Below, piece by piece: positions 1 to 64,000 of a stretch of 64,000 nucleotides of DNA. The stretch is from NCBI RefSeq assembly GCF_000744835.1, contig NZ_JQMS01000001.1:2976001-3040000 (forward strand), in the 5' to 3' direction. Under the pieces are notes generated by a model, which was not told where the DNA came from, did not search any database, and saw only the letters and a list, made by a program, of their open reading frames with translations. Positions within the stretch are counted from its first letter, which is position 1; every line of letters starts with the position of its first letter. The position numbers and the translations under genes are program-made. This stretch comes from Flavobacterium sp. 83. Lineage in GTDB: Bacteria; Bacteroidota; Bacteroidia; Flavobacteriales; Flavobacteriaceae.

Positions 1-358
1 TTTCATCAAAAATTTTATCACGTTGGTCTACGTCAGTGGATAAATTCACATATCCCGCTGAGTGAATGAAGTAAGCATCTTTTATTTGGCTTGAAAAAGT
101 ATCCTGAATTGAAGCCAAATCAGTATCGATAATTTCAATATATTCATGCAGTTTTGCGATTCCTTTATCTTTGATGATTTTAGGTGTGTAACTGCTGGAT
201 AAGAGTTCGTTTATTCGATCTAAAGCGGAGTTTTTACCTTTACTTCTTGCAATAAGAAAAATTTTTCCGTCAATTTTATTGTTGATAAAAAGCTCTAGAA
301 TTTCATACAAAATATGAGATCCAAGAACTCCTGTAGCACCTGTAAGTATTATTTTCAT
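1..358 (-). CDS. NAD(P)-dependent reductase of the thioester-reductase/epimerase type (5' part only)
   Basis: The first 119 residues of a gene that runs off the left edge of the window. The protein opens with a Rossmann dinucleotide-binding loop (MKIILTGATGVLGSHIL), followed by the strand IFLIAR and later HSAGYVNLS, the pattern of the NAD_binding_4 branch of extended short-chain dehydrogenases (fatty-acyl-CoA or thioester reductases and relatives). The start at 358 places the glycine-rich loop at residues 6-12, as usual. The catalytic Tyr-x-x-x-Lys region lies outside the window, so substrate and activity cannot be judged. It is cytosolic and has no signal peptide. Confidence 0.75.
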   Translation of the reverse strand, partial: MKIILTGATGVLGSHILYEILELFINNKIDGKIFLIARSKGKNSALDRINELLSSSYTPKIIKDKGIAKLHEYIEIIDTDLASIQDTFSSQIKDAYFIHSAGYVNLSTDVDQRDKIFDE

Positions 359-469
359 TATTGAATTGTTATAAAAGCAAATGTAGTTTTAAAAAATAGA
401 ATCTCATTATTTTAAAAAAAATCTTAATACTCAAAGCTTAAAAGTAATCAATAATGCAAAAAATACTCA

Positions 470-1393
470 TTAATATTTCTCATACCAATCGAATTTATCT
501 TGGACGATATTTGATTTTTCTTTCTCTATATAGTTTAAAATAGCTTTTGCAATAGGTGAGTGCTTTTTCCCTTTAAGCCATATTAAACTCCAGTTGGTTG
601 TAATAGGTAATCCTTTAACTGGAATTATTTGCAGTTCATTGTTGCGCAATTCGTTTTTTATACCAATTAAAGGCATAATCGAATAGCCCAAACCAGCTAT
701 TAATGCTTGTTTTACGGCTTCATTTGAAGTGAGTTCCATTTTATTCATTACCGAAATGGCATTTCTTTCAAAGAAACTTACCATGATTTGTCTTGTTCCA
801 GAACCTTTTTCTCTAAAAATTAAAGGCAAATTTTCGAAAAGACTTTCTTCCTTGTCCCTCTTTTCGAAAATGATGTCGGTATTACCTACTAAATACAGTT
901 TGTTTTGAAGCAGGTCTAATTTTTCTACATTGAGTTTGGAGGGCAAAATGGAAACCAGCGCAAAATCGACTTCGTTGTTTTCTAAACTCTCTATAACCCT
1001 GCTTTTATTTGTTACATCCATCAGCAACTCGATCCCCGAATGTTCTTTCATGAAATCGGCTAGAAAATAGGGCATGACATATTTTCCTGTCGAAACAATC
1101 GAAATTTTCAATTTCCCGGCCATTCGTCCTTTGTAGGCTAAAGTTTTATAGTTGATAGCATGCACTTGATTTATGATATTCTCGGCTGCCTCAGCAATTT
1201 CATGTCCAAAATCGGTGATGTAAATTTTCCTCCCAACAACCTCTGTCAAAGGAATATCAAACTGTTCCTGAAAATTCTTTAACTGGATAGATACCGCGGG
1301 CTGGGTTAGATGCAACTCCTCCGAAGCCTTTGTCACGCTTTGTGTTTTTACTATTTTCAGAAATATCTGAAGTTGATTTAAAGTATAATTCAT
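470..1393 (-). CDS. LysR-family transcriptional regulator, CbbR/CmpR-like
   Basis: A 307-residue LysR-type regulator. Residues 1-60 form the winged helix-turn-helix (TKASEELHLTQPAVSIQLKN), followed by the linker helix and a periplasmic-binding-protein-like effector domain. The stretch STGKYVMPYFLADFMKEHSG and the following DVTNKSRVIESLENNEVDFA resemble the CbbR/CmpR/RbcR branch, which controls CO2 fixation or inorganic-carbon uptake; this is similarity by eye. The link is interesting because a carbonic anhydrase and an SbtA-type bicarbonate permease lie 4.7 kb away. A -7 box TATATTTG lies 25 nt upstream of the start. It is transcribed away from the next operon. Confidence 0.85.
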   Translation of the reverse strand: MNYTLNQLQIFLKIVKTQSVTKASEELHLTQPAVSIQLKNFQEQFDIPLTEVVGRKIYITDFGHEIAEAAENIINQVHAINYKTLAYKGRMAGKLKISIVSTGKYVMPYFLADFMKEHSGIELLMDVTNKSRVIESLENNEVDFALVSILPSKLNVEKLDLLQNKLYLVGNTDIIFEKRDKEESLFENLPLIFREKGSGTRQIMVSFFERNAISVMNKMELTSNEAVKQALIAGLGYSIMPLIGIKNELRNNELQIIPVKGLPITTNWSLIWLKGKKHSPIAKAILNYIEKEKSNIVQDKFDWYEKY

Positions 1394-1417
1394 AAATTAA
1401 TCTAATACATTACATTA

Positions 1418-1425
1418 CAAATATA
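1418..1425 (-). promoter_or_regulatory. Promoter -7 box for the LysR gene
   Basis: TATATTTG read on the minus strand matches the Bacteroidota -7 consensus TAnnTTTG. Its last base lies 24 nt before the LysR start codon, giving a short leader. No clear -33 TTTG is seen. Confidence 0.5.
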
Positions 1426-1604
1426 AATAAAAATTTATGGATTTGAATTCGGAGTTTTGTGCTGTTAAATATAAAATTATTAAGAAAAATATAAAAAGTA
1501 GGAAAGCATTACTTTCTTTTAAAATGTTCATCTCGAAAAGTAAAAATACAAAAGATGGATCGTGCAAAAATCAACATGAAATAATTTAAACTAAATAGTA
1601 TCAA

Positions 1605-1784
1605 ATGAAAACAGTCGACATTAAATTTTTTGCAAGCGCAATATTGATGGTTCTTTTTTTTATAACCGCTTTAATGACAGGAGACGTTATATTTCAAAAA
1701 TTGTTTCTTGCAATTTCAATAGTATCAGGACTAAAATTTCTTCAAATTTCTAATCATAAAATTATTATAGATGAAAACAACTGA
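1605..1784 (+). CDS. Small membrane protein, 59 aa
   Basis: An ATG at 1605 opens a 59-codon frame ending at the TGA at 1782-1784, overlapping the first 14 nt of the next gene in another frame, as in translationally coupled pairs. The product has a basic/polar N-terminus, two hydrophobic stretches (about residues 8-24 and 29-44) separated by a short MTGD turn, and a polar C-terminal tail with lysines and acidic residues. This suggests a two-pass or hairpin inner-membrane protein. I do not recognise the family. The overlap, sensible composition and position at the head of a tight operon support a real gene; nothing indicates its function. Confidence 0.5.
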   Translation: MKTVDIKFFASAILMVLFFITALMTGDVIFQKLFLAISIVSGLKFLQISNHKIIIDENN

Positions 1785-2058
1785 GAAAATTATACTTATA
1801 AACGGTAATTTTTCACCAACTGAGGCAAAGGAACTATTGATGAATTTATTCATCAACAAAATCAATTTCCATCAAAACAAGAACTTCAGCTCACACGAGC
1901 GTTACGGAAAGGAAGACGAAACCGCAACAAGAAGAATACCCGAACTAAAAGAAAGTGTTGAAGTAATCTCCAGAATAGTAAATGAAGCAACAACACAAAA
2001 CCTGAACATAGTCATAACATCAACCGTTAACATTCATTTTTCTAAAACGGATGAATGA
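1771..2058 (+). CDS. Conserved hypothetical protein, 95 aa
   Basis: A 95-residue cytosolic protein with no signal peptide. It starts MKTTEKIILINGNFSP, then has an amphipathic segment with several NK/HQNKN polar runs, a charged centre (RYGKEDETATRRIPELKE) and a C-terminal strand-like segment (LNIVITSTVNIHF). I recognise no catalytic motif. It overlaps the small membrane protein by 14 nt and the following DUF6671 gene by 8 nt, so all three are probably co-translated. The charged RYGKED..RRIPEL core looks conserved in style, but I cannot name a domain. Confidence 0.7.
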   Translation: MKTTEKIILINGNFSPTEAKELLMNLFINKINFHQNKNFSSHERYGKEDETATRRIPELKESVEVISRIVNEATTQNLNIVITSTVNIHFSKTDE

Positions 2059-2896
2059 AATGTTTAAAGGGAGAAAATTGCTAATTGCAACTAAACATGA
2101 AAAAGAAAAAGTAATTGCTCCAATTATAGCAAAGGAATTAGGTGTGAAATGCTTTGTAGTTCCAAATCTTGATACCGATGAACTCGGAACCTTTACCGGA
2201 GAAATTGAAAGGAAAGAGGATCCAATAACAACCGCCAAGAAAAAATGCCTTATGGCTATGGAGTTGACCAATTGTGACATGGCCATAGCAAGCGAAGGTT
2301 CTTTTGGTTCTCATCCATCCATTTTCTTTGCTCATGCCGATGATGAGTTTTTATTCTTTATCGATAAAAAAAATAATTTGGAAATCGTTACCAGAGAGTT
2401 AAGTCTGGATACCAATTTTAGTGGTGCTGTAATACATAGCAAACAAGAGTTGGATGAATTTGCCAAAACGGCAAAATTCCCTTCACACGCCTTGATTGCA
2501 AGGAAATCCATCGATGATTTTATCGAAATTGAAAAAGGCATCAGCGATTGGGGGAAATTAGTTGAGTTGTACAATCATTTCATCGAGTTATACGGATCTG
2601 TTTATATTGAAACCGATATGCGGGCAATGTACAATCCTTCACGTATGAAGGTTATTGAAAGCGCTGCTATAAAATTGGCCGATAAAATTAATTCCAGTTG
2701 TCCTAATTGCAATACCCCCGGTTTTGGGGTTACGGATGCCAAACGAGGTCTTCCTTGTGAATGGTGTCGTTTCCCAACCCGTTCCACTTTAAGTCACATC
2801 TATACCTGCCAAAAATGTTCTTATGTAAAAGAAGAATTGTATCCCAACCAAAAAGAATCTGAAGACCCTACGTACTGTGATAATTGTAATCCTTAA
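2051..2896 (+). CDS. DUF6671-type protein with C-terminal zinc-ribbon cysteines
   Basis: A 281-residue cytosolic protein of the family I know as DUF6671, function unknown. The N-terminal two thirds form an alpha/beta domain (GRKLLIATKHEKEKVIAP, then CDMAIASEGSFG). The C-terminal 70 residues carry CPNC, CEWC, CQKC and CDNC pairs, eight cysteines consistent with two zinc knuckles. An alternative start, M4, would shorten the overlap with the gene upstream. It sits between an unknown small protein and a Sua5-family gene, with 9 nt to the latter. The IASEGSFG segment looks like a binding loop. No biochemical role is established to my knowledge. Confidence 0.75.
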   Translation: MNEMFKGRKLLIATKHEKEKVIAPIIAKELGVKCFVVPNLDTDELGTFTGEIERKEDPITTAKKKCLMAMELTNCDMAIASEGSFGSHPSIFFAHADDEFLFFIDKKNNLEIVTRELSLDTNFSGAVIHSKQELDEFAKTAKFPSHALIARKSIDDFIEIEKGISDWGKLVELYNHFIELYGSVYIETDMRAMYNPSRMKVIESAAIKLADKINSSCPNCNTPGFGVTDAKRGLPCEWCRFPTRSTLSHIYTCQKCSYVKEELYPNQKESEDPTYCDNCNP

Positions 2897-2905
2897 AAAG
2901 ACTCC

Positions 2906-3859
2906 GTGACAACAACTAATATAACCAAAGCCGCGCAGGCTTTGATAAATGATGAGATAATAGCTATTCCCACCGAAACCGTTTATGGTTTGGCTGGAAA
3001 TGCCTATAGCGAAAATGCAGTGAAAAAAATATTCGAATTAAAAAAGAGACCCTTTTACAACCCATTAATTGTACATATCAAGTCTACCGAATTTTTAGAC
3101 AAGGTTGCCACTGATATTCCAGATATGGCCCGTAAGCTTGCCGACGAGTTTTGGCCGGGATCCTTAACGTTGGTTTTGAAAAAACAACCCCACATCCCAG
3201 ACATCGTCACTGCTGGCAAAGAGACTGTTGCTGTAAGAGTGCCAAATCACCCAGTGGCTTTAGCACTTTTGGAGAAACTTGAATTCCCGCTGGCAGCACC
3301 AAGTGCCAATCCTTTCGGTTGTATCAGTCCTACAACTGCCACGCACGTTTCAAACTATTTCAAAGAGAATTTGGAAATTATATTGGATGGGGGAGCATGC
3401 CAAAACGGAATAGAATCTACAATCATTGGTTTCGAAAATAACCAACCAATTCTTTACCGGCACGGTTCAATTTCAGTAGAAAATATAGAACGAATCGTTG
3501 GAAAGGTCCTAATTACAACTAGCAAGGACTGCTCACCAGATGCTCCAGGAATGCTTTCGCGCCATTACGCTCCAAAGACCAATACCTATCTTACCGATAA
3601 TGTAGCCGAGTTGATACCATCATTCTCTGGTAAAAAAATTGGATTGCTGTTGTTCAAGGATAAAATTACAGCTACCGAAAATATACTTCAAGAAGTGCTC
3701 TCCAAAAAAGGAGATCTAGCCGAAGCCGCAAAGAATTTATACGCCACAATGCACCGTTTAGACAAAAACAACTTGGACGTAATCATTGCAGAGCGATTTC
3801 CCAACAAAGGACTTGGAAAATCTATAAATGACCGATTGGAAAGAGCCATAAAAAAATAA
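2906..3859 (+). CDS. Sua5/YciO/YrdC-type threonylcarbamoyl-AMP synthase
   Basis: A 317-residue protein that should make threonylcarbamoyl-adenylate from threonine, bicarbonate and ATP for the t6A37 tRNA modification. It shows the YrdC signature: IPTETVYGLAGNAYSENAVK near residue 20, the KKRPFYNPL loop, FWPGSLTLVL and the APSANPFG segment. The C-terminal ~110 residues, after the linker SPDAPGMLSRHYAPKT, are the Sua5 domain, so this is the long form. The start is GTG at 2906, chosen because it lies 9 nt after the DUF6671 stop and gives the usual N-terminus. The bicarbonate requirement fits loosely with the carbonic anhydrase/SbtA pair downstream; that link is speculative. Confidence 0.9.
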   Translation: MTTTNITKAAQALINDEIIAIPTETVYGLAGNAYSENAVKKIFELKKRPFYNPLIVHIKSTEFLDKVATDIPDMARKLADEFWPGSLTLVLKKQPHIPDIVTAGKETVAVRVPNHPVALALLEKLEFPLAAPSANPFGCISPTTATHVSNYFKENLEIILDGGACQNGIESTIIGFENNQPILYRHGSISVENIERIVGKVLITTSKDCSPDAPGMLSRHYAPKTNTYLTDNVAELIPSFSGKKIGLLLFKDKITATENILQEVLSKKGDLAEAAKNLYATMHRLDKNNLDVIIAERFPNKGLGKSINDRLERAIKK

Positions 3860-3862
3860 AGA

Positions 3863-5215
3863 ATGAAAACAATCATCCGAAACGCATCAATAGTAAATGA
3901 GGGGAGAATAATTATTGCCGATGTTTTGTTGAATAAAGATAGGATCGAAAAAATAGACGCTCAAATTGCCCTGCCGTCAAATACAAATTATGACGAAATT
4001 AATGCCGAAGGCCTTTACTTGATGCCTGGGATTATTGATGACCAAGTACATTTTCGTGATCCGGGTCTGACACACAAAGCGACAATCTATTCTGAATCAA
4101 AATCAGCAGTTGCAGGAGGAATTACGTCATTTATGGACATGCCTAATACAATTCCGAACACGCTGACCCAAAAATTATTAGAAGAAAAATATGCAATTGC
4201 ATCCGGAACTTCATTAGCGAATTATTCCTTTTTCATGGGAATAAACAAGGACAATCTCGAAGAAGCTTTAAAAACGGATACCGAAAATGTTTGCGGTATA
4301 ACCGATGATGGGCTATATTTTAACAACGATGATGGGATTTTAGCAAACTATCCTGATTTTCTCGAAGAGTTGTTTTCCAGAACCAATACCTTGATTGCCC
4401 TGCACAGCGAAGACGACTCAATCATTAAGAATAACACTCAAAAATACCGTTCTATCTACGGTCAAGATATTCCATTCAGATACCACCCACTAATAAGAAG
4501 TGAAGAAGCCTGTGTGGTAGCGACAAAACGAGTTCTGGAAATTGCAAAAAAACACAACAATCGCGTGCATATATACCATATTTCTACCCTCGAAGAAGCA
4601 AATTTGTTTGACAATACAATACCGCTCCGAGACAAGAGAGTAACTGCAGAAGCATGCATCCATCACCTTTGGTTTTCGGATGCAGATTATGAAAAGTTAG
4701 GATCGAAAATAAAATGGAATCCATCCGTAAAAACTGAAAAAGATAAAGACGGATTATTGGAAGCTTTATTGAATAACAAACTAGACATCATTGCAACAGA
4801 CCATGCTCCCCATACGATTGTGGAAAAAGGTGGCAATTATTTTGAAGCTTTATCAGGTGGTCCGTTAGTGCAGCATGCTTTACCTGTCATGTTAGAATTA
4901 TACCACAAAGACAAAATTAGTTTAGAAAAAATAGTCGAAAAAATGTGCCACAATGTAGCCGAAATTTATCGTTTAAAAGAGCGTGGCTATATACGAGAAG
5001 GGTATTATGCTGATTTGATTTTGGTTGATTTGAATAATCTTTGGGTCGTAAGTACCAAAAACATTCTTTATAAATGCAAGTGGTCTCCATTCGAAAATCA
5101 ATCGTTTCAAAGCAGTATTCTAAAGACATTTGTTAATGGGAAACTTGTTTTCGATAACGGTGTTTTTAATGAAAGTAGCTATGGAAAAAGATTGAAATTT
5201 GAAAAATACAGATAG
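3863..5215 (+). CDS. Divergent dihydroorotase-family amidohydrolase
   Basis: A 450-residue TIM-barrel amidohydrolase closest in look to Bacteroidota dihydroorotases (reversible cyclisation of carbamoyl-aspartate to dihydroorotate in pyrimidine synthesis). Family marks: MPGIIDDQVHFRDPGLTHK, MDMPNT, HSED (His181), HIYHIST (His236/His239) and ATDHAPH. Two usual metal ligands are changed. The first His of the HxH motif is Gln61, common in Bacteroidota. The bridging lysine expected in a VCGVK context is replaced, since the sequence reads VCGITDDG (Thr147). It may be a paralogue with altered chemistry rather than the housekeeping PyrC. It starts 3 nt after the Sua5 gene and ends 1 nt before bioD. 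Confidence 0.75.
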   Translation: MKTIIRNASIVNEGRIIIADVLLNKDRIEKIDAQIALPSNTNYDEINAEGLYLMPGIIDDQVHFRDPGLTHKATIYSESKSAVAGGITSFMDMPNTIPNTLTQKLLEEKYAIASGTSLANYSFFMGINKDNLEEALKTDTENVCGITDDGLYFNNDDGILANYPDFLEELFSRTNTLIALHSEDDSIIKNNTQKYRSIYGQDIPFRYHPLIRSEEACVVATKRVLEIAKKHNNRVHIYHISTLEEANLFDNTIPLRDKRVTAEACIHHLWFSDADYEKLGSKIKWNPSVKTEKDKDGLLEALLNNKLDIIATDHAPHTIVEKGGNYFEALSGGPLVQHALPVMLELYHKDKISLEKIVEKMCHNVAEIYRLKERGYIREGYYADLILVDLNNLWVVSTKNILYKCKWSPFENQSFQSSILKTFVNGKLVFDNGVFNESSYGKRLKFEKYR

Positions 5216-5216
5216 A

Positions 5217-5837
5217 ATGAAAAGAATATTTATTACAGGAATTGGAACAAACATTGGAAAAACAGTAGTATCTGCAATTGTGACCGAATATTTAAATGCA
5301 GATTATTGGAAACCAATTCAATCTGGCGATTTGATGGATTCGGATACAATGAAGGTTAAAACACTGATTTCTAACAACAAATCTGTTTTTCATCCCGAAA
5401 AGTATAGATTGTCGCAACCCTTGTCTCCCCATGCCGCTGCCAAAAGAGATGGAGTCGCAATTAAACTGGAAGATTTCATACTTCCTGAGACAGAAAATCA
5501 TCTGGTAATTGAAGGAGCAGGAGGGCTAATGGTACCTTTAAATAACGAGATTTTGATAGCCGATTTAATTCAACATCTCAATGCTAGTGTATTATTGGTA
5601 TCGCAAAATTATTTAGGAAGTATAAACCATACTTTGCTTACCATCCAGGAATTAAAACGTAGAAATATTACAATTATCGGAATTGTTATTAATGGGGAAT
5701 CCACTCCCGAAACAGAAGCGTTTGTCATGCAATATTCTAATTTGCCAATTATATTCAGGGTTGAAAATGAGTCTTCTATAGACCAAAATACAGTTTTGAA
5801 ATACGCCGAAAAACTAAATTTTGATGGTATTTTTTAA
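5217..5837 (+). CDS. bioD: Dethiobiotin synthase
   Basis: A 206-residue ATP-dependent dethiobiotin synthetase that closes the ureido ring on 7,8-diaminopelargonate using CO2, the penultimate step of biotin synthesis. The P-loop GIGTNIGKT is at residues 8-16, KPIQSG follows the first strand, and the substrate loop IEGAGGLMVPLN is intact. The ATG at 5217 is preferred over an upstream TTG at 5199 because it lies 1 nt after the preceding stop and gives the canonical N-terminus MKRIFITG. It is the last gene of the operon and, like Sua5 and carbonic anhydrase, deals with CO2/bicarbonate; no other bio gene is in the window. Confidence 0.92.
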   Translation: MKRIFITGIGTNIGKTVVSAIVTEYLNADYWKPIQSGDLMDSDTMKVKTLISNNKSVFHPEKYRLSQPLSPHAAAKRDGVAIKLEDFILPETENHLVIEGAGGLMVPLNNEILIADLIQHLNASVLLVSQNYLGSINHTLLTIQELKRRNITIIGIVINGESTPETEAFVMQYSNLPIIFRVENESSIDQNTVLKYAEKLNFDGIF

Positions 5838-5852
5838 GTATAATTTATACTT
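5836..5852. repeat. Perfect palindrome overlapping the bioD stop
   Basis: AAGTATAA and TTATACTT flank a single central T, an 8-bp perfect palindrome overlapping the bioD stop codon. With only one central base it cannot make a full hairpin, so it is more likely a protein site or chance than a terminator. The rest of the gap up to 6129 (about 280 nt) is AT-rich and shows no gene I can support. Confidence 0.3.
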
Positions 5853-6129
5853 CCTATAAAATTATTCCAAAACGATAAGCTCTTTTTCGAAGATTTCAAT
5901 TTACTAAATAGCCATTTAGCACTTTAAACAACATATACAATTAGTGTTGCCCAATTCATTTTCTATGTGCTTATTTAATACTAATGTATTCATGAAATAT
6001 TGTAGTAATCAAGAATTGGTTAATTTATTATTCATAAAAAAACATTATGTTTTACATCAAATATATAAATGAAAATTTATCAATTTTAGTTAGCACATTT
6101 GCAATGGCAAATTTTAAATCAAACAAATT

Positions 6130-6876
6130 ATGAAAATGTTACAAGTTGCAACCTTAGTTTTATTACTACAATTGTTTCCATCATGTAAATCGAATTCAAG
6201 CAAGATTTCAAATGATGACAATAAATCTTTTACAGCACCCTACAAACATCAACATGTGCTGACTAAAGCAGAACAGGATCAATTATCTCCCGATCAGGTT
6301 TTACTTGAATTCAAAGAAGGCAACCAACGCTTTAAAAGCGGTAATGTAACGCAACGTGAGCATTCTGACGAAATTAGAAAAATTGCAACGGGAGGTCAAT
6401 ACCCAAAGGCGATGGTTTTAAGTTGTCTGGATAGCAGAGTGCCCGTGGAAGATGTCTTTGACCAGGGAATTGGAGACGTATTTGTGGGCAGGGTAGCGGG
6501 TAATTTTGCAAACACGGACCTTTTGGGGAGTATGGAATTTGCTTGTAAAGTAGCTGGGGCAAAACTAATATTGGTAATGGGTCATCAACACTGTGGAGCG
6601 GTAAAAAGCGCAATAGATGATGTGAAGTTAGGAAATATTACCTCAATGCTCACAAACATAAAGCCAGCAGTTGAGATGAGTAAAGATTTTCACGGCGAAA
6701 AATCATCCAAAAATGAATTCTTTGTCAAAGAAGTTGCTTACAACAATGTACGTCATACCATTAGTGAGATAAGAGCCAAAAGTGAAATATTAAAAACAAT
6801 GGAAAGTAAAGGGGAAATAAAAATTGTGGGAGCCTTTTACACACTCAGAACTGGTGAGTTGGATTTTGTAGAATAA
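6130..6876 (+). CDS. Beta-class carbonic anhydrase, predicted lipoprotein
   Basis: A 248-residue beta-carbonic anhydrase interconverting CO2 and bicarbonate. Zinc ligands are Cys99 (in MVLSCLDSRVP), His152 and Cys155 (GHQHCGAV); the catalytic dyad Asp101/Arg103 is intact. The N-terminus (MKMLQVATLVLLLQLFPSC) is a lipoprotein signal with Cys19 as acylation site, followed by a Ser/Asn/Asp-rich linker, so the enzyme is probably periplasmic or anchored to a membrane. Most beta-CAs are cytosolic. A bicarbonate permease follows after 51 nt in the same direction, suggesting CO2 hydration outside and bicarbonate import. A weak -7 box (CACATTTG) lies about 30 nt upstream. Confidence 0.93.
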   Translation: MKMLQVATLVLLLQLFPSCKSNSSKISNDDNKSFTAPYKHQHVLTKAEQDQLSPDQVLLEFKEGNQRFKSGNVTQREHSDEIRKIATGGQYPKAMVLSCLDSRVPVEDVFDQGIGDVFVGRVAGNFANTDLLGSMEFACKVAGAKLILVMGHQHCGAVKSAIDDVKLGNITSMLTNIKPAVEMSKDFHGEKSSKNEFFVKEVAYNNVRHTISEIRAKSEILKTMESKGEIKIVGAFYTLRTGELDFVE

Positions 6877-6927
6877 CTATATTTTAAATCGATAGCAATA
6901 ACTAAATAATAAATTAACACAAAAATC

Positions 6928-7893
6928 ATGAACTTAAATCTATTACTAGAGAACCTAACCAATCCAGCACTGCTTTTTTTTGTACTTGGCGTGATTGCCG
7001 TACTTCTAAAAAGTGATTTGGAAATACCACCCAATACGTCAAAATTCATATCACTTTACTTGCTGTTTGCCATTGGGTTTAAGGGAGGACAAGAGTTGTC
7101 GCATGAAGAATTCTCTAGTGAAATTGCCTTGTCTATGCTCTTTGGAATCATGATTTCGATGCTAATACCATTGTACACCTTTTTCATCCTAAAAAGAAAA
7201 CTCAGTGTTTATGATGCTGGAGCCATTGCGGCAGCCTACGGCTCTGTAAGTGCCGTAACCTTTGTCACGGCGGTTTCCTATCTCGAATCACTGCAATTGA
7301 CCCTTCACGGACACATGGTAGCCATAATGGCTTTGATGGAATCGCCTGCCATTATCATTGGACTGGTCCTGATATCGATATTCAATAAAGATCAGTCTAC
7401 TAATAAAATAAAATTCAGTGCTGTCCTAAAACACTCTTTGACCAATAGCAGTGTATTGCTAATCCTTGGTAGTTTGGTAATCGGTTTTTTGGCCAGTACT
7501 AAACAGGCTGAGGGAATCAAGCCCTTTACTAACGACCTTTTCAAAGGATTCTTAGCTATTTTTCTTCTGGATATGGGAGTAACAAGTGGTAGAAAACTAA
7601 AATCCTTCTTCTCTTTCGGATGGTTTCCTTTCCTTTTCGCAATGATTATTCCTTTGGTCAACGGCTGTATGTTCGCCGTATTAAGTTCCTTTGTCACCGA
7701 TGATGTCACCAACCGATTCATCTTTGCCGTACTAGCAGCAAGTGCTTCCTATATCGCCGTTCCCGCAGCAATGCAAATTTCGGTTCCCAAGTCAAATCCC
7801 GGTCTGTATTTGCCCATGGCACTTGCGGTAACATTTCCGGTAAACATCACTATAGGAATGCCGATTTACTTTCTAATTGTTCAGTATTTTTAA
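6928..7893 (+). CDS. SbtA-type sodium-dependent bicarbonate permease (DUF897)
   Basis: A 321-residue polytopic membrane protein with about ten hydrophobic segments, of the DUF897 family whose cyanobacterial member SbtA is a Na+/HCO3- symporter. Recognisable features are the N-terminal NPALLFFVLGVIAVLLKSDL, the FKGGQELS loop, the AAAYGSVSAVTFVTA repeat half and its counterpart AASASYIAVPAAMQ; these two inverted-repeat halves form the substrate core. It follows the lipoprotein carbonic anhydrase, a natural partner. No SbtB-like PII gene is adjacent. Substrate is inferred from family and neighbour. Confidence 0.88.
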   Translation: MNLNLLLENLTNPALLFFVLGVIAVLLKSDLEIPPNTSKFISLYLLFAIGFKGGQELSHEEFSSEIALSMLFGIMISMLIPLYTFFILKRKLSVYDAGAIAAAYGSVSAVTFVTAVSYLESLQLTLHGHMVAIMALMESPAIIIGLVLISIFNKDQSTNKIKFSAVLKHSLTNSSVLLILGSLVIGFLASTKQAEGIKPFTNDLFKGFLAIFLLDMGVTSGRKLKSFFSFGWFPFLFAMIIPLVNGCMFAVLSSFVTDDVTNRFIFAVLAASASYIAVPAAMQISVPKSNPGLYLPMALAVTFPVNITIGMPIYFLIVQYF

Positions 7894-7933
7894 TAATAGA
7901 CTTATACTTTTAAAAAACACAAGAAAAGTTATT

Positions 7934-8481
7934 TTATAGATATCCTTGAGATAAATATGTAATGTATTCTTCTCTGAAAGCCCGCAATTGTTCAAAACCT
8001 ATAGTAGCATTTGAGTCCGACAACCACTTTTTTATAAAATTTTTATGAAATTTGATTTTGAACTCTCCAACTTGGTAGGGTTCAATTTCAATTTCTTCCA
8101 ATAAATCCTTTTCGATTTTGGATTTGTGCAATCTATACGAACGTCATCAATTTTTAAATAGCAATGGGCTTCTGAGATGAAATCAATGTTATTATTTAGT
8201 ATGGTTCCAATTTTAGTATTGATTTCGTTCATATTATGGATTCCAATAATGAGTTTTACGTTTGGAATCGAATTTAGATTAGCCACTTCTTTTAGGAATG
8301 CGTTTTTGAACCTGCATATTCCTTTGTTTTCTTTTAAAACCAACGACAAATCTTCTCGATTAGCATTTCGTCCCTAGGGAATATTTTTGACATAAATCAA
8401 TAAATCTTCCTAAGAATCAATTTCTGAATTTTGAATTTGTTGAGTGAGATTGTCGGATGAACAAAGCAAGGTAGAAATCAT
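7934..8481 (-). pseudogene. Broken gene of a conserved Bacteroidota protein
   Basis: From the ATG at 8481 a coding-like frame continues but is interrupted by an in-frame TAG after about 23 codons, and by a second TAG where the surrounding residues read NIP-stop-GRNANRED (expected P-Y-G). Near 8130 the frame shifts by one: the first frame ends around KIDDVRIDCT and the second resumes with KSKIEKDLLEEIEIEPYQV and continues to the stop at 7934. The rebuilt protein of about 180 residues resembles a flavobacterial family of unknown function in which I recall a GTCSSKH-like motif; here it reads GICRFKN. Two stops plus a frameshift make sequencing error an unlikely sole cause. Confidence 0.75.
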
Positions 8482-8487
8482 TTAATC

Positions 8488-8940
8488 TTAATTTAAAATT
8501 TGATTAATATGGTATTCTAAATGTTGAACATAATCAGTCATTAAAAACTTCAAATCAATTACAGATTGATCACTCAAAATAATTTGATAATCAAGTGCTT
8601 TATCATCAATATTTTTAAAAACTCTAATGATTTGCTTATTTAGCGAAAGCCAAAGCTGTACTAATTCGTCGGTATCCATTGTTTGATATTGATTTAAATT
8701 AACTAAATCAATTTGACTATAGGGTCTGTGGTGATAAGGCTTTTCTACATAATTTATTTCGGTAAAGCGTACTAAATTATTTATTGCTGAATCAATTAAA
8801 TGGCCTAGAATTTCTTTTTTAGACCATTTGTTTTCAGAAGGTTTAAATTTTATAACGACGTCACTCACGCTATTAAAATACCTACATGCACTTAATAAAA
8901 GTGCTTCTGTTTTTTCAACTTGTAATTCCATATACTGCAT
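8488..8940 (-). CDS. DinB-family protein
   Basis: A 150-residue four-helix DinB-superfamily protein. The metal-site histidines typical of the family are His47 (in KKEILGHLIDSAINN) and the C-terminal pair His140/His144 (QHLEYHINQIL). Family members are metal-dependent, often thiol-transferase-like enzymes; the substrate is unknown here. The start overlaps the stop of the nucleoside phosphorylase gene by one base (TAATG), so the two are co-translated. Confidence 0.85.
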   Translation of the reverse strand: MQYMELQVEKTEALLLSACRYFNSVSDVVIKFKPSENKWSKKEILGHLIDSAINNLVRFTEINYVEKPYHHRPYSQIDLVNLNQYQTMDTDELVQLWLSLNKQIIRVFKNIDDKALDYQIILSDQSVIDLKFLMTDYVQHLEYHINQILN

Positions 8941-9809
8941 TAATTTTTAGCCAATTTCTCTAACGTATATGTAATCAATTTATCTACGGCTTTATAAGGA
9001 TCACTGCTGAAAGTTCCATTGGCACGATTGGCAATAATGGCATTCAGCGACAGCGCCTGATGCCCTAAAAGAGCCGAAAGTCCATAAATAGCAGCAGTTT
9101 CCATTTCTAAATTGGTGATTTGGTTGTCACCAAATTTAAAATTATCCATTTTAGAATTCAGTGCTTCATCTTGAATATTTAGACGCAGCACACGTCCTTG
9201 CGGACCATAAAAACCTCCGGCAGTTGCTGTAATTCCTTTATGTATTTTGTTGCTTTCAATCATTTTTTCCAATTTTTCGGAACAAGCTATTACATAAGGT
9301 TTTCCTTTTCGTAAATCCCAATTGGTGTGTTTTACAAAAGCTTCTTCCATTTCAAGATTTGAAACTTCGTCAATCAAATAGGAGCGGAGCATGTTGTCCA
9401 AGCCTAATCCAAATTTAGACATGACAAAACTATCCACTGGAATATCCGCTTGTAAAGAACCCGAAGTTCCAATTCGGATGATGTTTAAAGAAGTTAGATT
9501 CTCTTTTGGTTTTCTGGTTTTCAAATCAATATTGACCAAAGCATCCAATTCGTTCATGACAATATCAATATTATCTGGACCAATTCCCGTTGACATCACA
9601 GTAATTCTTTTGCCTTTGAAAATTCCGGTTTGGGTTTTGAATTCTCTTTTTTGAGCAGAAAATTCGATGTTGTCAAAAAACTGTGTAATTTTTTCGACGC
9701 GATTTTGATCCCCTACAAAGATGATATCATGCGCAATATGTTCCGGTTTTAAATTCAGATGATATACACTACCATCCGGATTTAATATTAACTCTGATGA
9801 TTGTATCAT
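8940..9809 (-). CDS. Nucleoside phosphorylase (uridine phosphorylase-like)
   Basis: A 289-residue PNP/UDP-family phosphorylase, which splits a nucleoside with phosphate into base and ribose-1-phosphate in salvage. Landmarks are GDQNRVEKI near residue 32 (phosphate loop), GTSGSLQADI, and ITNLEMETAAIYGLSALLGH with the ribose-binding Glu-Met-Glu. The length fits the Bacteroidota group usually called uridine phosphorylase, but the base specificity cannot be read from the sequence. It precedes the DinB-family gene on the minus strand with a 1-nt overlap and follows the SUI1-like gene after about 50 nt. Confidence 0.9.
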   Translation of the reverse strand: MIQSSELILNPDGSVYHLNLKPEHIAHDIIFVGDQNRVEKITQFFDNIEFSAQKREFKTQTGIFKGKRITVMSTGIGPDNIDIVMNELDALVNIDLKTRKPKENLTSLNIIRIGTSGSLQADIPVDSFVMSKFGLGLDNMLRSYLIDEVSNLEMEEAFVKHTNWDLRKGKPYVIACSEKLEKMIESNKIHKGITATAGGFYGPQGRVLRLNIQDEALNSKMDNFKFGDNQITNLEMETAAIYGLSALLGHQALSLNAIIANRANGTFSSDPYKAVDKLITYTLEKLAKN

Positions 9810-9860
9810 TGTTTTTCGTATATAATTTAAGGTTTAAAGTTTCTCAAATAACAACGTTTT

Positions 9861-10190
9861 CTAGCCTCCAACACGTTTTACTTTAAATCCTTTTTCTTTT
9901 AAAATAGTCATTATTTTATCGCGATAATCACCTTGAATAATGATAGAATCATCTTTGAAAGTGCCGCCAACACTCAATTTGGTTTTGATTTCTTTGGCCA
10001 GAATTTTAAAATCCTCGTCTGTTCCTTCGTAACCTTCAATTATAGTGGTAGCTTTTCCTTTTCGTTTTTCGAATTTGCAAATCATAGGTTCTTTTTGAAC
10101 GTATAATTCGTGTGCTACTTCTTCAATAGCTTCTTCCGGCGATGGTTCATGATCTGGAAAAAGGTTTTTTAATTGGTCTTTTAAGTCCAT
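9861..10190 (-). CDS. SUI1/eIF1-like translation initiation factor (YciH type)
   Basis: A 109-residue protein with the SUI1 fold. The first ~45 residues are an acidic tail (LFPDHEPSPEEAIEEVAHEL). The core has KRKGKATTIIEGYEG, the family motif for rRNA contact, followed by KTKLSVGGTFKDDSIIIQGDY, and ends in KVKRVGG. YciH-type proteins bind the small ribosomal subunit and affect start-codon fidelity in vitro. Nothing unusual. Confidence 0.93.
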   Translation of the reverse strand: MDLKDQLKNLFPDHEPSPEEAIEEVAHELYVQKEPMICKFEKRKGKATTIIEGYEGTDEDFKILAKEIKTKLSVGGTFKDDSIIIQGDYRDKIMTILKEKGFKVKRVGG

Positions 10191-10217
10191 TTTTTTTAAA
10201 ATTAATTGATTTATTAA

Positions 10218-10281
10218 ACCATTAAGAAGTTAAGAAAATTAAGTTTTTACTATTCTTAATGTATCTTAATTTCTTAATGGT
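10218..10281. repeat. Long inverted repeat (possible MITE/REP-like element)
   Basis: ACCATTAAGAA at 10218-10228 pairs perfectly with TTCTTAATGGT at 10271-10281. A G-T wobble then continues into TTAAGA (10230-10235) with TCTTAA (10264-10269), and a further ATTAAG/CTTAAT pair lies inside. The roughly 18-bp stem of simple TTAAGAA-type words sits in a 150-nt spacer and resembles dispersed AT-rich intergenic repeats I associate with Flavobacterium. Multiplicity cannot be tested in this window. Confidence 0.45.
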
Positions 10282-10318
10282 AAAAAAACAAAAGACATCA
10301 AGCAAACTCGATGTCTTT
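10282..10318 (-). terminator. Rho-independent terminator of the 2OG oxygenase-like gene
   Basis: AAAGACATC (10291-10299) and GATGTCTTT (10310-10318) form a perfect 9-bp stem with a 10-nt loop. On the minus strand the hairpin is followed by a U-rich tract (complement of 10282-10289). It lies 25 nt past the end of the minus-strand gene. Confidence 0.75.
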
Positions 10319-10342
10319 CTTGAACTATAAATTTAAGTTTTA

Positions 10343-11290
10343 TTATTTAATAAGTCCCAAATCTACTAAACGTTCGTATAAATAAGCTCCTGCAGTAATA
10401 TCTTCGAATTTTTTTGGATTTTCTGCATCAATGCAATTTTCCAAACAATCCAATTTCATATCACTTACGGGATGCATAAAAAATGGAATAGAATATCGTG
10501 AAGTTCCCCATAATTCTCTCGGTGGATTTACCACTTGATGAATCGTAGATTTCAATTTGTTATTAGTATGACGCGATAACATATCGCCCACATTAATTAC
10601 CAATTCGTCGGGTTCAGCAATGGCATCAATCCATTCACCATCATGATTTTGAACTTGTAATCCTCTTCCTTGTGCTCCCATCAATAAAGTAATTAGGTTG
10701 ATGTCACCATGAGCCGCAGCACGAATCGCATTGGCTGGCTCAGAAGTAATAGGAGGGTAATGAATAGGTCTTAAGATTGAATTCCCTTCTTTGGCATATT
10801 GGTCAAAATAAAATTCATCTAAACCAAGATGCAAAGCCAAAGCTCTCAGGACATAAACGCCTGTTTTCTCGAGCATTTGATAGGCTTCTTTACCTACCAC
10901 ATTAAAACGGGGTAATTCTTTTACTTCAACATTTTCAGGGTATTCTGAAGCATATTTTGAATCATCGGCTACATATTGTCCAAAGTGCCAAAATTCTTTC
11001 AAATCGCCTTCTTTTCTGCCTTTGGCGTGCTCTGTTCCAAAAGAAACATAGCCTCTTTGTCCTCCAATTCCAGGAATTTCATAACTGCGCTTTGTTTCTA
11101 ATGGCAAAGCGAAAAAATTTCTGATTTGATCATACAATTCATCAACCAACTGGTCGTCTAAAAAATGCCCTTTGAGTGCTACGAAGCCAATATCTTCAAA
11201 TGCACTTCCGATTTCATTTACAAATTTTTGTTTACGTTTCGGGTTGTCCGAAAGGAAATCACGCAAGTCAACACTAGGAATGTTTTGCAT
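10343..11290 (-). CDS. 2-oxoglutarate/Fe(II) oxygenase, isopenicillin-N-synthase family
   Basis: A 315-residue member of the isopenicillin N synthase/2OG-Fe(II) dioxygenase family. It has an N-terminal DIOX_N-like region (VDLRDFLSDN, ...FEDIGFVALKGH) and a jelly-roll core with the iron triad His-x-Asp in AAHGDINLITLL and the distal His in KSTIHQVVNP, followed by the 2OG-binding Arg-x-Ser in RYSIPFFMHP. It is a full-length cytosolic enzyme. The substrate cannot be predicted; it stands alone with its own terminator. Confidence 0.88.
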   Translation of the reverse strand: MQNIPSVDLRDFLSDNPKRKQKFVNEIGSAFEDIGFVALKGHFLDDQLVDELYDQIRNFFALPLETKRSYEIPGIGGQRGYVSFGTEHAKGRKEGDLKEFWHFGQYVADDSKYASEYPENVEVKELPRFNVVGKEAYQMLEKTGVYVLRALALHLGLDEFYFDQYAKEGNSILRPIHYPPITSEPANAIRAAAHGDINLITLLMGAQGRGLQVQNHDGEWIDAIAEPDELVINVGDMLSRHTNNKLKSTIHQVVNPPRELWGTSRYSIPFFMHPVSDMKLDCLENCIDAENPKKFEDITAGAYLYERLVDLGLIK

Positions 11291-11423
11291 AGTATAATTT
11301 AATTTAAACTTAAAAGGATATTAATCCTCCAACCAACAAATATAAAGAATAAATTTAATTTAGGATTCCAAAATTTAGAAACAAAAAAACATATATTATT
11401 CAGAAACTATTATTTGATTTTTT

Positions 11424-11456
11424 TACAACTCAACACGATTTTTCTACAACTCAACA
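11424..11456 (+). promoter_or_regulatory. Two 12-bp direct repeats, 21-bp period: candidate LytTR operator
   Basis: TACAACTCAACA occurs at 11424-11435 and again, identically, at 11445-11456, exactly 21 bp (two helical turns) apart. The second copy ends 32 bp before the -7 box TACTTTTG at 11489, so the pair covers roughly -48 to -80 from the expected transcription start, where an activator dimer would bind. LytTR-domain regulators are known to bind paired direct repeats with this spacing, and a LytTR regulator is the last gene of the cluster that begins here. Confidence 0.55.
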
Positions 11457-11488
11457 GAAAGTGATTTTTCAAAAGTTATTACAAGAAA

Positions 11489-11496
11489 TACTTTTG
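11489..11496 (+). promoter_or_regulatory. Promoter -7 box of the YHYH/SCO/receptor cluster
   Basis: TACTTTTG matches the TAnnTTTG consensus and lies 22 nt before the ATG of the first gene of the cluster. No good -33 TTTG is present, consistent with a promoter that needs an activator at the repeats just upstream. Confidence 0.5.
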
Positions 11497-11518
11497 TAAA
11501 AACTTTAAAAAGACAAGT

Positions 11519-12286
11519 ATGAAAAATTTAAAAATCAGTGCTTTGGTAGTTATCGGAATTGTTATTGGTAGCATCATAAGTTGTAGCAATAATGATAGCT
11601 CAAACACAACAACAGCAGCAACAGATGTCCCAGCTGTTTATAAAAAAATATACGGAACGACCAGTATAACCAGTGACGGAACCTATATTTACATCAAAAC
11701 AAAAGATTTACCGGACCACAAAAGCGCTTATTATCCAACAACAAATGCTTTGTATGAGGCTTATTCCGGAACAACGTTTGGAGGAAACACTTTTGTTAAA
11801 AATCCAAATTCAATAATTGAACAAACGGCTACATTGAAAACACCCTTAAATCCTGTCGTGGCGTCAACTCACGCTGCTACTCCTTTGGGAGCAATTGGTA
11901 TTGCCATAAATGGAGTTGCTTTTTTCAATCAATATGCGGGACCTAACAATCAAGTTTTGGCTGGAGAAATTGCCACTTTCGACAAGTATTACGGACATCC
12001 GCAAAATCAAGGAGTGTATCATTACCACGTAGAGCCTTTGTATTTAACCACTGTAAAATCGACCAAATCAGGCTTGATGGGTTTTTTATTGGATGGTTTT
12101 CCAGTTTATGGCCCACAGGAAGAGAACGGTACAGTAGTTACCAATGCAGCTTTAGATGTTTATCACGGTCACACACACGCAACGGTTGATTATCCAAATG
12201 GCATATATCATTATCATTTTACCGATGAAGCTCCTTATCTCAACGGAAACGGATTTTACGGAACGCCCGGAACTATTTCGCAGTAG
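11519..12286 (+). CDS. YHYH-domain lipoprotein
   Basis: A 255-residue secreted lipoprotein. The signal peptide ends in the lipobox IISCSNN (Cys near residue 22), followed by a Ser/Thr/Ala linker. The mature part contains two YHYH motifs, GVYHYHVEP and GIYHYHFTDE, plus the His-rich YHGHTHATVDYP between them. YHYH proteins have no settled function; the clustered His/Tyr suggests metal binding. It is the first gene of a co-directional cluster that also contains an SCO protein, a second YHYH lipoprotein, a TonB-dependent receptor and a LytTR system. The next gene starts on the base after its stop. Confidence 0.88.
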   Translation: MKNLKISALVVIGIVIGSIISCSNNDSSNTTTAATDVPAVYKKIYGTTSITSDGTYIYIKTKDLPDHKSAYYPTTNALYEAYSGTTFGGNTFVKNPNSIIEQTATLKTPLNPVVASTHAATPLGAIGIAINGVAFFNQYAGPNNQVLAGEIATFDKYYGHPQNQGVYHYHVEPLYLTTVKSTKSGLMGFLLDGFPVYGPQEENGTVVTNAALDVYHGHTHATVDYPNGIYHYHFTDEAPYLNGNGFYGTPGTISQ

Positions 12287-12856
12287 ATGAAATTTTTAAA
12301 AATTTATGTTTTAGCGCTTTTGGTTTGTTCTTGTTCCAAGAAGGAGTCAAAAGCTCCTAAAACATATAGCCTAAAATCATCCACAGAAATTACGGTTTTA
12401 AATGATGTTGTCTATTTGAACAAAGAAAAATATTCGGGTTTTCTATTTGAATTGTATCCCAATCAAGATACTATTTCCTCGGAAGGTTTTATTAATGGTC
12501 AATTGAGTGGGATTTGTAAAAAATGGTATCCCAACAAAAAGCTACTAGAAGTACGCATATACGCTGGTGGAAAAAAGAATGGAAAACAAGTGGCTTTTTG
12601 GGAAAATGGAAACAAACGGTTTGAATTTATGGCCGAAAATGATGCGTATGAAGGCGAATTGAGCGAATGGACCTTTGATGGAAAATTAACTCATTTGGCC
12701 CATTTCAAAGACGGTCAGGAAGATGGAAGTCAAAAATTATGGTATGACAATGGCAAAATCAGAGCCAACTATGTAATTGTTAAAGGAAAAAGATATGGTT
12801 TATTGGGAACTAAAAATTGTAAAAATGTATCGGATAGTATTTTTGTTGTTAAGTAG
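12287..12856 (+). CDS. YwqK/MORN-repeat lipoprotein
   Basis: A 189-residue lipoprotein (signal MKFLKIYVLALLVCSC, acylated Cys about residue 14 or 16). The mature domain has MORN/YwqK-type repeats with the pattern G..NG....W..NG: GKKNGKQVAFWENGNKRFE and GQEDGSQKLWYDNGKIRAN are the clearest. Such proteins are often labelled as a YwqK-family antitoxin, but a secreted lipoprotein with no toxin next to it does not fit that label. It abuts the YHYH gene and overlaps the SCO gene by 32 nt, indicating coupled expression. Function unknown. Confidence 0.8.
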   Translation: MKFLKIYVLALLVCSCSKKESKAPKTYSLKSSTEITVLNDVVYLNKEKYSGFLFELYPNQDTISSEGFINGQLSGICKKWYPNKKLLEVRIYAGGKKNGKQVAFWENGNKRFEFMAENDAYEGELSEWTFDGKLTHLAHFKDGQEDGSQKLWYDNGKIRANYVIVKGKRYGLLGTKNCKNVSDSIFVVK

Positions 12857-13475
12857 TTTGTTGTTAGTTAGTTGTTTGGATAAAAAAGCGGAAGCCATAG
12901 GTTTGCCCTATTATAACGAACCTGATTTTACACCAATATTCATTACCGATACATCCGAAGTGGAATCAAAAATAAAACACACCATTGCCGATTTTTCTTT
13001 TTTGGACCAAGACAGCACTTTGATTTCTCAAAAAAACATTAAAGGCAAAATTCATATTGCCAATTTTATTTTCACGACCTGTGGCAGCATTTGTCCAAAA
13101 ATGACTACCAACTTAAAAATTGTAAACGATAGTTTAAAAAGCCATTCCGATATTGTTTTACTCTCCTATTCGGTCACGCCTTGGATTGACACACCAAATG
13201 TTTTAAAGAAATACAAAGCCAGAAATGAAATAACGAATCCGAATTGGCATTTCCTGACGGGTTCTAAAAATGATATTTATAAATTGGCTCGCACATCCTA
13301 TTTTGCCGAGGAAGATATCGGTTTTAGCAAAGACAGCAGCGAATTTCTTCATACAGAACATTTTATTTTGGTAGACAAAAACAAAAGAATAAGAGGTATT
13401 TACAACGGTACTTTAGCACTAGAAATGCAACAAATGATAGACGATATTAAAACTTTAGAAAACAAAAACAAATAA
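12825..13475 (+). CDS. SCO1/SenC-type copper chaperone-like lipoprotein
   Basis: A 216-residue thioredoxin-fold SCO protein. The copper-binding Cys-x-x-x-Cys is present as TTCGSICPKM, and the later copper-ligand His is in LHTEHFILVD. SCO proteins deliver copper to cytochrome oxidase CuA or act as periplasmic thiol reductases. The start at 12825 (MYRIVFLLLSSLLLVSC) gives a clean lipoprotein signal with Cys17; an upstream ATG at 12777 would bury it. No oxidase gene is nearby; instead it lies between YHYH lipoproteins and a TonB receptor, so a role in copper handling specific to this cluster is inferred. Confidence 0.85.
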   Translation: MYRIVFLLLSSLLLVSCLDKKAEAIGLPYYNEPDFTPIFITDTSEVESKIKHTIADFSFLDQDSTLISQKNIKGKIHIANFIFTTCGSICPKMTTNLKIVNDSLKSHSDIVLLSYSVTPWIDTPNVLKKYKARNEITNPNWHFLTGSKNDIYKLARTSYFAEEDIGFSKDSSEFLHTEHFILVDKNKRIRGIYNGTLALEMQQMIDDIKTLENKNK

Positions 13476-13487
13476 AAATAATTAAAA

Positions 13488-14468
13488 ATGAAAAATAAAA
13501 AATTCAAAATCGAGAAATTAGCAGTCCTATTGGCACTAGTCTTGGGTACTTTCGGATGCAGCAAAGACAATGAAAATATAGTTGACACCTCGGTTGGAAC
13601 AATTATAAAAGTAAAATCGGATAATTTTCTTTCTGCTGGATTATCAGAGCCCATAACCATAGTTTCCAAAACACTTTCAAATGGAACCACTGTGGATTGT
13701 TATAAAATAGTAAGCAAAGGTACCCCTACAGATCATCCCATGGGACCTTGGTGTCCTACAAATATTTCGGATGATTCCTCTGCTGGTGGAATTTGGTTAA
13801 AAGACGGAAAAGTATATGATGTTGATGGCGCATTTATAAAAAATTTAGCTACTTTTTTTTCGGACTCTACCTGGATGATGTATGATAGCAGTACTGGTAC
13901 GGTAATTAAAACCAAAACCCAAGCAGATTGCCAGGCTGCAGCAAACCCAAATGTAGGTGTAGAATACAAAAATTTTTGTGTGGAGTGTTTACCTTCCTAC
14001 GTTGCTAGTTTAACTCAAACCTATTATATCCCAGTAAGTCCAGTGAAACTAACTAATTCCGTACAATTCGGAGGGGGACCACAATCTACTGGACCTAGTG
14101 TAAGAGGAATTGCTTTTAACGGAGTTCGATTTGATGCTCCAGCACCAGTTGACCGCATCTTAGGAGCATATACACTAGCGCCATTTGACGATGCTGGAGG
14201 ACATATCAATTTGGGTGCGGGTTACCATTATCATGCAGCCAATGGAAAATCGAAAGAAATTGCTCAAACCGATGGACATGCACCCATGATTGGTTATGCC
14301 ATAGATGGACATGGATTGTTTGCGAGACTAGATACAAAAGGGGCTGAATCCACTGATTTAGATGAATGTAGAGGGCATACTGATGCTGTTAGAGGATACC
14401 ATTATCATGTTGATACTGCAGGTGCAAATAATTTTATCAACTGTTTAAAAGGAGCTTATGTCAACTAA
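13488..14468 (+). CDS. Second YHYH-domain lipoprotein, extended form
   Basis: A 326-residue lipoprotein (signal through LGTFGCSKD, Cys about residue 24). It is longer than the first YHYH protein by an insertion with four cysteines (WCPTN, ADCQ, FCVEC) around residues 85-160. The YHYH motifs are GYHYHAANG and GYHYHVDTAG, with TDGHAPMIGYAIDGHGLF between them. It starts 12 nt after the SCO gene and ends just before the receptor gene, so it belongs to the same transcript. The cysteines could make disulfides or add metal ligands. Function unknown. Confidence 0.85.
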   Translation: MKNKKFKIEKLAVLLALVLGTFGCSKDNENIVDTSVGTIIKVKSDNFLSAGLSEPITIVSKTLSNGTTVDCYKIVSKGTPTDHPMGPWCPTNISDDSSAGGIWLKDGKVYDVDGAFIKNLATFFSDSTWMMYDSSTGTVIKTKTQADCQAAANPNVGVEYKNFCVECLPSYVASLTQTYYIPVSPVKLTNSVQFGGGPQSTGPSVRGIAFNGVRFDAPAPVDRILGAYTLAPFDDAGGHINLGAGYHYHAANGKSKEIAQTDGHAPMIGYAIDGHGLFARLDTKGAESTDLDECRGHTDAVRGYHYHVDTAGANNFINCLKGAYVN

Positions 14469-14487
14469 TTTTTTTAATACTAAAAAA

Positions 14488-17439
14488 ATGAAAAGAAATG
14501 TAATAGGAATTCTGTTTCTTTTAACTAGTATTTCTATACAGGCACATCAATCCGATTTGTCAACAGTAATGATTTATCAGAACGAAAAAGGGAAATGCTA
14601 TTTACAAATATACAGTTCACTAACCGCATTTAAAGGGGAGGTAGATTATAAATATGGAAAGAATGCTTATAAAACTCCCGAAGAATTTAGAGCATTGGTA
14701 ACAGATCATTTCAAAAAAAATGTTCTGTTTATTTGTAATGATCAGGACACCCTTAAATTTGGCAAACCCCTAGTATTATTAGGACACGAAACTAAACTGG
14801 TTGTAGAAGTATTTGGTTTTTCTAAAAATATTAGCTCCATGTATTTTAAAAATGGAATGTTTATGGATACTCCACATAATCAAAGCTCCTTAATTATATT
14901 AAAAAAAGGATTGCCCAACCAATTATACGTTTTGAATGACGAGAATAAGCAACAAATTGATCTGGTTTTGGAGAATGGGAAATGGCAATCCACTACTTCA
15001 ATTTTAAATTTATCGATGGCGCTCTTTTTGTTTTGGGGTTCTATAATAGTGTTGCTATTGAGTATTCCATTATTATTCAGAAAATTTAAACCTAATTTTG
15101 GTTCGAAAACAATTCTTTTACTTCTATTTGTTTCGACCGCTACGTTTGCTCAAAACAACAAACAGAATATTCGTGGAAACGTGACTGATAAATTGTCTCA
15201 AACACCCATAATTGGTGCGGCAGTTCAAATAAATAATTCCGAAAAACAAACTGTAACCGATGAAAAAGGAAATTATATTTTAACCGATATTACTCCTGAC
15301 CGTTACGAAATTAAAGTTTCATTAGCTGGTTATAAAGAAGTGGTAATCCCAGAGGTGATTGTGACATCGGGTAAAGAGGTTATTTTGGATATTACTTTGG
15401 AAGATGAATTCAAAAAACTGGACGAAGTAGTTGTGAAAGCATCCAAAAAATCGGGAACAATTAATAAATTTGCAACAGTGAGCGCCCGAACATTTTCTAT
15501 GGAAGAGGTCAATCGTTACGCTGGTGGAAGAAGCGATGTGGCACGAATGGCAGCAAATTTTGCTGGTGTTAGCACCCCCGATGACAGCAGAAATGATATC
15601 GTAATTAGAGGAAATTCGCCTGTTGGTGTTTTATGGCGCATTGACGGAATGAATGTAACCAATCCAAATCACTTTGCAACGGTTGGAACGACTGGTGGAG
15701 CCGTAAGTGCCTTGAATACCAATTTATTAAAGAATTCCGATTTCTTTACATCCGCTTTTCCTGCCGAATATGGTAATGCTACTTCGGGTGTTTTTGATAT
15801 TGGTTTTAGAAATGGAAATTCAAAAAAGAGAGAAACTACCATTCAATTGGGTGTTATTACAGGTCTTGAAGCCACAACTGAAGGACCAATTAACAAAGAA
15901 AAAGGTTCCTCCTATTTAGTTGGATATCGATATGGTTTAGCTGGTGTAGCAAAACTGGTTGGAGTTGATATAGGAACAACAGCAACACCGTCTTATCAAG
16001 ATTTATCGTTTAAATTGAATAGTGGTACTTCTAAATTGGGCAAATTTTCAATGTTCGGAATTTTGGCTTCCAGCACCATAAATATTGAAGGTGGAAATTC
16101 AAATTCTTTATATGGGAATGGCAATCAGGTTGATTTTGCCAGTAAAATTGGAATAGTTGGCTTGAATTATTTCAAACAAATTAATATTAAATCGTTTATC
16201 AGTTCGACCATTGGATTGAATTATTCCAAAACAGACCAAACTTCATATGATTTCGACAGAATGGCAAATGCTACTTTTACCAAAGAAGTGAGTAATGTGG
16301 CCAAAACTGGCTATAATTTTAGCACCACTTATAATTTAAAATTAAATCCAAAGTTTTTTATAAAAGCGGGAATTCAAGATGAATTGATGGGCTTGGATCT
16401 ATTTTATAAAACAAAGCAAAACAGTTCCGATACTTGGAAACAAGTTTGGGATACAAACAGTTCTACTAATTTGGCGCAAGCTTTTGTTCAGGCTAAATAC
16501 AACATTAGCGAAAAGTTGATTTTAAATGCTGGTATTCATTCGCAAAAGTTTTTCTTGAATAATTCGGTTTCAGTTGAACCGCGTTTGGGATTGAAATATG
16601 CTGTAAACAGCAAAAGTAGTTTTAGTCTAGGGTATGGTTTACATTCACAAATGCAGCCAATTAATGTTTATTTTCTTCAAACTCAAAACACGGATGGCTC
16701 GTATGCTTTCAACAACAAAAATTTAGATTCCACCAAAAGCCAGCATTTTGTTTTGGGATATGATTTACAACCGTTTCAGGATTGGCGATTGAAAACCGAA
16801 GTGTATTATCAAGCTATTGCTAATGTTCCGGTGAATACTTTTTCGAGTAGTTATTCGATGCTGAACACAGGTTCAAGCTTCAAAACCGATTTAGAAGACA
16901 ATCTTATTAATGCAGGAACTGGAACCAATTATGGTGCAGAAGTTACCATTGAGAAATTCTTCAGCAAGGGCTATTATGGCTTGTTTACTTCGTCTTTATA
17001 CAATTCAAAATACAAAGGAAGTGATGGTGTAGAACGAAATACGGCTTTCAACGGAAAATATGTTTTCAATGTTTTAGGAGGAAAAGAATGGAAAGTTGGT
17101 GGTCAAAATAAAATTTCGACAGACGTTAAATTCACCAATGCTGGCGGAAGAGCTTATACTCCAGTTGATATTTCGGCATCGCAAGATGCAGGTCAGGAAG
17201 TGTTGTCAACAGACGCCTATTCCGCCAATTATGACAATTATTTCCGTTTGGATGTAAAAGGAAGTTATATCATTAATAGCAAAACCAAAAAGCTATCCCA
17301 ATCCTTTTCGTTGGATTTACAAAATGTGACCAATCATAAAAATATGTTTTCACAAACGTATGATAATAGAAGTATGAGTTTGAATACAACCTATCAATTG
17401 GGTTTCTTTCCTAATTTTATTTATAAATTGCAGTTTTAA
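14488..17439 (+). CDS. TonB-dependent outer-membrane receptor with an extra N-terminal exported domain
   Basis: A 983-residue protein. Residues 1-19 are a signal peptide (before HQSDLS). Residues 20-170 form a domain resembling the exported module found next to HupE/UreJ-like or DUF6702 proteins. Residues 176-196 are a transmembrane helix. Residues 207-222 look like a second signal peptide ending TATFAQ. A carboxypeptidase-regulatory-like domain (about 225-315), the plug (about 325-430) and a beta-barrel follow, ending in GFFPNFIYKLQF with terminal Phe. The core is a normal TonB-dependent receptor that takes up a chelate or nutrient across the outer membrane. The ATG at 14488 gives a proper signal peptide; the upstream in-frame ATG at 14458 overlaps the previous gene. 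Substrate unknown; neighbours suggest a metal. Confidence 0.85.
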   Translation: MKRNVIGILFLLTSISIQAHQSDLSTVMIYQNEKGKCYLQIYSSLTAFKGEVDYKYGKNAYKTPEEFRALVTDHFKKNVLFICNDQDTLKFGKPLVLLGHETKLVVEVFGFSKNISSMYFKNGMFMDTPHNQSSLIILKKGLPNQLYVLNDENKQQIDLVLENGKWQSTTSILNLSMALFLFWGSIIVLLLSIPLLFRKFKPNFGSKTILLLLFVSTATFAQNNKQNIRGNVTDKLSQTPIIGAAVQINNSEKQTVTDEKGNYILTDITPDRYEIKVSLAGYKEVVIPEVIVTSGKEVILDITLEDEFKKLDEVVVKASKKSGTINKFATVSARTFSMEEVNRYAGGRSDVARMAANFAGVSTPDDSRNDIVIRGNSPVGVLWRIDGMNVTNPNHFATVGTTGGAVSALNTNLLKNSDFFTSAFPAEYGNATSGVFDIGFRNGNSKKRETTIQLGVITGLEATTEGPINKEKGSSYLVGYRYGLAGVAKLVGVDIGTTATPSYQDLSFKLNSGTSKLGKFSMFGILASSTINIEGGNSNSLYGNGNQVDFASKIGIVGLNYFKQINIKSFISSTIGLNYSKTDQTSYDFDRMANATFTKEVSNVAKTGYNFSTTYNLKLNPKFFIKAGIQDELMGLDLFYKTKQNSSDTWKQVWDTNSSTNLAQAFVQAKYNISEKLILNAGIHSQKFFLNNSVSVEPRLGLKYAVNSKSSFSLGYGLHSQMQPINVYFLQTQNTDGSYAFNNKNLDSTKSQHFVLGYDLQPFQDWRLKTEVYYQAIANVPVNTFSSSYSMLNTGSSFKTDLEDNLINAGTGTNYGAEVTIEKFFSKGYYGLFTSSLYNSKYKGSDGVERNTAFNGKYVFNVLGGKEWKVGGQNKISTDVKFTNAGGRAYTPVDISASQDAGQEVLSTDAYSANYDNYFRLDVKGSYIINSKTKKLSQSFSLDLQNVTNHKNMFSQTYDNRSMSLNTTYQLGFFPNFIYKLQF

Positions 17440-17451
17440 AAAACAAATACG

Positions 17452-17474
17452 ATTGTAAAATCTAATTTTACAAT
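17452..17474. terminator. AT-rich perfect hairpin after the receptor gene
   Basis: ATTGTAAAAT (17452-17461) and ATTTTACAAT (17465-17474) are perfect inverted repeats around CTA, 13 nt past the receptor stop. There is no GC-rich core or U-run, so it may be a weak attenuator, an mRNA 3'-end stabiliser or a protein-binding site. Confidence 0.35.
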
Positions 17475-17506
17475 TAAAATTAATAACAAATAAAATTTTA
17501 AAAATT

Positions 17507-17899
17507 ATGAGAACATATATTGTAATATCAGTCTTTTTTATCAGTTTATTTTCGGGTGCTTGCTTTGCTCAACCCCAACCCGACGGCAAAGGACGCAAAC
17601 CACCAACCATTGAGGAACGGTTGAAAATGGTTAACGAAAAAATTTGCCAGCCACTCAAACTAGACAAAAACCAAACGGCAAAAGTGAGTGCTGCCTTCAA
17701 AGACTTTTTTACAGAAATGGAAAAGTTAGTTGATTTTAAATCAAATCCACCGAGTATGCCCGAAAAATCGAAAGTAGATGCACTTGCAAAAATCAGGGAT
17801 AATAAAGTAAAAAAAGTCATCCCTGAAAATGCATTTGAGAAGTACATCGAACTCGAAAAAACGACACGCCCGCCGCACGAAGGAAATCCTCCAAAGTAA
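17507..17899 (+). CDS. Small periplasmic Spy/CpxP-like protein
   Basis: A 130-residue exported protein with signal peptide MRTYIVISVFFISLFSGACFA ahead of QPQPDGKGRKPPT. The mature part is helical and charged (TIEERLKMVNEKICQPLKLDKNQTAKVSAAFKDFFTEME), like the LTxxQ-type helices of Spy/CpxP/CnrX-type periplasmic sensors or chaperones, though the exact motif is not clear. In other bacteria such proteins sense or buffer metal or envelope stress next to two-component systems, and here a LytS/LytTR pair follows. It is flanked by two versions of a receptor 3' end (see the remnant at 17959). Confidence 0.65.
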   Translation: MRTYIVISVFFISLFSGACFAQPQPDGKGRKPPTIEERLKMVNEKICQPLKLDKNQTAKVSAAFKDFFTEMEKLVDFKSNPPSMPEKSKVDALAKIRDNKVKKVIPENAFEKYIELEKTTRPPHEGNPPK

Positions 17900-17958
17900 T
17901 AAATGGCTTATCAAACGACTATGAAATAGGCTTCCAATTAACAACTAATCTGTCAACA

Positions 17959-17991
17959 GGGTTTCTTTCCAAATTTAATTTATAAATTGCA
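17959..17991 (+). pseudogene. Remnant of a TonB-receptor 3' end
   Basis: These 33 bases match the last codons of the upstream receptor gene (17400-17432) with two mismatches. Read in the right frame they give GFFPNLIYKLHF against GFFPNFIYKLQF in the receptor. The frame upstream is closed by stops and no start exists, so it is a decayed fragment of a duplicated receptor end. The small Spy-like gene now lies between the intact end and the remnant, which suggests insertion or unequal recombination. Confidence 0.55.
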
Positions 17992-18008
17992 TTTTTTAAG
18001 AAAAAATA

Positions 18009-19019
18009 ATGAAGAATTCAAAATTTAAAATAATAAACAAATTAGGAATTGCGATTGCAATAGCATTCTTTTTTAAAATCGCGTTTTTTCGAATTGAGGA
18101 ATTTTTTGAATGGGATTTACTATTCATAACTGTCATTATAGTAATAATTTGGCAAGGAAATGAAGCTATCGACAACTTGTTGAATACCAAGTATCCTTGG
18201 ATTGAAAACACTAAAAAGAGGTTGATTATTCAGAGTATACTTTCGTTTGTTTATACCTCAATTACCTTGTTTGCTTTGATGTATTTGCTGCATCAATTAC
18301 GGTTTGGTGATGGCCAAATTATCAATCGTAAAATGATGGAAATTTTTCCACCAGCCATTCTTTTTACTTTGGCGCTTTTGGCCGTCAAAATTGGAAGTGA
18401 ATTTTTTAGTGCTTTAAAAAATAGTTTAGTTGAAATAGAAAAATACAAAACTGAAAGTGCTAATGCTCAATTGCAAAACTTAAAAAATCAATTAAATCCC
18501 CATTTCTTATTCAATAATTTAAGTGTTTTGACTTCGTTGGTTTATAAGAACCAAGACAAAGCCGCTGATTTTATCACTGAATTGGCCAAAGTATACCGCT
18601 ATGTTTTGGATACCAAAAATGCTGAATTAGTTCCTTTACAAGAAGAATTGGATTTTATAAATCATTATATTTATTTGCAAAAAATACGATTTGAAGACAG
18701 TGTTCTTTTTGAAATAAAAATAGAGGAAAGCCAAAAATCAGCTTTTATATTGCCAATGTGTTTGCAAATGTTAGTTGAAAATACAATTCAGCACAACGAA
18801 ACTTCGCAAGCCAATCCGTTGAAAGTTTTAATTTATACGCAAAACAATTCATTAATCATCGAAAACCCAATTTTGCCAAGAAGCAACACTGCAGAAAGCA
18901 CTAAAACTGGGTCGAAAAATATAGAGCAACGGTATTCCTTTTTTACCGACAAAAAAGTCATCGTTTCTAACAACGGAGAAATTTTTAAAGTAATTTTACC
19001 TTTAATACAGAAAAAATGA
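18009..19019 (+). CDS. LytS/YehU-type sensor histidine kinase
   Basis: A 336-residue membrane histidine kinase of the His_kinase (PF06580) type. The N-terminal ~130 residues hold four hydrophobic helices with no obvious periplasmic sensor domain. A coiled segment (EIEKYKTESANAQLQNL) leads into the phosphoacceptor motif NQLNPHFLFNNLSVL. An HATPase region follows with LVENTIQHN (N box) but a poorly recognisable G box. It overlaps the LytTR regulator by 4 nt (ATGA). Together with the operator-like repeats 7.5 kb upstream it probably controls the YHYH/SCO/receptor cluster. The stimulus is unknown. Confidence 0.88.
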   Translation: MKNSKFKIINKLGIAIAIAFFFKIAFFRIEEFFEWDLLFITVIIVIIWQGNEAIDNLLNTKYPWIENTKKRLIIQSILSFVYTSITLFALMYLLHQLRFGDGQIINRKMMEIFPPAILFTLALLAVKIGSEFFSALKNSLVEIEKYKTESANAQLQNLKNQLNPHFLFNNLSVLTSLVYKNQDKAADFITELAKVYRYVLDTKNAELVPLQEELDFINHYIYLQKIRFEDSVLFEIKIEESQKSAFILPMCLQMLVENTIQHNETSQANPLKVLIYTQNNSLIIENPILPRSNTAESTKTGSKNIEQRYSFFTDKKVIVSNNGEIFKVILPLIQKK

Positions 19020-19771
19020 AAGTAATAATTATAGAAGACGAAAAATTATCGGCAGAACATTTGACTGTTCTTTTGCAGAAAATAGATCCCTCTATAACTG
19101 TGATTAAATATTTTGATACAATTAAAACGTCGGTAACGGCTTTCAAGGAAGGTTTAACTGCCAATTTAATCTTTATGGACATTCATTTGGCTGACGGCAA
19201 TAGTTTTGAGATTTTCAACCAAATAGAACTTGAAATTCCTGTTGTTTTTACTACCGCTTTCGATAATTATGCCATTCAGGCTTTCAAGCAAAATAGCATC
19301 GATTATTTATTGAAACCCATTGCTTTACAAGAGTTGCAATTTGCTATGGAAAAGTTTAAAAAGCAACAACAAGTAGGAAATAAAGACCTTATTTCAAGTA
19401 TTTCAACGGCTTATCAGCAAATGAATAAAGAGTATAAAACACGCTTTTTAGTCAAATCAGGTCAAACCATCGAGACCATAAAAATCGAAGAAATTCATCA
19501 TTTTGAAACTAGGGAAAGCCTATCTTTTTTAGTGACCCATAAAGGAAGCCACTATTCAATTGACTATTCATTAGACCAACTGGAATCGATATTGCAACCT
19601 AAAAACTTCTTCCGCATCAATAGAAAAATAATTCTAAATATTCATTCAATAGAGAAAGTGAATACTTATTTCAATAGCCGTTTATCTATTGCAACTAAAT
19701 TTTTAGATAATGACGCTAGAATTGTAAGTCGGGACCGAGTAAATGATTTAAAAAAATGGTTGGATAATTAA
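19016..19771 (+). CDS. LytTR-family response regulator
   Basis: A 251-residue regulator with a receiver domain (acidic pocket IIEDE, phospho-acceptor Asp55 in LIFMDIHLADG, TTAFDNYAIQAF, and Lys in YLLKPI). A C-terminal LytTR DNA-binding domain begins around residue 145 (RFLVKSGQTIETIKIEEIHH) and ends in VSRDRVNDLKKWL. LytTR proteins bind paired direct repeats spaced two helical turns apart; such a pair is found at 11424-11456. It is translationally coupled to the kinase. Confidence 0.93.
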   Translation: MKVIIIEDEKLSAEHLTVLLQKIDPSITVIKYFDTIKTSVTAFKEGLTANLIFMDIHLADGNSFEIFNQIELEIPVVFTTAFDNYAIQAFKQNSIDYLLKPIALQELQFAMEKFKKQQQVGNKDLISSISTAYQQMNKEYKTRFLVKSGQTIETIKIEEIHHFETRESLSFLVTHKGSHYSIDYSLDQLESILQPKNFFRINRKIILNIHSIEKVNTYFNSRLSIATKFLDNDARIVSRDRVNDLKKWLDN

Positions 19772-19929
19772 ATTATCAAAGTCTAGAGTTATAGAAGTAT
19801 TAATTTATATATATATTTAGTTTTATAGATGTAATTTTTGATACTTTCATCATCATGGAAATATTCCTGTTATTGAAATCAATAATATAAAAAAATATAA
19901 CAAATTTACACAAAACTGTTATATTTTTT

Positions 19930-19937
19930 TATCTTTG
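19930..19937 (+). promoter_or_regulatory. Promoter -7 box for the 2-oxoacid dehydrogenase E1
   Basis: TATCTTTG matches TAnnTTTG and ends 24 nt before the start codon of the E1 gene. The sequence upstream is strongly AT-rich with no clear -33 element. Confidence 0.5.
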
Positions 19938-19960
19938 AACCATACATTAAAACTGAAAAA

Positions 19961-21937
19961 ATGATCTTCGATAGAAAAAATCTTACTGACAATCAATTAT
20001 TAGATTTATATAAAAGAATACTGAAACCAAGACTTATTGAGGAGAAAATGTTGATTCTTATTCGTCAGGGAAAAGTATCCAAATGGTTTTCAGGAATTGG
20101 CCAAGAGGCTATTTCTGTTGGTGTTACAGCAGTTTTAGATTCTGATGAGTATATTTTGCCAATGCACAGAAATCTAGGCGTTTTTACAGGAAGAAACATT
20201 CCATTGTACCGATTGTTTTCACAATGGCAAGGCAAAGCCAATGGTTTTACCAAAGGTCGTGATCGAAGTTTTCACTTTGGAACCCAACAATATAAAATTA
20301 TTGGAATGATTTCTCATCTTGGCCCACAATTAGGAGTGGCTGACGGAATTGCTTTAGCCAATAAACTCAAAAAAAACGGTAAAATCACAGCTGTTTTCAC
20401 TGGTGAAGGCGCAACTAGTGAAGGCGATTTTCATGAAGCTTTGAATATAGCTTCAGTTTGGGAATTGCCAGTTATGTTTGTAATAGAGAATAATGGTTAC
20501 GGACTATCGACACCTACAAATGAACAATACCGATGTGAAAACCTTGCCGATAAAGGGAAAGGCTATGGAATGGAAAGTCATATTGTTGATGGAAATAATA
20601 TACTTGAAGTTTTTAATTTATTATCTGAATTGAAGGCTTCGATGAAAGAAAATCCACGTCCGGTTTTATTAGAATTCAAAACTTTTAGAATGCGCGGACA
20701 CGAAGAGGCGAGTGGCACTAAATATGTTCCACAGGAGTTAATGGATATGTGGGCAATCAAAGATCCAGTAGAAAATTATAAAAAATATTTGATAGAAAAC
20801 GGAATTCTTACTGCTGATTTTGACACTGTTTTACATGCTGAAATAAAGAAAGACATTGATGAAAGTTTGGCTGTTGCTAATGCCGAACCAGAAATTGAAG
20901 CTACATTAAGTGAAGAATTAAATGATGTTTATAAATCATATACATTTGAACACGTTAACCCATCTGAAGATAAGGAAAATATTCGTTTTATAGATGCTAT
21001 TTCTACCAGTTTGCGACAATCTATGGAACGTCACGAAAACTCAGTAATCATGGGTCAAGATATTGCTGAATATGGTGGTGCTTTCAAAATTACCGATGGT
21101 TTTGTAGCGCAGTTTGGTAAAGAACGGGTTATCAATACGCCTATTTGTGAAAGCGCCGTGGTTTCGGCCGGAATGGGATTATCTATAAATGGCTATAAAG
21201 CGATTGTTGAAATGCAGTTTGCTGATTTTGTTTCGACAGGATTTAATCCAATTGTGAATTTATTAGCAAAGTCACATTACCGTTGGTTAGAAAAGGCTGA
21301 TGTTGTAGTACGGATGCCTTGCGGCGGCGGAACACAAGCTGGTCCTTTTCATTCGCAAACTAATGAAGCTTGGTTTACTAAAACACCAGGTTTAAAAGTG
21401 GTTTATCCAGCATTTCCTTATGATGCCAAAGGATTATTGAATACCTCAATAAACGACCCGAATCCAGTATTATTCTTTGAACACAAGCAATTGTACCGAA
21501 GTATTTATCAAGATGTTCCTACTGATTATTATACGATTCCACTAGGAAAAGCGGCTTTATTGAAAGAAGGAAATCAGGTTACGATTATTTCATTTGGAGC
21601 AGCGGTACATTGGGCATTGGAAACTTTAGCTAAAAACCCTCACATCTCAGCTGATTTATTGGATTTGAGAACTTTACAGCCCTTGGATACCGAAGCTATT
21701 TTTGCATCGGTAAAGAAAACAGGAAGAGTGATTATTTATCAGGAAGACAGTATGTTTGGCGGAATTGCCAGTGATATTTCGGCAATGATTATGGAAAATT
21801 GCTTTAAATATCTTGATGCTCCAGTTAAGCGTGTCGCAAGTTTAGATACGCCAATTCCTTTTACAAAAGCGTTGGAAGATCAATATTTACCGAAAGCAAG
21901 ATTCGAAAATGATTTGAAAGAACTTTTAGCCTATTAA
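19961..21937 (+). CDS. 2-oxoacid (branched-chain type) dehydrogenase E1, fused alpha and beta subunits
   Basis: A 658-residue fusion. Residues 1-320 are the alpha part with the thiamine-diphosphate motif GEGATSEGDFHEALN ... ENNGYGLS. Residues about 335-658 are the beta part (IMGQDIAEYGGAFKITDGF, ICESAVVSAGMGLS, transketolase C-terminal domain). It decarboxylates a 2-oxoacid and transfers the acyl group to a lipoylated E2, giving acyl-CoA. Fused alpha/beta E1 proteins of this size are typical of Bacteroidota and usually assigned to branched-chain 2-oxoacids. E2 and E3 are not in the window. It has its own promoter. Confidence 0.9.
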   Translation: MIFDRKNLTDNQLLDLYKRILKPRLIEEKMLILIRQGKVSKWFSGIGQEAISVGVTAVLDSDEYILPMHRNLGVFTGRNIPLYRLFSQWQGKANGFTKGRDRSFHFGTQQYKIIGMISHLGPQLGVADGIALANKLKKNGKITAVFTGEGATSEGDFHEALNIASVWELPVMFVIENNGYGLSTPTNEQYRCENLADKGKGYGMESHIVDGNNILEVFNLLSELKASMKENPRPVLLEFKTFRMRGHEEASGTKYVPQELMDMWAIKDPVENYKKYLIENGILTADFDTVLHAEIKKDIDESLAVANAEPEIEATLSEELNDVYKSYTFEHVNPSEDKENIRFIDAISTSLRQSMERHENSVIMGQDIAEYGGAFKITDGFVAQFGKERVINTPICESAVVSAGMGLSINGYKAIVEMQFADFVSTGFNPIVNLLAKSHYRWLEKADVVVRMPCGGGTQAGPFHSQTNEAWFTKTPGLKVVYPAFPYDAKGLLNTSINDPNPVLFFEHKQLYRSIYQDVPTDYYTIPLGKAALLKEGNQVTIISFGAAVHWALETLAKNPHISADLLDLRTLQPLDTEAIFASVKKTGRVIIYQEDSMFGGIASDISAMIMENCFKYLDAPVKRVASLDTPIPFTKALEDQYLPKARFENDLKELLAY

Positions 21938-21978
21938 TTTTTGGGATTATAATTAGGTTGTTTTTAAAGTTTTAAATT

Positions 21979-22095
21979 CTAAAAATAACCTAATATCCAA
22001 TAGATAATTATAAATAGTATAATTGTGCCAAAACAGCCGCCACCTAATTTTTTGGCGCCATAACCTGCGAGTATTGTCTTGAAAAATCCATTCAT
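21979..22095 (-). CDS. Small membrane protein, 38 aa
   Basis: An ATG at 22095 opens a 38-codon frame with an amphipathic basic start (MNGFFKTILAGYGAKKLGGG), then CFGT and one hydrophobic helix (IILFIIIYWILGYF) to the C-terminus. The KKLGGGCFGT segment, with a GGG-Cys turn ahead of a single membrane helix, is not what a random frame looks like, and I recall similar 38-40 aa proteins in flavobacteria. It lies in the gap between the E1 gene and a LysR gene. Function unknown. Confidence 0.6.
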   Translation of the reverse strand: MNGFFKTILAGYGAKKLGGGCFGTIILFIIIYWILGYF

Positions 22096-22150
22096 AATTG
22101 AAATGTTTAAATGTTCTTTAAAAGTAATGAATATTTTGGAACGTAGTACT

Positions 22151-23044
22151 TTAGTTTAATTCTAGAAAAATTTTCTTGATTAAGGCAATTTCTTCCTGAT
22201 ATATTGTTTTTTTCCTGGTCGCAAAATAAAGCGTATTTTTTAATGGAGTCTTCCCTTCCCAAATCATTTTAATGGAACCGTTATCAATTTCTTTTCGGCA
22301 AAGAAAATCAGGAACAACAGCCAATCCCTTACCACTGCTTAAACAACGAATTATTGAATTTAGATTAGGAACAATATAATTAGGTCTGAAATCAGGATGT
22401 TTATTAAAATTTAACTGCCAGAAACGGCGTAAATGTTCCATATCTCCTGTAGTTCCATACCATTTTTGTTGTTTTAACCAATTTTCGATTTCTTCTATAC
22501 TTTTATTTTTCTCAATGGAATTGAATTCTAAATTGTCAATTTCACTTCCGCCTACAAGCACAATAGTTTCTGATGAAAAGGCTTGATATTCTATTGCATT
22601 TTTAATTACCATTTGCGGTGTGATGATTAAATCCAGAATTCCTTTTTCTAAACTTTCGACCATTTCAGGATATTCACCAAACTGAATGATAACATTAAAT
22701 GGCAAGGTCGAAACATACTGTTCCAATGTAATTTGGAATGTTTCAAAACACATTCCCACACTTATGGTTGGTGTATTTTTCTCCGTGCTGCGTTGAAAAT
22801 TTTTCTCGGCTTCCTCTAGTTTGGTCAACGCTTCAATGATAAAATTGTAGAGCACTTTTCCTTTTTCGGTTGGAACCATTTTTCGTCCAGTTCGGTCAAA
22901 TAATTTATAACCTACATAATTTTCCAAGGAACTCAAATGCAGACTCACGCCCGGTTGAGAAATAAACAATACTTCAGCAGCGCTTGTTAACGTTCCTGTT
23001 TTATAAACTGCTTTGAAAGTGCGATACCATTCTAAATTGATCAT
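22151..23044 (-). CDS. LysR-family transcriptional regulator
   Basis: A 297-residue LysR regulator: winged helix at residues 1-60 (LTSAAEVLFISQPGVSLHLSSLE), linker helix, effector-binding domain to the C-terminus. It is divergent from an NAD(P)H oxidoreductase/monooxygenase pair across a 96-bp spacer carrying back-to-back -7 boxes, so it very probably controls that pair. The likely inducer is a quinone or other electrophile, inferred from the target enzymes. Confidence 0.9.
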   Translation of the reverse strand: MINLEWYRTFKAVYKTGTLTSAAEVLFISQPGVSLHLSSLENYVGYKLFDRTGRKMVPTEKGKVLYNFIIEALTKLEEAEKNFQRSTEKNTPTISVGMCFETFQITLEQYVSTLPFNVIIQFGEYPEMVESLEKGILDLIITPQMVIKNAIEYQAFSSETIVLVGGSEIDNLEFNSIEKNKSIEEIENWLKQQKWYGTTGDMEHLRRFWQLNFNKHPDFRPNYIVPNLNSIIRCLSSGKGLAVVPDFLCRKEIDNGSIKMIWEGKTPLKNTLYFATRKKTIYQEEIALIKKIFLELN

Positions 23045-23063
23045 AACTATTATAATTATAATA

Positions 23064-23115
23064 CAAAGGTATGAATTAAGCTATTTTAATAATAGACTTT
23101 CTCGTTCTAACTTTG
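23064..23115. promoter_or_regulatory. Divergent promoter region with possible LysR site
   Basis: TACCTTTG on the minus strand (23071 to 23064) lies 20 nt before the LysR start. TAACTTTG on the plus strand (23108-23115) lies 25 nt before the oxidoreductase start. Both fit TAnnTTTG. Between them ATTAA (23074-23078) and TTAAT (23085-23089) form a short inverted repeat of the T-N11-A type LysR proteins bind. Confidence 0.5.
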
Positions 23116-23140
23116 CACCATTAAATTAAATATACAAATC

Positions 23141-23734
23141 ATGACAAAAATATTTATAATCAATGGCGGACAAAAGTTTGGCCATTCAGGAGGACGATTT
23201 AATGAAACTATTTCGAATGAAACTTTGATTTTTTTCAAAAAAAATACTGATTTTGAAGTCAAAACTACCAATATCAATGACGACTACAATCCTATTGCTG
23301 AAGTTGAAAAATTTGTTTGGGCTGATGTAATCATTTATCATACACCAATATGGTGGTTTCAGTTGCCACATGGGTTTAAAAAATACATTGATGTCGTTTT
23401 TACTGAAGGGCACGCGAAAGGAATTTATAAAAGTGATGGACGTTCCGCGGAAAATCCAACGGTTAATTATGGAACAGGAGGAATGCTTCATGGTAAAAAA
23501 TATATGTTGACCACTTCTTGGAATGCTCCAAAAGAAGCTTTTACTTTACCTGGAGAATTTTTCCATCAGCACAGTATGGATGAAGGGCCATTATTTGGTT
23601 TTCACCGAATGAATGCTTTTACTGGAATGGAGCCATTACAAAGTATTCATTTTCATGATATTGAAAAAAATGCTGATGTAGAAAATGATCTTAAAGTGTA
23701 TCAAAACCATTTAACAAAACTATTTTTAAATTAA
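23141..23734 (+). CDS. NAD(P)H-dependent oxidoreductase, MdaB-like flavodoxin fold
   Basis: A 197-residue flavodoxin-fold protein of the NAD(P)H quinone reductase group (MdaB/Kef-associated). Marks are the N-terminal IFIINGGQKFGHSGGRFN for FMN phosphate binding, IIYHTPIWWFQLPHGFKKYIDVV, and the glycine-rich GTGGMLHGKKYMLTTSWNAP. MdaB-type enzymes reduce quinones by two electrons. It is followed 2 nt later by an antibiotic-biosynthesis-monooxygenase-like gene and is divergent from a LysR regulator, a common arrangement for quinone or electrophile detoxification. Confidence 0.9.
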   Translation: MTKIFIINGGQKFGHSGGRFNETISNETLIFFKKNTDFEVKTTNINDDYNPIAEVEKFVWADVIIYHTPIWWFQLPHGFKKYIDVVFTEGHAKGIYKSDGRSAENPTVNYGTGGMLHGKKYMLTTSWNAPKEAFTLPGEFFHQHSMDEGPLFGFHRMNAFTGMEPLQSIHFHDIEKNADVENDLKVYQNHLTKLFLN

Positions 23735-23736
23735 TT

Positions 23737-24027
23737 ATGCAAATAAATCTAACAGTAATTATAAAAAGTAAATTGGAAAATATAGAGACATTAAAATCTC
23801 TTTTAATTGATTTAGTTCATAATTCAAGAAAAGAAGCAGCGTGTATTCAATATGATTTACATCAAAGTTATGATGAATCTAATACCTTTATTTTTCATGA
23901 AATTTGGGAAAATCAAAACGGATTGGATAATCATAATCAACAATCTTACATTCAGTCGTTTTTCGAAAATTCGAAACCACTTTTACTGGAAACCCCAATT
24001 CTTTTTAAAACTGAGAAATTAGAATAA
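23737..24027 (+). CDS. ABM-domain putative quinol monooxygenase (YgiN-like)
   Basis: A 96-residue dimeric ferredoxin-like ABM-fold protein (INLTVIIKSKLENIETLKSLL, CIQYDLHQSYDESNTFIFHEIWENQ, FENSKPLL). In Escherichia coli, ygiN and mdaB are neighbours and act on quinol and quinone, so the pairing here supports the same function. It starts 2 nt after the oxidoreductase stop. No active-site residues can be assigned with certainty. Confidence 0.88.
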   Translation: MQINLTVIIKSKLENIETLKSLLIDLVHNSRKEAACIQYDLHQSYDESNTFIFHEIWENQNGLDNHNQQSYIQSFFENSKPLLLETPILFKTEKLE

Positions 24028-24043
24028 TAAAAAGGCTAATAAA

Positions 24044-24085
24044 TAGACTGCGCCAATTTGTGTTTAAACTTTTAGGTGCAGTCTA
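24044..24085. terminator. Hairpin between convergent genes
   Basis: TAGACTGCGCC (24044-24054) pairs with GGTGCAGTCTA (24075-24085) over 11 bp with one G-U, loop 20 nt. It lies between two convergent genes and probably serves both, although a clean U-tract is absent. Confidence 0.5.
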
Positions 24086-24109
24086 ATTACTTATTTATGA
24101 CTTAAAATC

Positions 24110-25654
24110 TTATCGATTACTCAATTTAGCTTTTTCCTTAATAATATCACTGATTTTTCGGTTTTCAATTTTACTTTCGAGCCAAGAGATGATATCAAGG
24201 TAAAGAAATGCTCTTTTTTCGTAGGTGTTTTTTTCCAATTCGATAAATCGCTCTCTCATTTTTACAAACTCTTTTTTGATATCACCTGGATAAATCGAGT
24301 TTAGGTTTTTCATGAATCGCATAATTTCCTTTTGAACCTCATGTAAATCATTCATTTTCAATAGAAACTTGTAGGTGTTTTTCAATTGGTTTTCCAAATA
24401 ATAATCTTTACCCAATTCATAATGAGCTATAAGACAAAGAATTCGGGAAAAGCACATTAAATCTTCCCGCATCGAAAGATTTTTGTTATTTATGATTTTC
24501 TCTAAATAAAAAATGCATTCATTATATTTTTCGTTACCAAAATAAATAGAAGCAATTTTATAGTAAAACAACATTTCGTGATGTTCATCAAGATGTTCAC
24601 TATGTAATTTTAATTTGTCTAAAATTTCAGGAATTAAGTACTCACTTTCTGCAAAAGTGCCTTCAAGAATATGATAATTTAATTTGTTATTATAGAGATA
24701 TAAAAATGATAAAGAGGCAATATTATCATTCACCGGAAAACGAGGATCACTGATAGTCTCTTCGAGTAAAACCAAATATTTTTTAAAATTTGATTTGTAT
24801 TTAAGCATGTATAAAGACTCCAATAAATAATGGTTTCCTTTAAGGAAAAATACTGGATTTAGATAAATCATATTGGGATTATCATAAAAAAGATTGACCC
24901 ATTTATAGGCATATTTATAACTGGCTAAAAAGTCCTGAACTAAAAAGCTATGCCAAAGATTGGCATTATAAAACCAGTATTTTTCACGAAATCCAAATTT
25001 TTTCTCATCGAATTTAGAAATGTGTTTATTGAAATAGTCATCTATATATTTATATTCCTCATCACTTTTCACATAACCAGTTTTGAGCATAATACCGTAT
25101 AACTGCAAGGATAAATTAGATAATTTACTGGAAATAGTATTGCGATAATTCAATTCTTTGGCCTGAATAACTAGCTCATCGGCGCGTCCCTGAATACTTC
25201 GAGTAATGTATTGTGATTCAATTAGTTTTTCGAATTCTACAATCTCATAGGCCATGAGTTTTTCGTCATTTTCTAATGCTAAAATCTTTGTCTTATCTAG
25301 TATTTTTAAGCTTTGTTTGTATAAACCTTTATTGTATAATATTGCCGCAAAATCAATTTGCTCTCTTAGTTGATACCGAATGTTTTGACTCGGAATATTC
25401 AATCGAATACTCACTAAAATTTGTTTATATAAATAGGACTTCAGGTTTGATAATTGTACTTTTTTGATGATACCACTTTTTAGAATAAGTTTCTCGTCAT
25501 ATGCCTCTGATTTGTCTAAAATATTGAATAATTCGATAAATTTTGTATTTGAACTCGTCTCGAGTCGGCTTGCAAAAATCTTAAACTGTCTTTTTTCAGA
25601 CTTTGAAAGGGATTTAATTAATACAAATAAGAAATCTTTTTGATGGTTAGCCAT
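24110..25654 (-). CDS. Large helical protein of unknown function
   Basis: A 514-residue cytosolic protein without signal peptide, almost entirely alpha-helical and rich in Lys, Leu, Tyr and Asn. It starts MANHQKDFLFVLIKSLSKSEKRQFKIFASR and continues with regularly spaced amphipathic helices resembling TPR/SEL1-type repeats (for example LYNKGLYKQSLKILDKTKILAL), which suggests protein-protein contacts. I recognise the look of a Bacteroidota-restricted family but no named domain. It stands divergent from leuA. No catalytic motif is visible. Confidence 0.8.
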   Translation of the reverse strand: MANHQKDFLFVLIKSLSKSEKRQFKIFASRLETSSNTKFIELFNILDKSEAYDEKLILKSGIIKKVQLSNLKSYLYKQILVSIRLNIPSQNIRYQLREQIDFAAILYNKGLYKQSLKILDKTKILALENDEKLMAYEIVEFEKLIESQYITRSIQGRADELVIQAKELNYRNTISSKLSNLSLQLYGIMLKTGYVKSDEEYKYIDDYFNKHISKFDEKKFGFREKYWFYNANLWHSFLVQDFLASYKYAYKWVNLFYDNPNMIYLNPVFFLKGNHYLLESLYMLKYKSNFKKYLVLLEETISDPRFPVNDNIASLSFLYLYNNKLNYHILEGTFAESEYLIPEILDKLKLHSEHLDEHHEMLFYYKIASIYFGNEKYNECIFYLEKIINNKNLSMREDLMCFSRILCLIAHYELGKDYYLENQLKNTYKFLLKMNDLHEVQKEIMRFMKNLNSIYPGDIKKEFVKMRERFIELEKNTYEKRAFLYLDIISWLESKIENRKISDIIKEKAKLSNR

Positions 25655-25802
25655 TGTAAAATATTGTAGCTTAGTTGCTTGTTAGTCAGTTAGTTATAAA
25701 GCATAAATTCTCTTTATAAGCAGTATATTTCGTTAAAATGAGTTTTATATTAAAGTAATGAAATATAAATTTGTTATCGAGATGTGAAATTACATTAAAT
25801 AA

Positions 25803-26984
<1,182 letters not shown>

Positions 26985-27025
26985 TAAAAACATTTTTTCA
27001 GAATAGATTAATTAAAAGACTAACC

Positions 27026-28141
27026 ATGAATTTAAAAATAGCAGTATTGCCAGGAGACGGAATAGGGCCAGAGGTAACCCTACAGGCAAAGAAAGCTTTG
27101 TATGCTATAGGTGTAGTATATGATCATGAATTTGTTTTTGAAGATGCTCTTATGGGAGCTGTTGCCATAGATAAAACCGGAAATCCTCTCCCGGAGCAAA
27201 CGCTTAACCTTTGCCTAAATACGGATGCGGTTTTGTTTGGTGCCATTGGTGATCCAAAATACGACAACAATCCCAGCGCTAAAGTTCGTCCGGAGCAAGG
27301 TTTATTAAAATTAAGAAAAGAATTAGGTCTTTTTGCAAATATTCGACCTATAAAACCATATAAATCATTGTTAGATTCTTCTCCTTTAAAAAGAGAAATT
27401 ATTGAAGGTGCTGATTTTACTATTTTCAGAGAACTTACCGGAGGCGTTTATTTTGGCGAAAAAAAATTGAACGATGCTGGCACAATAGCTTCTGATTTGT
27501 GCGAATATTCAGAAGAGGAAATCACCCGAATTACTCATTTGGCTTTTAAAGCTGCACAAAATAGACGTAAGAAAGTAACGATGGTGGATAAAGCCAATGT
27601 TCTTGAAACTTCTCGATTATGGAGAAAAGTTGTTAAAACAGTAAGTGAAAATTATCCTGATGTACTATTGGATTTTCTTTTTGTTGATAATGCTGCAATG
27701 CAAATTATCCTAAATCCTAAACAATTTGATGTCATTTTGACCGAAAATTTATTTGGAGATATTTTATCTGATGAAGCTAGTGTTATTACAGGTTCTATAG
27801 GATTATTGGCTTCGGCATCATTAGGAAATAAAAATGCGCTTTTTGAGCCCATTCATGGTTCTTATCCGCAAGCAAAAGGTAAAAACATAGCAAATCCAAT
27901 CGCTTCAATATTATCAGCAGCAATGCTTTTAGAACATTTTGGACTTCATAAAGAAGCTAAAAAAGTGTACGAAGCTGTAGAAAAAGCAATTGAATATAAT
28001 GTTGTGACAGTAGATTTGAAAGCAGATTCAAAATTCGGGACCAATGAAGTTGGAGACTTTATTTCGAATGTCATTTTAAGTAAAGACGATTTATATTTTA
28101 AAAGTGATAATGTCCAAATAGGACAATCGACTATTGTTTAA
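27026..28141 (+). CDS. leuB: 3-isopropylmalate dehydrogenase
   Basis: A 371-residue NAD-dependent beta-decarboxylating dehydrogenase converting 3-isopropylmalate to 2-oxoisocaproate. Landmarks are LPGDGIGPEV at the N-terminus, VRPEQGLLKLRKELGLFANIRP, FRELTGGVYFGE, VDKANVLETSRLW, and the Mg-binding LFGDILSDEAS and HGSYPQAKGKNIANPIASILS. The RPEQGLLKLR helix is that of isopropylmalate rather than isocitrate dehydrogenases. It follows leuA after 41 nt; leuC and leuD are not in the window. Confidence 0.95.
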   Translation: MNLKIAVLPGDGIGPEVTLQAKKALYAIGVVYDHEFVFEDALMGAVAIDKTGNPLPEQTLNLCLNTDAVLFGAIGDPKYDNNPSAKVRPEQGLLKLRKELGLFANIRPIKPYKSLLDSSPLKREIIEGADFTIFRELTGGVYFGEKKLNDAGTIASDLCEYSEEEITRITHLAFKAAQNRRKKVTMVDKANVLETSRLWRKVVKTVSENYPDVLLDFLFVDNAAMQIILNPKQFDVILTENLFGDILSDEASVITGSIGLLASASLGNKNALFEPIHGSYPQAKGKNIANPIASILSAAMLLEHFGLHKEAKKVYEAVEKAIEYNVVTVDLKADSKFGTNEVGDFISNVILSKDDLYFKSDNVQIGQSTIV

Positions 28142-28205
28142 CAAAACAATAATCAAAAGTGCATTTAATAATTGAAAAGCACTTATAATTTTAAGATTAT
28201 TTTTT

Positions 28206-28233
28206 TTTGTTCTATTTGTTTTTCATATTTTTG
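28206..28233 (+). promoter_or_regulatory. Promoter before the ilv leader peptide
   Basis: TTTG at 28206-28209 and TATTTTTG at 28226-28233 match the Bacteroidota -33/-7 elements with a 16-bp spacer, slightly short of typical. Transcription would begin near 28240, only about 9 nt before the leader ATG, so the leader would be nearly leaderless. Confidence 0.5.
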
Positions 28234-28248
28234 AAACAAATAAAAAAA

Positions 28249-28323
28249 ATGAAAATCGTAACTATTATATCTTCAATTATTAATGTCAATGTGGTAATCA
28301 CATGTGCAGTAGGAATGTTATAG
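28249..28323 (+). CDS. ilv leader peptide (24 aa, Ile/Val-rich)
   Basis: ATG at 28249, TAG at 28321-28323. Of 24 residues, six are Ile and five are Val, with two Thr and a final Leu; the Ile/Val codons are bunched (ATT ATA; ATT ATT; GTG GTA ATC). This is the composition of attenuation leader peptides that sense charged tRNA-Ile/Val. A small hairpin ATGTG(28289-28293)/CACAT(28299-28303) sits over the Val-Val-Ile codons, and a strong terminator begins 23 nt after the stop, followed by ilvD. Ribosome stalling when Ile or Val is short would be expected to disfavour the terminator. It lacks homology-based support but the arrangement is classical. Confidence 0.78.
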   Translation: MKIVTIISSIINVNVVITCAVGML

Positions 28324-28345
28324 ATATAATTAAAAAAATATTTAA

Positions 28346-28377
28346 AACCTTCCGATTATTTTGGAAGGTTTTTTTTT
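28346..28377 (+). terminator. Attenuator terminator upstream of ilvD
   Basis: AACCTTCC (28346-28353) pairs with GGAAGGTT (28363-28370), 9-nt loop, followed by seven further T (28371-28377). It lies between the leader peptide stop and the ilvD start at 28412, with no gene ending nearby other than the leader ORF. A possible antiterminator is AGGAA at 28311-28315 pairing with TTCC in the left arm, which is short and unproven. Confidence 0.82.
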
Positions 28378-28411
28378 GGAATAAATTTATAAATACAGAA
28401 ACAATCATATA

Positions 28412-30085
28412 ATGGAATTAAATAAATACAGTAAAACAATCACCCAGGACGAAACACAACCAGCTTCTCAAGCGATGTTTTACGGAATTGGTCTGACAGA
28501 AGAAGATCTTAAAAAAGCGCAAGTAGGAATTGTGAGTATGGGTTACGACGGAAATCCTTGTAATATGCACTTAAATGATTTGGCTAAAGATATTAAGACT
28601 GGCGTCTGGAAAGAAGATTTAGTGGGTTTGATTTTTAATACTATTGGTGTAAGTGATGGTATTTCTAATGGTAATGATGGAATGCGTTTTTCTCTGGTTT
28701 CTCGTGATGTAATTGCAGATTCAATCGAAACAGTTATGGGAGCCCAATGGTATGACGGTCTGATTGCTGTTCCAGGTTGTGATAAAAATATGCCGGGAGC
28801 TTTAATGGCTATGGGTAGAGTAAATCGCCCATCTATTATGGTTTATGGTGGATCCATTCATCCAGGAAAATGGAAAGGTGAAGATTTGAATATTGTTTCT
28901 GCTTTTGAAGCTTTAGGAAAAAAAATTAAGAATACAATTACACCTGAAGATTTCAAAGGAGTAATTCAAAATGCTTGTCCAGGTGCAGGTGCTTGTGGTG
29001 GAATGTATACTGCAAACACAATGTCATCAGCAATTGAAGCATTAGGAATGAGTTTGCCTTACAGTTCTTCTAATCCTGCTTTGAGTCCAGAAAAGAAACA
29101 AGAATGTGTTGATGCTGGTAAAGCTATCAGAATATTATTAGAAAAAGATATAAAACCAAGAGATATCATGACTCGTAAAGCATTTGAAAATGCAATTACG
29201 ATGGTAGCTGTTTTAGGAGGTTCAACCAATGCGGTAATGCATTTAATTGCAATGGCACACGCTGTAGGTATTGAATTGACATTGAAAGATTTTCAAGATA
29301 TCAGTGATAAAACACCATTATTAGCCGACTTGAAACCAAGCGGTAAATACTTAATGGAAGATTTACATAATGTAGGAGGCGTTCCAGCAGTAATGAAATA
29401 TTTATTAAAAGAAGGTTTCTTACACGGTGAATGTTTGACAGTAACGGGAAAAACAATAGCTGAAAATTTAGCTTCAATTCCTGATTTACATGATGGTCAA
29501 GAAGTAATTCATGAAATCCAAAAAGCATTAAAAGCTACTGGAAATATTCAAATTCTATACGGAAATTTAGCTTCCGAAGGTTGTGTGGCTAAAATTAGCG
29601 GTAAAGAAGGTGAGTTTTTTGAAGGTACAGCGGTAGTTTTTGAAGGTGAAAAAGATGTGATTAGAGGAATACAAGCAGGTGAAGTGAAACCTGGAAACGT
29701 AGTGATTATTCGTTACTGTGGTCCAAAAGGTGGTCCTGGTATGTCTGAAATGTTAAAACCAACATCTGCCATTATGGGAGCTGGTCTAGGAAGTACTGTT
29801 GCTTTGATTACTGATGGGCGTTTCTCTGGAGGTTCTCACGGTTTTGTGGTAGGACACGTTACTCCAGAAGCCTATGAAGGTGGAGGAATTGCATTGATAG
29901 AAAACGGTGATGTGATTACAATTGATGCTGTGAAAAACACTATCAATATGAAAATATCTGACGAAGAATTGGCAAAACGTAAAGCCAACTGGGTTCAACC
30001 AGTATCACCAATTAAACAAGGAGTGTTACTTAAATATATGCGTTCGGTCTCCAGTGCCTCTGAAGGATGTGTAACCGATAAATAA
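28412..30085 (+). CDS. ilvD: Dihydroxy-acid dehydratase
   Basis: A 557-residue iron-sulfur enzyme that dehydrates dihydroxy-isovalerate and dihydroxy-methylvalerate, common to Val, Ile and Leu synthesis. Cluster cysteines are in [23 protein letters not shown] and [17 protein letters not shown]. The C-terminal half has [12 protein letters not shown] and [11 protein letters not shown]. It is the first structural gene after the leader peptide/terminator and opens the ilvD-B-N-C run. Confidence 0.97.
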
Positions 30086-30221
30086 TCCCCCTAACTCCCG
30101 AAAGGGAAATAAAATAGGTTTGGACTTTTATTTTAAAAGTAAATAATTAAGAATACTATATCAATCTCGACTAACTTTCTTTTGAAAAAGGCTCGGGTGA
30201 GGAAAAATAATAAACGTACCC

Positions 30222-31916
30222 ATGGGAACAAAAAAAATATCAGGCGCAGAAGCCGTTATTAGATGCTTATTAGAAGAAGGAGTAGACTTGGTTTATGGCT
30301 ATCCAGGTGGTGCCATCATGCCGGTTTACGACGAATTATATAAATTTCAAGATCAATTGCAGCATGTTTTAGTACGCCACGAACAAGGGGCGACTCATGC
30401 CGCTCAAGGATTTGCAAGAGCAACAGGGAAAGTTGGTGTGGCAATAGCTACTTCAGGTCCCGGAGCAACAAATCTTGTAACTGGAATTGCCGATGCTCAG
30501 ATTGATTCTACTCCAATGGTTTGTATTACTGGTCAGGTAGGAAAACATTTATTAGGTTCAGATGCGTTTCAAGAAACCGATATTATTGGAATTTCTACTC
30601 CGGTTACTAAATGGAATTATCAAATTACTGAGGCACATGAAATACCTGAAATAATTGCTAAAGCTTTTTTTATTGCAAGATCAGGTCGTCCTGGGCCCGT
30701 ATTGATTGATATTACAAAAAATGCTCAGTTTGACGAAATTGAATTCAGTTATAAAAAATGTACTAGCATTAGAAGTTATAATCCAAAGCCAACTTTAGAT
30801 ATTGAAAAAATCAAAGAAGCTGCGGAGCTAATTAATAATGCAAAAAAACCATATATCGTTTTTGGTCAGGGAATTATTCTTAGCGAAGCTGAAGAACAGT
30901 TAAAAGCATTAGTTGAAAAATCTGGAATTCCAGCTGCTTGGACTATTTTAGGACTTTCGGCATTGCCAACAGATCATCCCTTAAATGTAGGAATGTTAGG
31001 AATGCACGGAAATTACGGACCTAATCTATTAACAAACGAGTGTGATGTTTTGATTGCACTTGGAATGCGTTTTGATGACCGTGTGACTGGAAATTTAGCC
31101 ACTTATGCAAAACAAGCTAAAGTTATTCACTTCGAAATTGATCCGTCGGAGATAGATAAAAACGTAAAAACAACTGTGGCCGTTTTAGCCGATGTCAAAG
31201 AATCGCTGACTGCCTTACTCCCTTTAATCAAAAGTAACACACATGAATCTTGGCACAACGAGTTCAAGGAAATGTATAAAATTGAACAAGAAGAAGTAAT
31301 CAATGACGAGTTAAAACCTAAGAAAGAAGGAATTTCCATGGGGGAAACTATCGAAATGATTAACAAACATTCTAAAGGTGACGCTATAATTGTACCTGAT
31401 GTAGGGCAACACCAGATGTTTGCCTGTCGTTATGCTAAATTCAATTCGACTAAAAGCATCATTAATTCTGGAGGTTTAGGAACGATGGGATTTGCTTTAC
31501 CGGCTGCGATTGGGGCCAAAATGGGAATGCCGGAACGTGAAGTGGTTGCTATTATTGGTGATGGTGGTTTTCAAATGACCATTCAGGAATTAGGAACTAT
31601 TTTTCAAACTAAAGTTCCTGTAAAAATTGTTGTTTTGAACAACGAATTTTTAGGAATGGTGCGTCAGTGGCAACAATTGTTTTTTGACAAAAGATATGCT
31701 TCTACGGAAATGACCAATCCTAACTTTATAGCGATTGCTGAAGGTTATTATATTAAAGCAAAAAAAGTAACCAAAAGAGAAGATTTAGATGCGGCCGTTG
31801 CTGAAATGATGGCTTCAAAAGAATCGTACTTCCTTGAAGTTATGGTAGAAAAAGAAAATAATGTATTCCCAATGATTCCAACAGGAGCATCGGTTTCTGA
31901 GATGAGATTAAGTTAA
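30222..31916 (+). CDS. ilvB: Acetolactate synthase large subunit
   Basis: A 564-residue thiamine-diphosphate enzyme that makes acetolactate or acetohydroxybutyrate from pyruvate (and 2-oxobutyrate). The catalytic Glu is in RHEQGATHAAQGFARATG, FAD/substrate regions in GPVLIDITKN, and the ThDP motif in IIGDGGFQMTIQELGT ... NNEFLGMVRQWQQLF. It is followed 4 nt later by its regulatory subunit gene. The 136-nt spacer after ilvD shows no clear terminator, so read-through from the attenuated promoter is likely. Confidence 0.96.
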   Translation: MGTKKISGAEAVIRCLLEEGVDLVYGYPGGAIMPVYDELYKFQDQLQHVLVRHEQGATHAAQGFARATGKVGVAIATSGPGATNLVTGIADAQIDSTPMVCITGQVGKHLLGSDAFQETDIIGISTPVTKWNYQITEAHEIPEIIAKAFFIARSGRPGPVLIDITKNAQFDEIEFSYKKCTSIRSYNPKPTLDIEKIKEAAELINNAKKPYIVFGQGIILSEAEEQLKALVEKSGIPAAWTILGLSALPTDHPLNVGMLGMHGNYGPNLLTNECDVLIALGMRFDDRVTGNLATYAKQAKVIHFEIDPSEIDKNVKTTVAVLADVKESLTALLPLIKSNTHESWHNEFKEMYKIEQEEVINDELKPKKEGISMGETIEMINKHSKGDAIIVPDVGQHQMFACRYAKFNSTKSIINSGGLGTMGFALPAAIGAKMGMPEREVVAIIGDGGFQMTIQELGTIFQTKVPVKIVVLNNEFLGMVRQWQQLFFDKRYASTEMTNPNFIAIAEGYYIKAKKVTKREDLDAAVAEMMASKESYFLEVMVEKENNVFPMIPTGASVSEMRLS

Positions 31917-31920
31917 TATT

Positions 31921-32442
31921 ATGGAAAATAAAACATTCACCATTTCTGTTTATTCAGAAAACAACGTTGGCTTATTAAACAGAATATCTGGAATATTCTT
32001 GAAACGCCATATCAATATATTGAGTCTAAATGTATCCGAATCAGAAATAGAAAATGTTTCCAGATTCATCATCGTAGTAGATACAACTGAAAAATGGGTA
32101 CAAAATATTGTAGGCCAAATCGAAAAACAAATCGAAGTAATCAAAGCTTTTTATCATGTAGATGAAGAAACTATTTTTTTAGAAAGTGCTTTGTTCAAAA
32201 TACATTCCAGTTTATTATTTGATGAAAGACAAATACAAAATATCATTAAAGAAAGCCACTCAGAAATCGTTACTGTATCAAGAGACTTTTTTGTAATTTC
32301 AAAATCAGGAAGGCGTTCTGAAATTGAAGAACTTTATGAAAAATTAAAACCTTTCGGAATAATGCAGTTTGTGCGTTCAGGAAGAATATCAGTTTCCAAA
32401 GAAAAAATGGAAATATCAACTTTATTAGAAGAACTTAAATAG
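31921..32442 (+). CDS. ilvN: Acetolactate synthase small (regulatory) subunit
   Basis: A 173-residue ACT-domain subunit (FTISVYSENNVGLLNRISGIFLKRHINILSLN) with the acetolactate-synthase-small C-terminal domain. It activates the large subunit and usually confers valine feedback inhibition. The GLLNRISGIF loop is the valine-binding segment of the family. It starts 4 nt after ilvB. Confidence 0.94.
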   Translation: MENKTFTISVYSENNVGLLNRISGIFLKRHINILSLNVSESEIENVSRFIIVVDTTEKWVQNIVGQIEKQIEVIKAFYHVDEETIFLESALFKIHSSLLFDERQIQNIIKESHSEIVTVSRDFFVISKSGRRSEIEELYEKLKPFGIMQFVRSGRISVSKEKMEISTLLEELK

Positions 32443-32528
32443 AATTCATTTTTCAGTAACGCTTAAAAACGTTATTGTAATAATCAAAATTTCAATTATT
32501 AAATTTTAAAATCATTAAATAAAAAAAG

Positions 32529-33998
32529 ATGGCAAATTATTTCAATTCATTACCACTTAGATTACAATTAGAACAATTAGGCGTTTGCGAATTCATGGAT
32601 CAATCTGAATTTTCAAATGGTATAGCAGCATTAGCAGGAAAAAAAGTAGTTATCGTAGGTTGTGGAGCTCAAGGTTTGAACCAAGGTTTAAACATGAGAG
32701 ATTCGGGTTTAGATATTTCTTACGCATTGCGTGCAGAAGCAATTGCTCAAAAAAGAGCTTCTTACATGAATGCTGCTGATAATGGTTTCAAAGTGGGAAC
32801 TTATGAAGAATTAATTCCAACTGCTGATTTGGTTTGTAACCTTACACCAGATAAACAACATACTGCTGTAGTAACAGCAATCATGCCTTTGATGAAAAAC
32901 GGTTCAACATTAGCTTATTCTCATGGTTTCAATATCGTAGAAGAGGGAATGCAAATTCGTAAAGACATCACGGTTATCATGTGTGCTCCTAAATGTCCAG
33001 GATCTGAAGTTCGTGAAGAATATAAAAGAGGTTTTGGTGTACCAACTTTAATCGCAGTTCACCCTGAAAATGATCCAAACGGAGAAGGTTTCGAACAAGC
33101 AAAAGCATACGCAGTTGCTACTGGTGGACATAAAGCTGGAGTTTTGAACTCATCTTTTGTTGCTGAAGTAAAATCGGATTTAATGGGAGAACAAACCATT
33201 CTTTGTGGAATGTTACAAACAGGTTCAATTTTATGTTTCGATAAAATGGTTGAAAAAGGAATCGAGCCAGCTTATGCTTCAAAATTAATTCAGTACGGTT
33301 GGGAAACTATAACTGAAGCTTTGAAACATGGTGGAATTACAAACATGATGGATCGTCTTTCTAATCCTGCAAAAATTGAAGCTTATGAAATTTCGGAAGA
33401 ATTGAAAGATATTATGCGTCCGTTATTCCAAAAACATCAAGATGATATTATTTCTGGAGAATTTTCAAGAAACATGATGATTGACTGGGACAATAATGAT
33501 GTTAATTTATTGACTTGGAGAGCTGCAACTGCAGAAACTAATTTTGAAAAAACGGCTCCAACAGCAGCTCATATTTCAGAACAAGAATATTTTGACAATG
33601 GTGTTTTAATGATTGCAATGGTTAAAGCGGGTGTAGAATTAGCTTTCGAAACAATGACACAATCAGGAATCATTGAAGAATCAGCTTACTACGAATCTTT
33701 ACATGAATTACCTTTGATTGCAAATACAGTTGCAAGAAAAAAATTATATGAAATGAACAGAATCATTTCTGATACAGCAGAATACGGTTGTTATTTGTTT
33801 GATCATGCTTGTAAGCCTTTATTGGTTGATTTTATGAAAACTGTAGACACAAACATAATTGGTAAACCATTCTCAACTTCTAACGGAGTAGATAATGCAG
33901 TACTTATTGCCGTAAATAAAAGTATTCGTCAACACCCTATTGAAGAAGTAGGAGAGTGGTTGAGAGAATCTATGACTGCAATGAAAAAAATAGGATAA
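32529..33998 (+). CDS. ilvC: Ketol-acid reductoisomerase, class II (long form)
   Basis: A 489-residue NADPH-dependent enzyme that isomerises and reduces acetolactate. The dinucleotide loop [21 protein letters not shown] is near residue 35, and the length shows the duplicated C-terminal domain of class II KARI, as in Escherichia coli rather than the ~330-residue class I. Substrate/metal residues are in [17 protein letters not shown]. It is the last gene of the ilv run; an AACG-CTTAAAAA-CGTT type inverted repeat lies in the 86-nt spacer before it. Confidence 0.96.
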
Positions 33999-34005
33999 TA
34001 AAATT

Positions 34006-34165
34006 AGGAATTACCACACATGAGGGTGTGTTGGGATTTGCATTATATCATTTGAATCCATAATATTTTGAATTAGTAAGCACTTATTAAAAGAAAAGAG
34101 GATATGGATGCATAATTACATTCACTTAACTTCGAACAAGCTGAGAGTTAAGTGGAGTAATTCCT
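34006..34165 (+). ncRNA. Candidate structured RNA with closed multi-helix junction
   Basis: AGGAATTAC (34006-34014) pairs with GTAATTCCT (34157-34165) to close a domain. Inside, in order: CACAC/GTGTG (34015-34019, 34026-34030), stacked directly on the closing stem; ATCCATA/TATGGAT (34056-34062, 34103-34109), which encloses a further hairpin TTAGTAA/TTATTAA-type (34073-34079, 34084-34090, one G-U); and CACTTAACT/AGTTAAGTG (34123-34131, 34146-34154), two bases from the closing stem. All arms are perfect except the one wobble. It could be a riboswitch-like element, a free small RNA or the ilvC 3' UTR. I do not recognise a known class. Confidence 0.45.
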
Positions 34166-34178
34166 TTATTTAAAATAG

Positions 34179-34229
34179 AATTAGGAACTGCCTTTATATT
34201 TTTAAAATGTATAAAAGTGCAGTTTAATT
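34179..34229 (+). other. Long hairpin downstream of the structured region
   Basis: AATTA-GG-AACTGC (34179-34191) pairs with GCAGTT-TAATT (34219-34229) with a GG bulge, and internally TTTATA (34193-34198) pairs with TATAAA (34210-34215). The left side repeats the word ATTAGGAA that also opens the structured region at 34003. A further AT-rich hairpin GTAATAAA/TTTATTAC is at 34236-34258. Confidence 0.4.
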
Positions 34230-34290
34230 GAAATTGTAATAAAGTAATTTTTTATTACAAAAATTATTTGTTGTTAAATTTTGTTGAGAT

Positions 34291-34325
34291 AAAAGGCGGG
34301 GTAGGAAATCTATCTCGCTTTTTTT
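34291..34325 (+). terminator. Rho-independent terminator after ilvC / structured RNA
   Basis: GCGGGGTAG (34296-34304) pairs with CTATCTCGC (34310-34318) over 9 bp with two G-U pairs, loop GAAAT, followed by TTTTTTT (34319-34325). A is present on the 5' side opposite the U-run. It ends the ilv transcript or the RNA upstream, 157 nt before acs. Confidence 0.8.
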
Positions 34326-34482
34326 GTTTGTATCAAAATTTTATAAAACAGTAAAAAACGAACAAATTATCATTAAAAAGTTATTTTTTTTATTTAATAT
34401 TTAAATTTCTATAGGAATTTATAATTTAAATAATTTTAAGAATAGCTTGAGATTTAATACTTTTATAAAAAATTAAAAAAAC

Positions 34483-36390
34483 ATGAGCTACTATAAAATT
34501 GATAATTTAGAACAATATTTTAAACATTATAATAAATCAGTTCGTGAGCCAAGAAAATTTTGGGGTAAAATAGCAGAAGAAAATTTTACATGGTACCAGC
34601 AATGGGATAAAGTTGTAGATTTTAATATGGCTGAAGCAGAAGTAAAATGGTTTACGGAAGCTAAAGTGAATATGACTAAAAACTGTATTGACAGACATCT
34701 TGCTAAAAGAGGTGATAAAACGGCTATTATTTTTGAACCAAACGATCCTACAGAAACAGCTTTACATATTTCTTATAATGAATTACACCAAAGTGTTTGC
34801 AAAATGGCAAACGTTTTGCGTGAACAAGGTATAAAAAAAGGAGATCGTGTTTGTATTTATTTACCAATGATTCCTGAATTGGCAATAACTACATTAGCGT
34901 GTGCCAGAATTGGGGCAATCCATTCCGTTGTTTTTGCTGGATTTTCAGCTTCGGCAGTTGCAACTAGAATTAATGATAGTGAATGCAAAATGGTCATCAC
35001 ATCAGATGGTGGTTACCGTGGTAATAAAACTATTGATTTAAAAGGAATAATTGATGAAGCATTGATAAATTGTCCTTGTGTTTCAAATGTTTTAGTAGTT
35101 AAAAGGACGAATACAACTGTAAATATGAAAGAAAGTCGTGACCAATGGTTGCAACCTCTTTTAGACGAAGCATCGGACAATAATGTAGCTGAAATTATGG
35201 ATGCCGAAGATCCGTTGTTTATTCTTTATACTTCCGGTTCTACAGGTAAACCAAAAGGAATGGTACATACTACAGCAGGATACATGGTTTATACTGCTTA
35301 CACGTTTAAAAATGTTTTTAATCATGAAGAAAACGATATTTTTTGGTGTACCGCTGATATAGGATGGATTACGGGACATTCTTACGCTCTATATGGTCCA
35401 TTATTGAATGGCGGAACTACTGTTATTTTTGAAGGAGTTCCTTCTTATCCTGATTTTAGTCGTTTCTGGGAAATTATCGAAAAACATAAAGTTACTCAGT
35501 TTTACACTGCACCAACCGCTATTCGTGCTTTAGCAAAAGAAAGCTTAGAATATGTACAAAAATTCCCTTTAAAATCATTAAAAGTAATCGGTTCAGTAGG
35601 TGAGCCTATCAACGAAGAAGCTTGGCATTGGTATAATGACCATGTTGGAGATAAAAGATGTCCTGTAGTAGATACATGGTGGCAAACTGAAACAGGTGGA
35701 ATTATGATTTCTCCAATCGCTTTTGTAACGCCAACTAAACCAACTTATGCAACTTTACCATTACCTGGAATTCAACCGGTATTGATGGATGAAAAACGAA
35801 ATGAAATAGAAGGCAATCAAGTGGTAGGAAGTTTGTGTATTAAATTTCCATGGCCTGGAATTGCCAGAACCATTTGGGGAGATCATCAAAGATATATAGA
35901 TACTTATTTTTCTACTTTTCCAGGAAAATATTTCACTGGAGACGGTGCTTTACGTGACGAAGTAGGGTATTATAGAATTACAGGTCGTGTAGATGATGTT
36001 GTTATTGTTTCGGGACATAATTTAGGAACTGCCCCTATTGAAGATGCAATTAATGAGCATCCTGCAGTAGCAGAATCCGCAATTGTAGGTTTCCCGCATG
36101 ATGTAAAAGGAAATGCATTATACGGTTTTGTTATTCTAAAAGAAACTGGAGAAACAAGAAATAAAGAAAATCTTATCAAAGAAATAAATCAGCATATATC
36201 AGATCATATCGGTCCAATTGCTAAATTAGATAAAATTCAATTTGTTTCCGGTCTACCAAAAACCCGTTCAGGAAAAATCATGCGTAGAATTCTACGTAAA
36301 ATAGCCGAAGGAGATTATTCGAATTTTGGAGATACTACAACATTATTAAATCCTGAAATTGTAGAAGAAATAAAAGAAGGAAAATTGTAA
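34483..36390 (+). CDS. acs: Acetyl-CoA synthetase
   Basis: A 635-residue AMP-forming acetate-CoA ligase. Adenylation motifs: YTSGSTGKPKGMVHT, TWWQTETGG, YFTGDGALRDEVGYYRITGRVDDVV, and the C-terminal SGKIMRRILRKIA whose Lys is the acetylation site in other Acs proteins. It activates acetate for the glyoxylate or TCA cycles. It has its own terminator at 36398-36429. The DUF294/exonuclease pair often found near acs lies 5.7 kb further on, beyond a biosynthetic cluster. Confidence 0.96.
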   Translation: MSYYKIDNLEQYFKHYNKSVREPRKFWGKIAEENFTWYQQWDKVVDFNMAEAEVKWFTEAKVNMTKNCIDRHLAKRGDKTAIIFEPNDPTETALHISYNELHQSVCKMANVLREQGIKKGDRVCIYLPMIPELAITTLACARIGAIHSVVFAGFSASAVATRINDSECKMVITSDGGYRGNKTIDLKGIIDEALINCPCVSNVLVVKRTNTTVNMKESRDQWLQPLLDEASDNNVAEIMDAEDPLFILYTSGSTGKPKGMVHTTAGYMVYTAYTFKNVFNHEENDIFWCTADIGWITGHSYALYGPLLNGGTTVIFEGVPSYPDFSRFWEIIEKHKVTQFYTAPTAIRALAKESLEYVQKFPLKSLKVIGSVGEPINEEAWHWYNDHVGDKRCPVVDTWWQTETGGIMISPIAFVTPTKPTYATLPLPGIQPVLMDEKRNEIEGNQVVGSLCIKFPWPGIARTIWGDHQRYIDTYFSTFPGKYFTGDGALRDEVGYYRITGRVDDVVIVSGHNLGTAPIEDAINEHPAVAESAIVGFPHDVKGNALYGFVILKETGETRNKENLIKEINQHISDHIGPIAKLDKIQFVSGLPKTRSGKIMRRILRKIAEGDYSNFGDTTTLLNPEIVEEIKEGKL

Positions 36391-36397
36391 ATTAATT

Positions 36398-36429
36398 AAA
36401 AGCTGTTTGTAATAAAACAGCTTTTTTTT
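36398..36429 (+). terminator. Rho-independent terminator of acs
   Basis: AAAAGCTGTTT (36398-36408) pairs with AAACAGCTTTT (36415-36425) over 11 bp, loop of 6 nt, running into a T8 tract. It lies just past the acs stop and isolates it from the biosynthetic cluster. Confidence 0.88.
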
Positions 36430-36546
36430 GGCTTAATTGTAATACAACACCCAACATTTCTAGATAACAAACAATAATTAATTATGTAAGTTTTTTATTA
36501 AATATCATAACTACATTAATAAACAAATCCATAAATTTACTTCAGT

Positions 36547-37674
36547 ATGAAAAATAAGGAAGTCTTAATTATTGGTGGTGGTTTAGCAGGTTTGACTGCT
36601 GCAATTCATTTGTCAAAAATTGGATTTAAAATTACTGTTGTTGAAAAAAATGAATTTCCAAAGCACAAAGTTTGTGGAGAATATATTTCCAATGAAGTTT
36701 TACCTTATTTCAATTGGCTTGATTTAAAAATAGCTGATTTACACCCTGCAACAATAACAAAACTTAACTTTTCGACAGCTAAAGGAAAGACAATTAAAAG
36801 TACTTTGCCTCTTGGAGGATTTGGAATTAGTCGGTATGCTCTTGATGAATATTTATATAAAAAAGCAATTGCAAATGGTTGTACAATTATTCAGGATTAT
36901 GTAGAAACAATCGTTTTTGAAAATGAAATATTTACCGTAACAACTTCAAAAAAAACTATTTTAAAAGCTAAAATTGTAATTGGAGCTTTTGGCAAACGTT
37001 CAATTATTGATCAAAAACTAAATCGTAATTTTATCCAAAAAAAATCACCTTGGTTGGCTGTAAAAGGTCATTATTCTGGAGATATTCCTAGTGATATAGT
37101 TGGATTACATAATTTTAATGGTGGTTATTGTGGTGTTTCAAAAGTAGAAAACAATATAATTAATATATGTTATTTAGCAGATTACGAAACCTTTAAGAAG
37201 TTTAAAAACGTTGAAGAATATCAAAATAACGTCGTTTTTCAAAACCCACATTTAAAAACAATTTTCGAAAACACTAACTTACTTTTTGAAAAACCGTTAA
37301 CAATAAGCCAAATATCTTTTGAAAAAAAACAAGCGGTTGAGAATCATATATTAATGATTGGAGATACAGCTGGACTAATTCATCCTTTATGTGGAAATGG
37401 AATGGCAATGGCTATCCATAGTGCTAAAATTGTGTCTGAATTAGTAGCGAAATATTGCAATGATGACATCAAATCCAGAAACGAATTAGAAGAAAAATAC
37501 AATAAGGAATGGAATTCTAATTTTAGTAAAAGATTAAAAATAGGGAAGCTTTTATCTAATCTTTTGCAAAATCAAAAACTTTCAGGTCTATTGATGCGTA
37601 TATTGATTACATTTCCTTTTTTATTACCGAAGATTATAAAAAAAACGCATGGAAAACCTATAATTTTAAACTGA
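36547..37674 (+). CDS. FAD-dependent oxidoreductase/monooxygenase (geranylgeranyl-reductase-like)
   Basis: A 375-residue flavoprotein. FAD-binding motifs: VLIIGGGLAGLTAAIHLSK (residues 5-23), KVCGEYIS near residue 40, and the GD motif MIGDTAGLIHPLCGNGMAMA near residue 275. The VCGEYIS and HPLCGNGMA words are typical of the geranylgeranyl reductase/aromatic hydroxylase-like branch found in polyketide clusters. It is the first gene of a seven-gene type III PKS cluster, 3 nt from the methyltransferase. It likely oxidises or halts reactive intermediates on the PKS product; inferred from context only. Confidence 0.85.
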   Translation: MKNKEVLIIGGGLAGLTAAIHLSKIGFKITVVEKNEFPKHKVCGEYISNEVLPYFNWLDLKIADLHPATITKLNFSTAKGKTIKSTLPLGGFGISRYALDEYLYKKAIANGCTIIQDYVETIVFENEIFTVTTSKKTILKAKIVIGAFGKRSIIDQKLNRNFIQKKSPWLAVKGHYSGDIPSDIVGLHNFNGGYCGVSKVENNIINICYLADYETFKKFKNVEEYQNNVVFQNPHLKTIFENTNLLFEKPLTISQISFEKKQAVENHILMIGDTAGLIHPLCGNGMAMAIHSAKIVSELVAKYCNDDIKSRNELEEKYNKEWNSNFSKRLKIGKLLSNLLQNQKLSGLLMRILITFPFLLPKIIKKTHGKPIILN

Positions 37675-37677
37675 TAA

Positions 37678-38391
37678 ATGTTTATAAACACCAAATACAG
37701 AACGGACGAACCTGAAACTATGGATGATTTTGACATGGAAGGAGAAATCTTACGGGATGCCTTAGACAAAATTGCCAAAATCAATCAGCTTTTAGGCGGA
37801 AACCTATTAACTTTACGAGGAGTTCAACATTTGATTAAAGATATCTCAAAAGCAAATGAAATAAGTATTGTTGATGTAGGTTGTGGAAATGGTGATATGT
37901 TACGAACATTGGCAGATTTTGGATTAAAAAATAATCTTAAATTTCGATTAACTGGTATCGATGCTAATAATTTTACAATTAATCATGCGCAAAAACTATC
38001 TAAAAAATATTCTAATATATCGTACCAATGTGAAGATATATTTGATAAACCTTTTCAAGAATTAAAATACGATATTGTACTGTGTACTTTAACGTTGCAT
38101 CATTTCAAAAACAATGAAATAATTCAGTTATTGAATGTATTTAATGCTAATTCAAATGTTGGAATTGTTATAAATGATTTACAAAGGAGTTCAATAGCCT
38201 ATCGTTTATTTCAGGCATTATGTTTTGTTTTTCGATTAAATAAAATGTCCCGAGAGGATGGATTAATTTCAATTTTAAGAGGTTTCAAAAAAGAAGAATT
38301 AATTTATTTCTCGCAAAAATTAAATTTTAAAAACTATAAAATTCATTGGAAATGGGCCTTTCGCTACCAGTGGCTAATTTCGAAAATATGA
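37678..38391 (+). CDS. Class I SAM-dependent methyltransferase
   Basis: A 237-residue methyltransferase with SAM-binding motif I IVDVGCGNGDMLRTLADFG near residue 66, acidic loop LTGIDANNFTINHA, and motif IV-like DIVLCTLTLHHF. The C-terminal part (RSSIAYRLFQALCFVFRL ... WKWAFRYQWLIS) resembles methyltransferases of type III PKS loci acting on small phenolic or acyl products. It overlaps the PKS start by 4 nt (ATGA). Confidence 0.9.
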   Translation: MFINTKYRTDEPETMDDFDMEGEILRDALDKIAKINQLLGGNLLTLRGVQHLIKDISKANEISIVDVGCGNGDMLRTLADFGLKNNLKFRLTGIDANNFTINHAQKLSKKYSNISYQCEDIFDKPFQELKYDIVLCTLTLHHFKNNEIIQLLNVFNANSNVGIVINDLQRSSIAYRLFQALCFVFRLNKMSREDGLISILRGFKKEELIYFSQKLNFKNYKIHWKWAFRYQWLISKI

Positions 38392-39440
38392 GTGTAAAAA
38401 TACAAACAGTTGCAAAACAATTACCAAAATACTCCAGAACAACGGAAGAAATCATTCCATTTTTGGATGCTTGGTTAGTAGGACAAGATGAGCGTTTCAT
38501 TAGAAAAGTAAAGAAAATTTTTGAAGGTGCAGCTGTTGATAAACGCTATTCTATTATGGATCCAATTGAAGTCTTTACGAAAACTTCTTTTGAGGAAAGA
38601 AATGATATTTATGTACGCGAAGTAATTAATTTAGGCGAAAAAGTATTAGAAAAAGCATTAAAAAAAGCTAATTGGAATCCCGAAGATTTAGATTACATCA
38701 TTACGGTGAGTTGTACCGGAATTATGATTCCTTCATTAGATGCTTATTTGATTAATAAATTGAAGTTACGCCAAGATATTGTTAGGCTTCCAGTAACTGA
38801 AATGGGTTGTGCTGCCGGGATTTCGGGAATTATTTATGCTAAAAATTTTTTGCAGGCGAATCCAGGAAAACGTGCTGCAGTTATTGCGGTAGAAAGTCCG
38901 ACTGCGACATTTCAATTAGACGATTATTCGATGGCCAATATTGTAAGCGCAGCTATTTTTGGTGATGGTGCAGCTTGCGTTTTGCTTTCTTCCCATCAGG
39001 ATGACGAAGGTCCAGAAATACTAGCCGAAGAAATGTACCATTTTTATGACAACATTCAGATGATGGGTTTTAAACTCACGAACTCAGGTTTGCAGATGGT
39101 ATTGGATATTGAAGTTCCTGAAACCATTGCATCACATTTTCCTGATATTATTAATCCATTTTTAGAAAAGAATAAGGAAACTATAGAAACTATCGATCAT
39201 TTAATTTTTCATCCTGGAGGTAAAAAAATTGTTCAAACGGTTGAAGGTTTATTTTCGGATTTGGGAAAAAACATCGATGATACAAAAGAAGTGTTGCGAT
39301 TGTATGGAAACATGTCAAGTGCGACTGTTTTATATGTTTTAGAACGAATTATCGACAGTAAACCTAAAAAAGGAGAAAAAGGATTGATGTTGAGTTTTGG
39401 TCCGGGATTTTCGGCACAACGTGTTTTATTGCAGTTTTAG
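38388..39440 (+). CDS. Type III polyketide synthase
   Basis: A 350-residue chalcone-synthase-fold enzyme. The catalytic triad is intact: Cys141 in VTEMGCAAGISG, His275 in IFHPGGKKI, Asn308 in YGNMSSATVL. The cyclisation loop SFGPGFSAQ is at residues 336-344. Such enzymes extend an acyl-CoA (or acyl-ACP) starter with malonyl-CoA and cyclise it to pyrones, resorcinols or phloroglucinols. The ATG at 38388 is chosen because it overlaps the methyltransferase stop by 4 nt and gives the normal N-terminus. Dedicated ACP, ketosynthase and dehydratase genes follow, suggesting an ACP-made starter. Confidence 0.94.
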   Translation: MSVKIQTVAKQLPKYSRTTEEIIPFLDAWLVGQDERFIRKVKKIFEGAAVDKRYSIMDPIEVFTKTSFEERNDIYVREVINLGEKVLEKALKKANWNPEDLDYIITVSCTGIMIPSLDAYLINKLKLRQDIVRLPVTEMGCAAGISGIIYAKNFLQANPGKRAAVIAVESPTATFQLDDYSMANIVSAAIFGDGAACVLLSSHQDDEGPEILAEEMYHFYDNIQMMGFKLTNSGLQMVLDIEVPETIASHFPDIINPFLEKNKETIETIDHLIFHPGGKKIVQTVEGLFSDLGKNIDDTKEVLRLYGNMSSATVLYVLERIIDSKPKKGEKGLMLSFGPGFSAQRVLLQF

Positions 39441-39452
39441 CTCTTTAGCCCA

Positions 39453-39881
39453 ATGAGAAAAGAAGAAATCATATCAAAATTACCCTATTCTAAACCTTTT
39501 TTGTTTGTAGATGAGCTTGTACGAATTGACGAAAATGGGGTAGAAGGAAACTATACCTTTGACGAATCGTTAGATTTTTATAAAGGGCATTTTAAAGATA
39601 ATCCGGTAACTCCAGGTGTAATTTTAACTGAAGTTATGGCGCAAATTGGGTTAGCTTGTTTAGGGATTTTTTTATTAAATGATTCATTTAATAAAAACAC
39701 TTCAATTGCTTTAACATCAACAGAAATAGAGTTTTTAAAACCTGTATTTCCAAATGAAAAAGTAATTGTTATTTCAGAAAAAATATATTTTAGATTTGGA
39801 AAATTAAAATGCAAAGTGAAGATACTAAATAAAAAGGGAGAATTGGTTTGTACAGGAACAATCGCGGGAATGATAGTTTAG
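39453..39881 (+). CDS. FabZ-like 3-hydroxyacyl-ACP dehydratase
   Basis: A 142-residue hotdog protein with the FabZ/FabA active-site pattern GHFKDNPVTPGVILTEVMAQIG; His46 and Glu60 are the catalytic pair. It dehydrates 3-hydroxyacyl-ACP. Its place between a type III PKS and a FabF-like ketosynthase suggests it works on the cluster's own ACP rather than in housekeeping fatty-acid synthesis. It starts 12 nt after the PKS gene. Confidence 0.9.
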   Translation: MRKEEIISKLPYSKPFLFVDELVRIDENGVEGNYTFDESLDFYKGHFKDNPVTPGVILTEVMAQIGLACLGIFLLNDSFNKNTSIALTSTEIEFLKPVFPNEKVIVISEKIYFRFGKLKCKVKILNKKGELVCTGTIAGMIV

Positions 39882-39914
39882 GCTTTTAATCTATTATTGA
39901 AATTTAAATTGCAA

Positions 39915-41186
39915 ATGAAAAAACGTGTCGTAATTACAGGACTTGGTGTTGTTGCTCCAAACGGAGTAGGACTTGACGCTTTTACTCATGCTATAAAAAA
40001 TGGCATTTCGGGAATCAAACATGATACAGAATTAGAAAGATTGCAATTTTCTTGTCAGATTGCGGGGAAACCTGAAATTTCTACTGAATTAGCATTACAG
40101 TATTTTTCGGAATTAGAATTGAGAAATTTCAATTCAACGGGAATTTTATATGGTGTTATTGCTGGAATTGATGCATGGAAAGATGCGGGTTTATCATTAG
40201 AAATTAATGAAGAACCGGATTGGGATAGTGGAACTATTTTTGGGGCAGGAACATCAGGAATTGATAAATTTCGAGAAAGCATTTATAAAATAGACGATTT
40301 TCAAACCCGAAGATTAGGAAGTACAGCCGTGGTACAAACAATGAATAGCGGTGTGAGTGCCTACTTAGCAGGAAAATTAGGATTAGGAAACCAAGTCACT
40401 ACAAATTCTTCTGCATGTACAACAGGAACCGAAAGTATTTTGATGGCGTATGAGCGTATAAAATCAGGGCGGGCAAAACGTATTTTGGCTGGAAGTACAA
40501 GTGATTCTGGACCCTATATTTGGGGTGGATTTGATGCTATGAAAGTCTGTACTTTTAAACATAATGAAAATCCGGAACAAGGCTCAAGGCCAATGTCTGA
40601 AAGTGCATCAGGTTTTGTTCCAGGAAGTGGAGCAGGAGCTTTAGTCTTGGAAGATTTAGAAAGTGCATTGGCACGAGGTGCTAAAATCTACGCAGAAATT
40701 TTGGGAGGAAATGTAAATTCTGGTGGTCAACGCGGTTTAGGAACTATGACTGCTCCAAATCCCATAGCCGTTCAAAAATGTATTAAAAATGCCATTGAAA
40801 ATGCTGGAATTTCTGCCAATGATATTGACGCTATAAATGGACATTTAACAGCCACATCCAAAGATAGTTTAGAAATTCAGAATTGGAGTGAAGCTTTGGA
40901 CAGGAAAGAAAAAGATTTCCCCTATATAAACTCCTTGAAATCAATGGTTGGACATTGCTTATCAGGAGCAGGGAGTATAGAAAGTGTGGCCTCAATATTG
41001 CAATTAGATGAAGGATTTATTTTCCCGAATATTAATTGCGCTGATTTAAACCCTGAAATTACCGCTCTGATTGACGAATCAAGAATTCCGATACGATTGA
41101 TTGAAAAAGAGATAAATATTATTGCCAAAGCCAGTTTTGGTTTTGGAGATGTGAACGGTTGTGTAATTTTTAAAAAGTATATTTAG
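39915..41186 (+). CDS. FabF-like beta-ketoacyl-ACP synthase
   Basis: A 423-residue thiolase-fold condensing enzyme. The catalytic Cys168 is in TTNSSACTTGTESI, with His310 in INGHLTATSKDS and His347 in SLKSMVGHCLSGAGS, so the Cys-His-His triad is complete. The second motif deviates from the usual NAHGTST (here NGHLTAT), which marks a specialised family. The ATG at 39915 gives MKKRVVITGLGVVAPNG, the standard FabF N-terminus; an upstream TTG at 39897 is less likely. With the adjoining ACP and dehydratase it forms a mini fatty-acid synthase lacking its own ketoreductase and enoyl reductase. Confidence 0.92.
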   Translation: MKKRVVITGLGVVAPNGVGLDAFTHAIKNGISGIKHDTELERLQFSCQIAGKPEISTELALQYFSELELRNFNSTGILYGVIAGIDAWKDAGLSLEINEEPDWDSGTIFGAGTSGIDKFRESIYKIDDFQTRRLGSTAVVQTMNSGVSAYLAGKLGLGNQVTTNSSACTTGTESILMAYERIKSGRAKRILAGSTSDSGPYIWGGFDAMKVCTFKHNENPEQGSRPMSESASGFVPGSGAGALVLEDLESALARGAKIYAEILGGNVNSGGQRGLGTMTAPNPIAVQKCIKNAIENAGISANDIDAINGHLTATSKDSLEIQNWSEALDRKEKDFPYINSLKSMVGHCLSGAGSIESVASILQLDEGFIFPNINCADLNPEITALIDESRIPIRLIEKEINIIAKASFGFGDVNGCVIFKKYI

Positions 41187-41261
41187 TCACAAATTCGCCC
41201 ATTTTAAATTTGAAATGAATTAAAAAAAAACTAAGAATCAACGCTAAGAAATAAACAAACT

Positions 41262-41516
41262 ATGGACAAACAAGAAATAATTGAGAAATTAAAAAATATT
41301 ATTAAGCCTTATGTTCAAAATAAAGTGGCTTTTGATAATCTTACCGAGGACACTGATTTTATTAATGATTTAAAAATAAATTCCGCTAATTTGGTTGATG
41401 TGATTTTAGATATTGAAGAAGAATTTAATATTATAATCGATAATGAATCTATGGAAAAAATGCTTGATTTGAAAGCAGCTATGGCGATAATTGAAACAAA
41501 ATTAGCTGAAAAGTGA
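41262..41516 (+). CDS. Acyl carrier protein
   Basis: An 84-residue, acidic, four-helix ACP. The phosphopantetheine serine is most likely Ser41 in INDLKINSANLVDVIL, replacing the usual DSL with NSA. The dedicated phosphopantetheinyl transferase gene overlaps its end by 4 nt (GTGA). It presumably carries the chain made by the cluster's ketosynthase and dehydratase. Confidence 0.9.
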   Translation: MDKQEIIEKLKNIIKPYVQNKVAFDNLTEDTDFINDLKINSANLVDVILDIEEEFNIIIDNESMEKMLDLKAAMAIIETKLAEK

Positions 41517-42004
41517 TTGGAAACGACATTATAGATTTGGCTTTAGCCAAAAAAGAAAGCAATTGGAAACGGAAAGGATTTTTAGATAAAATCTTTACTC
41601 CAAAAGAGCAGTTATTAATTTTTAATGTCATTAATCCTGAAGTTATGGTTTGGAATTTATGGAGCAGGAAAGAAGCTGCTTATAAAATCTATAATAGGGA
41701 AACAGGAATTAGGGCATTTTTCCCTTTGCAATTAGAGTGCCATTATGAGAGTGAAACTTTAGGGACTGTTACCTGTAATGGAAATACATATTTTACACAT
41801 ACGATTATTTCAGAGGAATTTATTCATTCTATTGCAGTTGCAAAAAAAGAATATTTTAATGCAATAAAGAGTTTAAATACTAAAACTAAAATCAGTAAAA
41901 TAAATGGAATTCCTTTTATAATTGATAGTCAAACCCAAAAAGCTAGCCCGGTTTCGATTAGTCATCATGGGCGTTTTTGGGAAGGAATAAAGTTGTCCAA
42001 TTGA
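41513..42004 (+). CDS. 4'-phosphopantetheinyl transferase (AcpS-like)
   Basis: A 163-residue transferase that attaches phosphopantetheine from CoA to the ACP serine. Metal/CoA motifs are GNDIIDLALAKK at the N-terminus and WSRKEAAYKIYN in the middle. The start is GTG at 41513, overlapping the ACP stop by 4 nt, so it is translationally coupled to its likely substrate. Length and NDIIDL motif fit AcpS/half-Sfp types. Confidence 0.88.
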   Translation: MIGNDIIDLALAKKESNWKRKGFLDKIFTPKEQLLIFNVINPEVMVWNLWSRKEAAYKIYNRETGIRAFFPLQLECHYESETLGTVTCNGNTYFTHTIISEEFIHSIAVAKKEYFNAIKSLNTKTKISKINGIPFIIDSQTQKASPVSISHHGRFWEGIKLSN

Positions 42005-42026
42005 ATCCCTCTTAAAAGCTTCAATT

Positions 42027-42045
42027 ATTGATTCAAGGAATCAAT
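42027..42045. terminator. Hairpin between convergent PPTase and exonuclease genes
   Basis: ATTGATTC (42027-42034) and GAATCAAT (42038-42045) form an 8-bp perfect stem with loop AAG between two convergent genes. No strong U-run; it may act as a weak bidirectional terminator. Confidence 0.4.
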
Positions 42046-42641
42046 TACTTTATCCCCAATCTAGATTTTAATTTTAAAAAGAGTAAAGCAATTTTGTAAG
42101 CATCCTCAGAAGAAGAATTTCTATCGCTTTTTGGAATTTTGAAAATAGTACACAATTCGTCCAAAGAAAATTGGCGGTCGTTTATATCCAGAAGTTTTCG
42201 ATACATTACATCTATATCTAAAGCTTCATTTTTTAATCGACCACAATCTAATCTTTCAAGAGCTGCATTAATCATTTCTACATCAAAATCGATATGGTGT
42301 CCCACTAAAACTGCATTTCCTATAAAAACTATTAAAGACTGGATTGCTTCAGATTCTCCAAGCTTTTTCATTTTACTTTCAACTATAAACTCATTAGAAA
42401 GTCCGTTATCGTGTAAAAATTTATATTGTAATAAAACCGCTTCAAAACTATCTCCAATAATAACACTGTTATTGACTACCGCAAAAGAACCGATCGATAA
42501 AATAACGTCTTTAGTAGGATTTAAGCCTGAAGTTTCAGTTGATAAAATAACAAAACGATTCGGTTTTTTTTCAAATTTTGAAATATACGTTTTCCAAAAT
42601 TCTGGGTGTTCTTTATTAATATTTTTAAGCCAGTCTAACAT
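42045..42641 (-). CDS. DEDDh-type 3'-5' exonuclease homologue with degenerate active site
   Basis: A 198-residue DnaQ-like fold. Exo I normally reads DTETTG; here it is STETSG, so the first acidic ligand is Ser34 while Glu36 remains. Exo II (VGHHIDFDVEMIN, Asp120) is intact. In Exo III the Asp is present (Asp180 in SSSEDAYKIA), but the expected His five residues before it is Asn175. Two of five catalytic positions are altered, so nuclease activity is doubtful; it may bind nucleic acid or nucleotide only. It follows the DUF294 gene by 1 nt; such pairs are recurrent near acs in many bacteria, as I recall. Confidence 0.85.
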   Translation of the reverse strand: MLDWLKNINKEHPEFWKTYISKFEKKPNRFVILSTETSGLNPTKDVILSIGSFAVVNNSVIIGDSFEAVLLQYKFLHDNGLSNEFIVESKMKKLGESEAIQSLIVFIGNAVLVGHHIDFDVEMINAALERLDCGRLKNEALDIDVMYRKLLDINDRQFSLDELCTIFKIPKSDRNSSSEDAYKIALLFLKLKSRLGIK

Positions 42642-42642
42642 G

Positions 42643-44571
42643 TTATGAAAATTGTGTAAGTTGAAATTTACTTTTAATTAACTCCTCTAATTCTTTCATT
42701 GGAGCAAAAGCATTTTTTAATTTCTCTTTATCAATTTTTGATAATTCATTCAAATTTATAAACTGACCCGAATTGTCATTTTTTAAACCTTCTAATGTTC
42801 TAAATTTTGATAATGTCAAAAAGGCTTCTGCACAATTAAGATAAATCTCTGCATTTTTGGCGTCAGTAATTGCTAATTGTTTGAATCGTAAATAGGTATT
42901 GTTAATTCCTTTTAAATTGTAGTTTAAAACAAATAAACGAGCTGCATCAATCAGAGGCATTAAAGCACGGGTTTTTATATCAAATTTATCTTTATTCGGG
43001 CCTTCCTCTTCAACAATGAATTTTTTGAAAAAACTTAAAGGGGAATTTTTCTTTAAAGCATCATTTCCTAAGAAATCAAAAAAGAGGGTATTATTTTGTG
43101 CATTTTTGAAAATAACATTTCCTATAGCTTCTTCTATTCTTTGTTCGCCAAAAGCAATTTCATAATCAAAAAAGATACTGCTCAAATCATTGCTGTTTTC
43201 ACCTGGAGTATTCATCCAACTGTTGTATTGTTTTGTCCAATCTGTCAGTGATTTACACCATAGCATATTACTTCCCATATGTCCGTTTGGACATAATTCA
43301 TAACCTACTTTTTCTAAAGTAGCAGTAGTCTTTTTTCCTAATTTAAGAAAATAATCTTTTACATCTCTATATTTATCAGGAGTAACATCCTCAAAAATTA
43401 AAATACTATCCTGATCCGTTAATAACAATTGCTCTTTTCTTCCTTGACTACCTATACTTAACCAAGCAAATCGAGCAGGAGGGGAGCCTAAATCTAAAAT
43501 TGATAATTCTACCGAACGTTTAATTATTGCCATATTAATTTCGCTGGCGATATTATTTACATGAGAAAGAGGAATATTTTTATGAATTGAATTTTGAATA
43601 AGGTCAGAAAGTCGTTCCCGTATTTGTTTTAAATCTTTAGGAGTTTGGGACCGTTTTATTTCTTTTATTAATACACCAGGATTACTGGCTTGTGCAACAA
43701 TTAAATCTCTTTCGGAAATAATCCCTTTTATTGAAGACTGATTAGTACCGTCCTGTGTAACGCATAAATGAGTTACATTGTGCTTTAACATCAGTAATTG
43801 TGCTTCAGCAAGAGAAACATTTTCTAAAACTGTTATTACTGGTGATGACATTATTTTATCTACCGAAATTGTTATTGGAAATCGACCAGTAGCAATTTTT
43901 GAACGCATGTCAGTATCTGTAACAATACCAATAGGAATAGTGTTATCACAAACAATAATATTGTTTATTAAGGCTTCTGTCATCAGTTGTGCAACATCCT
44001 GAACAATCGCGTTTTTTGTTGTAATTAAAGGAGAATTATTATATGATAGAGACTGAAAATATTGCATTTCAGATTGCTGATCAGAATAGAAAACATTGTC
44101 CGAAATAAGTTTTCCGTTTAGATTTTCTTTGTCTTTTGGATTTCTTGTGTTTGTAGCAAAACTCTCTAATAAAAAGTTCAAAACTTCAGAATTATTAGCC
44201 ACAAAAGGACGAAAAGTAGCTATAGGTATAGCATAAATAATACTTTCTTCTCGGGCTTTAGCAGTCATCATATAGTTGTTTTTGGCAAAAAATGGACGTA
44301 AACCAAAAATATCTCCTTCATGACATTTGTTCAATAATGTTTCTTCAGCATCAGCAATGACTGACAAATTGATAACTCCCGAAGCTACAACGTAAAAACT
44401 ATCGTGTAAAACATCATTAATTTGAAATAATACTTTATGTTTTTCTAAATTTACTACACGAATATTTGTGGCAATTTCAGATAATTCTTGGAAAGTCAAG
44501 TGATTAAATGGTGGATATTCCTTTAAAAAATCAGCAATGTGCTCAGCAATTGTATTCATATTTTTTGGCAA
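42643..44571 (-). CDS. cNMP-binding / CBS / DUF294 nucleotidyltransferase-like protein
   Basis: A 642-residue signalling-type protein with, in order, a cyclic-nucleotide-binding domain (about 15-130, EKHKVLFQINDVLHDSFYVV), a pair of CBS domains (about 175-300, TDTDMRSKIATGRFPI and ISERDLIVAQ), the DUF294 nucleotidyltransferase domain with GSQGRKEQLLLTDQDS (Gly-Ser and Asp-x-Asp present), and a helical DUF294 C-terminal domain. The CBS and cNMP domains should bind adenine nucleotides. Proteins of this build, together with a DnaQ-like partner, often neighbour acs and acetate permeases, suggesting a role in acetate or energy metabolism; the reaction is not known. Confidence 0.9.
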   Translation of the reverse strand: MPKNMNTIAEHIADFLKEYPPFNHLTFQELSEIATNIRVVNLEKHKVLFQINDVLHDSFYVVASGVINLSVIADAEETLLNKCHEGDIFGLRPFFAKNNYMMTAKAREESIIYAIPIATFRPFVANNSEVLNFLLESFATNTRNPKDKENLNGKLISDNVFYSDQQSEMQYFQSLSYNNSPLITTKNAIVQDVAQLMTEALINNIIVCDNTIPIGIVTDTDMRSKIATGRFPITISVDKIMSSPVITVLENVSLAEAQLLMLKHNVTHLCVTQDGTNQSSIKGIISERDLIVAQASNPGVLIKEIKRSQTPKDLKQIRERLSDLIQNSIHKNIPLSHVNNIASEINMAIIKRSVELSILDLGSPPARFAWLSIGSQGRKEQLLLTDQDSILIFEDVTPDKYRDVKDYFLKLGKKTTATLEKVGYELCPNGHMGSNMLWCKSLTDWTKQYNSWMNTPGENSNDLSSIFFDYEIAFGEQRIEEAIGNVIFKNAQNNTLFFDFLGNDALKKNSPLSFFKKFIVEEEGPNKDKFDIKTRALMPLIDAARLFVLNYNLKGINNTYLRFKQLAITDAKNAEIYLNCAEAFLTLSKFRTLEGLKNDNSGQFINLNELSKIDKEKLKNAFAPMKELEELIKSKFQLTQFS

Positions 44572-44711
44572 ATAAATAAAGTATTGATTGTAAAAATAAT
44601 AAATTAAACAATTAGAATACTGTCAATAATGTAGTAAAACAAATAAATTTAACAATCCTTATTTTTTTCTTAAAATTAGTAAGAATTTATATAAATTAAA
44701 TAAAGTTATTT

Positions 44712-44719
44712 TAAGTTTG
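44712..44719 (+). promoter_or_regulatory. Promoter -7 box for the DUF2911 gene
   Basis: TAAGTTTG fits TAnnTTTG, 26 nt before the ATG. No clear -33 element. Confidence 0.5.
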
Positions 44720-44745
44720 TAATCATAACTAAAACATTTTAAATC

Positions 44746-45249
44746 ATGAGATTACTTAAAAAAATCCCCTTTTTAACCTTTGCATTATTGTTTATAAATT
44801 TCTTGAATGCTCAAGAAAAAGCAAGCCCGGCAGCTGTTGCGACAGGAAAAATTAATGACGCTACAATTAGTATTAATTATAGTAGTCCTTCTGTCAAAGG
44901 AAGACAAATTTGGGGTGGATTAGTTCCATTTAATGAGGTTTGGCGTGCTGGAGCAAATGAAGCAACTACATTTGAAACAGATAAAGACCTAACAATTGAA
45001 GGAGCTAAATTACCTGCAGGAAAATATTCTTTTTTTGTTATTCCAAATGAAAAGGAATGTATAATCATTTTTAATAAAGAACCAAAACAATGGGGAGCTT
45101 ATAAATATAATGCTAAACAAGATCAGTTAAGAGTTACTGTAAAACAAATAGCTGCGTCTACAATTGCCGAGAAATTGGTTTACTCAATAAATAAAGATAC
45201 TATTGTTTTAAGCTGGGAAAATTGGAATATTCCATTTTCAGTTAAATAA
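44746..45249 (+). CDS. DUF2911-domain exported protein
   Basis: A 167-residue secreted protein (signal peptide MRLLKKIPFLTFALLFINFLNA). The mature protein has the DUF2911 pattern: INYSSPSVKGRQIWGGLVPFNEVWRAGANEATTFE, LPAGKYSFFVIP and a C-terminal LSWENWNIPFSVK. The domain is common and often multi-copy in Bacteroidota; its function is unknown. It has its own promoter and terminator and is therefore monocistronic. Confidence 0.92.
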   Translation: MRLLKKIPFLTFALLFINFLNAQEKASPAAVATGKINDATISINYSSPSVKGRQIWGGLVPFNEVWRAGANEATTFETDKDLTIEGAKLPAGKYSFFVIPNEKECIIIFNKEPKQWGAYKYNAKQDQLRVTVKQIAASTIAEKLVYSINKDTIVLSWENWNIPFSVK

Positions 45250-45272
45250 CTACTTTAAAAATATTATAACAC

Positions 45273-45302
45273 AAAAGCATTGCTGAAAGGTAGTGCTTTT
45301 TT
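45273..45302 (+). terminator. Terminator of the DUF2911 gene
   Basis: AAAAGCA pairs with TGCTTTT over 7 bp, extended inwards by mixed G-U and Watson-Crick pairs, and ends in a T-run. It starts about 24 nt after the stop. Confidence 0.7.
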
Positions 45303-45404
45303 ATTTTAAATAGTAATTGAATCAATTTTGAATTTTTATTAAATTCTATTTTACATAATATAAATTATAATGCAAAATATTCCATTGAAAGAGGTACTTG
45401 AAAA

Positions 45405-45438
45405 ATTGTAAATAAGTTAATTTTTGGCATTATATTTG
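45405..45438 (+). promoter_or_regulatory. Promoter for the 45478 gene
   Basis: ATTG at 45405-45408 and TATATTTG at 45431-45438 fit the Bacteroidota -33/-7 pair with a 22-bp spacer. Transcription would start near 45445, which supports the ATG at 45478 over an upstream in-frame TTG at 45424. Confidence 0.6.
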
Positions 45439-45477
45439 AAATCATTTTATAAATATTTAACCTACAAAAAAATCATT

Positions 45478-45918
45478 ATGAAAAAAATTACCTTGTTACT
45501 TATTATGTTTACCGCTTTTTGTTATGCTCAAGATAAACCAGATGGAACTACTTTAGAGGAATATAATTATATGACTAAAGGTTATAAAATTCAAATATCT
45601 TCTGGTCTTGATGTAAAAAGAGGCTATCGGATTGATGACGTTACAAGCTATTCTACTCCCTTATATGATTTTAAATTCAAATCTTTAGTTCGTGAGAAAG
45701 ATGGTGTTTCTGCTGGTTTAATTCTTATAGCAACTTCTAAAATGTGGAGTAATGTTTATTATTTGGCTATTCCTATTAATAATGCTGATTTAATGAAGTC
45801 CTTTAATAAAGATGTTGACCTATGGGATGAATCTATGACTACAGCATACTCTGAGGCTTCTACTTTTTTAATGTCTGAGCTTTTTAGGATTTATTCGACA
45901 CCAAAATCCGTAAAATAA
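45478..45918 (+). CDS. Small exported protein of unknown function
   Basis: A 146-residue secreted protein. The signal peptide is MKKITLLLIMFTAFCYA, cleaved before QDKPDG. The mature part is polar with aromatic-rich strands (YNYMTKGYKIQISSGLDVKRGYRIDD, SKMWSNVYYLAIPI) and a helical end. I recognise no domain. Start choice follows the promoter position and the signal peptide. It is convergent with the sugar operon and separated from it by a strong bidirectional terminator. Confidence 0.78.
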   Translation: MKKITLLLIMFTAFCYAQDKPDGTTLEEYNYMTKGYKIQISSGLDVKRGYRIDDVTSYSTPLYDFKFKSLVREKDGVSAGLILIATSKMWSNVYYLAIPINNADLMKSFNKDVDLWDESMTTAYSEASTFLMSELFRIYSTPKSVK

Positions 45919-46000
45919 AAGTTAATAAATAATTATTATAATTTTTCAAATAAATTTAAGTATTTTTTCTACAGTTATGGAAAGTATTGCTTTTTCAAAC

Positions 46001-46043
46001 AAAAAAGAAACGAACAATATCATTAACTGTTCGTTTCTTTTTT
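46001..46043. terminator. Bidirectional rho-independent terminator
   Basis: AAAAAAGAAACGAACA (46001-46016) pairs perfectly with TGTTCGTTTCTTTTTT (46028-46043): 16 bp, 11-nt loop, with A-run and T-run on both sides. It separates convergent transcripts ending at 45918 and 46064. Confidence 0.92.
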
Positions 46044-46063
46044 AATTAAAAATTCTAATTAAG

Positions 46064-47428
46064 TTAAAATACTGCGTCTACGATTACGTTAGCCTTTTCA
46101 ATTACACTCTTTTTTGATGATTTATAAGTGCTATAACCATATAAAGTAACAACAGCCAAACAGATTAAAGGTAAAATAAACGAGAAATTTACTTCAGGAA
46201 TAAATCCAAAAATTTTCAAATCTGAAAACCCAGGTCCTCCCCAATCTAATATACTTGCTTGCAATAATGGCATTAATGCTCCACCTACAATTGCCATAAC
46301 CAAACCTGAAGATCCAATTTTAGCTTCATCTCCCATATCTTTTAAAGCAATACCATAGATTGTAGGGAACATAATTGACATGAAAATTGATACTGAAATT
46401 AATGAAATCAATCCAGGCATTCCTTGTAATAGTATCGCTCCAGATACGCAAATCATTCCTCCAATACCAAAATATATTAGCATTTTTGAAGGATTTATAT
46501 TTTTCATCATAGCTGTACCTATCCATCTTCCTGATAAAAATAATAACATTGCTCCAATATTGTAGTTTGTTGCAGTTATATGTAGCCCAAATGTATGATT
46601 GATATTATCAACATATTGGTACATAAAAGTCCAACATAAGATTTGTGCACCTACGTAAAATGCTTGCGCAATTACTCCATTTTTATAATTTTTGTTAGCC
46701 AATAATTTTTTGAATGATTCAGATATAGACATTTTTTCTTCATGAACCGTTTTTGGCATTTTAGTAAAGATGATGATAATCAAAATGGCTAATACAAAAA
46801 TTCCTAATCCAATATAAGGAATACTAATAATATTTAAATCATGTTCTCTAATAGATGCTAATTCACCCGAAGATAAGGCTTTGAATGTTTCCGGCGTATA
46901 ACTATTTGATTTTATGCTTCCAATAACCAATTGCTGTGCCAACACTAATCCTGTTATAGCTCCAATTGGATTGAATGCTTGAGCTAAATTTAAACGTTGT
47001 GTTGCCGTTTCGTTGTTACCTAAGAATAAAATCAAAGGATTTGATGTTGTCTCCAAAAAGGCCAAACCACAAGTAATTACCCAAAGTGAAATAAGAAAAA
47101 AAGTATAATTTTGATAATGAGCTGCAGGATAAAACAAAAAGGCTCCAGTTGCATATAAAATAAGGCCTAATATAATTCCTGATTTGTAACTGTATTTTCT
47201 AATAAAAAGTGCAGCTGGGAAAGCCATAAAAAAGTAACCAAAATAGAACGCCATTTGAACAAATGATGCCTGCAAATTGGAGAGTTCAGGCATTACCTTT
47301 TTAAAAGTAGATACCATCGGAGCTGTTAATTCATTTGCTATTCCCCAAAGGGCAAATAATATGGTTATTATGATAAATTGAAAAACTAATTCTTTGCTGA
47401 CTATGGGAATTTTTTTGAATTGATTCAT
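46064..47428 (-). CDS. FucP-type sugar:proton symporter (MFS)
   Basis: A 454-residue MFS permease with about 12 helices, of the fucose/glucose/galactose/fructose branch (FucP, GluP). Landmarks are FALWGIANELTAPMVSTF, FYFGYFFMAFPAALFIRKYSYKSGI, GLAFLETTSNPLILFLG and RLNLAQAFNPIGAITG, typical of FucP-like proteins in Bacteroidota. It is last in a four-gene sugar operon, 8 nt after a PfkB kinase gene. Kinase and epimerase neighbours suggest a free ketohexose as substrate. Confidence 0.93.
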   Translation of the reverse strand: MNQFKKIPIVSKELVFQFIIITILFALWGIANELTAPMVSTFKKVMPELSNLQASFVQMAFYFGYFFMAFPAALFIRKYSYKSGIILGLILYATGAFLFYPAAHYQNYTFFLISLWVITCGLAFLETTSNPLILFLGNNETATQRLNLAQAFNPIGAITGLVLAQQLVIGSIKSNSYTPETFKALSSGELASIREHDLNIISIPYIGLGIFVLAILIIIIFTKMPKTVHEEKMSISESFKKLLANKNYKNGVIAQAFYVGAQILCWTFMYQYVDNINHTFGLHITATNYNIGAMLLFLSGRWIGTAMMKNINPSKMLIYFGIGGMICVSGAILLQGMPGLISLISVSIFMSIMFPTIYGIALKDMGDEAKIGSSGLVMAIVGGALMPLLQASILDWGGPGFSDLKIFGFIPEVNFSFILPLICLAVVTLYGYSTYKSSKKSVIEKANVIVDAVF

Positions 47429-47436
47429 GGTTAAGT

Positions 47437-48381
47437 TTAATTAATTGTTTGAAATGTGTTTGATTTTTTTACATCAGAATTAGTGTGTTCAAAACCACAT
47501 AAAAAATCCTCTATTTCTGATTGCAGAATTATAGGATTGGCACCTTCGTTTTGAGCAACAATAGCGCCTACAGCACTAGCGAAATTAATTGCATATTGAG
47601 GGTCTTCTCCATTGAGCAACATTATGATTAATGAAGCTAAAAAAGAATCTCCGGACCCCACAGTATCGACTACATTTACTTTGAAGCCGCAATTATGATA
47701 AAAAGTGTCATTACAATATAATACTGCTCCATGAGATCCTAAAGTAACACATACAGTATCTGTATTGGTTTCCTTTGCAATGAATTTAATATTTTGCTCC
47801 AATGACTTTTTATTTGAATTTAAATCTTCGCAAATTTCATTTAACTCATCATCGTTAAACTTAATGAAATCAGATTCTTGTAATAAATCCAAAACATTTT
47901 TCTTGGTGTAATGCGGCACTCTTAAATTCACATCAAATATTTTATATTTGGCTACAGCTAAAAGTTGATCCAATGTATTTCTGGAAACTGAATCTCTTGA
48001 AGACAGACTTCCGTAAACAAAAAAATCTGCATTTTTTACGATTGAAATATTCTCATTTGAAGTTTCAATTTTGTCCCAAGCCGATGGATAATTGATATCA
48101 TACGATGCATTTCCTTTCTCATTCAAAATAACATTGACTAAACCCGTTGGATAATTATCCTTTACTTGAACAGCATCAGTATTAATTCCTGAAACATTCA
48201 AATACTCTATTAATTCTTTTCCGTGTAAATCGTTCCCTACTCCACTGATAACGGAAACCTCCCCTCCTAGCGAACTTAATCTTGAAGCCACATTTAGCGG
48301 AGCTCCACCAATTTTTTTATGTTCCAGAAATACATCAAAAAGGATTTCTCCAAAACAAACACCTTTTAATTTTTTTTTCAT
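47437..48381 (-). CDS. PfkB-family carbohydrate kinase (fructokinase-like)
   Basis: A 314-residue ribokinase-fold sugar kinase. Signatures: CFGEILFDVF at the start, GGAPLNVASRLSSLGGEVSVIS (substrate loop), and the catalytic anion hole VDTVGSGDSFLASLI with the base Asp. The GGAPLNVA motif is that of fructokinases. Placed between a 3-epimerase-like gene and a permease, it probably makes fructose-6-phosphate, or phosphorylates the imported ketose directly. Confidence 0.92.
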   Translation of the reverse strand: MKKKLKGVCFGEILFDVFLEHKKIGGAPLNVASRLSSLGGEVSVISGVGNDLHGKELIEYLNVSGINTDAVQVKDNYPTGLVNVILNEKGNASYDINYPSAWDKIETSNENISIVKNADFFVYGSLSSRDSVSRNTLDQLLAVAKYKIFDVNLRVPHYTKKNVLDLLQESDFIKFNDDELNEICEDLNSNKKSLEQNIKFIAKETNTDTVCVTLGSHGAVLYCNDTFYHNCGFKVNVVDTVGSGDSFLASLIIMLLNGEDPQYAINFASAVGAIVAQNEGANPIILQSEIEDFLCGFEHTNSDVKKSNTFQTIN

Positions 48382-48436
48382 TTTTTTGCGATTTATTATA
48401 AAAAAAGCATTGGATAATTGCTTTTTTCAGGTTTAA

Positions 48437-49291
48437 TTATATTTGAATAGTGTACCATTTACTGACCATTTCCCTCATAAAAGCAAGACTACCTTTAGCG
48501 AGATCTTCCGAGTTGTATTTTGAAGGCCTCCACAAGGAAGTTGGCCCAACTAATGCTTTGATTTCGGAAGAAAAATTCTCCAAGACTAGCGGACCTTGAT
48601 AATTAATTGCTGCTAAAGCTTTAAAAAAATAATCCCAATGTACATTGCCTTCACCAGTCATACCGCGATCACTTTCGGTTATATGCACATGTTTCAACCT
48701 ATTGCCTGCACGAATAATCGGATCATAGAAATTCTGTTCTTCAATATTCATGTGAAAAGTATCAAGATGCAATCCTATATTAGATTTGCCAATACCTTCG
48801 ATCATATTTAAGACTTCATCAGCTGTTGTAAATACATAACTTTCGTACCGATTAATGGGTTCAGGAGCAATCGTAATATTATTTTTATTTGCATAATCAG
48901 CAACTTCACTAAATACTTGCTGAATGATTATCCTTTCCTCTTTTGTACATGGATTTCCTGTGAATGTCCCAATGGAAGAATGTAAAACCCCTCCTAAAAA
49001 ATCACCTTCCATTTCAGCTACTTTATCAAGAGCTAATTTAATAAGCGATGTGGCTTGCTCTGGGTATAAAGTAATGTGACAGTTTTTGGGTAAATTCAAC
49101 GTGCAACGCCCTGAAATATGGTTTTCATCAAGTAGTTTTTTTGTTTTTTTAGCATCAAAATCTAATGAAGCCGGTAAAATAATTTCAAGCATATCAAAAC
49201 CATATTCAGCAGTTTTTTCTATTGCAAAAAGACCTCCTTCAGCAGTCCATCCGGAGATAAAAGATAAAATTGTTGTTCCAAAAATTGGCAT
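48437..49291 (-). CDS. Sugar (ketohexose) 3-epimerase-like TIM-barrel protein
   Basis: A 284-residue xylose-isomerase-like TIM barrel close to D-tagatose/D-psicose 3-epimerases. The metal ligands expected of that family can be traced: Glu in IAPEPINRYES, Asp in IGLHLDTFHMN, His in LKHVHITESDRG, and Glu in PLVLENFS. The family epimerises ketohexoses at C3 (for example psicose/fructose). A role converting an imported rare ketose to fructose ahead of the adjacent fructokinase-like kinase is inferred; other hydroxy-aldose substrates are possible. Confidence 0.88.
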   Translation of the reverse strand: MPIFGTTILSFISGWTAEGGLFAIEKTAEYGFDMLEIILPASLDFDAKKTKKLLDENHISGRCTLNLPKNCHITLYPEQATSLIKLALDKVAEMEGDFLGGVLHSSIGTFTGNPCTKEERIIIQQVFSEVADYANKNNITIAPEPINRYESYVFTTADEVLNMIEGIGKSNIGLHLDTFHMNIEEQNFYDPIIRAGNRLKHVHITESDRGMTGEGNVHWDYFFKALAAINYQGPLVLENFSSEIKALVGPTSLWRPSKYNSEDLAKGSLAFMREMVSKWYTIQI

Positions 49292-49335
49292 ATTTCTATA
49301 ATTTTAAAGTTATTTCTATTTTAAAACTTCTTGTT

Positions 49336-50718
49336 TTAAAATAACCACCATTCTGTTTTCACTCCCATATAGGAACCCCAGCTTTTTTGGTTCACTTGTA
49401 AATAAGGGGAGTAATTATGATCACGGGCGTAATCGTTGTAGTGTGCGAGCGTGTAAACAAGACGAATGTGAGGACGACTCCAAGGATCTTTTTTTCCTAA
49501 TGGAACAATAGTGGGAGCAAAAGAAAATTTCCACATATTAGCTTCTGGATTATCTCCATCTTTTCGTATTGCATAATGTACTTCTTCAATTAAGTGCAGC
49601 CATTTCGTAACATAAAAAAAACTTCTGAAGCCTACAACAAAATCTATTTTTTGATTGTACAACTGATTTCCGTTGAAATATTCATCTGTATTTGTACTTG
49701 TAGAACCACCTTTACTTTTTGTAAAAACACCATATCCGTTAATGCTGAATTTTTGTGACAGGTTTAATAGAAAATGTTCTACCATTGAAAAGGAATAGGC
49801 ATTTGTATATTTACCTTCTGAATCTGGTGCTCCATAAGTCGCCCAAGTAAAAGTATTTCCATTATCACCCCCATTAGCAATTCCGGAGCCATATCGAACC
49901 GAAAATTGATTGAATGAACCTGGTAAAGCAGTTTTGAGCGGATTATTATACTTAATTCCAGCAACCCAGCCATTATCAGAAGGATAATTTTTAGAAGCGT
50001 TTTTTGAGTTTGCCGAAACATAATGAAACTCTCCCAAAAGTTTAATTACATTATCATTTTTCAAATGAATACTATGTTCTCCAATCCAAACCATGCGTTG
50101 GCGAATAGCAGGATTTGTTGCACCGGCAACGGTAACTTGATAATTATACGGATACACATTTGTTGAGTCTGAAGAAGCGGGCATTAGCAGGGTTAGTTCT
50201 GTATTTTTATGGCTTACGCCAAAACCTTGCGCAGAATGATCGTCAAAATAAAAATAATCACTGATGTGAATGTCATCATAGCGACGAAAACGGGATCCCA
50301 CCCAGGCAGACCATTTGCTTCCCATAATATTTCTAGCTTCTATATAGGCTTCGGGAAGAATAAAAGTCAAACCATTATTAGAACGAGTACTTACATTTCC
50401 CACAAACTGTCCGTTGGCAGAATACATTCCTAATCGCATTTGGAAAGTAACATTTGTGCTATCTTTTCCAATAATTTTTGGAGTAAAGTGTACGGCTGGC
50501 AATATATCGATATAATCATTTTGTTCCATTCGTCCACCTAATGAACCTTGACCGGAAAGATTCAACGGTTTCCACATATTCCCTTCGCCATTTGGAGAAA
50601 GGCCAACTCCTATTCGACCTGTTGTTCCCAATGAAAAATTTGAATTTGTTATCACAACTTGTGAATAAATTGGTATAAATAAAATTAAAAATGGAAGTAT
50701 AAAAAATATTTTCTGCAT
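49336..50718 (-). CDS. LamB-like outer-membrane carbohydrate porin
   Basis: A 460-residue exported beta-barrel (signal peptide MQKIFFILPFLILFIPIYS). The segment SKWSAWVGSRFRRYDDIHISDYFYFDD resembles the maltoporin (LamB) pattern of a His/Asp-Ile-His loop, and the end RPHIRLVYTLAHYNDYARDHNY ... GVKTEWWLF matches LamB C-termini with terminal Phe. Alternating hydrophobic strands run throughout. LamB-type porins are less usual than SusCD in Bacteroidota sugar loci. It is the first gene of the sugar operon and faces the NUDIX regulator. Confidence 0.82.
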   Translation of the reverse strand: MQKIFFILPFLILFIPIYSQVVITNSNFSLGTTGRIGVGLSPNGEGNMWKPLNLSGQGSLGGRMEQNDYIDILPAVHFTPKIIGKDSTNVTFQMRLGMYSANGQFVGNVSTRSNNGLTFILPEAYIEARNIMGSKWSAWVGSRFRRYDDIHISDYFYFDDHSAQGFGVSHKNTELTLLMPASSDSTNVYPYNYQVTVAGATNPAIRQRMVWIGEHSIHLKNDNVIKLLGEFHYVSANSKNASKNYPSDNGWVAGIKYNNPLKTALPGSFNQFSVRYGSGIANGGDNGNTFTWATYGAPDSEGKYTNAYSFSMVEHFLLNLSQKFSINGYGVFTKSKGGSTSTNTDEYFNGNQLYNQKIDFVVGFRSFFYVTKWLHLIEEVHYAIRKDGDNPEANMWKFSFAPTIVPLGKKDPWSRPHIRLVYTLAHYNDYARDHNYSPYLQVNQKSWGSYMGVKTEWWLF

Positions 50719-51179
50719 TAGGCGAATATTAAAAAAATTAAAAGGTTTTTACGTGTTTTAAAAATGAATTAAAAGACTACTATATAGATTAAAAAGTATG
50801 TTTATAGTACTTCCAAAAAATCAATACTCTAAGTAATTTTCTAAATTATTTTTTGTTTTTTTAATAGTATAATAGTTTTATATTATTAAGCGTCATTTTG
50901 AATATTATTTTTCAAATGTATTATTTTTTTTTAATTTACAATAAAAAAATTAAATAAATATCTAATATTATCAAAATAAAGTCTTAATAAATGTGTTTTC
51001 AATAAATAATAATTAATTTTATTAAAAAAAAATATAACGTAATAGTGACGTTTAATGCTTTACAAACAAAAAACAAAGCCAAATATGTTATTATAAATAA
51101 ATCATTAGTTTTGTACTATTAAAAGGACATGTCAAATGATACTTTCTTTCAAAATATTAATACAATTCTTTATTAAATT
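50719..51179. other. 461-nt divergent regulatory region
   Basis: A very AT-rich gap between the porin gene (leftward) and the NUDIX regulator gene (rightward); no coding frame is supported. It should hold both promoters and the operator. AACGT (51037-51041) and ACGTT (51049-51053) form a short inverted repeat with a 7-bp spacer, the only GC-containing palindrome seen, and a possible operator. A -7-like TAGTTTTG is at 51106-51113. Confidence 0.4.
51106..51113 (+). promoter_or_regulatory. Promoter -7 box of the NUDIX regulator
   Basis: TAGTTTTG fits TAnnTTTG, 66 nt before the start codon at 51180. No -33 TTTG at the proper distance. Confidence 0.4.
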
Positions 51180-51917
51180 ATGATGCATCAAATAATTCCA
51201 AATATATCTGTAGACTGCGTCGTTTTTGGTTTTGACGTCAATACAAAATCACTTAACGTATTATTGATAAAACGTTATTTAGAATCTAAAGAAAATCAAG
51301 AACCTCTGGTTGACGATTTTGTTCTTACAGGATATCATACCTTTGAAAATGAAACTATAGACGAAACTGCAAGCAGAGTTTTAAAGGAGTTAACCGGACT
51401 TGATAATGTCTATAAAAAACAATTTAAAGTTTTTGGGGATCCAAATCGATTAATGAATGAAAAGGATGTGATTTGGGCACAAAATGAAAATTTTAATAAA
51501 CGGACTATAACTATAGCTTATTATTTTTTACTAAAAACACAGGAGGTTCATTTAGAGAATAACAAGCATAACCCAAAATGGTTTTCTGTAAATGATTTAC
51601 CAGAATTAGGATTTGACCATAAAAAAATCATTAATGAAGCTTATGCAGATTTAAAAGAAAAAGCATTATACAAACCTATCATTTTTGAACTTTTACCTGA
51701 CAAATTTACCTTCAAAGAATTACAAGATACCTATGAATCTATACTAGGAAACGGAATCGACAATCGGAATTTTAGGAGAAAACTGCTAACAAAGAAATAC
51801 ATTATTGAGCTGGATGAAAAACAAGTAGGAGTTTCAAAAAGACCTTCTCAACTTTTTATGTTTAGTAAAGATATTTATCAAAAAACATATAAAGAAACGT
51901 ACTTGATTACTATTTAG
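51180..51917 (+). CDS. NUDIX-fold transcriptional regulator (AraR/NrtR-like)
   Basis: A 245-residue protein with an N-terminal NUDIX domain (about 1-145) and a C-terminal winged-helix domain (PIIFELLPDKFTFKELQDTYE ... NFRRKLLTKKYI). In the Nudix box the catalytic REUxEExG is degraded to RVLKELTGL, so hydrolysis is unlikely and the domain should be a ligand sensor. NUDIX-wHTH regulators control arabinose use in Bacteroides and NAD metabolism elsewhere. Its divergent position from the sugar operon makes it the likely local repressor or activator. The alternative start at the next codon (ATG ATG) hardly changes the protein. Confidence 0.9.
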   Translation: MMHQIIPNISVDCVVFGFDVNTKSLNVLLIKRYLESKENQEPLVDDFVLTGYHTFENETIDETASRVLKELTGLDNVYKKQFKVFGDPNRLMNEKDVIWAQNENFNKRTITIAYYFLLKTQEVHLENNKHNPKWFSVNDLPELGFDHKKIINEAYADLKEKALYKPIIFELLPDKFTFKELQDTYESILGNGIDNRNFRRKLLTKKYIIELDEKQVGVSKRPSQLFMFSKDIYQKTYKETYLITI

Positions 51918-51999
51918 TTTGCTGTTTTTAATAAATGATAAATTGGTTTTAATTCATAATATTACCTAAGAAAGTGGTTCGATTGGCATCTTAAATATT

Positions 52000-52007
52000 T
52001 ACATTTG
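52000..52007 (+). promoter_or_regulatory. Promoter -7 box of the Bcr/CflA transporter
   Basis: TACATTTG fits TAnnTTTG, with TTG at 51983-51985 a possible but close -33. It would start transcription near 52014, after an in-frame TTG at 52005, so the ATG at 52032 is the likely start. Confidence 0.5.
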
Positions 52008-52031
52008 CAAAAAATTAAAAAAAGCAATTTG

Positions 52032-53276
52032 ATGACCGATAAATCCATCTCAAAAACAAAATATATAAAATTAATTCTAATTTTAGGTTCTTTAACAGCT
52101 CTTGGCCCATTTTCAATAGACATGTATTTACCAGGTTTTGCTGGAATTGCAAAAGATTTAAATACTACTGTCGCTAATGTTTCCATGACGCTGTCCAGTT
52201 ATTTTATTGGAATTTCTGCCGGCCAATTACTTTATGGTCCGTTATTAGACCGTTTTGGCAGAAAAAAGCCTTTATTTATTGGCTTGTTGGTTTACATTTT
52301 GGCATCATTAGGTTGTGTTTTTGTTACAGACATTGATACTTTTATTGGTTTGCGTTTTATTCAAGCTATAGGCAGTTGTGCTGCAGCTGTAGCTTCGGTT
52401 TCTATGGTTAGAGATTTATTTCCTTTGAAAGACATTCCTAAAGTATTCTCGTTATTGATGTTAGTTGTTGGGCTTTCGCCAATGTTAGCGCCTACAATTG
52501 GAGGTTACATAACAGCTGATTATGGTTGGCATACTGTCTTTTTTATATTAATGTGTATGGGTTTTTTAATTCTTTTGGCTGCTCAAATTGGCTTACCAAA
52601 CACTTTCAAACCAGACACTTCAATTTCATTAAAACCAAAACCTATTATTACAAACTTTATCAGTATTGTAAAAGAGCCTCAGTTTTATACCTATGCTTTT
52701 ACAGGAGCTATCGCTTTCTCAGGGTTGTTTACTTATGTAGCAGCTTCTCCAATTTTATTCATGGATATTTTTAAAGTAGACGCTAAAACCTACGGATGGA
52801 TCTTTGCGTTTATGTCGTTAAGTTTTATAGGTGCCAGCCAGCTTAATTCATTATTGTTAAGAAAATTTACAAGTGAAAAAATGATTTATGGTTCATTAAT
52901 AGCGCAATCAATTGTTAGTATTCTGTTCCTTATTTTAGCAATAAATGGTCTTTTAGGTTTATATGAAACCATAACCATACTATTCTTATTCTTAGGTTGT
53001 TTAGGAATATCAAATCCTAATACAGCAGGACTTACTCTTGCTCCTTTCTCAAGAAATGCGGGAAGTGCTTCGGCTTTAATGGGCGCTATTCAGTTAGGAT
53101 TAGGAGCTTTGGCCTCTTTTGCAGTGGGTATTTTTGTAAAAGATTCTATTTTACCTATGGTTGTGATTATGGCCGTTACAACAATTTTGGCATTAATCAT
53201 TTTAATTTTCGGAAAACGAACCATAAAAAAAACTATTGCAACTTCTCATGATGAGGGAATTGCAATAGTTCATTAA
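52032..53276 (+). CDS. Bcr/CflA-family multidrug efflux transporter (MFS)
   Basis: A 414-residue 12-helix MFS drug:H+ antiporter. The DHA1 Bcr/CflA marks are LGPFSIDMYLPGFAGIAKDL in helix 1, the motif A-like LYGPLLDRFGRKKPLFIGL, and RFIQAIGSCAAAVASVSMVRDLF with the antiporter-type Gly/Pro stretch in helix 5 (VVGLSPMLAPTIGGYI). It stands alone with its own promoter; it is convergent with the NADH dehydrogenase gene 18 nt away. Confidence 0.93.
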   Translation: MTDKSISKTKYIKLILILGSLTALGPFSIDMYLPGFAGIAKDLNTTVANVSMTLSSYFIGISAGQLLYGPLLDRFGRKKPLFIGLLVYILASLGCVFVTDIDTFIGLRFIQAIGSCAAAVASVSMVRDLFPLKDIPKVFSLLMLVVGLSPMLAPTIGGYITADYGWHTVFFILMCMGFLILLAAQIGLPNTFKPDTSISLKPKPIITNFISIVKEPQFYTYAFTGAIAFSGLFTYVAASPILFMDIFKVDAKTYGWIFAFMSLSFIGASQLNSLLLRKFTSEKMIYGSLIAQSIVSILFLILAINGLLGLYETITILFLFLGCLGISNPNTAGLTLAPFSRNAGSASALMGAIQLGLGALASFAVGIFVKDSILPMVVIMAVTTILALIILIFGKRTIKKTIATSHDEGIAIVH

Positions 53277-53294
53277 TTTTTGATTTAAATATTC

Positions 53295-54569
53295 TTATTT
53301 TACTTCAGCTTTTACCTTTTTATCAGGTCTGATAATCATACGCAAAGACTGATCTTTTGCAAAGTAAGCAATCATCCAATTGAAAAATGTTTTCACTCTG
53401 TTGCGATACGTTATTAATGAAATGAGGTGAATAAACAACCATATAATCCATGCAAAAAATCCTTTAAAATGCATTTTAGGTTTCGGCAAATCAACTACAG
53501 CCTTATTTTTCCCAATGATAGCCATAGATCCTTTATCATTGTATTTAAAGGGTTTTAATGGCTTATTTTGATTCATTAATTTAAAGTTATTTGCCAAATT
53601 GATTCCTTGCTGAATGGCAACTTGTGCTACTTGTGGATGTCCATTTGGAAAATCGGTATCTGTATGCTGAATACAAGTATCGCCGATTGCATAGATATTT
53701 TCAGTACCATTAACTTTATTAAATGCGTCAGTAGTCATTCTTTTTCCGCGACCATAACTTTCAGTTGGAATTCCTTCGAAAACTTTTGCTGAAACTCCTG
53801 CAGCCCAAATTAAATTTTTGGTTTGAATGGTTTCTCCATTAGCAAAATAAACGGTGTCATCAATATAATCAGTAACTGTGTTATTTAATTTTACTACAAC
53901 ACCTAATTTTGTTAGCGCTTCCAGTGTATCTTCTTGTGACGCTTTACTCATTGGAGACAATACGGCATTGGCTCCGTCAACGAGATAAATATTACTTGCT
54001 GTTGTACTTAATTCAGGATATTCTTTTAACAAAATATTTTTTCTCATCTCAGCAAACATTCCCGAAACTTCAACACCTGTAGGACCTCCTCCAGCCACTA
54101 CAATAGTTAACAATTTTCTACGCTCACGAATATCTTTGCAAATGGCAGCTTTCTCAAGATTTTTTAATAATGTATTGCGCATTACAATGGCATCATTCAG
54201 TGTTTTCATTGGAATGGCATTTTTCTTAACGTTTTCCATTCCAAAATAACTGGTTTCAGCACCTGTTGCAAAGACAAGGTAATCATATTTTAATTCTCCA
54301 TTATTGAGAACTATTTTTTTCTCAGCAGGAATTACTTTAAGTAAGTTTCCAAGACGAAACTTTAGATTTTTTTTTCCTGCAAAAAATTTTCTAAAAGGAT
54401 AACTGATACTTGTAGGCTCTAAAAAAGCCGTGGCAACCTGATAGATAAGTGGCGGAAAAAAATTATAATTGTTTTTATCTACTAATGTGACATTAATATC
54501 TTTTTGATTCAATAAGTCTTTCGCAACATTTAATCCTGCAAAACCTCCTCCGATAATAACAATTTCCAT
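53295..54569 (-). CDS. Type II NADH dehydrogenase
   Basis: A 424-residue non-proton-pumping NADH:quinone oxidoreductase. The FAD Rossmann motif is EIVIIGGGFAGLNVAKDL at residues 2-19. The NADH motif is VVAGGGPTGVEVSGMFAEM near residue 170, and the third motif IYAIGDTCIQ. The C-terminus has an amphipathic/hydrophobic helix (FFAWIIWLFIHLISLITYRNRVKTFFNWMIAY) for membrane attachment, as in other NDH-2. A TAATTTTG -7 box lies on the minus strand at 54616-54609. Confidence 0.93.
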   Translation of the reverse strand: MEIVIIGGGFAGLNVAKDLLNQKDINVTLVDKNNYNFFPPLIYQVATAFLEPTSISYPFRKFFAGKKNLKFRLGNLLKVIPAEKKIVLNNGELKYDYLVFATGAETSYFGMENVKKNAIPMKTLNDAIVMRNTLLKNLEKAAICKDIRERRKLLTIVVAGGGPTGVEVSGMFAEMRKNILLKEYPELSTTASNIYLVDGANAVLSPMSKASQEDTLEALTKLGVVVKLNNTVTDYIDDTVYFANGETIQTKNLIWAAGVSAKVFEGIPTESYGRGKRMTTDAFNKVNGTENIYAIGDTCIQHTDTDFPNGHPQVAQVAIQQGINLANNFKLMNQNKPLKPFKYNDKGSMAIIGKNKAVVDLPKPKMHFKGFFAWIIWLFIHLISLITYRNRVKTFFNWMIAYFAKDQSLRMIIRPDKKVKAEVK

Positions 54570-55051
54570 ATAATAATTTTAATATAGTTTTATAAAAAAT
54601 AATTGTTACAAAATTACATAAATTATAAAGGAGACTCGAATAATTAATATTAAAATAGGGTTAAAAAACAACTGTTTCATTAGTATTTTTGGGACTTTTC
54701 CACTTTATTCTCAACGAAAACGATAGCGTTAGAAAGTTTCAAAGTTTCTATTTTTTTTAAGCAGAAGTATCTTTTTTATTTAAATACATTTTTTTTTAAT
54801 CTGCGATAAAATGGAATGGCGTATAATAACCCAATATCTCAAATCAATTTTTATTAGTTATTCTTTTTTAAATTGTGTCGATAAATACAGTTCTAAAAGG
54901 CTTTTCGAGAATTGACTTAGATGTTTTACTTATAAGAAAATCATTGTGTTTTTTATCCAATTTTGAATATAGGATTTTTACAAAAAAACCATTGCATTAC
55001 TTTTTAAAGTAATTGCAATGGTTTTGCAAATTGTATGTAGAAAAGAATTTT
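54570..55051. other. 482-nt gene-free spacer
   Basis: No coding frame is supported. It holds the NDH-2 promoter (TAATTTTG on the minus strand, 54616-54609) and the terminator of the RNA helicase gene (54984-55025). In the middle TAGAAA (54730-54735) and TTTCTA (54745-54750) form a hairpin followed by T8, a plus-strand terminator shape with no plus-strand gene before it, so a short unannotated transcript is possible but unsupported otherwise. Confidence 0.4.
54984..55025 (-). terminator. Terminator of the DEAD-box helicase gene
   Basis: AAAACCATTGC-ATTACTTT and AAAGTAATTGCAATGGTTTT form a stem of about 19 bp with one bulged base. On the minus strand it is followed by a U-run (complement of the A-run at 54982-54988). 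It lies about 27 nt past the helicase stop. Confidence 0.88.
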
Positions 55052-56389
55052 TTACTTCTTTTTTAGTTTTTTAACGGGCTTTTCTAAAGGCTCATTTTTG
55101 TTTTGAAGGATATAATTAGCCAATAATTTTTCAATTAATTCATCTTTAGTCAAATGATGAAAAACTGTTTTTATTTTTTCTTTTAATTCTGCTGCAACAT
55201 CATGATTTGGCTTGGTTTTGAAAATTTGTTTGGCCCACAATAAGGTATTGTTTTCTTCGATGCTGGCAACGGTTGGTTTTTTGAATTGAGTAAATTTTAT
55301 TCCCAACTCTTTTTTAAAATCAGCAATTTCAATTACTTCTTCTGGTTGTAAAACCGTTAAAGAAAGTCCCTTTGCTCCCGCTCTTGCTGTTCTTCCACTA
55401 CGATGAACATATGCTTCGTAAACGTCCGGTAAATGATAATTAACTACATAAGAGATTTCCTTTACGTCAATTCCTCTTGCTGCTAAATCAGTCGCGACTA
55501 ATATATTGATATGTCCTTCACGGAATTGCTCCATGATTCTGTCTCTAATTCCTTGTGATAAACTACCGTGCAATGCGCCTGATGAAAATCTATTAATTGC
55601 CAGATTTTTAGCCAATTTATTGACTGCTGCTTTCGTTTTACAAAAAATAATTCCGCGTTCCCCTTCTTTAGTATTTAAGAAATGCATTAAAACATCTAGT
55701 TTTTCAATTGGATCCACCACAATATATTCGTGATCGATTCCTTGATTTCCTATTGTTTCCATATTAGCACTAACTTGAACTACGTTTTTGTTTAAGTAGT
55801 TTTGAATCAGTTGTTTTATGGTTCCTGGCATTGTTGCCGAGAATAAAAAGGTATTGTGATTTGTAGGTAATTCGGCGATGATTTCGTCTAAACCTTCTTT
55901 TAATATGGTAACCATTTCATCAGCTTCATCAAGTACGAGGAATCTGGTTTCTTTTAAGTTTATCGCTTTGCGCTGAATCAAATCAATTAAACGTCCAGGT
56001 GTTGCTACTACAATATGTGTAGGTAACGAAAGTCTTTCTATTTGTGGTTTGATTGGAATCCCTCCGCAAGTTGCCGCAATAGAAACTTCAGGCAGGAATT
56101 TAGCAAATGATTCTAAATTCTTAAATATTTGTTGTCCCAGTTCTCTTGTTGGCACAAGAATTACTGCTTGAATAACAGATATATTAGTATCTATTAATTG
56201 TAATATGGGTAGTCCAAATGCCGCTGTTTTTCCTGTACCTGTTTTAGCAAGTCCAACCAGATCCGTTGTATTTGATAAAAGCAACGGAATTGTTTTTTGT
56301 TGAATTTCTGTTGGTACAGTAAATTTCAATTCATTTATTGCTTTTAATATGGGTGTTGAAATTCCTAAATCAGAGAATTGCTTTGGCAT
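55052..56389 (-). CDS. DEAD-box ATP-dependent RNA helicase
   Basis: A 445-residue helicase with the full motif set: Q motif (FTVPTEIQQKTIP), motif I AKTGTGKT, Ia PTRELGQQ, II DEAD, III SAT, V ARGID and VI HRSGRTARAG. The C-terminal basic tail (EKPVKKLKKK) likely binds RNA. It belongs to the RhlE/CsdA-like group involved in RNA folding and decay or cold adaptation. The next gene upstream on the minus strand is another helicase, separated by a repeat element. Confidence 0.94.
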   Translation of the reverse strand: MPKQFSDLGISTPILKAINELKFTVPTEIQQKTIPLLLSNTTDLVGLAKTGTGKTAAFGLPILQLIDTNISVIQAVILVPTRELGQQIFKNLESFAKFLPEVSIAATCGGIPIKPQIERLSLPTHIVVATPGRLIDLIQRKAINLKETRFLVLDEADEMVTILKEGLDEIIAELPTNHNTFLFSATMPGTIKQLIQNYLNKNVVQVSANMETIGNQGIDHEYIVVDPIEKLDVLMHFLNTKEGERGIIFCKTKAAVNKLAKNLAINRFSSGALHGSLSQGIRDRIMEQFREGHINILVATDLAARGIDVKEISYVVNYHLPDVYEAYVHRSGRTARAGAKGLSLTVLQPEEVIEIADFKKELGIKFTQFKKPTVASIEENNTLLWAKQIFKTKPNHDVAAELKEKIKTVFHHLTKDELIEKLLANYILQNKNEPLEKPVKKLKKK

Positions 56390-56441
56390 TTTTTTGAATT
56401 TTATAATTTTATAAAAAAGTTGTTTTGTAAACGGTAATTTT

Positions 56442-56517
56442 TAGCCCCGATGGAAACGACATCCTGTTGTGGCGGGGTTCGCCACAACAGATATAGTGTA
56501 CAGCGGGATTAGCTCCT
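56442..56517 (+). repeat. Framed intergenic repeat element, copy 1
   Basis: Begins TAGCCCCGAT (56442-56451) and ends AGCGGGATTAGCTCCT (56502-56517). Inside is a GC-rich perfect hairpin: CTGTTGTGGCG (56464-56474) with CGCCACAACAG (56480-56490), 11 bp, 5-nt loop, very unlike the AT-rich surroundings. The frame words can themselves pair (TAGCCCCG with CGGGATTA, one mismatch and one G-U). A second element with the same frame lies at 63644-63795. I recall such sequences as frequent in Flavobacterium intergenic regions. Confidence 0.6.
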
Positions 56518-56530
56518 TGAAAAGAAAATA

Positions 56531-58075
56531 TTAATCTTCGTCAGGTTCGTTCATGATTTTCTCACGATATTTTTTCCCCGTTAACAATACCAGTTTTAAT
56601 TTGTAATCATCAACAAGCCATTCGCGGTAATTTTTGCTGCATTGGCTCAAACATTTAGAATAGCGTTTGATACGGCAATCTATATCGTCTTCCAGCAATT
56701 TCCCTAAAGCCTTAGCTTCTTGTAAAGTCTCTGAATTATCAACACACATGGCAGCGTGCTGTTCTAAGGATTTTTCTAACACTTCTTTTGAACGTAAATT
56801 TTGTTTAATGATGAGTTTATGTTCTTCATCAACATCAAAAGTTACGACTTCAGTTTTACTGAATTTTGCGCGTACATCAGGTGGCATATTGTATTTGAAA
56901 TACAACTCAATTTCCGTATCGTCACGTAAATTTTCCAAGTAAAACTCTGGTGATTTAAAGATATGTTGCCAGTTTACCGGCTCACTCCATAGTCCAAATC
57001 GTGCTGCATTATTTCCTAAATCGATAACGTTAAAAGTATCTTTATTAGGTAGTTTTCTAGAACCACGACCAATCATTTGATAATATAATGTCAACGATTT
57101 TGTCGCTCTATTTAAAATTATGGTTTCAACTGTAGGCTCATCAAAACCAGTGGTAAGAATTCCAACAGATGTTAAAATAGCATCCGGTGTATGCTTAAAC
57201 CAATGCAAAATGTCTTTCCTTTCCTCGTTATTACTGGTGTTATCTAGGTGGCGAATCGCATAACCGGCTTCTCTAAAAGTTTCATATACATATAAAGAAG
57301 TATTGATACCATTATTGAAAATTAAGGTTTTCTTGCCTAGAGATTTCTCGGTATACGCATGCAATAATTTTTCCTGCATGGCCATATTTGTGTATAAATC
57401 ATCCGATGATTTTACGGTGTAATCGCCATTGATTCCTACTTTTAATGAGGTCAAACCTACATCATAGCTATAGGTTACTGCTTTGGCCAAAAAACCATTT
57501 GCAATCAAAGAACTAATAGTGTCTCCTACGATTAATTCATCGTAGCTTTCATGCATTGGTAATTTAATATTCGAACTTAAAGGCGTTGCGGTAACTCCTA
57601 ATATAAAGGCATTTTTGAATGAACTTAATAATTTTCTGAAGGAGTTGTAATGCGCCTCATCGATGATTACCAATCCTACATTATCTAAATGTAATTTTTC
57701 GTCATTGATTCGGTTTTTCAACGTTTCTACCATAGCAACAAAACAAGAATAATCGTTTTGATCCGGAAGTTCTTTTACTTTGCTATTGATGATTTTGTTT
57801 TTTACATCAAAACCTTTCAACATTTTTGAAGTTTGTTTACACAACTCAATTCGGTGTGTTAAAACAACTACTTTTTTATCATGTTGTGATAAATAACGGC
57901 GTACGATTTCTGAAAACACTACTGTTTTCCCACCACCCGTAGGCAATTGGTATAACAAATGGTGTTGTGGCGGTGCATTATCTATGCGTTCAAAAATGGC
58001 GTCAATATCGCCTTTTTGATATGCATAAAGTTCTTTTTTGTCTTCGATTTCTATTTCTAAAGTGTTTTGGGACAT
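56531..58075 (-). CDS. DEAH-type superfamily 2 helicase
   Basis: A 514-residue SF2 helicase of the type III/Res-like group. Motif I LPTGGGKTVVF, Ia VLTHRIELCKQ, II IIDEAH, III VTATPL, and VI QMIGRGSRKLP are all present. No nuclease or specificity domain is attached, and no restriction-modification gene is nearby. Its C-terminal ~120 residues are helical and rich in Lys and Cys (CRIKRYSKCLSQCSKNY). It is probably a DNA repair-type translocase; the substrate is unknown. Confidence 0.9.
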   Translation of the reverse strand: MSQNTLEIEIEDKKELYAYQKGDIDAIFERIDNAPPQHHLLYQLPTGGGKTVVFSEIVRRYLSQHDKKVVVLTHRIELCKQTSKMLKGFDVKNKIINSKVKELPDQNDYSCFVAMVETLKNRINDEKLHLDNVGLVIIDEAHYNSFRKLLSSFKNAFILGVTATPLSSNIKLPMHESYDELIVGDTISSLIANGFLAKAVTYSYDVGLTSLKVGINGDYTVKSSDDLYTNMAMQEKLLHAYTEKSLGKKTLIFNNGINTSLYVYETFREAGYAIRHLDNTSNNEERKDILHWFKHTPDAILTSVGILTTGFDEPTVETIILNRATKSLTLYYQMIGRGSRKLPNKDTFNVIDLGNNAARFGLWSEPVNWQHIFKSPEFYLENLRDDTEIELYFKYNMPPDVRAKFSKTEVVTFDVDEEHKLIIKQNLRSKEVLEKSLEQHAAMCVDNSETLQEAKALGKLLEDDIDCRIKRYSKCLSQCSKNYREWLVDDYKLKLVLLTGKKYREKIMNEPDED

Positions 58076-58181
58076 TGCTTATTGTTGGATTTTTGCAAAA
58101 ATACACCTAAAAAACAGTTTAATTGTCAATTTTAATTAAAAAAAAAACGATTGATTAAATAAAATTGAATTATGTAGGAAC

Positions 58182-58709
58182 TTAATATTCAAATCGCTCT
58201 ATAATAGCATTAAATTCAGGTTCGTTATACCATTTTTGTTTAACGGTTTCATCATGAATCGCTATTATTCTTGTTTTAAAGTCATTCAGAATTCCGTTTG
58301 CAATCAAGAAAATTACCGCTTGTTCAAAAGAATTGAACATACTTTTGAAAAATAAATCTTGTTTTATAAGATGCTCTGAGGAGAATGTTTGTGCAATTTC
58401 AACATTATAAAGCATGACATCAGCAATTACAAAGGGATCTACTCCCAAAAGGAGGAAATGCTTGATATATTTTTGAGCAACAGAGCGACGCATTTTAGGT
58501 TTGCTAGGTCTTCCCGCCTTTTTGAACGGATAATATTCATTTGAAATTTTGAGTTTGCATTCTTGCAAAAGTGTTTCTTCCTTTGGGTTGAAAACAAAAT
58601 TATAATAGACTTTTACGGGACTAAATTTCTCGTACAATTCGATAATCTGCTCTTCGAGTTGTTCTTTACTAAGTTCCGACAAGTATTTTTTTAAATCGCG
58701 CTTGCTCAT
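58182..58709 (-). CDS. DUF6155-family protein
   Basis: A 175-residue helical cytosolic protein starting MSKRDLKKYLSELSKEQLEEQIIELYEKF, which I recognise as DUF6155. The YYNFVFNPKEE and AGRPSKPKMRRSVAQKYIKHF segments are the conserved-looking parts. The ATG at 58709 is preferred over an upstream TTG (58715). It is monocistronic as far as can be seen; function unknown. Confidence 0.8.
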   Translation of the reverse strand: MSKRDLKKYLSELSKEQLEEQIIELYEKFSPVKVYYNFVFNPKEETLLQECKLKISNEYYPFKKAGRPSKPKMRRSVAQKYIKHFLLLGVDPFVIADVMLYNVEIAQTFSSEHLIKQDLFFKSMFNSFEQAVIFLIANGILNDFKTRIIAIHDETVKQKWYNEPEFNAIIERFEY

Positions 58710-58857
58710 TATCAAAGTTTAAGAATACAAAAGTAAATTACTTTAGGAATGAATACATCCAAAATCAATGATAATACTTAATTTTACCATAAATAAAGCA
58801 TTAAGAACGTTTCTTTGGCGCTTTATTTTTTACTTTTATACCTAAAATTTAATTTTT

Positions 58858-59142
58858 ATGCTCAAATTTTTTAAGATTGTTGCCATTCTCGAAGGGATTT
58901 CCTATTTGGTTTTATTTTCAAATATGCTTGTTGTAAAACCTACGAATTTAGTTCTTTATAAAACACTTTTATTCCCAATAGGAATGGCTCATGGTGCGTT
59001 GTTTATTACCTATATTATAGTAGCAGTACTATTGAAATTTAAGGAAAATTGGGACTTTAAAAAATTTGGGATTATCGGCCTTGCATCAATAATTCCTTTT
59101 GGTACTTTTTACGTGGAAAAGAAATACTTGAAAAATGTATAA
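58858..59142 (+). CDS. DUF3817-domain small membrane protein
   Basis: A 94-residue inner-membrane protein with three hydrophobic helices (FKIVAILEGISYLVLFSNMLVV, LLFPIGMAHGALFITYIIVAVLL, IGLASIIPFGTFYVEKKYL). The EGISYL start, GMAHG in the middle and PFGTF..EKK end are the DUF3817 pattern. Its stop overlaps the start of the MscS gene by 8 nt, so the two are co-expressed. A TTTG (58814-58817) and TACTTTTA (58831-58838) pair is a poor promoter match. Confidence 0.9.
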   Translation: MLKFFKIVAILEGISYLVLFSNMLVVKPTNLVLYKTLLFPIGMAHGALFITYIIVAVLLKFKENWDFKKFGIIGLASIIPFGTFYVEKKYLKNV

Positions 59143-60388
59143 ATTCATAGAAAAAATATTCACTTTCCTATATCCTATATTACGGAAAATAGGATTTGGG
59201 AGTAGTTTTTCGAGCTATTTAAGTTTGATCATAAATATTGCCTTGTTATGTGCAATAGCATATGGTATTTATATACTTTTCAGACTTATTTTAGTGACCT
59301 TAATGATCGTTGTTGCCAAGAAAACAAAAACTAAGTTTGATGATTTATTGGTAACCAACAAAACAGCAAAATATATTGCTCATTTAATTCCGCTACTGTT
59401 TATTTATAAATCGGTTCCTATAATTTTAGATCGTTTTGAATACTGGGAAGGTATTTTTGGTAAACTGGTAGGAATCTATATTGTAATTTTAGTTTTATGG
59501 ATTATCCGAACTATTTTCAATGCTTTACGAGACTATTTAAAGTTAAAACCAAGATACAGCGACAAACCTATTGATAGTTTCATTCAGGTTATTATGATCG
59601 TTCTTTGGATGGTTGGAATTACAGTTATAATTTCGAAACTATTTGATATTGATCAAAAAGAACTCCTGACTATTTTAGGAGCTGTTTCTGCAGTAATTAT
59701 TTTGATTTTCAGAGATACAATTTTGGGATTCGTATCTAGTGTTCAGGTCTCTATAAACGATATGGTACGCATCGGAGACTGGATTACAATGGATAAATTT
59801 GGAGCAGATGGAGATGTCATTGAGATTAATCTGGCTACTGTAAAAGTTCGGAATTTCGATAATACAACAACCACTATTCCTACTTACAGTTTAAGTTCTG
59901 ATTCATTTCAAAACTGGCGCGGAATGCTAAATTCAGATGGGAGACGCATAAAAAGACACATCCTTATTAAAACGAGCAGTATTCGCTTTTTAGAAGAAGA
60001 AGAATTAAATGAATTTAAAAAAATTGAATTGATTTCCGATTATATTGACACAAGAAAATTAGAAATTGATGATTTCAATTCGAGTCATAAAATCGATAAA
60101 TCAATAGCTGTTAATGGTAGAAACCTTACTAATCTAGGTTTGTTTAGAAAATACATTACCCAATATCTTCATCATTATCCGGGATTGAATAAAGATATGT
60201 TAATGCTATGCCGTCAATTGCAATCTACTTCGCATGGTGTTCCTCTTGAAGTGTATGCTTTTTCACATGACAAACGATTTGAAAATTATGAATACATCAT
60301 GTCAGACATATTTGATCATATAATTGCTTCAGTAAAATATTTTAATTTGGAAATTTTCGAAGGAATTAATGAAAGTACAACAAATTAA
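59135..60388 (+). CDS. MscS-type mechanosensitive channel
   Basis: A 417-residue channel protein. There are about five transmembrane helices; the pore-lining helix is followed by LGFVSSVQVSINDMVRIGDWITMDKFGADGDVIEINLATVKVRNFDNTTTTIPTYSL, the MscS beta-domain signature. The longer C-terminal cytosolic part matches the YbdG/MscS-like mini-conductance group. It releases solutes on hypo-osmotic shock. It is translated in overlap with the DUF3817 gene. Confidence 0.93.
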   Translation: MYKFIEKIFTFLYPILRKIGFGSSFSSYLSLIINIALLCAIAYGIYILFRLILVTLMIVVAKKTKTKFDDLLVTNKTAKYIAHLIPLLFIYKSVPIILDRFEYWEGIFGKLVGIYIVILVLWIIRTIFNALRDYLKLKPRYSDKPIDSFIQVIMIVLWMVGITVIISKLFDIDQKELLTILGAVSAVIILIFRDTILGFVSSVQVSINDMVRIGDWITMDKFGADGDVIEINLATVKVRNFDNTTTTIPTYSLSSDSFQNWRGMLNSDGRRIKRHILIKTSSIRFLEEEELNEFKKIELISDYIDTRKLEIDDFNSSHKIDKSIAVNGRNLTNLGLFRKYITQYLHHYPGLNKDMLMLCRQLQSTSHGVPLEVYAFSHDKRFENYEYIMSDIFDHIIASVKYFNLEIFEGINESTTN

Positions 60389-60405
60389 AAATATAAGGAA
60401 TATAA

Positions 60406-60798
60406 ATGAGCGGAGAAAAAGATTTAGGTACGTTGCTTAAAACAATGAAACCAGAACATATTACAGGAGAATATGTTTTTTGTGTAGTTTGTGATTTGAT
60501 AAATCTAAATCTTAACGATATCTTTATGACATTCAAAGAGCAGGAAGGAACTACACTAGTAATCAAGAAGGAATTTGCCGATAGTCTAAAATTAGAATAT
60601 TCTTTTATTGCTTCTTGGATTACTTTAACGGTTCATTCTTCACTGGAAGCTGTGGGATTAACCGCAGCTTTTTCTAATGCTCTTTCGCAGGAAGGAATAA
60701 GTTGTAATGTGGTAGCCGCTTTTTATCACGACCATATTTTTGTAAATAAAAAAGACACTGATAAAGCAATGGAAATCCTTAATCGATTTTCAAAGTAA
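60406..60798 (+). CDS. ACT-domain protein
   Basis: A 130-residue cytosolic protein with an ACT-like regulatory fold (WITLTVHSSLEAVGLTAAFSNALSQEGISCNVVAAFYHDHIFVNKKDTDKAMEIL). The first half is a second, diverged beta-alpha unit (GEYVFCVVCDLINLNLNDIFMTFKEQEGTTLVI). Such stand-alone ACT proteins bind small molecules; the ligand is unknown. It follows the MscS gene after 17 nt. Confidence 0.88.
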   Translation: MSGEKDLGTLLKTMKPEHITGEYVFCVVCDLINLNLNDIFMTFKEQEGTTLVIKKEFADSLKLEYSFIASWITLTVHSSLEAVGLTAAFSNALSQEGISCNVVAAFYHDHIFVNKKDTDKAMEILNRFSK

Positions 60799-60819
60799 AA
60801 GCAAAAATATCAACTCTAA

Positions 60820-61203
60820 TTACAAACGATCCTTTACAAATTCAATTTCTGTTTTTCCGTGTGCTTTTGGTTTTCCATCAGCGCCTAAACTTACCATTGT
60901 AGTATGATCAATTGTGATAATTGTTTCTCTTGTCATCATGTTTCTGGCCTCACATTTTAGCGTAAGCGAAGAATTTCCAAATTTTACAACATCAATACCA
61001 ATTTCTATAATATCGCCTTGTTTTGCTGAACTTCTAAAATTGATTTCAGACATATGTTTAGTGACAATTCTTGTGTTTTCTAATTGGATGATGGTGTACA
61101 AAGCCAATTCTTCATCAATCCAAGCTAATAATTTACCTCCAAATAAGGTTCCGTTTGGGTTTAAATCTTCTGGTTTTACCCATTTTCTAGTATGAAATCT
61201 CAT
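60820..61203 (-). CDS. Hotdog-fold acyl-CoA thioesterase (YciA-like)
   Basis: A 127-residue hotdog thioesterase with the family motif NPNGTLFGGKLLAWIDEELALY (acidic catalytic residue in WIDE) and TKHMSEINFRSSAKQGDIIEIG. It hydrolyses acyl-CoAs. The start MRFHTRKW at 61203 is preferred over an upstream TTG-type start, which would add a poly-lysine leader. It is convergent with the ACT gene. Confidence 0.92.
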   Translation of the reverse strand: MRFHTRKWVKPEDLNPNGTLFGGKLLAWIDEELALYTIIQLENTRIVTKHMSEINFRSSAKQGDIIEIGIDVVKFGNSSLTLKCEARNMMTRETIITIDHTTMVSLGADGKPKAHGKTEIEFVKDRL

Positions 61204-61273
61204 ATTTTTTTTTAATAAATGCAAAATTAAACTATTCTTATGGCTATTTTTCTTTATTTTTAAAGAAAAAACA

Positions 61274-61678
61274 ATGAGCGAACGCGATACTTTCTTAAAA
61301 GAATTCAGAGGACAAACGATAGGTTCTGTAACTACTCAATCATCATCGGAAGAATCATTTCAAAATGAAGTACTTAGACCAATTTTGAAATTACAAAATG
61401 ATTTATTCATAGCTTCATTTATTAATTATACAGCAAAAAATAAAGCTGATTTTTATAGTTACACTACCGAAAAAAAATTATCAGTTATAGAAAATGCTAT
61501 TCAAAAAGATATCAAGTTTAGAAATGCGTTAAAAGGAATGATAATCGCATTATTTACAGCCGATGAATATGGTGAGTATATAAAAAATTCCTCCAATATT
61601 AACAAAAGGATGATGAGTATGCTTATAGAACGATTAAAAAGCCAGGTTCAATTGTTTGATATCAATCAAAAAATATAA
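61274..61678 (+). CDS. Conserved flavobacterial protein of unknown function
   Basis: A 134-residue, mostly helical cytosolic protein (MSERDTFLKEFRGQTIGSVT at the start, then long amphipathic helices FQNEVLRPILKLQNDLFIASF and FRNALKGMIIALFTADEYGEYI). I have seen similar proteins labelled glyoxalase, but there are no His/Glu metal ligands and no beta-alpha-beta-beta-beta unit, so I do not accept that. The DEYGEY and NINKRMM segments look conserved. Function unknown. Confidence 0.75.
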   Translation: MSERDTFLKEFRGQTIGSVTTQSSSEESFQNEVLRPILKLQNDLFIASFINYTAKNKADFYSYTTEKKLSVIENAIQKDIKFRNALKGMIIALFTADEYGEYIKNSSNINKRMMSMLIERLKSQVQLFDINQKI

Positions 61679-61908
61679 TCCAATTTGTTTTTTTTAAAGT
61701 TTATTACGAGGTATTCTTTAGAAATAGCAAGCTGTTAAATTACGTAATTTGTTATGCATAATTTAATAAATCGCTACTTATTGATGTAAATATTGTCATT
61801 TAATTATGATTTGATAAATGCATTGTTTTTTATAATAAATATCCGTTAAGTAATATAATTTATGCCAATCGCTCGAATATTTTCATTATAATTGTTAAAA
61901 ATAAAGTT

Positions 61909-62622
61909 ATGAAGGAAGAATATTTTAAATGGCATTCACCTAATCTTAATAGAGAAATTGAAATGCTAGTTTTTGGACATGCAGGATATCCTATAATCTT
62001 ATTTCCTACCTCTATGGGTAGTTTCCATGAAAATAAAGATATGGGGTTAATTGAATCTGCAAAATGGTATATTGAACAAGGTTTAATCCAAATATTTTGT
62101 CCAGACAGCATTGATAAAGACAGTTTTTACAATAAGCAAATTCATCCAGTACATCGAATAGAAAATCACGTTAGATATGACAAAATGATTTGTCATGAAA
62201 TCGTTGAAAAAGTAAAAAACAATACTTCTTCGGGTAAAGTTGTTGTTGCGGGTTGCAGTTTTGGCGGGTATCATGCCGCTAATTTCGCTTTTCGACATCC
62301 GGGTTATGTGAGTCATATGTTTTCTATGAGTGGTGCGTTTAACATCAAGAGTTTTCTGGATGGTTTTCATAATGATGATGTGTTTTATAACAGTCCTGAG
62401 GATTATTTATACGGACTCGATGATCATGAATTGTGGAATATGGATATTGTTCTTGGAACTTCAAATTGGGATATTTGTTTTGATGCAAATCTAAAATTAA
62501 GCAAAGTTCTAAGTGACCGAAACATACATCACTGGCTTGATATTCGTCAGGAGCGAAAACACGATTGGCCGGTTTGGCAAGAAATGTTTCCACATTATTT
62601 ATCAAGAATTAAATTTTTCTAA
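61909..62622 (+). CDS. Alpha/beta-hydrolase esterase (esterase D-like)
   Basis: A 237-residue esterase of the PF00756 type. The nucleophile elbow is VAGCSFGGYHAANFA (Ser in GCSFGG). The His is expected in QERKHDWPVWQEMFPHYL near the C-terminus, and the acid in the LGTSNWDICFD region. There is no signal peptide. It is followed after 50 nt by an ATP-grasp ligase gene and then a GCS2-type ligase gene, all in one direction, which points to hydrolysis of an amide or ester in a small-molecule ligation pathway rather than lipid turnover. A 230-nt gap before it shows no gene. Confidence 0.85.
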   Translation: MKEEYFKWHSPNLNREIEMLVFGHAGYPIILFPTSMGSFHENKDMGLIESAKWYIEQGLIQIFCPDSIDKDSFYNKQIHPVHRIENHVRYDKMICHEIVEKVKNNTSSGKVVVAGCSFGGYHAANFAFRHPGYVSHMFSMSGAFNIKSFLDGFHNDDVFYNSPEDYLYGLDDHELWNMDIVLGTSNWDICFDANLKLSKVLSDRNIHHWLDIRQERKHDWPVWQEMFPHYLSRIKFF

Positions 62623-62672
62623 TTCTAAAAAGGGAAACAAAATGAAATTAAGTAATTTTTAAACGTATTAAG

Positions 62673-63620
62673 ATGAAAAAAATAGGAATTTTATTTGGAA
62701 TGGAAGACACCTTTCCGCAAGCATTTATAGACCGAGTAAATTCAAAAAACGAAAAAGGAATCCTAGCCGAAGCTGTAGCAATTGATAAAGTAGTTCAAAA
62801 TCAAGATGGAGAATATGCTGTAATTATTGACCGAATTTCACAAGATGTTCCTTTTTATCGTGCTTATTTGAAAAATGCGGCCTTAACAGGAACTAACGTT
62901 ATTAACAATCCTTTTTGGTGGAGCGCTGACGATAAGTTTTTTAATAATGCATTGGCAGATACACTAGGAGTTCCATTACCAAATACAGTGATTCTTCCTT
63001 CTGCGGAACACCCAACTGATACCACCGGAAAATCGTTTAGAAATTTAAAATACCCAATGGACTGGGAAGGAATCTTTGAATATATTGGATTTCCTGCCTA
63101 TATGAAACCGTATGCCGGTGGAGGTTGGAAAAACGTATACCGATTGGAAAATAAAGAAGAGTTTTGGGAAAAGCATCAGGAAACGGGACAATTAGTTATG
63201 ATGTTGCAAGAAGAAATTGTCTTTACGGAATATTTCAGAGTGTATTGTTTGGGCTGTAAAGCAGTCAGAATTATGCAATATGAACCTCGAAATCCGCATC
63301 ATTTGCGATATGTGATTGATGGGCCACCGGTTGACAAAAAATTATTAGCGACTATAAAAGATTATACTTTACGCCTTTGTAAAGGATTGGGATATGATTT
63401 TAATACAGTTGAGTTTGCTGTTCGTGATGGGATTCCTTATGCGATAGATTTTGGAAATCCTGCTCCTGACGCTGAATTGACTTCGGTAGGCGCTGAAAAT
63501 TTTGAATGGGTGGTTGAAGAAGCTGCAAAAATGGCTATTGCTGCCGCAAAAAAACAAAAATCAGGAAAAATCAATCTTACTTGGGGAACTTTTATTAAAG
63601 ATGCCGTAGCTGTAAAATAA
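62673..63620 (+). CDS. ATP-grasp carboxylate-amine ligase
   Basis: A 315-residue protein with an ATP-grasp fold. Visible landmarks are IGFPAYMKPYAGGGWKNVYRL (ATP-binding Lys and glycine-rich loop), VMMLQEEIVFTEYFRVYCL (acidic metal/adenine segment) and FNTVEFAVRDGIPYAIDFGNPAPDAEL (metal-binding Glu and Asn). The N-terminal domain (GILFGMEDTFPQAFIDRVNSK) resembles those of RimK/D-Ala ligase-like enzymes. It should join a carboxylate to an amine with ATP. Substrate unknown; the GCS2-type gene next to it has the same kind of chemistry. Confidence 0.85.
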   Translation: MKKIGILFGMEDTFPQAFIDRVNSKNEKGILAEAVAIDKVVQNQDGEYAVIIDRISQDVPFYRAYLKNAALTGTNVINNPFWWSADDKFFNNALADTLGVPLPNTVILPSAEHPTDTTGKSFRNLKYPMDWEGIFEYIGFPAYMKPYAGGGWKNVYRLENKEEFWEKHQETGQLVMMLQEEIVFTEYFRVYCLGCKAVRIMQYEPRNPHHLRYVIDGPPVDKKLLATIKDYTLRLCKGLGYDFNTVEFAVRDGIPYAIDFGNPAPDAELTSVGAENFEWVVEEAAKMAIAAAKKQKSGKINLTWGTFIKDAVAVK

Positions 63621-63643
63621 AAATTATAGATAAACGGAATTCC

Positions 63644-63795
63644 TAGCCACGATTACTTCAATTAATTTCCATCGGAGTTCAGTGAACTTAATTTGCATTA
63701 GAAATCCTTGTATTCTTGATTTTTTTTCAGGAATAAAAAGATTAAAACGAAAAGCGGGACACGAGCGAAGCGAACAGACGAAGTAAATAGCTCCT
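63644..63795 (+). repeat. Framed intergenic repeat element, copy 2 (longer form)
   Basis: Opens with TAGCCACGAT (63644-63653) and closes with AGCGGGAC (63753-63760) and TAGCTCCT (63788-63795), the same frame words as at 56442-56517. The inner part differs: it has a GTTCA/TGAAC mini-hairpin (about 63677-63687), and AGCGGGA and TAGCTCCT are split by a 27-nt block rich in CGAAGCGAA words. It ends 12 nt before the start codon of the next gene, so it would be in that gene's leader or promoter. Confidence 0.55.
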
Positions 63796-63807
63796 AAAAA
63801 AAAAATA

Positions 63808-64000
63808 ATGAAAAAATTACCAGTTTTCACACTTGGTGTGGAAGAAGAATATCAAATTATTGATCCTGTAACAAGAGATTTACGTTCGCATTTATCTAAA
63901 ATTGTAGATGGTGCCAAAATAATTTTAAATGAACAGGTAAAGGCTGAAATGCACCAATCAGTGGTGGAAGTAGGGACTAATATTTGTAATAGTGTTAATG
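63808..64000 (+). CDS. GCS2-type carboxylate-amine ligase (YbdK-like), 5' part
   Basis: The first 64 residues of a gene that runs off the right edge. The start MKKLPVFTLGVEEEYQIIDPVTRDL carries the glutamate-cysteine ligase family 2 signature (GVEEEYQ), followed by SKIVDGAKII and MHQSVVEVGTNICNSV, the usual second motif. YbdK-type enzymes have weak gamma-glutamyl-cysteine ligase activity, and many have other substrates. With the esterase and ATP-grasp genes it forms a probable ligation operon. Confidence 0.88.
   Translation, partial: MKKLPVFTLGVEEEYQIIDPVTRDLRSHLSKIVDGAKIILNEQVKAEMHQSVVEVGTNICNSVN

Follow-up and report, generated by a model that had tools for sequence, protein, structure and literature searches.

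A putative Ile/Val leader peptide attenuator, with an antiterminator over the leader stop codon, ahead of ilvD in Flavobacterium

The leuB-ilvD spacer and its leader ORF

The window that we analyzed, a 64,000-nucleotide stretch of the Flavobacterium sp. 83 genome, has the gene order leuA-leuB, a 270-nt spacer, and then ilvD-ilvB-ilvN-ilvC; the names leuB, ilvD, ilvB, ilvN, and ilvC were assigned by NCBIfam. All four ilv genes lie on the plus strand. The first regulated gene would be ilvD, encoding dihydroxy-acid dehydratase (28412-30085; TIGR00110, 727 bits), followed by ilvB (30222-31916; TIGR00118), ilvN (31921-32442; TIGR00119), and ilvC (32529-33998; TIGR00465). Gene order and spacing suggest that these genes form one operon. 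Directly 3' of leuB, also on the plus strand, is a nested hairpin with a T-run (28148-28208; fold z -2.3) that is probably the leuB terminator. It touches the -33 region of the ilvD promoter. The LeuA-like protein of the window (25803-26984, 393 aa) matches approximately 387 of 494 profile positions and seems to be missing the C-terminal regulatory part. A search of this genome for an IlvA-type threonine ammonia-lyase gave a best match of 26% identity, with none higher over most of the length; Ile may be made by another route, e.g., from citramalate.

The spacer contains a leader ORF, MKIVTIISSIINVNVVITCAVGML, that runs on the plus strand from an ATG at 28249 to a stop codon at 28321-28323. 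As the sequence-only reading had described, this ORF has 24 codons, among them 6 Ile and 5 Val. An ORF with at least 11 Ile and Val codons making up at least 40% of its length arose in only 7 of 5,000 dinucleotide shuffles of the 270-nt spacer. Codons for the end products of the pathway (11 of 24) are thus concentrated in an ORF ahead of the first gene, and relatives keep it. Our comparisons draw on 68 loci (56 distinct sequences) chosen by an ORF length of 18 to 26, at least 28% Ile plus Val, a terminator with CTTCC or CTCCC, and a spacing of 85 to 115 nt. Neither the antiterminator described below nor codon position was used in choosing them. Comparison of these sequences identifies the ORF, the placement of its codons, the antiterminator, the terminator, and the promoter box as parts of the element.

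A sequence of the form TAnnTTTG (TATTTTTG, 28226-28233, plus strand), the -7 box of the Bacteroidota primary sigma factor, precedes the ORF. In the available text of PMC9723704, TAnnTTTG covers positions -12 to -5 relative to the transcription start, which would place the start at about 28238. Among the 56 distinct sequences, 52 have TAnnTTTG 23 to 30 nt 5' of the ATG, and the -7 box proposed in the sequence-only reading is thus supported by comparison. The proposed -33 box, a TTTG at 28206-28209 on the plus strand, is a weaker candidate, with TTG at that place in 11 of the 52 sequences that have a -7 box. The same reading had described a near-leaderless start, with translation beginning about 9 nt from the transcript end. 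The predicted 5' leader is instead 11 nt in the window and 11 to 18 nt in 52 of the 56 relatives, and we rejected the leaderless mRNA class on these lengths. The window transcript would be leadered, though short relative to the median of 24 given for F. psychrophilum in the available text of PMC9723704. In 48 of the 56 distinct sequences, position -3 relative to the leader ATG is A, in agreement with what the accessible part of PMC6847099 describes for this position in F. johnsoniae.

A hairpin that we call P1 (28289-28303, plus strand) is formed within the ORF by AUGUG/CACAU over codons 14 to 19, with arms at 28289-28293 and 28299-28303. The fold of P1 alone in the window is unremarkable (z 0.2), so its conservation is visible only through comparison: 97.3% of cells are paired in 52 distinct rows, which exceeds every slid control, and compensating exchanges of A-U for U-A and of G-C for U-A are present. 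The internal hairpin of the sequence-only reading is therefore present and conserved, but it lies outside both the terminator and the antiterminator. We rejected P1 as the switch, since it shares no base with either structure; it could possibly act as a pause hairpin.

Competing hairpins and predicted ribosome positions

Between the leader ORF and ilvD is an intrinsic terminator (28344-28377, plus strand), indicated by prediction, folding, and covariation and consisting of a stem (28344-28355/28361-28372) and a run of nine T residues (28369-28377). It folds with -15.1 kcal/mol (z -4.6) and is the sole terminator called across 27900-28600, where 0.1 would be expected; the whole stretch from 28241 to 28380 has a fold z of -3.2. 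An 8-bp stem with a T-run had been noted here from the sequence alone. The terminator is real, but its stem has 12 pairs, of which the 8 are only the core. Its arms change together among the 56 distinct sequences, with CCTTCC/GGAAGG in 22, CCTCCC/GGGAGG in 21, CTCCC/GGGAGT in 9, mixed arms in 3, and 1 unscored. In 23 representatives, the terminator's own arms outpair swapped arms (p 0.0002).

The decisive part of the proposed switch is an antiterminator that was absent from the sequence-only reading. It spans 28312-28353 on the plus strand and comprises three helices (28312-28315/28350-28353, 28317-28319/28346-28348, and 28321-28327/28338-28344), with 14 pairs, -8.7 kcal/mol, and z -3.7 in the window. 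Its 5' arm starts at the last codons of the leader and overlaps the leader stop codon. Because bases 28344, 28346-28348, and 28350-28353 are common to both structures, the antiterminator and the terminator are mutually exclusive. The outer core of the antiterminator pairs in 56 of 56 distinct sequences (GGGA:UCCC in 30, GGAA:UUCC in 25, and one with a missing pair). Its middle helix is in most cases GGU:ACC or GUU:AAC, but some lineages (L002, L007, L060, and L068) have other bases there. When only the segment from the leader end to the terminator 5' arm was folded, all 23 representatives formed the outer core and an inner A/U helix, each with z below -1 (mean -2.1). RNAalifold found no consensus structure in the antiterminator region because bulge and loop lengths vary, and per-sequence folding was used instead; pairs were also counted per sequence because some rows of alignment A1 have the terminator arm in the wrong place. 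The antiterminator's own arms outpair swapped arms with a weaker effect than those of the terminator (p 0.009, 14 of 23). The stop codon of the ORF comes four codons sooner in L052-L054, yet the nucleotides GGGAATGGTATAAATATAATTG are retained, which argues that this stretch is kept as RNA and not as peptide.

The distribution of Ile and Val codons fits this geometry. In the 23 representatives, Ile and Val account for 220 of 345 codons at positions 3 to 17 (64%) versus 17 of 145 later codons (12%). In our model, the ribosome was assumed to extend 15 nt beyond the first base of its P site. A stall at codon 17, where the last Ile of the cluster is encoded, would place the ribosome edge at 28309, short of the arm at 28312, whereas a ribosome at the leader stop codon would cover the arm. 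In 22 of 23 representatives, the arm is predicted to be free with a stall at the last Ile, Val, or Leu codon up to codon 19, such that the control codons are placed to free or hide the antiterminator. With this assumed footprint, the mean antiterminator probability in the 23 representatives is 0.95 when the ribosome is stalled and 0.00 when it is at the stop codon; for the stalled state, the masked region was made to end before the antiterminator arm, a choice that favors L068, the one of the 23 whose last Ile codon comes too late.

The state without a ribosome is less uniform. Its antiterminator probability ranges from 0.01 to 1.00, with 0.68 in the window, and our models do not predict that the untranslated leader terminates as clearly as E. 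coli trp, in which a 1:2 protector helix gives termination without translation. A candidate 1:2 helix between codons 3 to 9 and the region around and after the stop codon beats shuffled arms in 12 of 23 representatives, and its own arms outpair swapped arms (permutation p 0.0004); we make no claim for it. At equilibrium, the terminator (-15.1 kcal/mol) is stronger than the antiterminator (-8.7 kcal/mol), and terminator pairing is 1.00 in all ribosome states, stalled included, save one (0.76). For this reason, the model would require that the antiterminator forms first during transcription.

We consider it very probable, judging from sequence comparison and modelling, that this element controls ilvDBNC by ribosome-mediated transcription attenuation, with the levels of charged tRNA-Ile and tRNA-Val as the signal. 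RNA polymerase would start near 28238, and a ribosome would load on the leader within about a dozen nucleotides. When Ile and Val are ample, the translating ribosome would reach the stop codon and cover about 28303-28333, hiding the antiterminator 5' arm; the terminator at 28344-28372 would then form and transcription would stop near 28377. When Ile or Val is scarce, the ribosome would stall on codons 3 to 17, leaving 28312-28327 free to pair with 28338-28353. The terminator 5' arm would then be occupied and the polymerase would read through into ilvD. The attenuator proposed in the sequence-only reading is supported in that relatives keep the ORF and the terminator along with an antiterminator core that excludes it.

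We also considered whether the hairpins might be switched by a T-box, a riboswitch, a protein, or a small RNA in place of the leader ribosome. P1, whose conservation includes compensating changes, could be read in favor of such a switch, as its own role is unproven. In the window, however, only a Flavo-1 RNA (RF01705, 65.9 bits; 56439-56514) reaches an Rfam gathering score, and the T-box model is unmatched. A switch of this kind would also not account for why Ile and Val codons are kept and why the antiterminator arm overlaps the stop codon, and we give it a very low probability, the smallest among the explanations weighed here.

Leader units in relatives and in other pathways

The sequence-only reading had proposed that relatives should keep the Ile/Val codons and the terminator while other bases drift. 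An Ile/Val-rich ATG ORF and a terminator occur at the same place in 34 of 80 ilvD loci of named related genomes, with covarying terminator arms as described above. Carriers include F. flevense (L003) and F. pectinovorum (L014). The element is absent directly ahead of ilvD in the other 46 loci, including L050, in which only 1 nt could be inspected. In 10 of these 46, a unit lies ahead of a branched-chain aminotransferase gene that heads ilvE-ilvD-ilvB (identified as ilvE by NCBIfam for L065 and L075 and by eye for the other loci); these loci are titled Flavobacteriales or Flavobacteriia, Fluviicola/Crocinitomicaceae, and Chitinophaga. The remaining 36 of 80 loci have no such unit in the available upstream sequence, which is at most 3 kb long and far shorter at a few loci.

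An unregulated or partial terminator accompanied by a chance ORF, with read-through into ilvD at a fixed rate, could account for the loci that lack the element, 46 of 80, and for a terminator that outweighs the antiterminator at equilibrium. Against it stand the rarity of such an ORF in shuffled spacers, the antiterminator core in every distinct sequence, and a codon placement that fits the fold. We therefore regard this explanation as highly improbable and continue with the attenuator.

An RNA model built from the 56 distinct sequences matches 77 of 199 Flavobacterium genomes (E at most 0.001, weak matches included), with one match in the window's own genome. In genomes with a known ilvD locus, strong matches lie just 5' of ilvD; the exception is G009, in which ilvE is next. 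We read nine stretches of approximately 7 to 12 kb from Flavobacterium genomes that had seemed to be without a leader at ilvD, and eight of these (L131-L135, L137-L139) contain no trusted unit. L136 has a leader unit at ilvD that a stricter scan had overlooked.

Pairing between the stop-codon segment and the terminator 5' arm extends to units of diverse sequence. We grouped leader units from the loci read into 36 clusters less than 0.80 alike. This pairing has a mean z of -2.7 and falls below -1.5 in 30 of 36 clusters, the other 6 missing that value; a control segment from the ORF start in the same clusters has a mean z of 0.2, with 1 of 36 below -1.5. The cluster set includes three units on the opposite strand to the ilv genes that we hold to be false (L075 minus, L260 minus, and L266 plus), one of which passes -1.5. 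The window's own unit reaches only -0.8 in this test of short duplexes (-0.9 in a repeat), since its antiterminator depends largely on the inner A/U helix.

In a sample across the phylum, a unit occurs on the coding strand in 13 of 70 upstream stretches and on the reverse strand in none. The 70 loci were the 30 best scoring of a list plus 40 picked from that list for genus spread. The 30 best-profile loci (L147-L176) contain no leader units, which is weak evidence of absence, as their strand was set by ORF length alone. The codon content of the leaders varies with the gene that follows. The Ile:Val ratio of distinct leaders is 20:1 ahead of ilvA or ilvN-like genes (n = 12), 3.4:1 ahead of ilvE (n = 25), and 1.1:1 ahead of ilvD (n = 62). 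The ilvD class also takes in units assigned to it only because they lie close to a stretch end (17 of the 111 distinct units that were clustered, among them the one in L260). Before these ratios were computed, we merged identical peptides and removed the L260 unit along with any row that lacked a following gene. By this count, leaders ahead of ilvA or ilvN-like genes are nearly Ile-only and ilvD leaders carry both codons, such that codon content follows the pathway. In L254-L260, L263, and L264, one or two nearly Ile-only leader units lie 5' of a lone ilvN-like ACT protein; that of L255 scores under the curated cut-offs for the AHAS small subunit.

Leader-like ORFs for other amino acids are found in the genome of the window. 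An ORF with a HHHHSH motif (MLSIQLHHHHSHYCSQAMC) and a terminator precede hisG (L217:1313-1430, plus strand), and CTCAAGCG near the ORF stop codon is complementary, with one G-U pair, to CGTTTGAG of the terminator; this is probably a His attenuator. Ahead of trpE, an ORF with WWW (MKTTINNTWWWNNLRQSS) and a terminator (L221:728-849, plus strand) form a probable Trp attenuator; trpE itself scores 441.7 bits against TIGR00564, under its cut-off, and seems to start with TTG. A probable Phe/Tyr attenuator 5' of pheA (L223, 1256-1386, minus strand) has an ORF with 5 Phe and 3 Tyr codons of 18 (MSNNRFYFSNTYYFFFRK) and a terminator. Pairing of the stop-codon region with the terminator arm has a z of -2.1 for His, -1.4 for Trp, and -0.9 for Phe. 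A Thr leader-like ORF (MVNNRSTYQSSITTQNWVAIAVTFTATTTTTTP; 11 Thr of 33) lies 5' of a thrA-type gene (L277:998-1099, plus strand) with a TAnnTTTG box 5' and hairpins 3'; a clear T-run terminator was not seen there. No leader was seen at a second thrA-type gene or at two other chorismate-family genes of this genome.

These leaders bear on whether the ilvD ORF might instead encode a small hydrophobic membrane peptide or toxin that carries its own terminator and is unconnected to ilvD control. The leader peptide is indeed hydrophobic and could pass as a membrane segment. Its composition argues otherwise, as Ile and Val outnumber Leu, Phe, Ala, and Met, with (I+V)/(L+F+A+M) of 3.7 in ilvD leaders, 6.5 in ilvE leaders, and 4.6 in ilvA/ilvN-like leaders. 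Nor would a membrane peptide or toxin be expected to show an Ile:Val ratio that tracks the downstream gene, to lose its last codons in some relatives where the RNA stays, or to have counterparts at hisG, trpE, and pheA in the same genome. We judge it no likelier than the chance ORF with a plain terminator, and the attenuator remains our preferred reading.

Relation to known attenuators and consequences for the phylum

The enterobacterial ilv attenuators (ilvGMEDA, ilvBN) combine a short ORF of end-product codons, alternative antiterminator and terminator structures, and Ile/Val genes behind them. The element shares all of these features, which we take as likeness and not homology. It differs in having an antiterminator arm that overlaps the stop codon, a Bacteroidota-type promoter, a short, A-rich 5' leader, and ilvD as the first gene. 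The enterobacterial layout suggested by the sequence-only reading thus holds for the ORF, terminator, and antiterminator, but the likeness is incomplete, with a 1:2 helix beyond shuffles in just over half of the representatives. A 2004 comparative study by Vitreschak and others reportedly included Bacteroidetes.

The available text of PMC9723704 reports strong clues for leader peptide attenuation 5' of amino acid operons in F. psychrophilum, i.e., the same proposed mechanism in the same genus, so the kind of mechanism was already known for Flavobacterium. That text names no ilv operon, antiterminator, or codon analysis, and the accessible part of PMC7366714 describes short ORFs in Bacteroides that are reminiscent of leader peptides. 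Neither paper, in its available text, mentions attenuation of ilv genes, the antiterminator found here and its overlap with the stop codon, or Ile gates in tandem. A Corynebacterium ilvBNC attenuator, as described in the accessible parts of PMC11857589 and PMC10272879, likewise has a leader ORF and hairpins before ilv genes, in another phylum.

The part that would surprise is the tandem arrangement in relatives. In L143 (Flavobacterium), three leader-terminator units lie in series 5' of ilvE (10867-11255, plus strand). Unit one, MKNLSIIPSIIIVNVIITSARGML, is of the Ile/Val type found in the window and is followed by the Ile-only units MKTNMNIIISIIIRSSE and MKTNMNIIIISIIIRSSG, each with its own terminator; units two and three are identical at 121 of 137 positions. 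L271 also has three units in series 5' of ilvE (approximately 520-906, minus strand), the first probably with a TTG start. Two units are found in L130/L142 (one genome), L215, L197 (another family), L255, L258, L263, L264, L265, and L266. In L143 and L271, codons for both Ile and Val are present in the first unit, and the units after it have Ile alone; elsewhere, the split is less clean. We lean slightly toward the view that, in Flavobacterium and its relatives, serial attenuators govern ilv genes, with terminators passed in turn such that read-through would multiply, making the response to Ile steep and joining the Ile/Val and Ile-only signals in an AND-like logic. No tandem amino acid attenuators were among the matches listed in our literature search, which covered few subscription journals; the phrase "two attenuators" occurs in the available text of an msrD paper (PMC10314930). 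Salmonella mgtCBR, according to the accessible part of PMC3641672, is attenuated through a single leader RNA that contains two leader ORFs. These sense different signals, ATP and proline, whereas the two or three serial units of the Flavobacterium relatives share Ile codons.

If the attenuator operates as proposed, it would be a defined and testable point at which Bacteroidota control the synthesis of branched-chain amino acids. One design, an antiterminator arm placed over the leader stop codon, appears to recur among units of unrelated sequence whose codons suit the pathway that they precede. Leader peptide attenuation demands that a ribosome follow RNA polymerase closely, and Bacteroidota initiate translation without Shine-Dalgarno sequences. 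Attenuators in such bacteria would make the question of transcription-translation coupling directly testable in this phylum. The serial arrangement, if true, would imply close ribosome-polymerase coupling in a phylum without Shine-Dalgarno initiation, and Ile gates in tandem would serve naturally as an amino acid switch with several steps.
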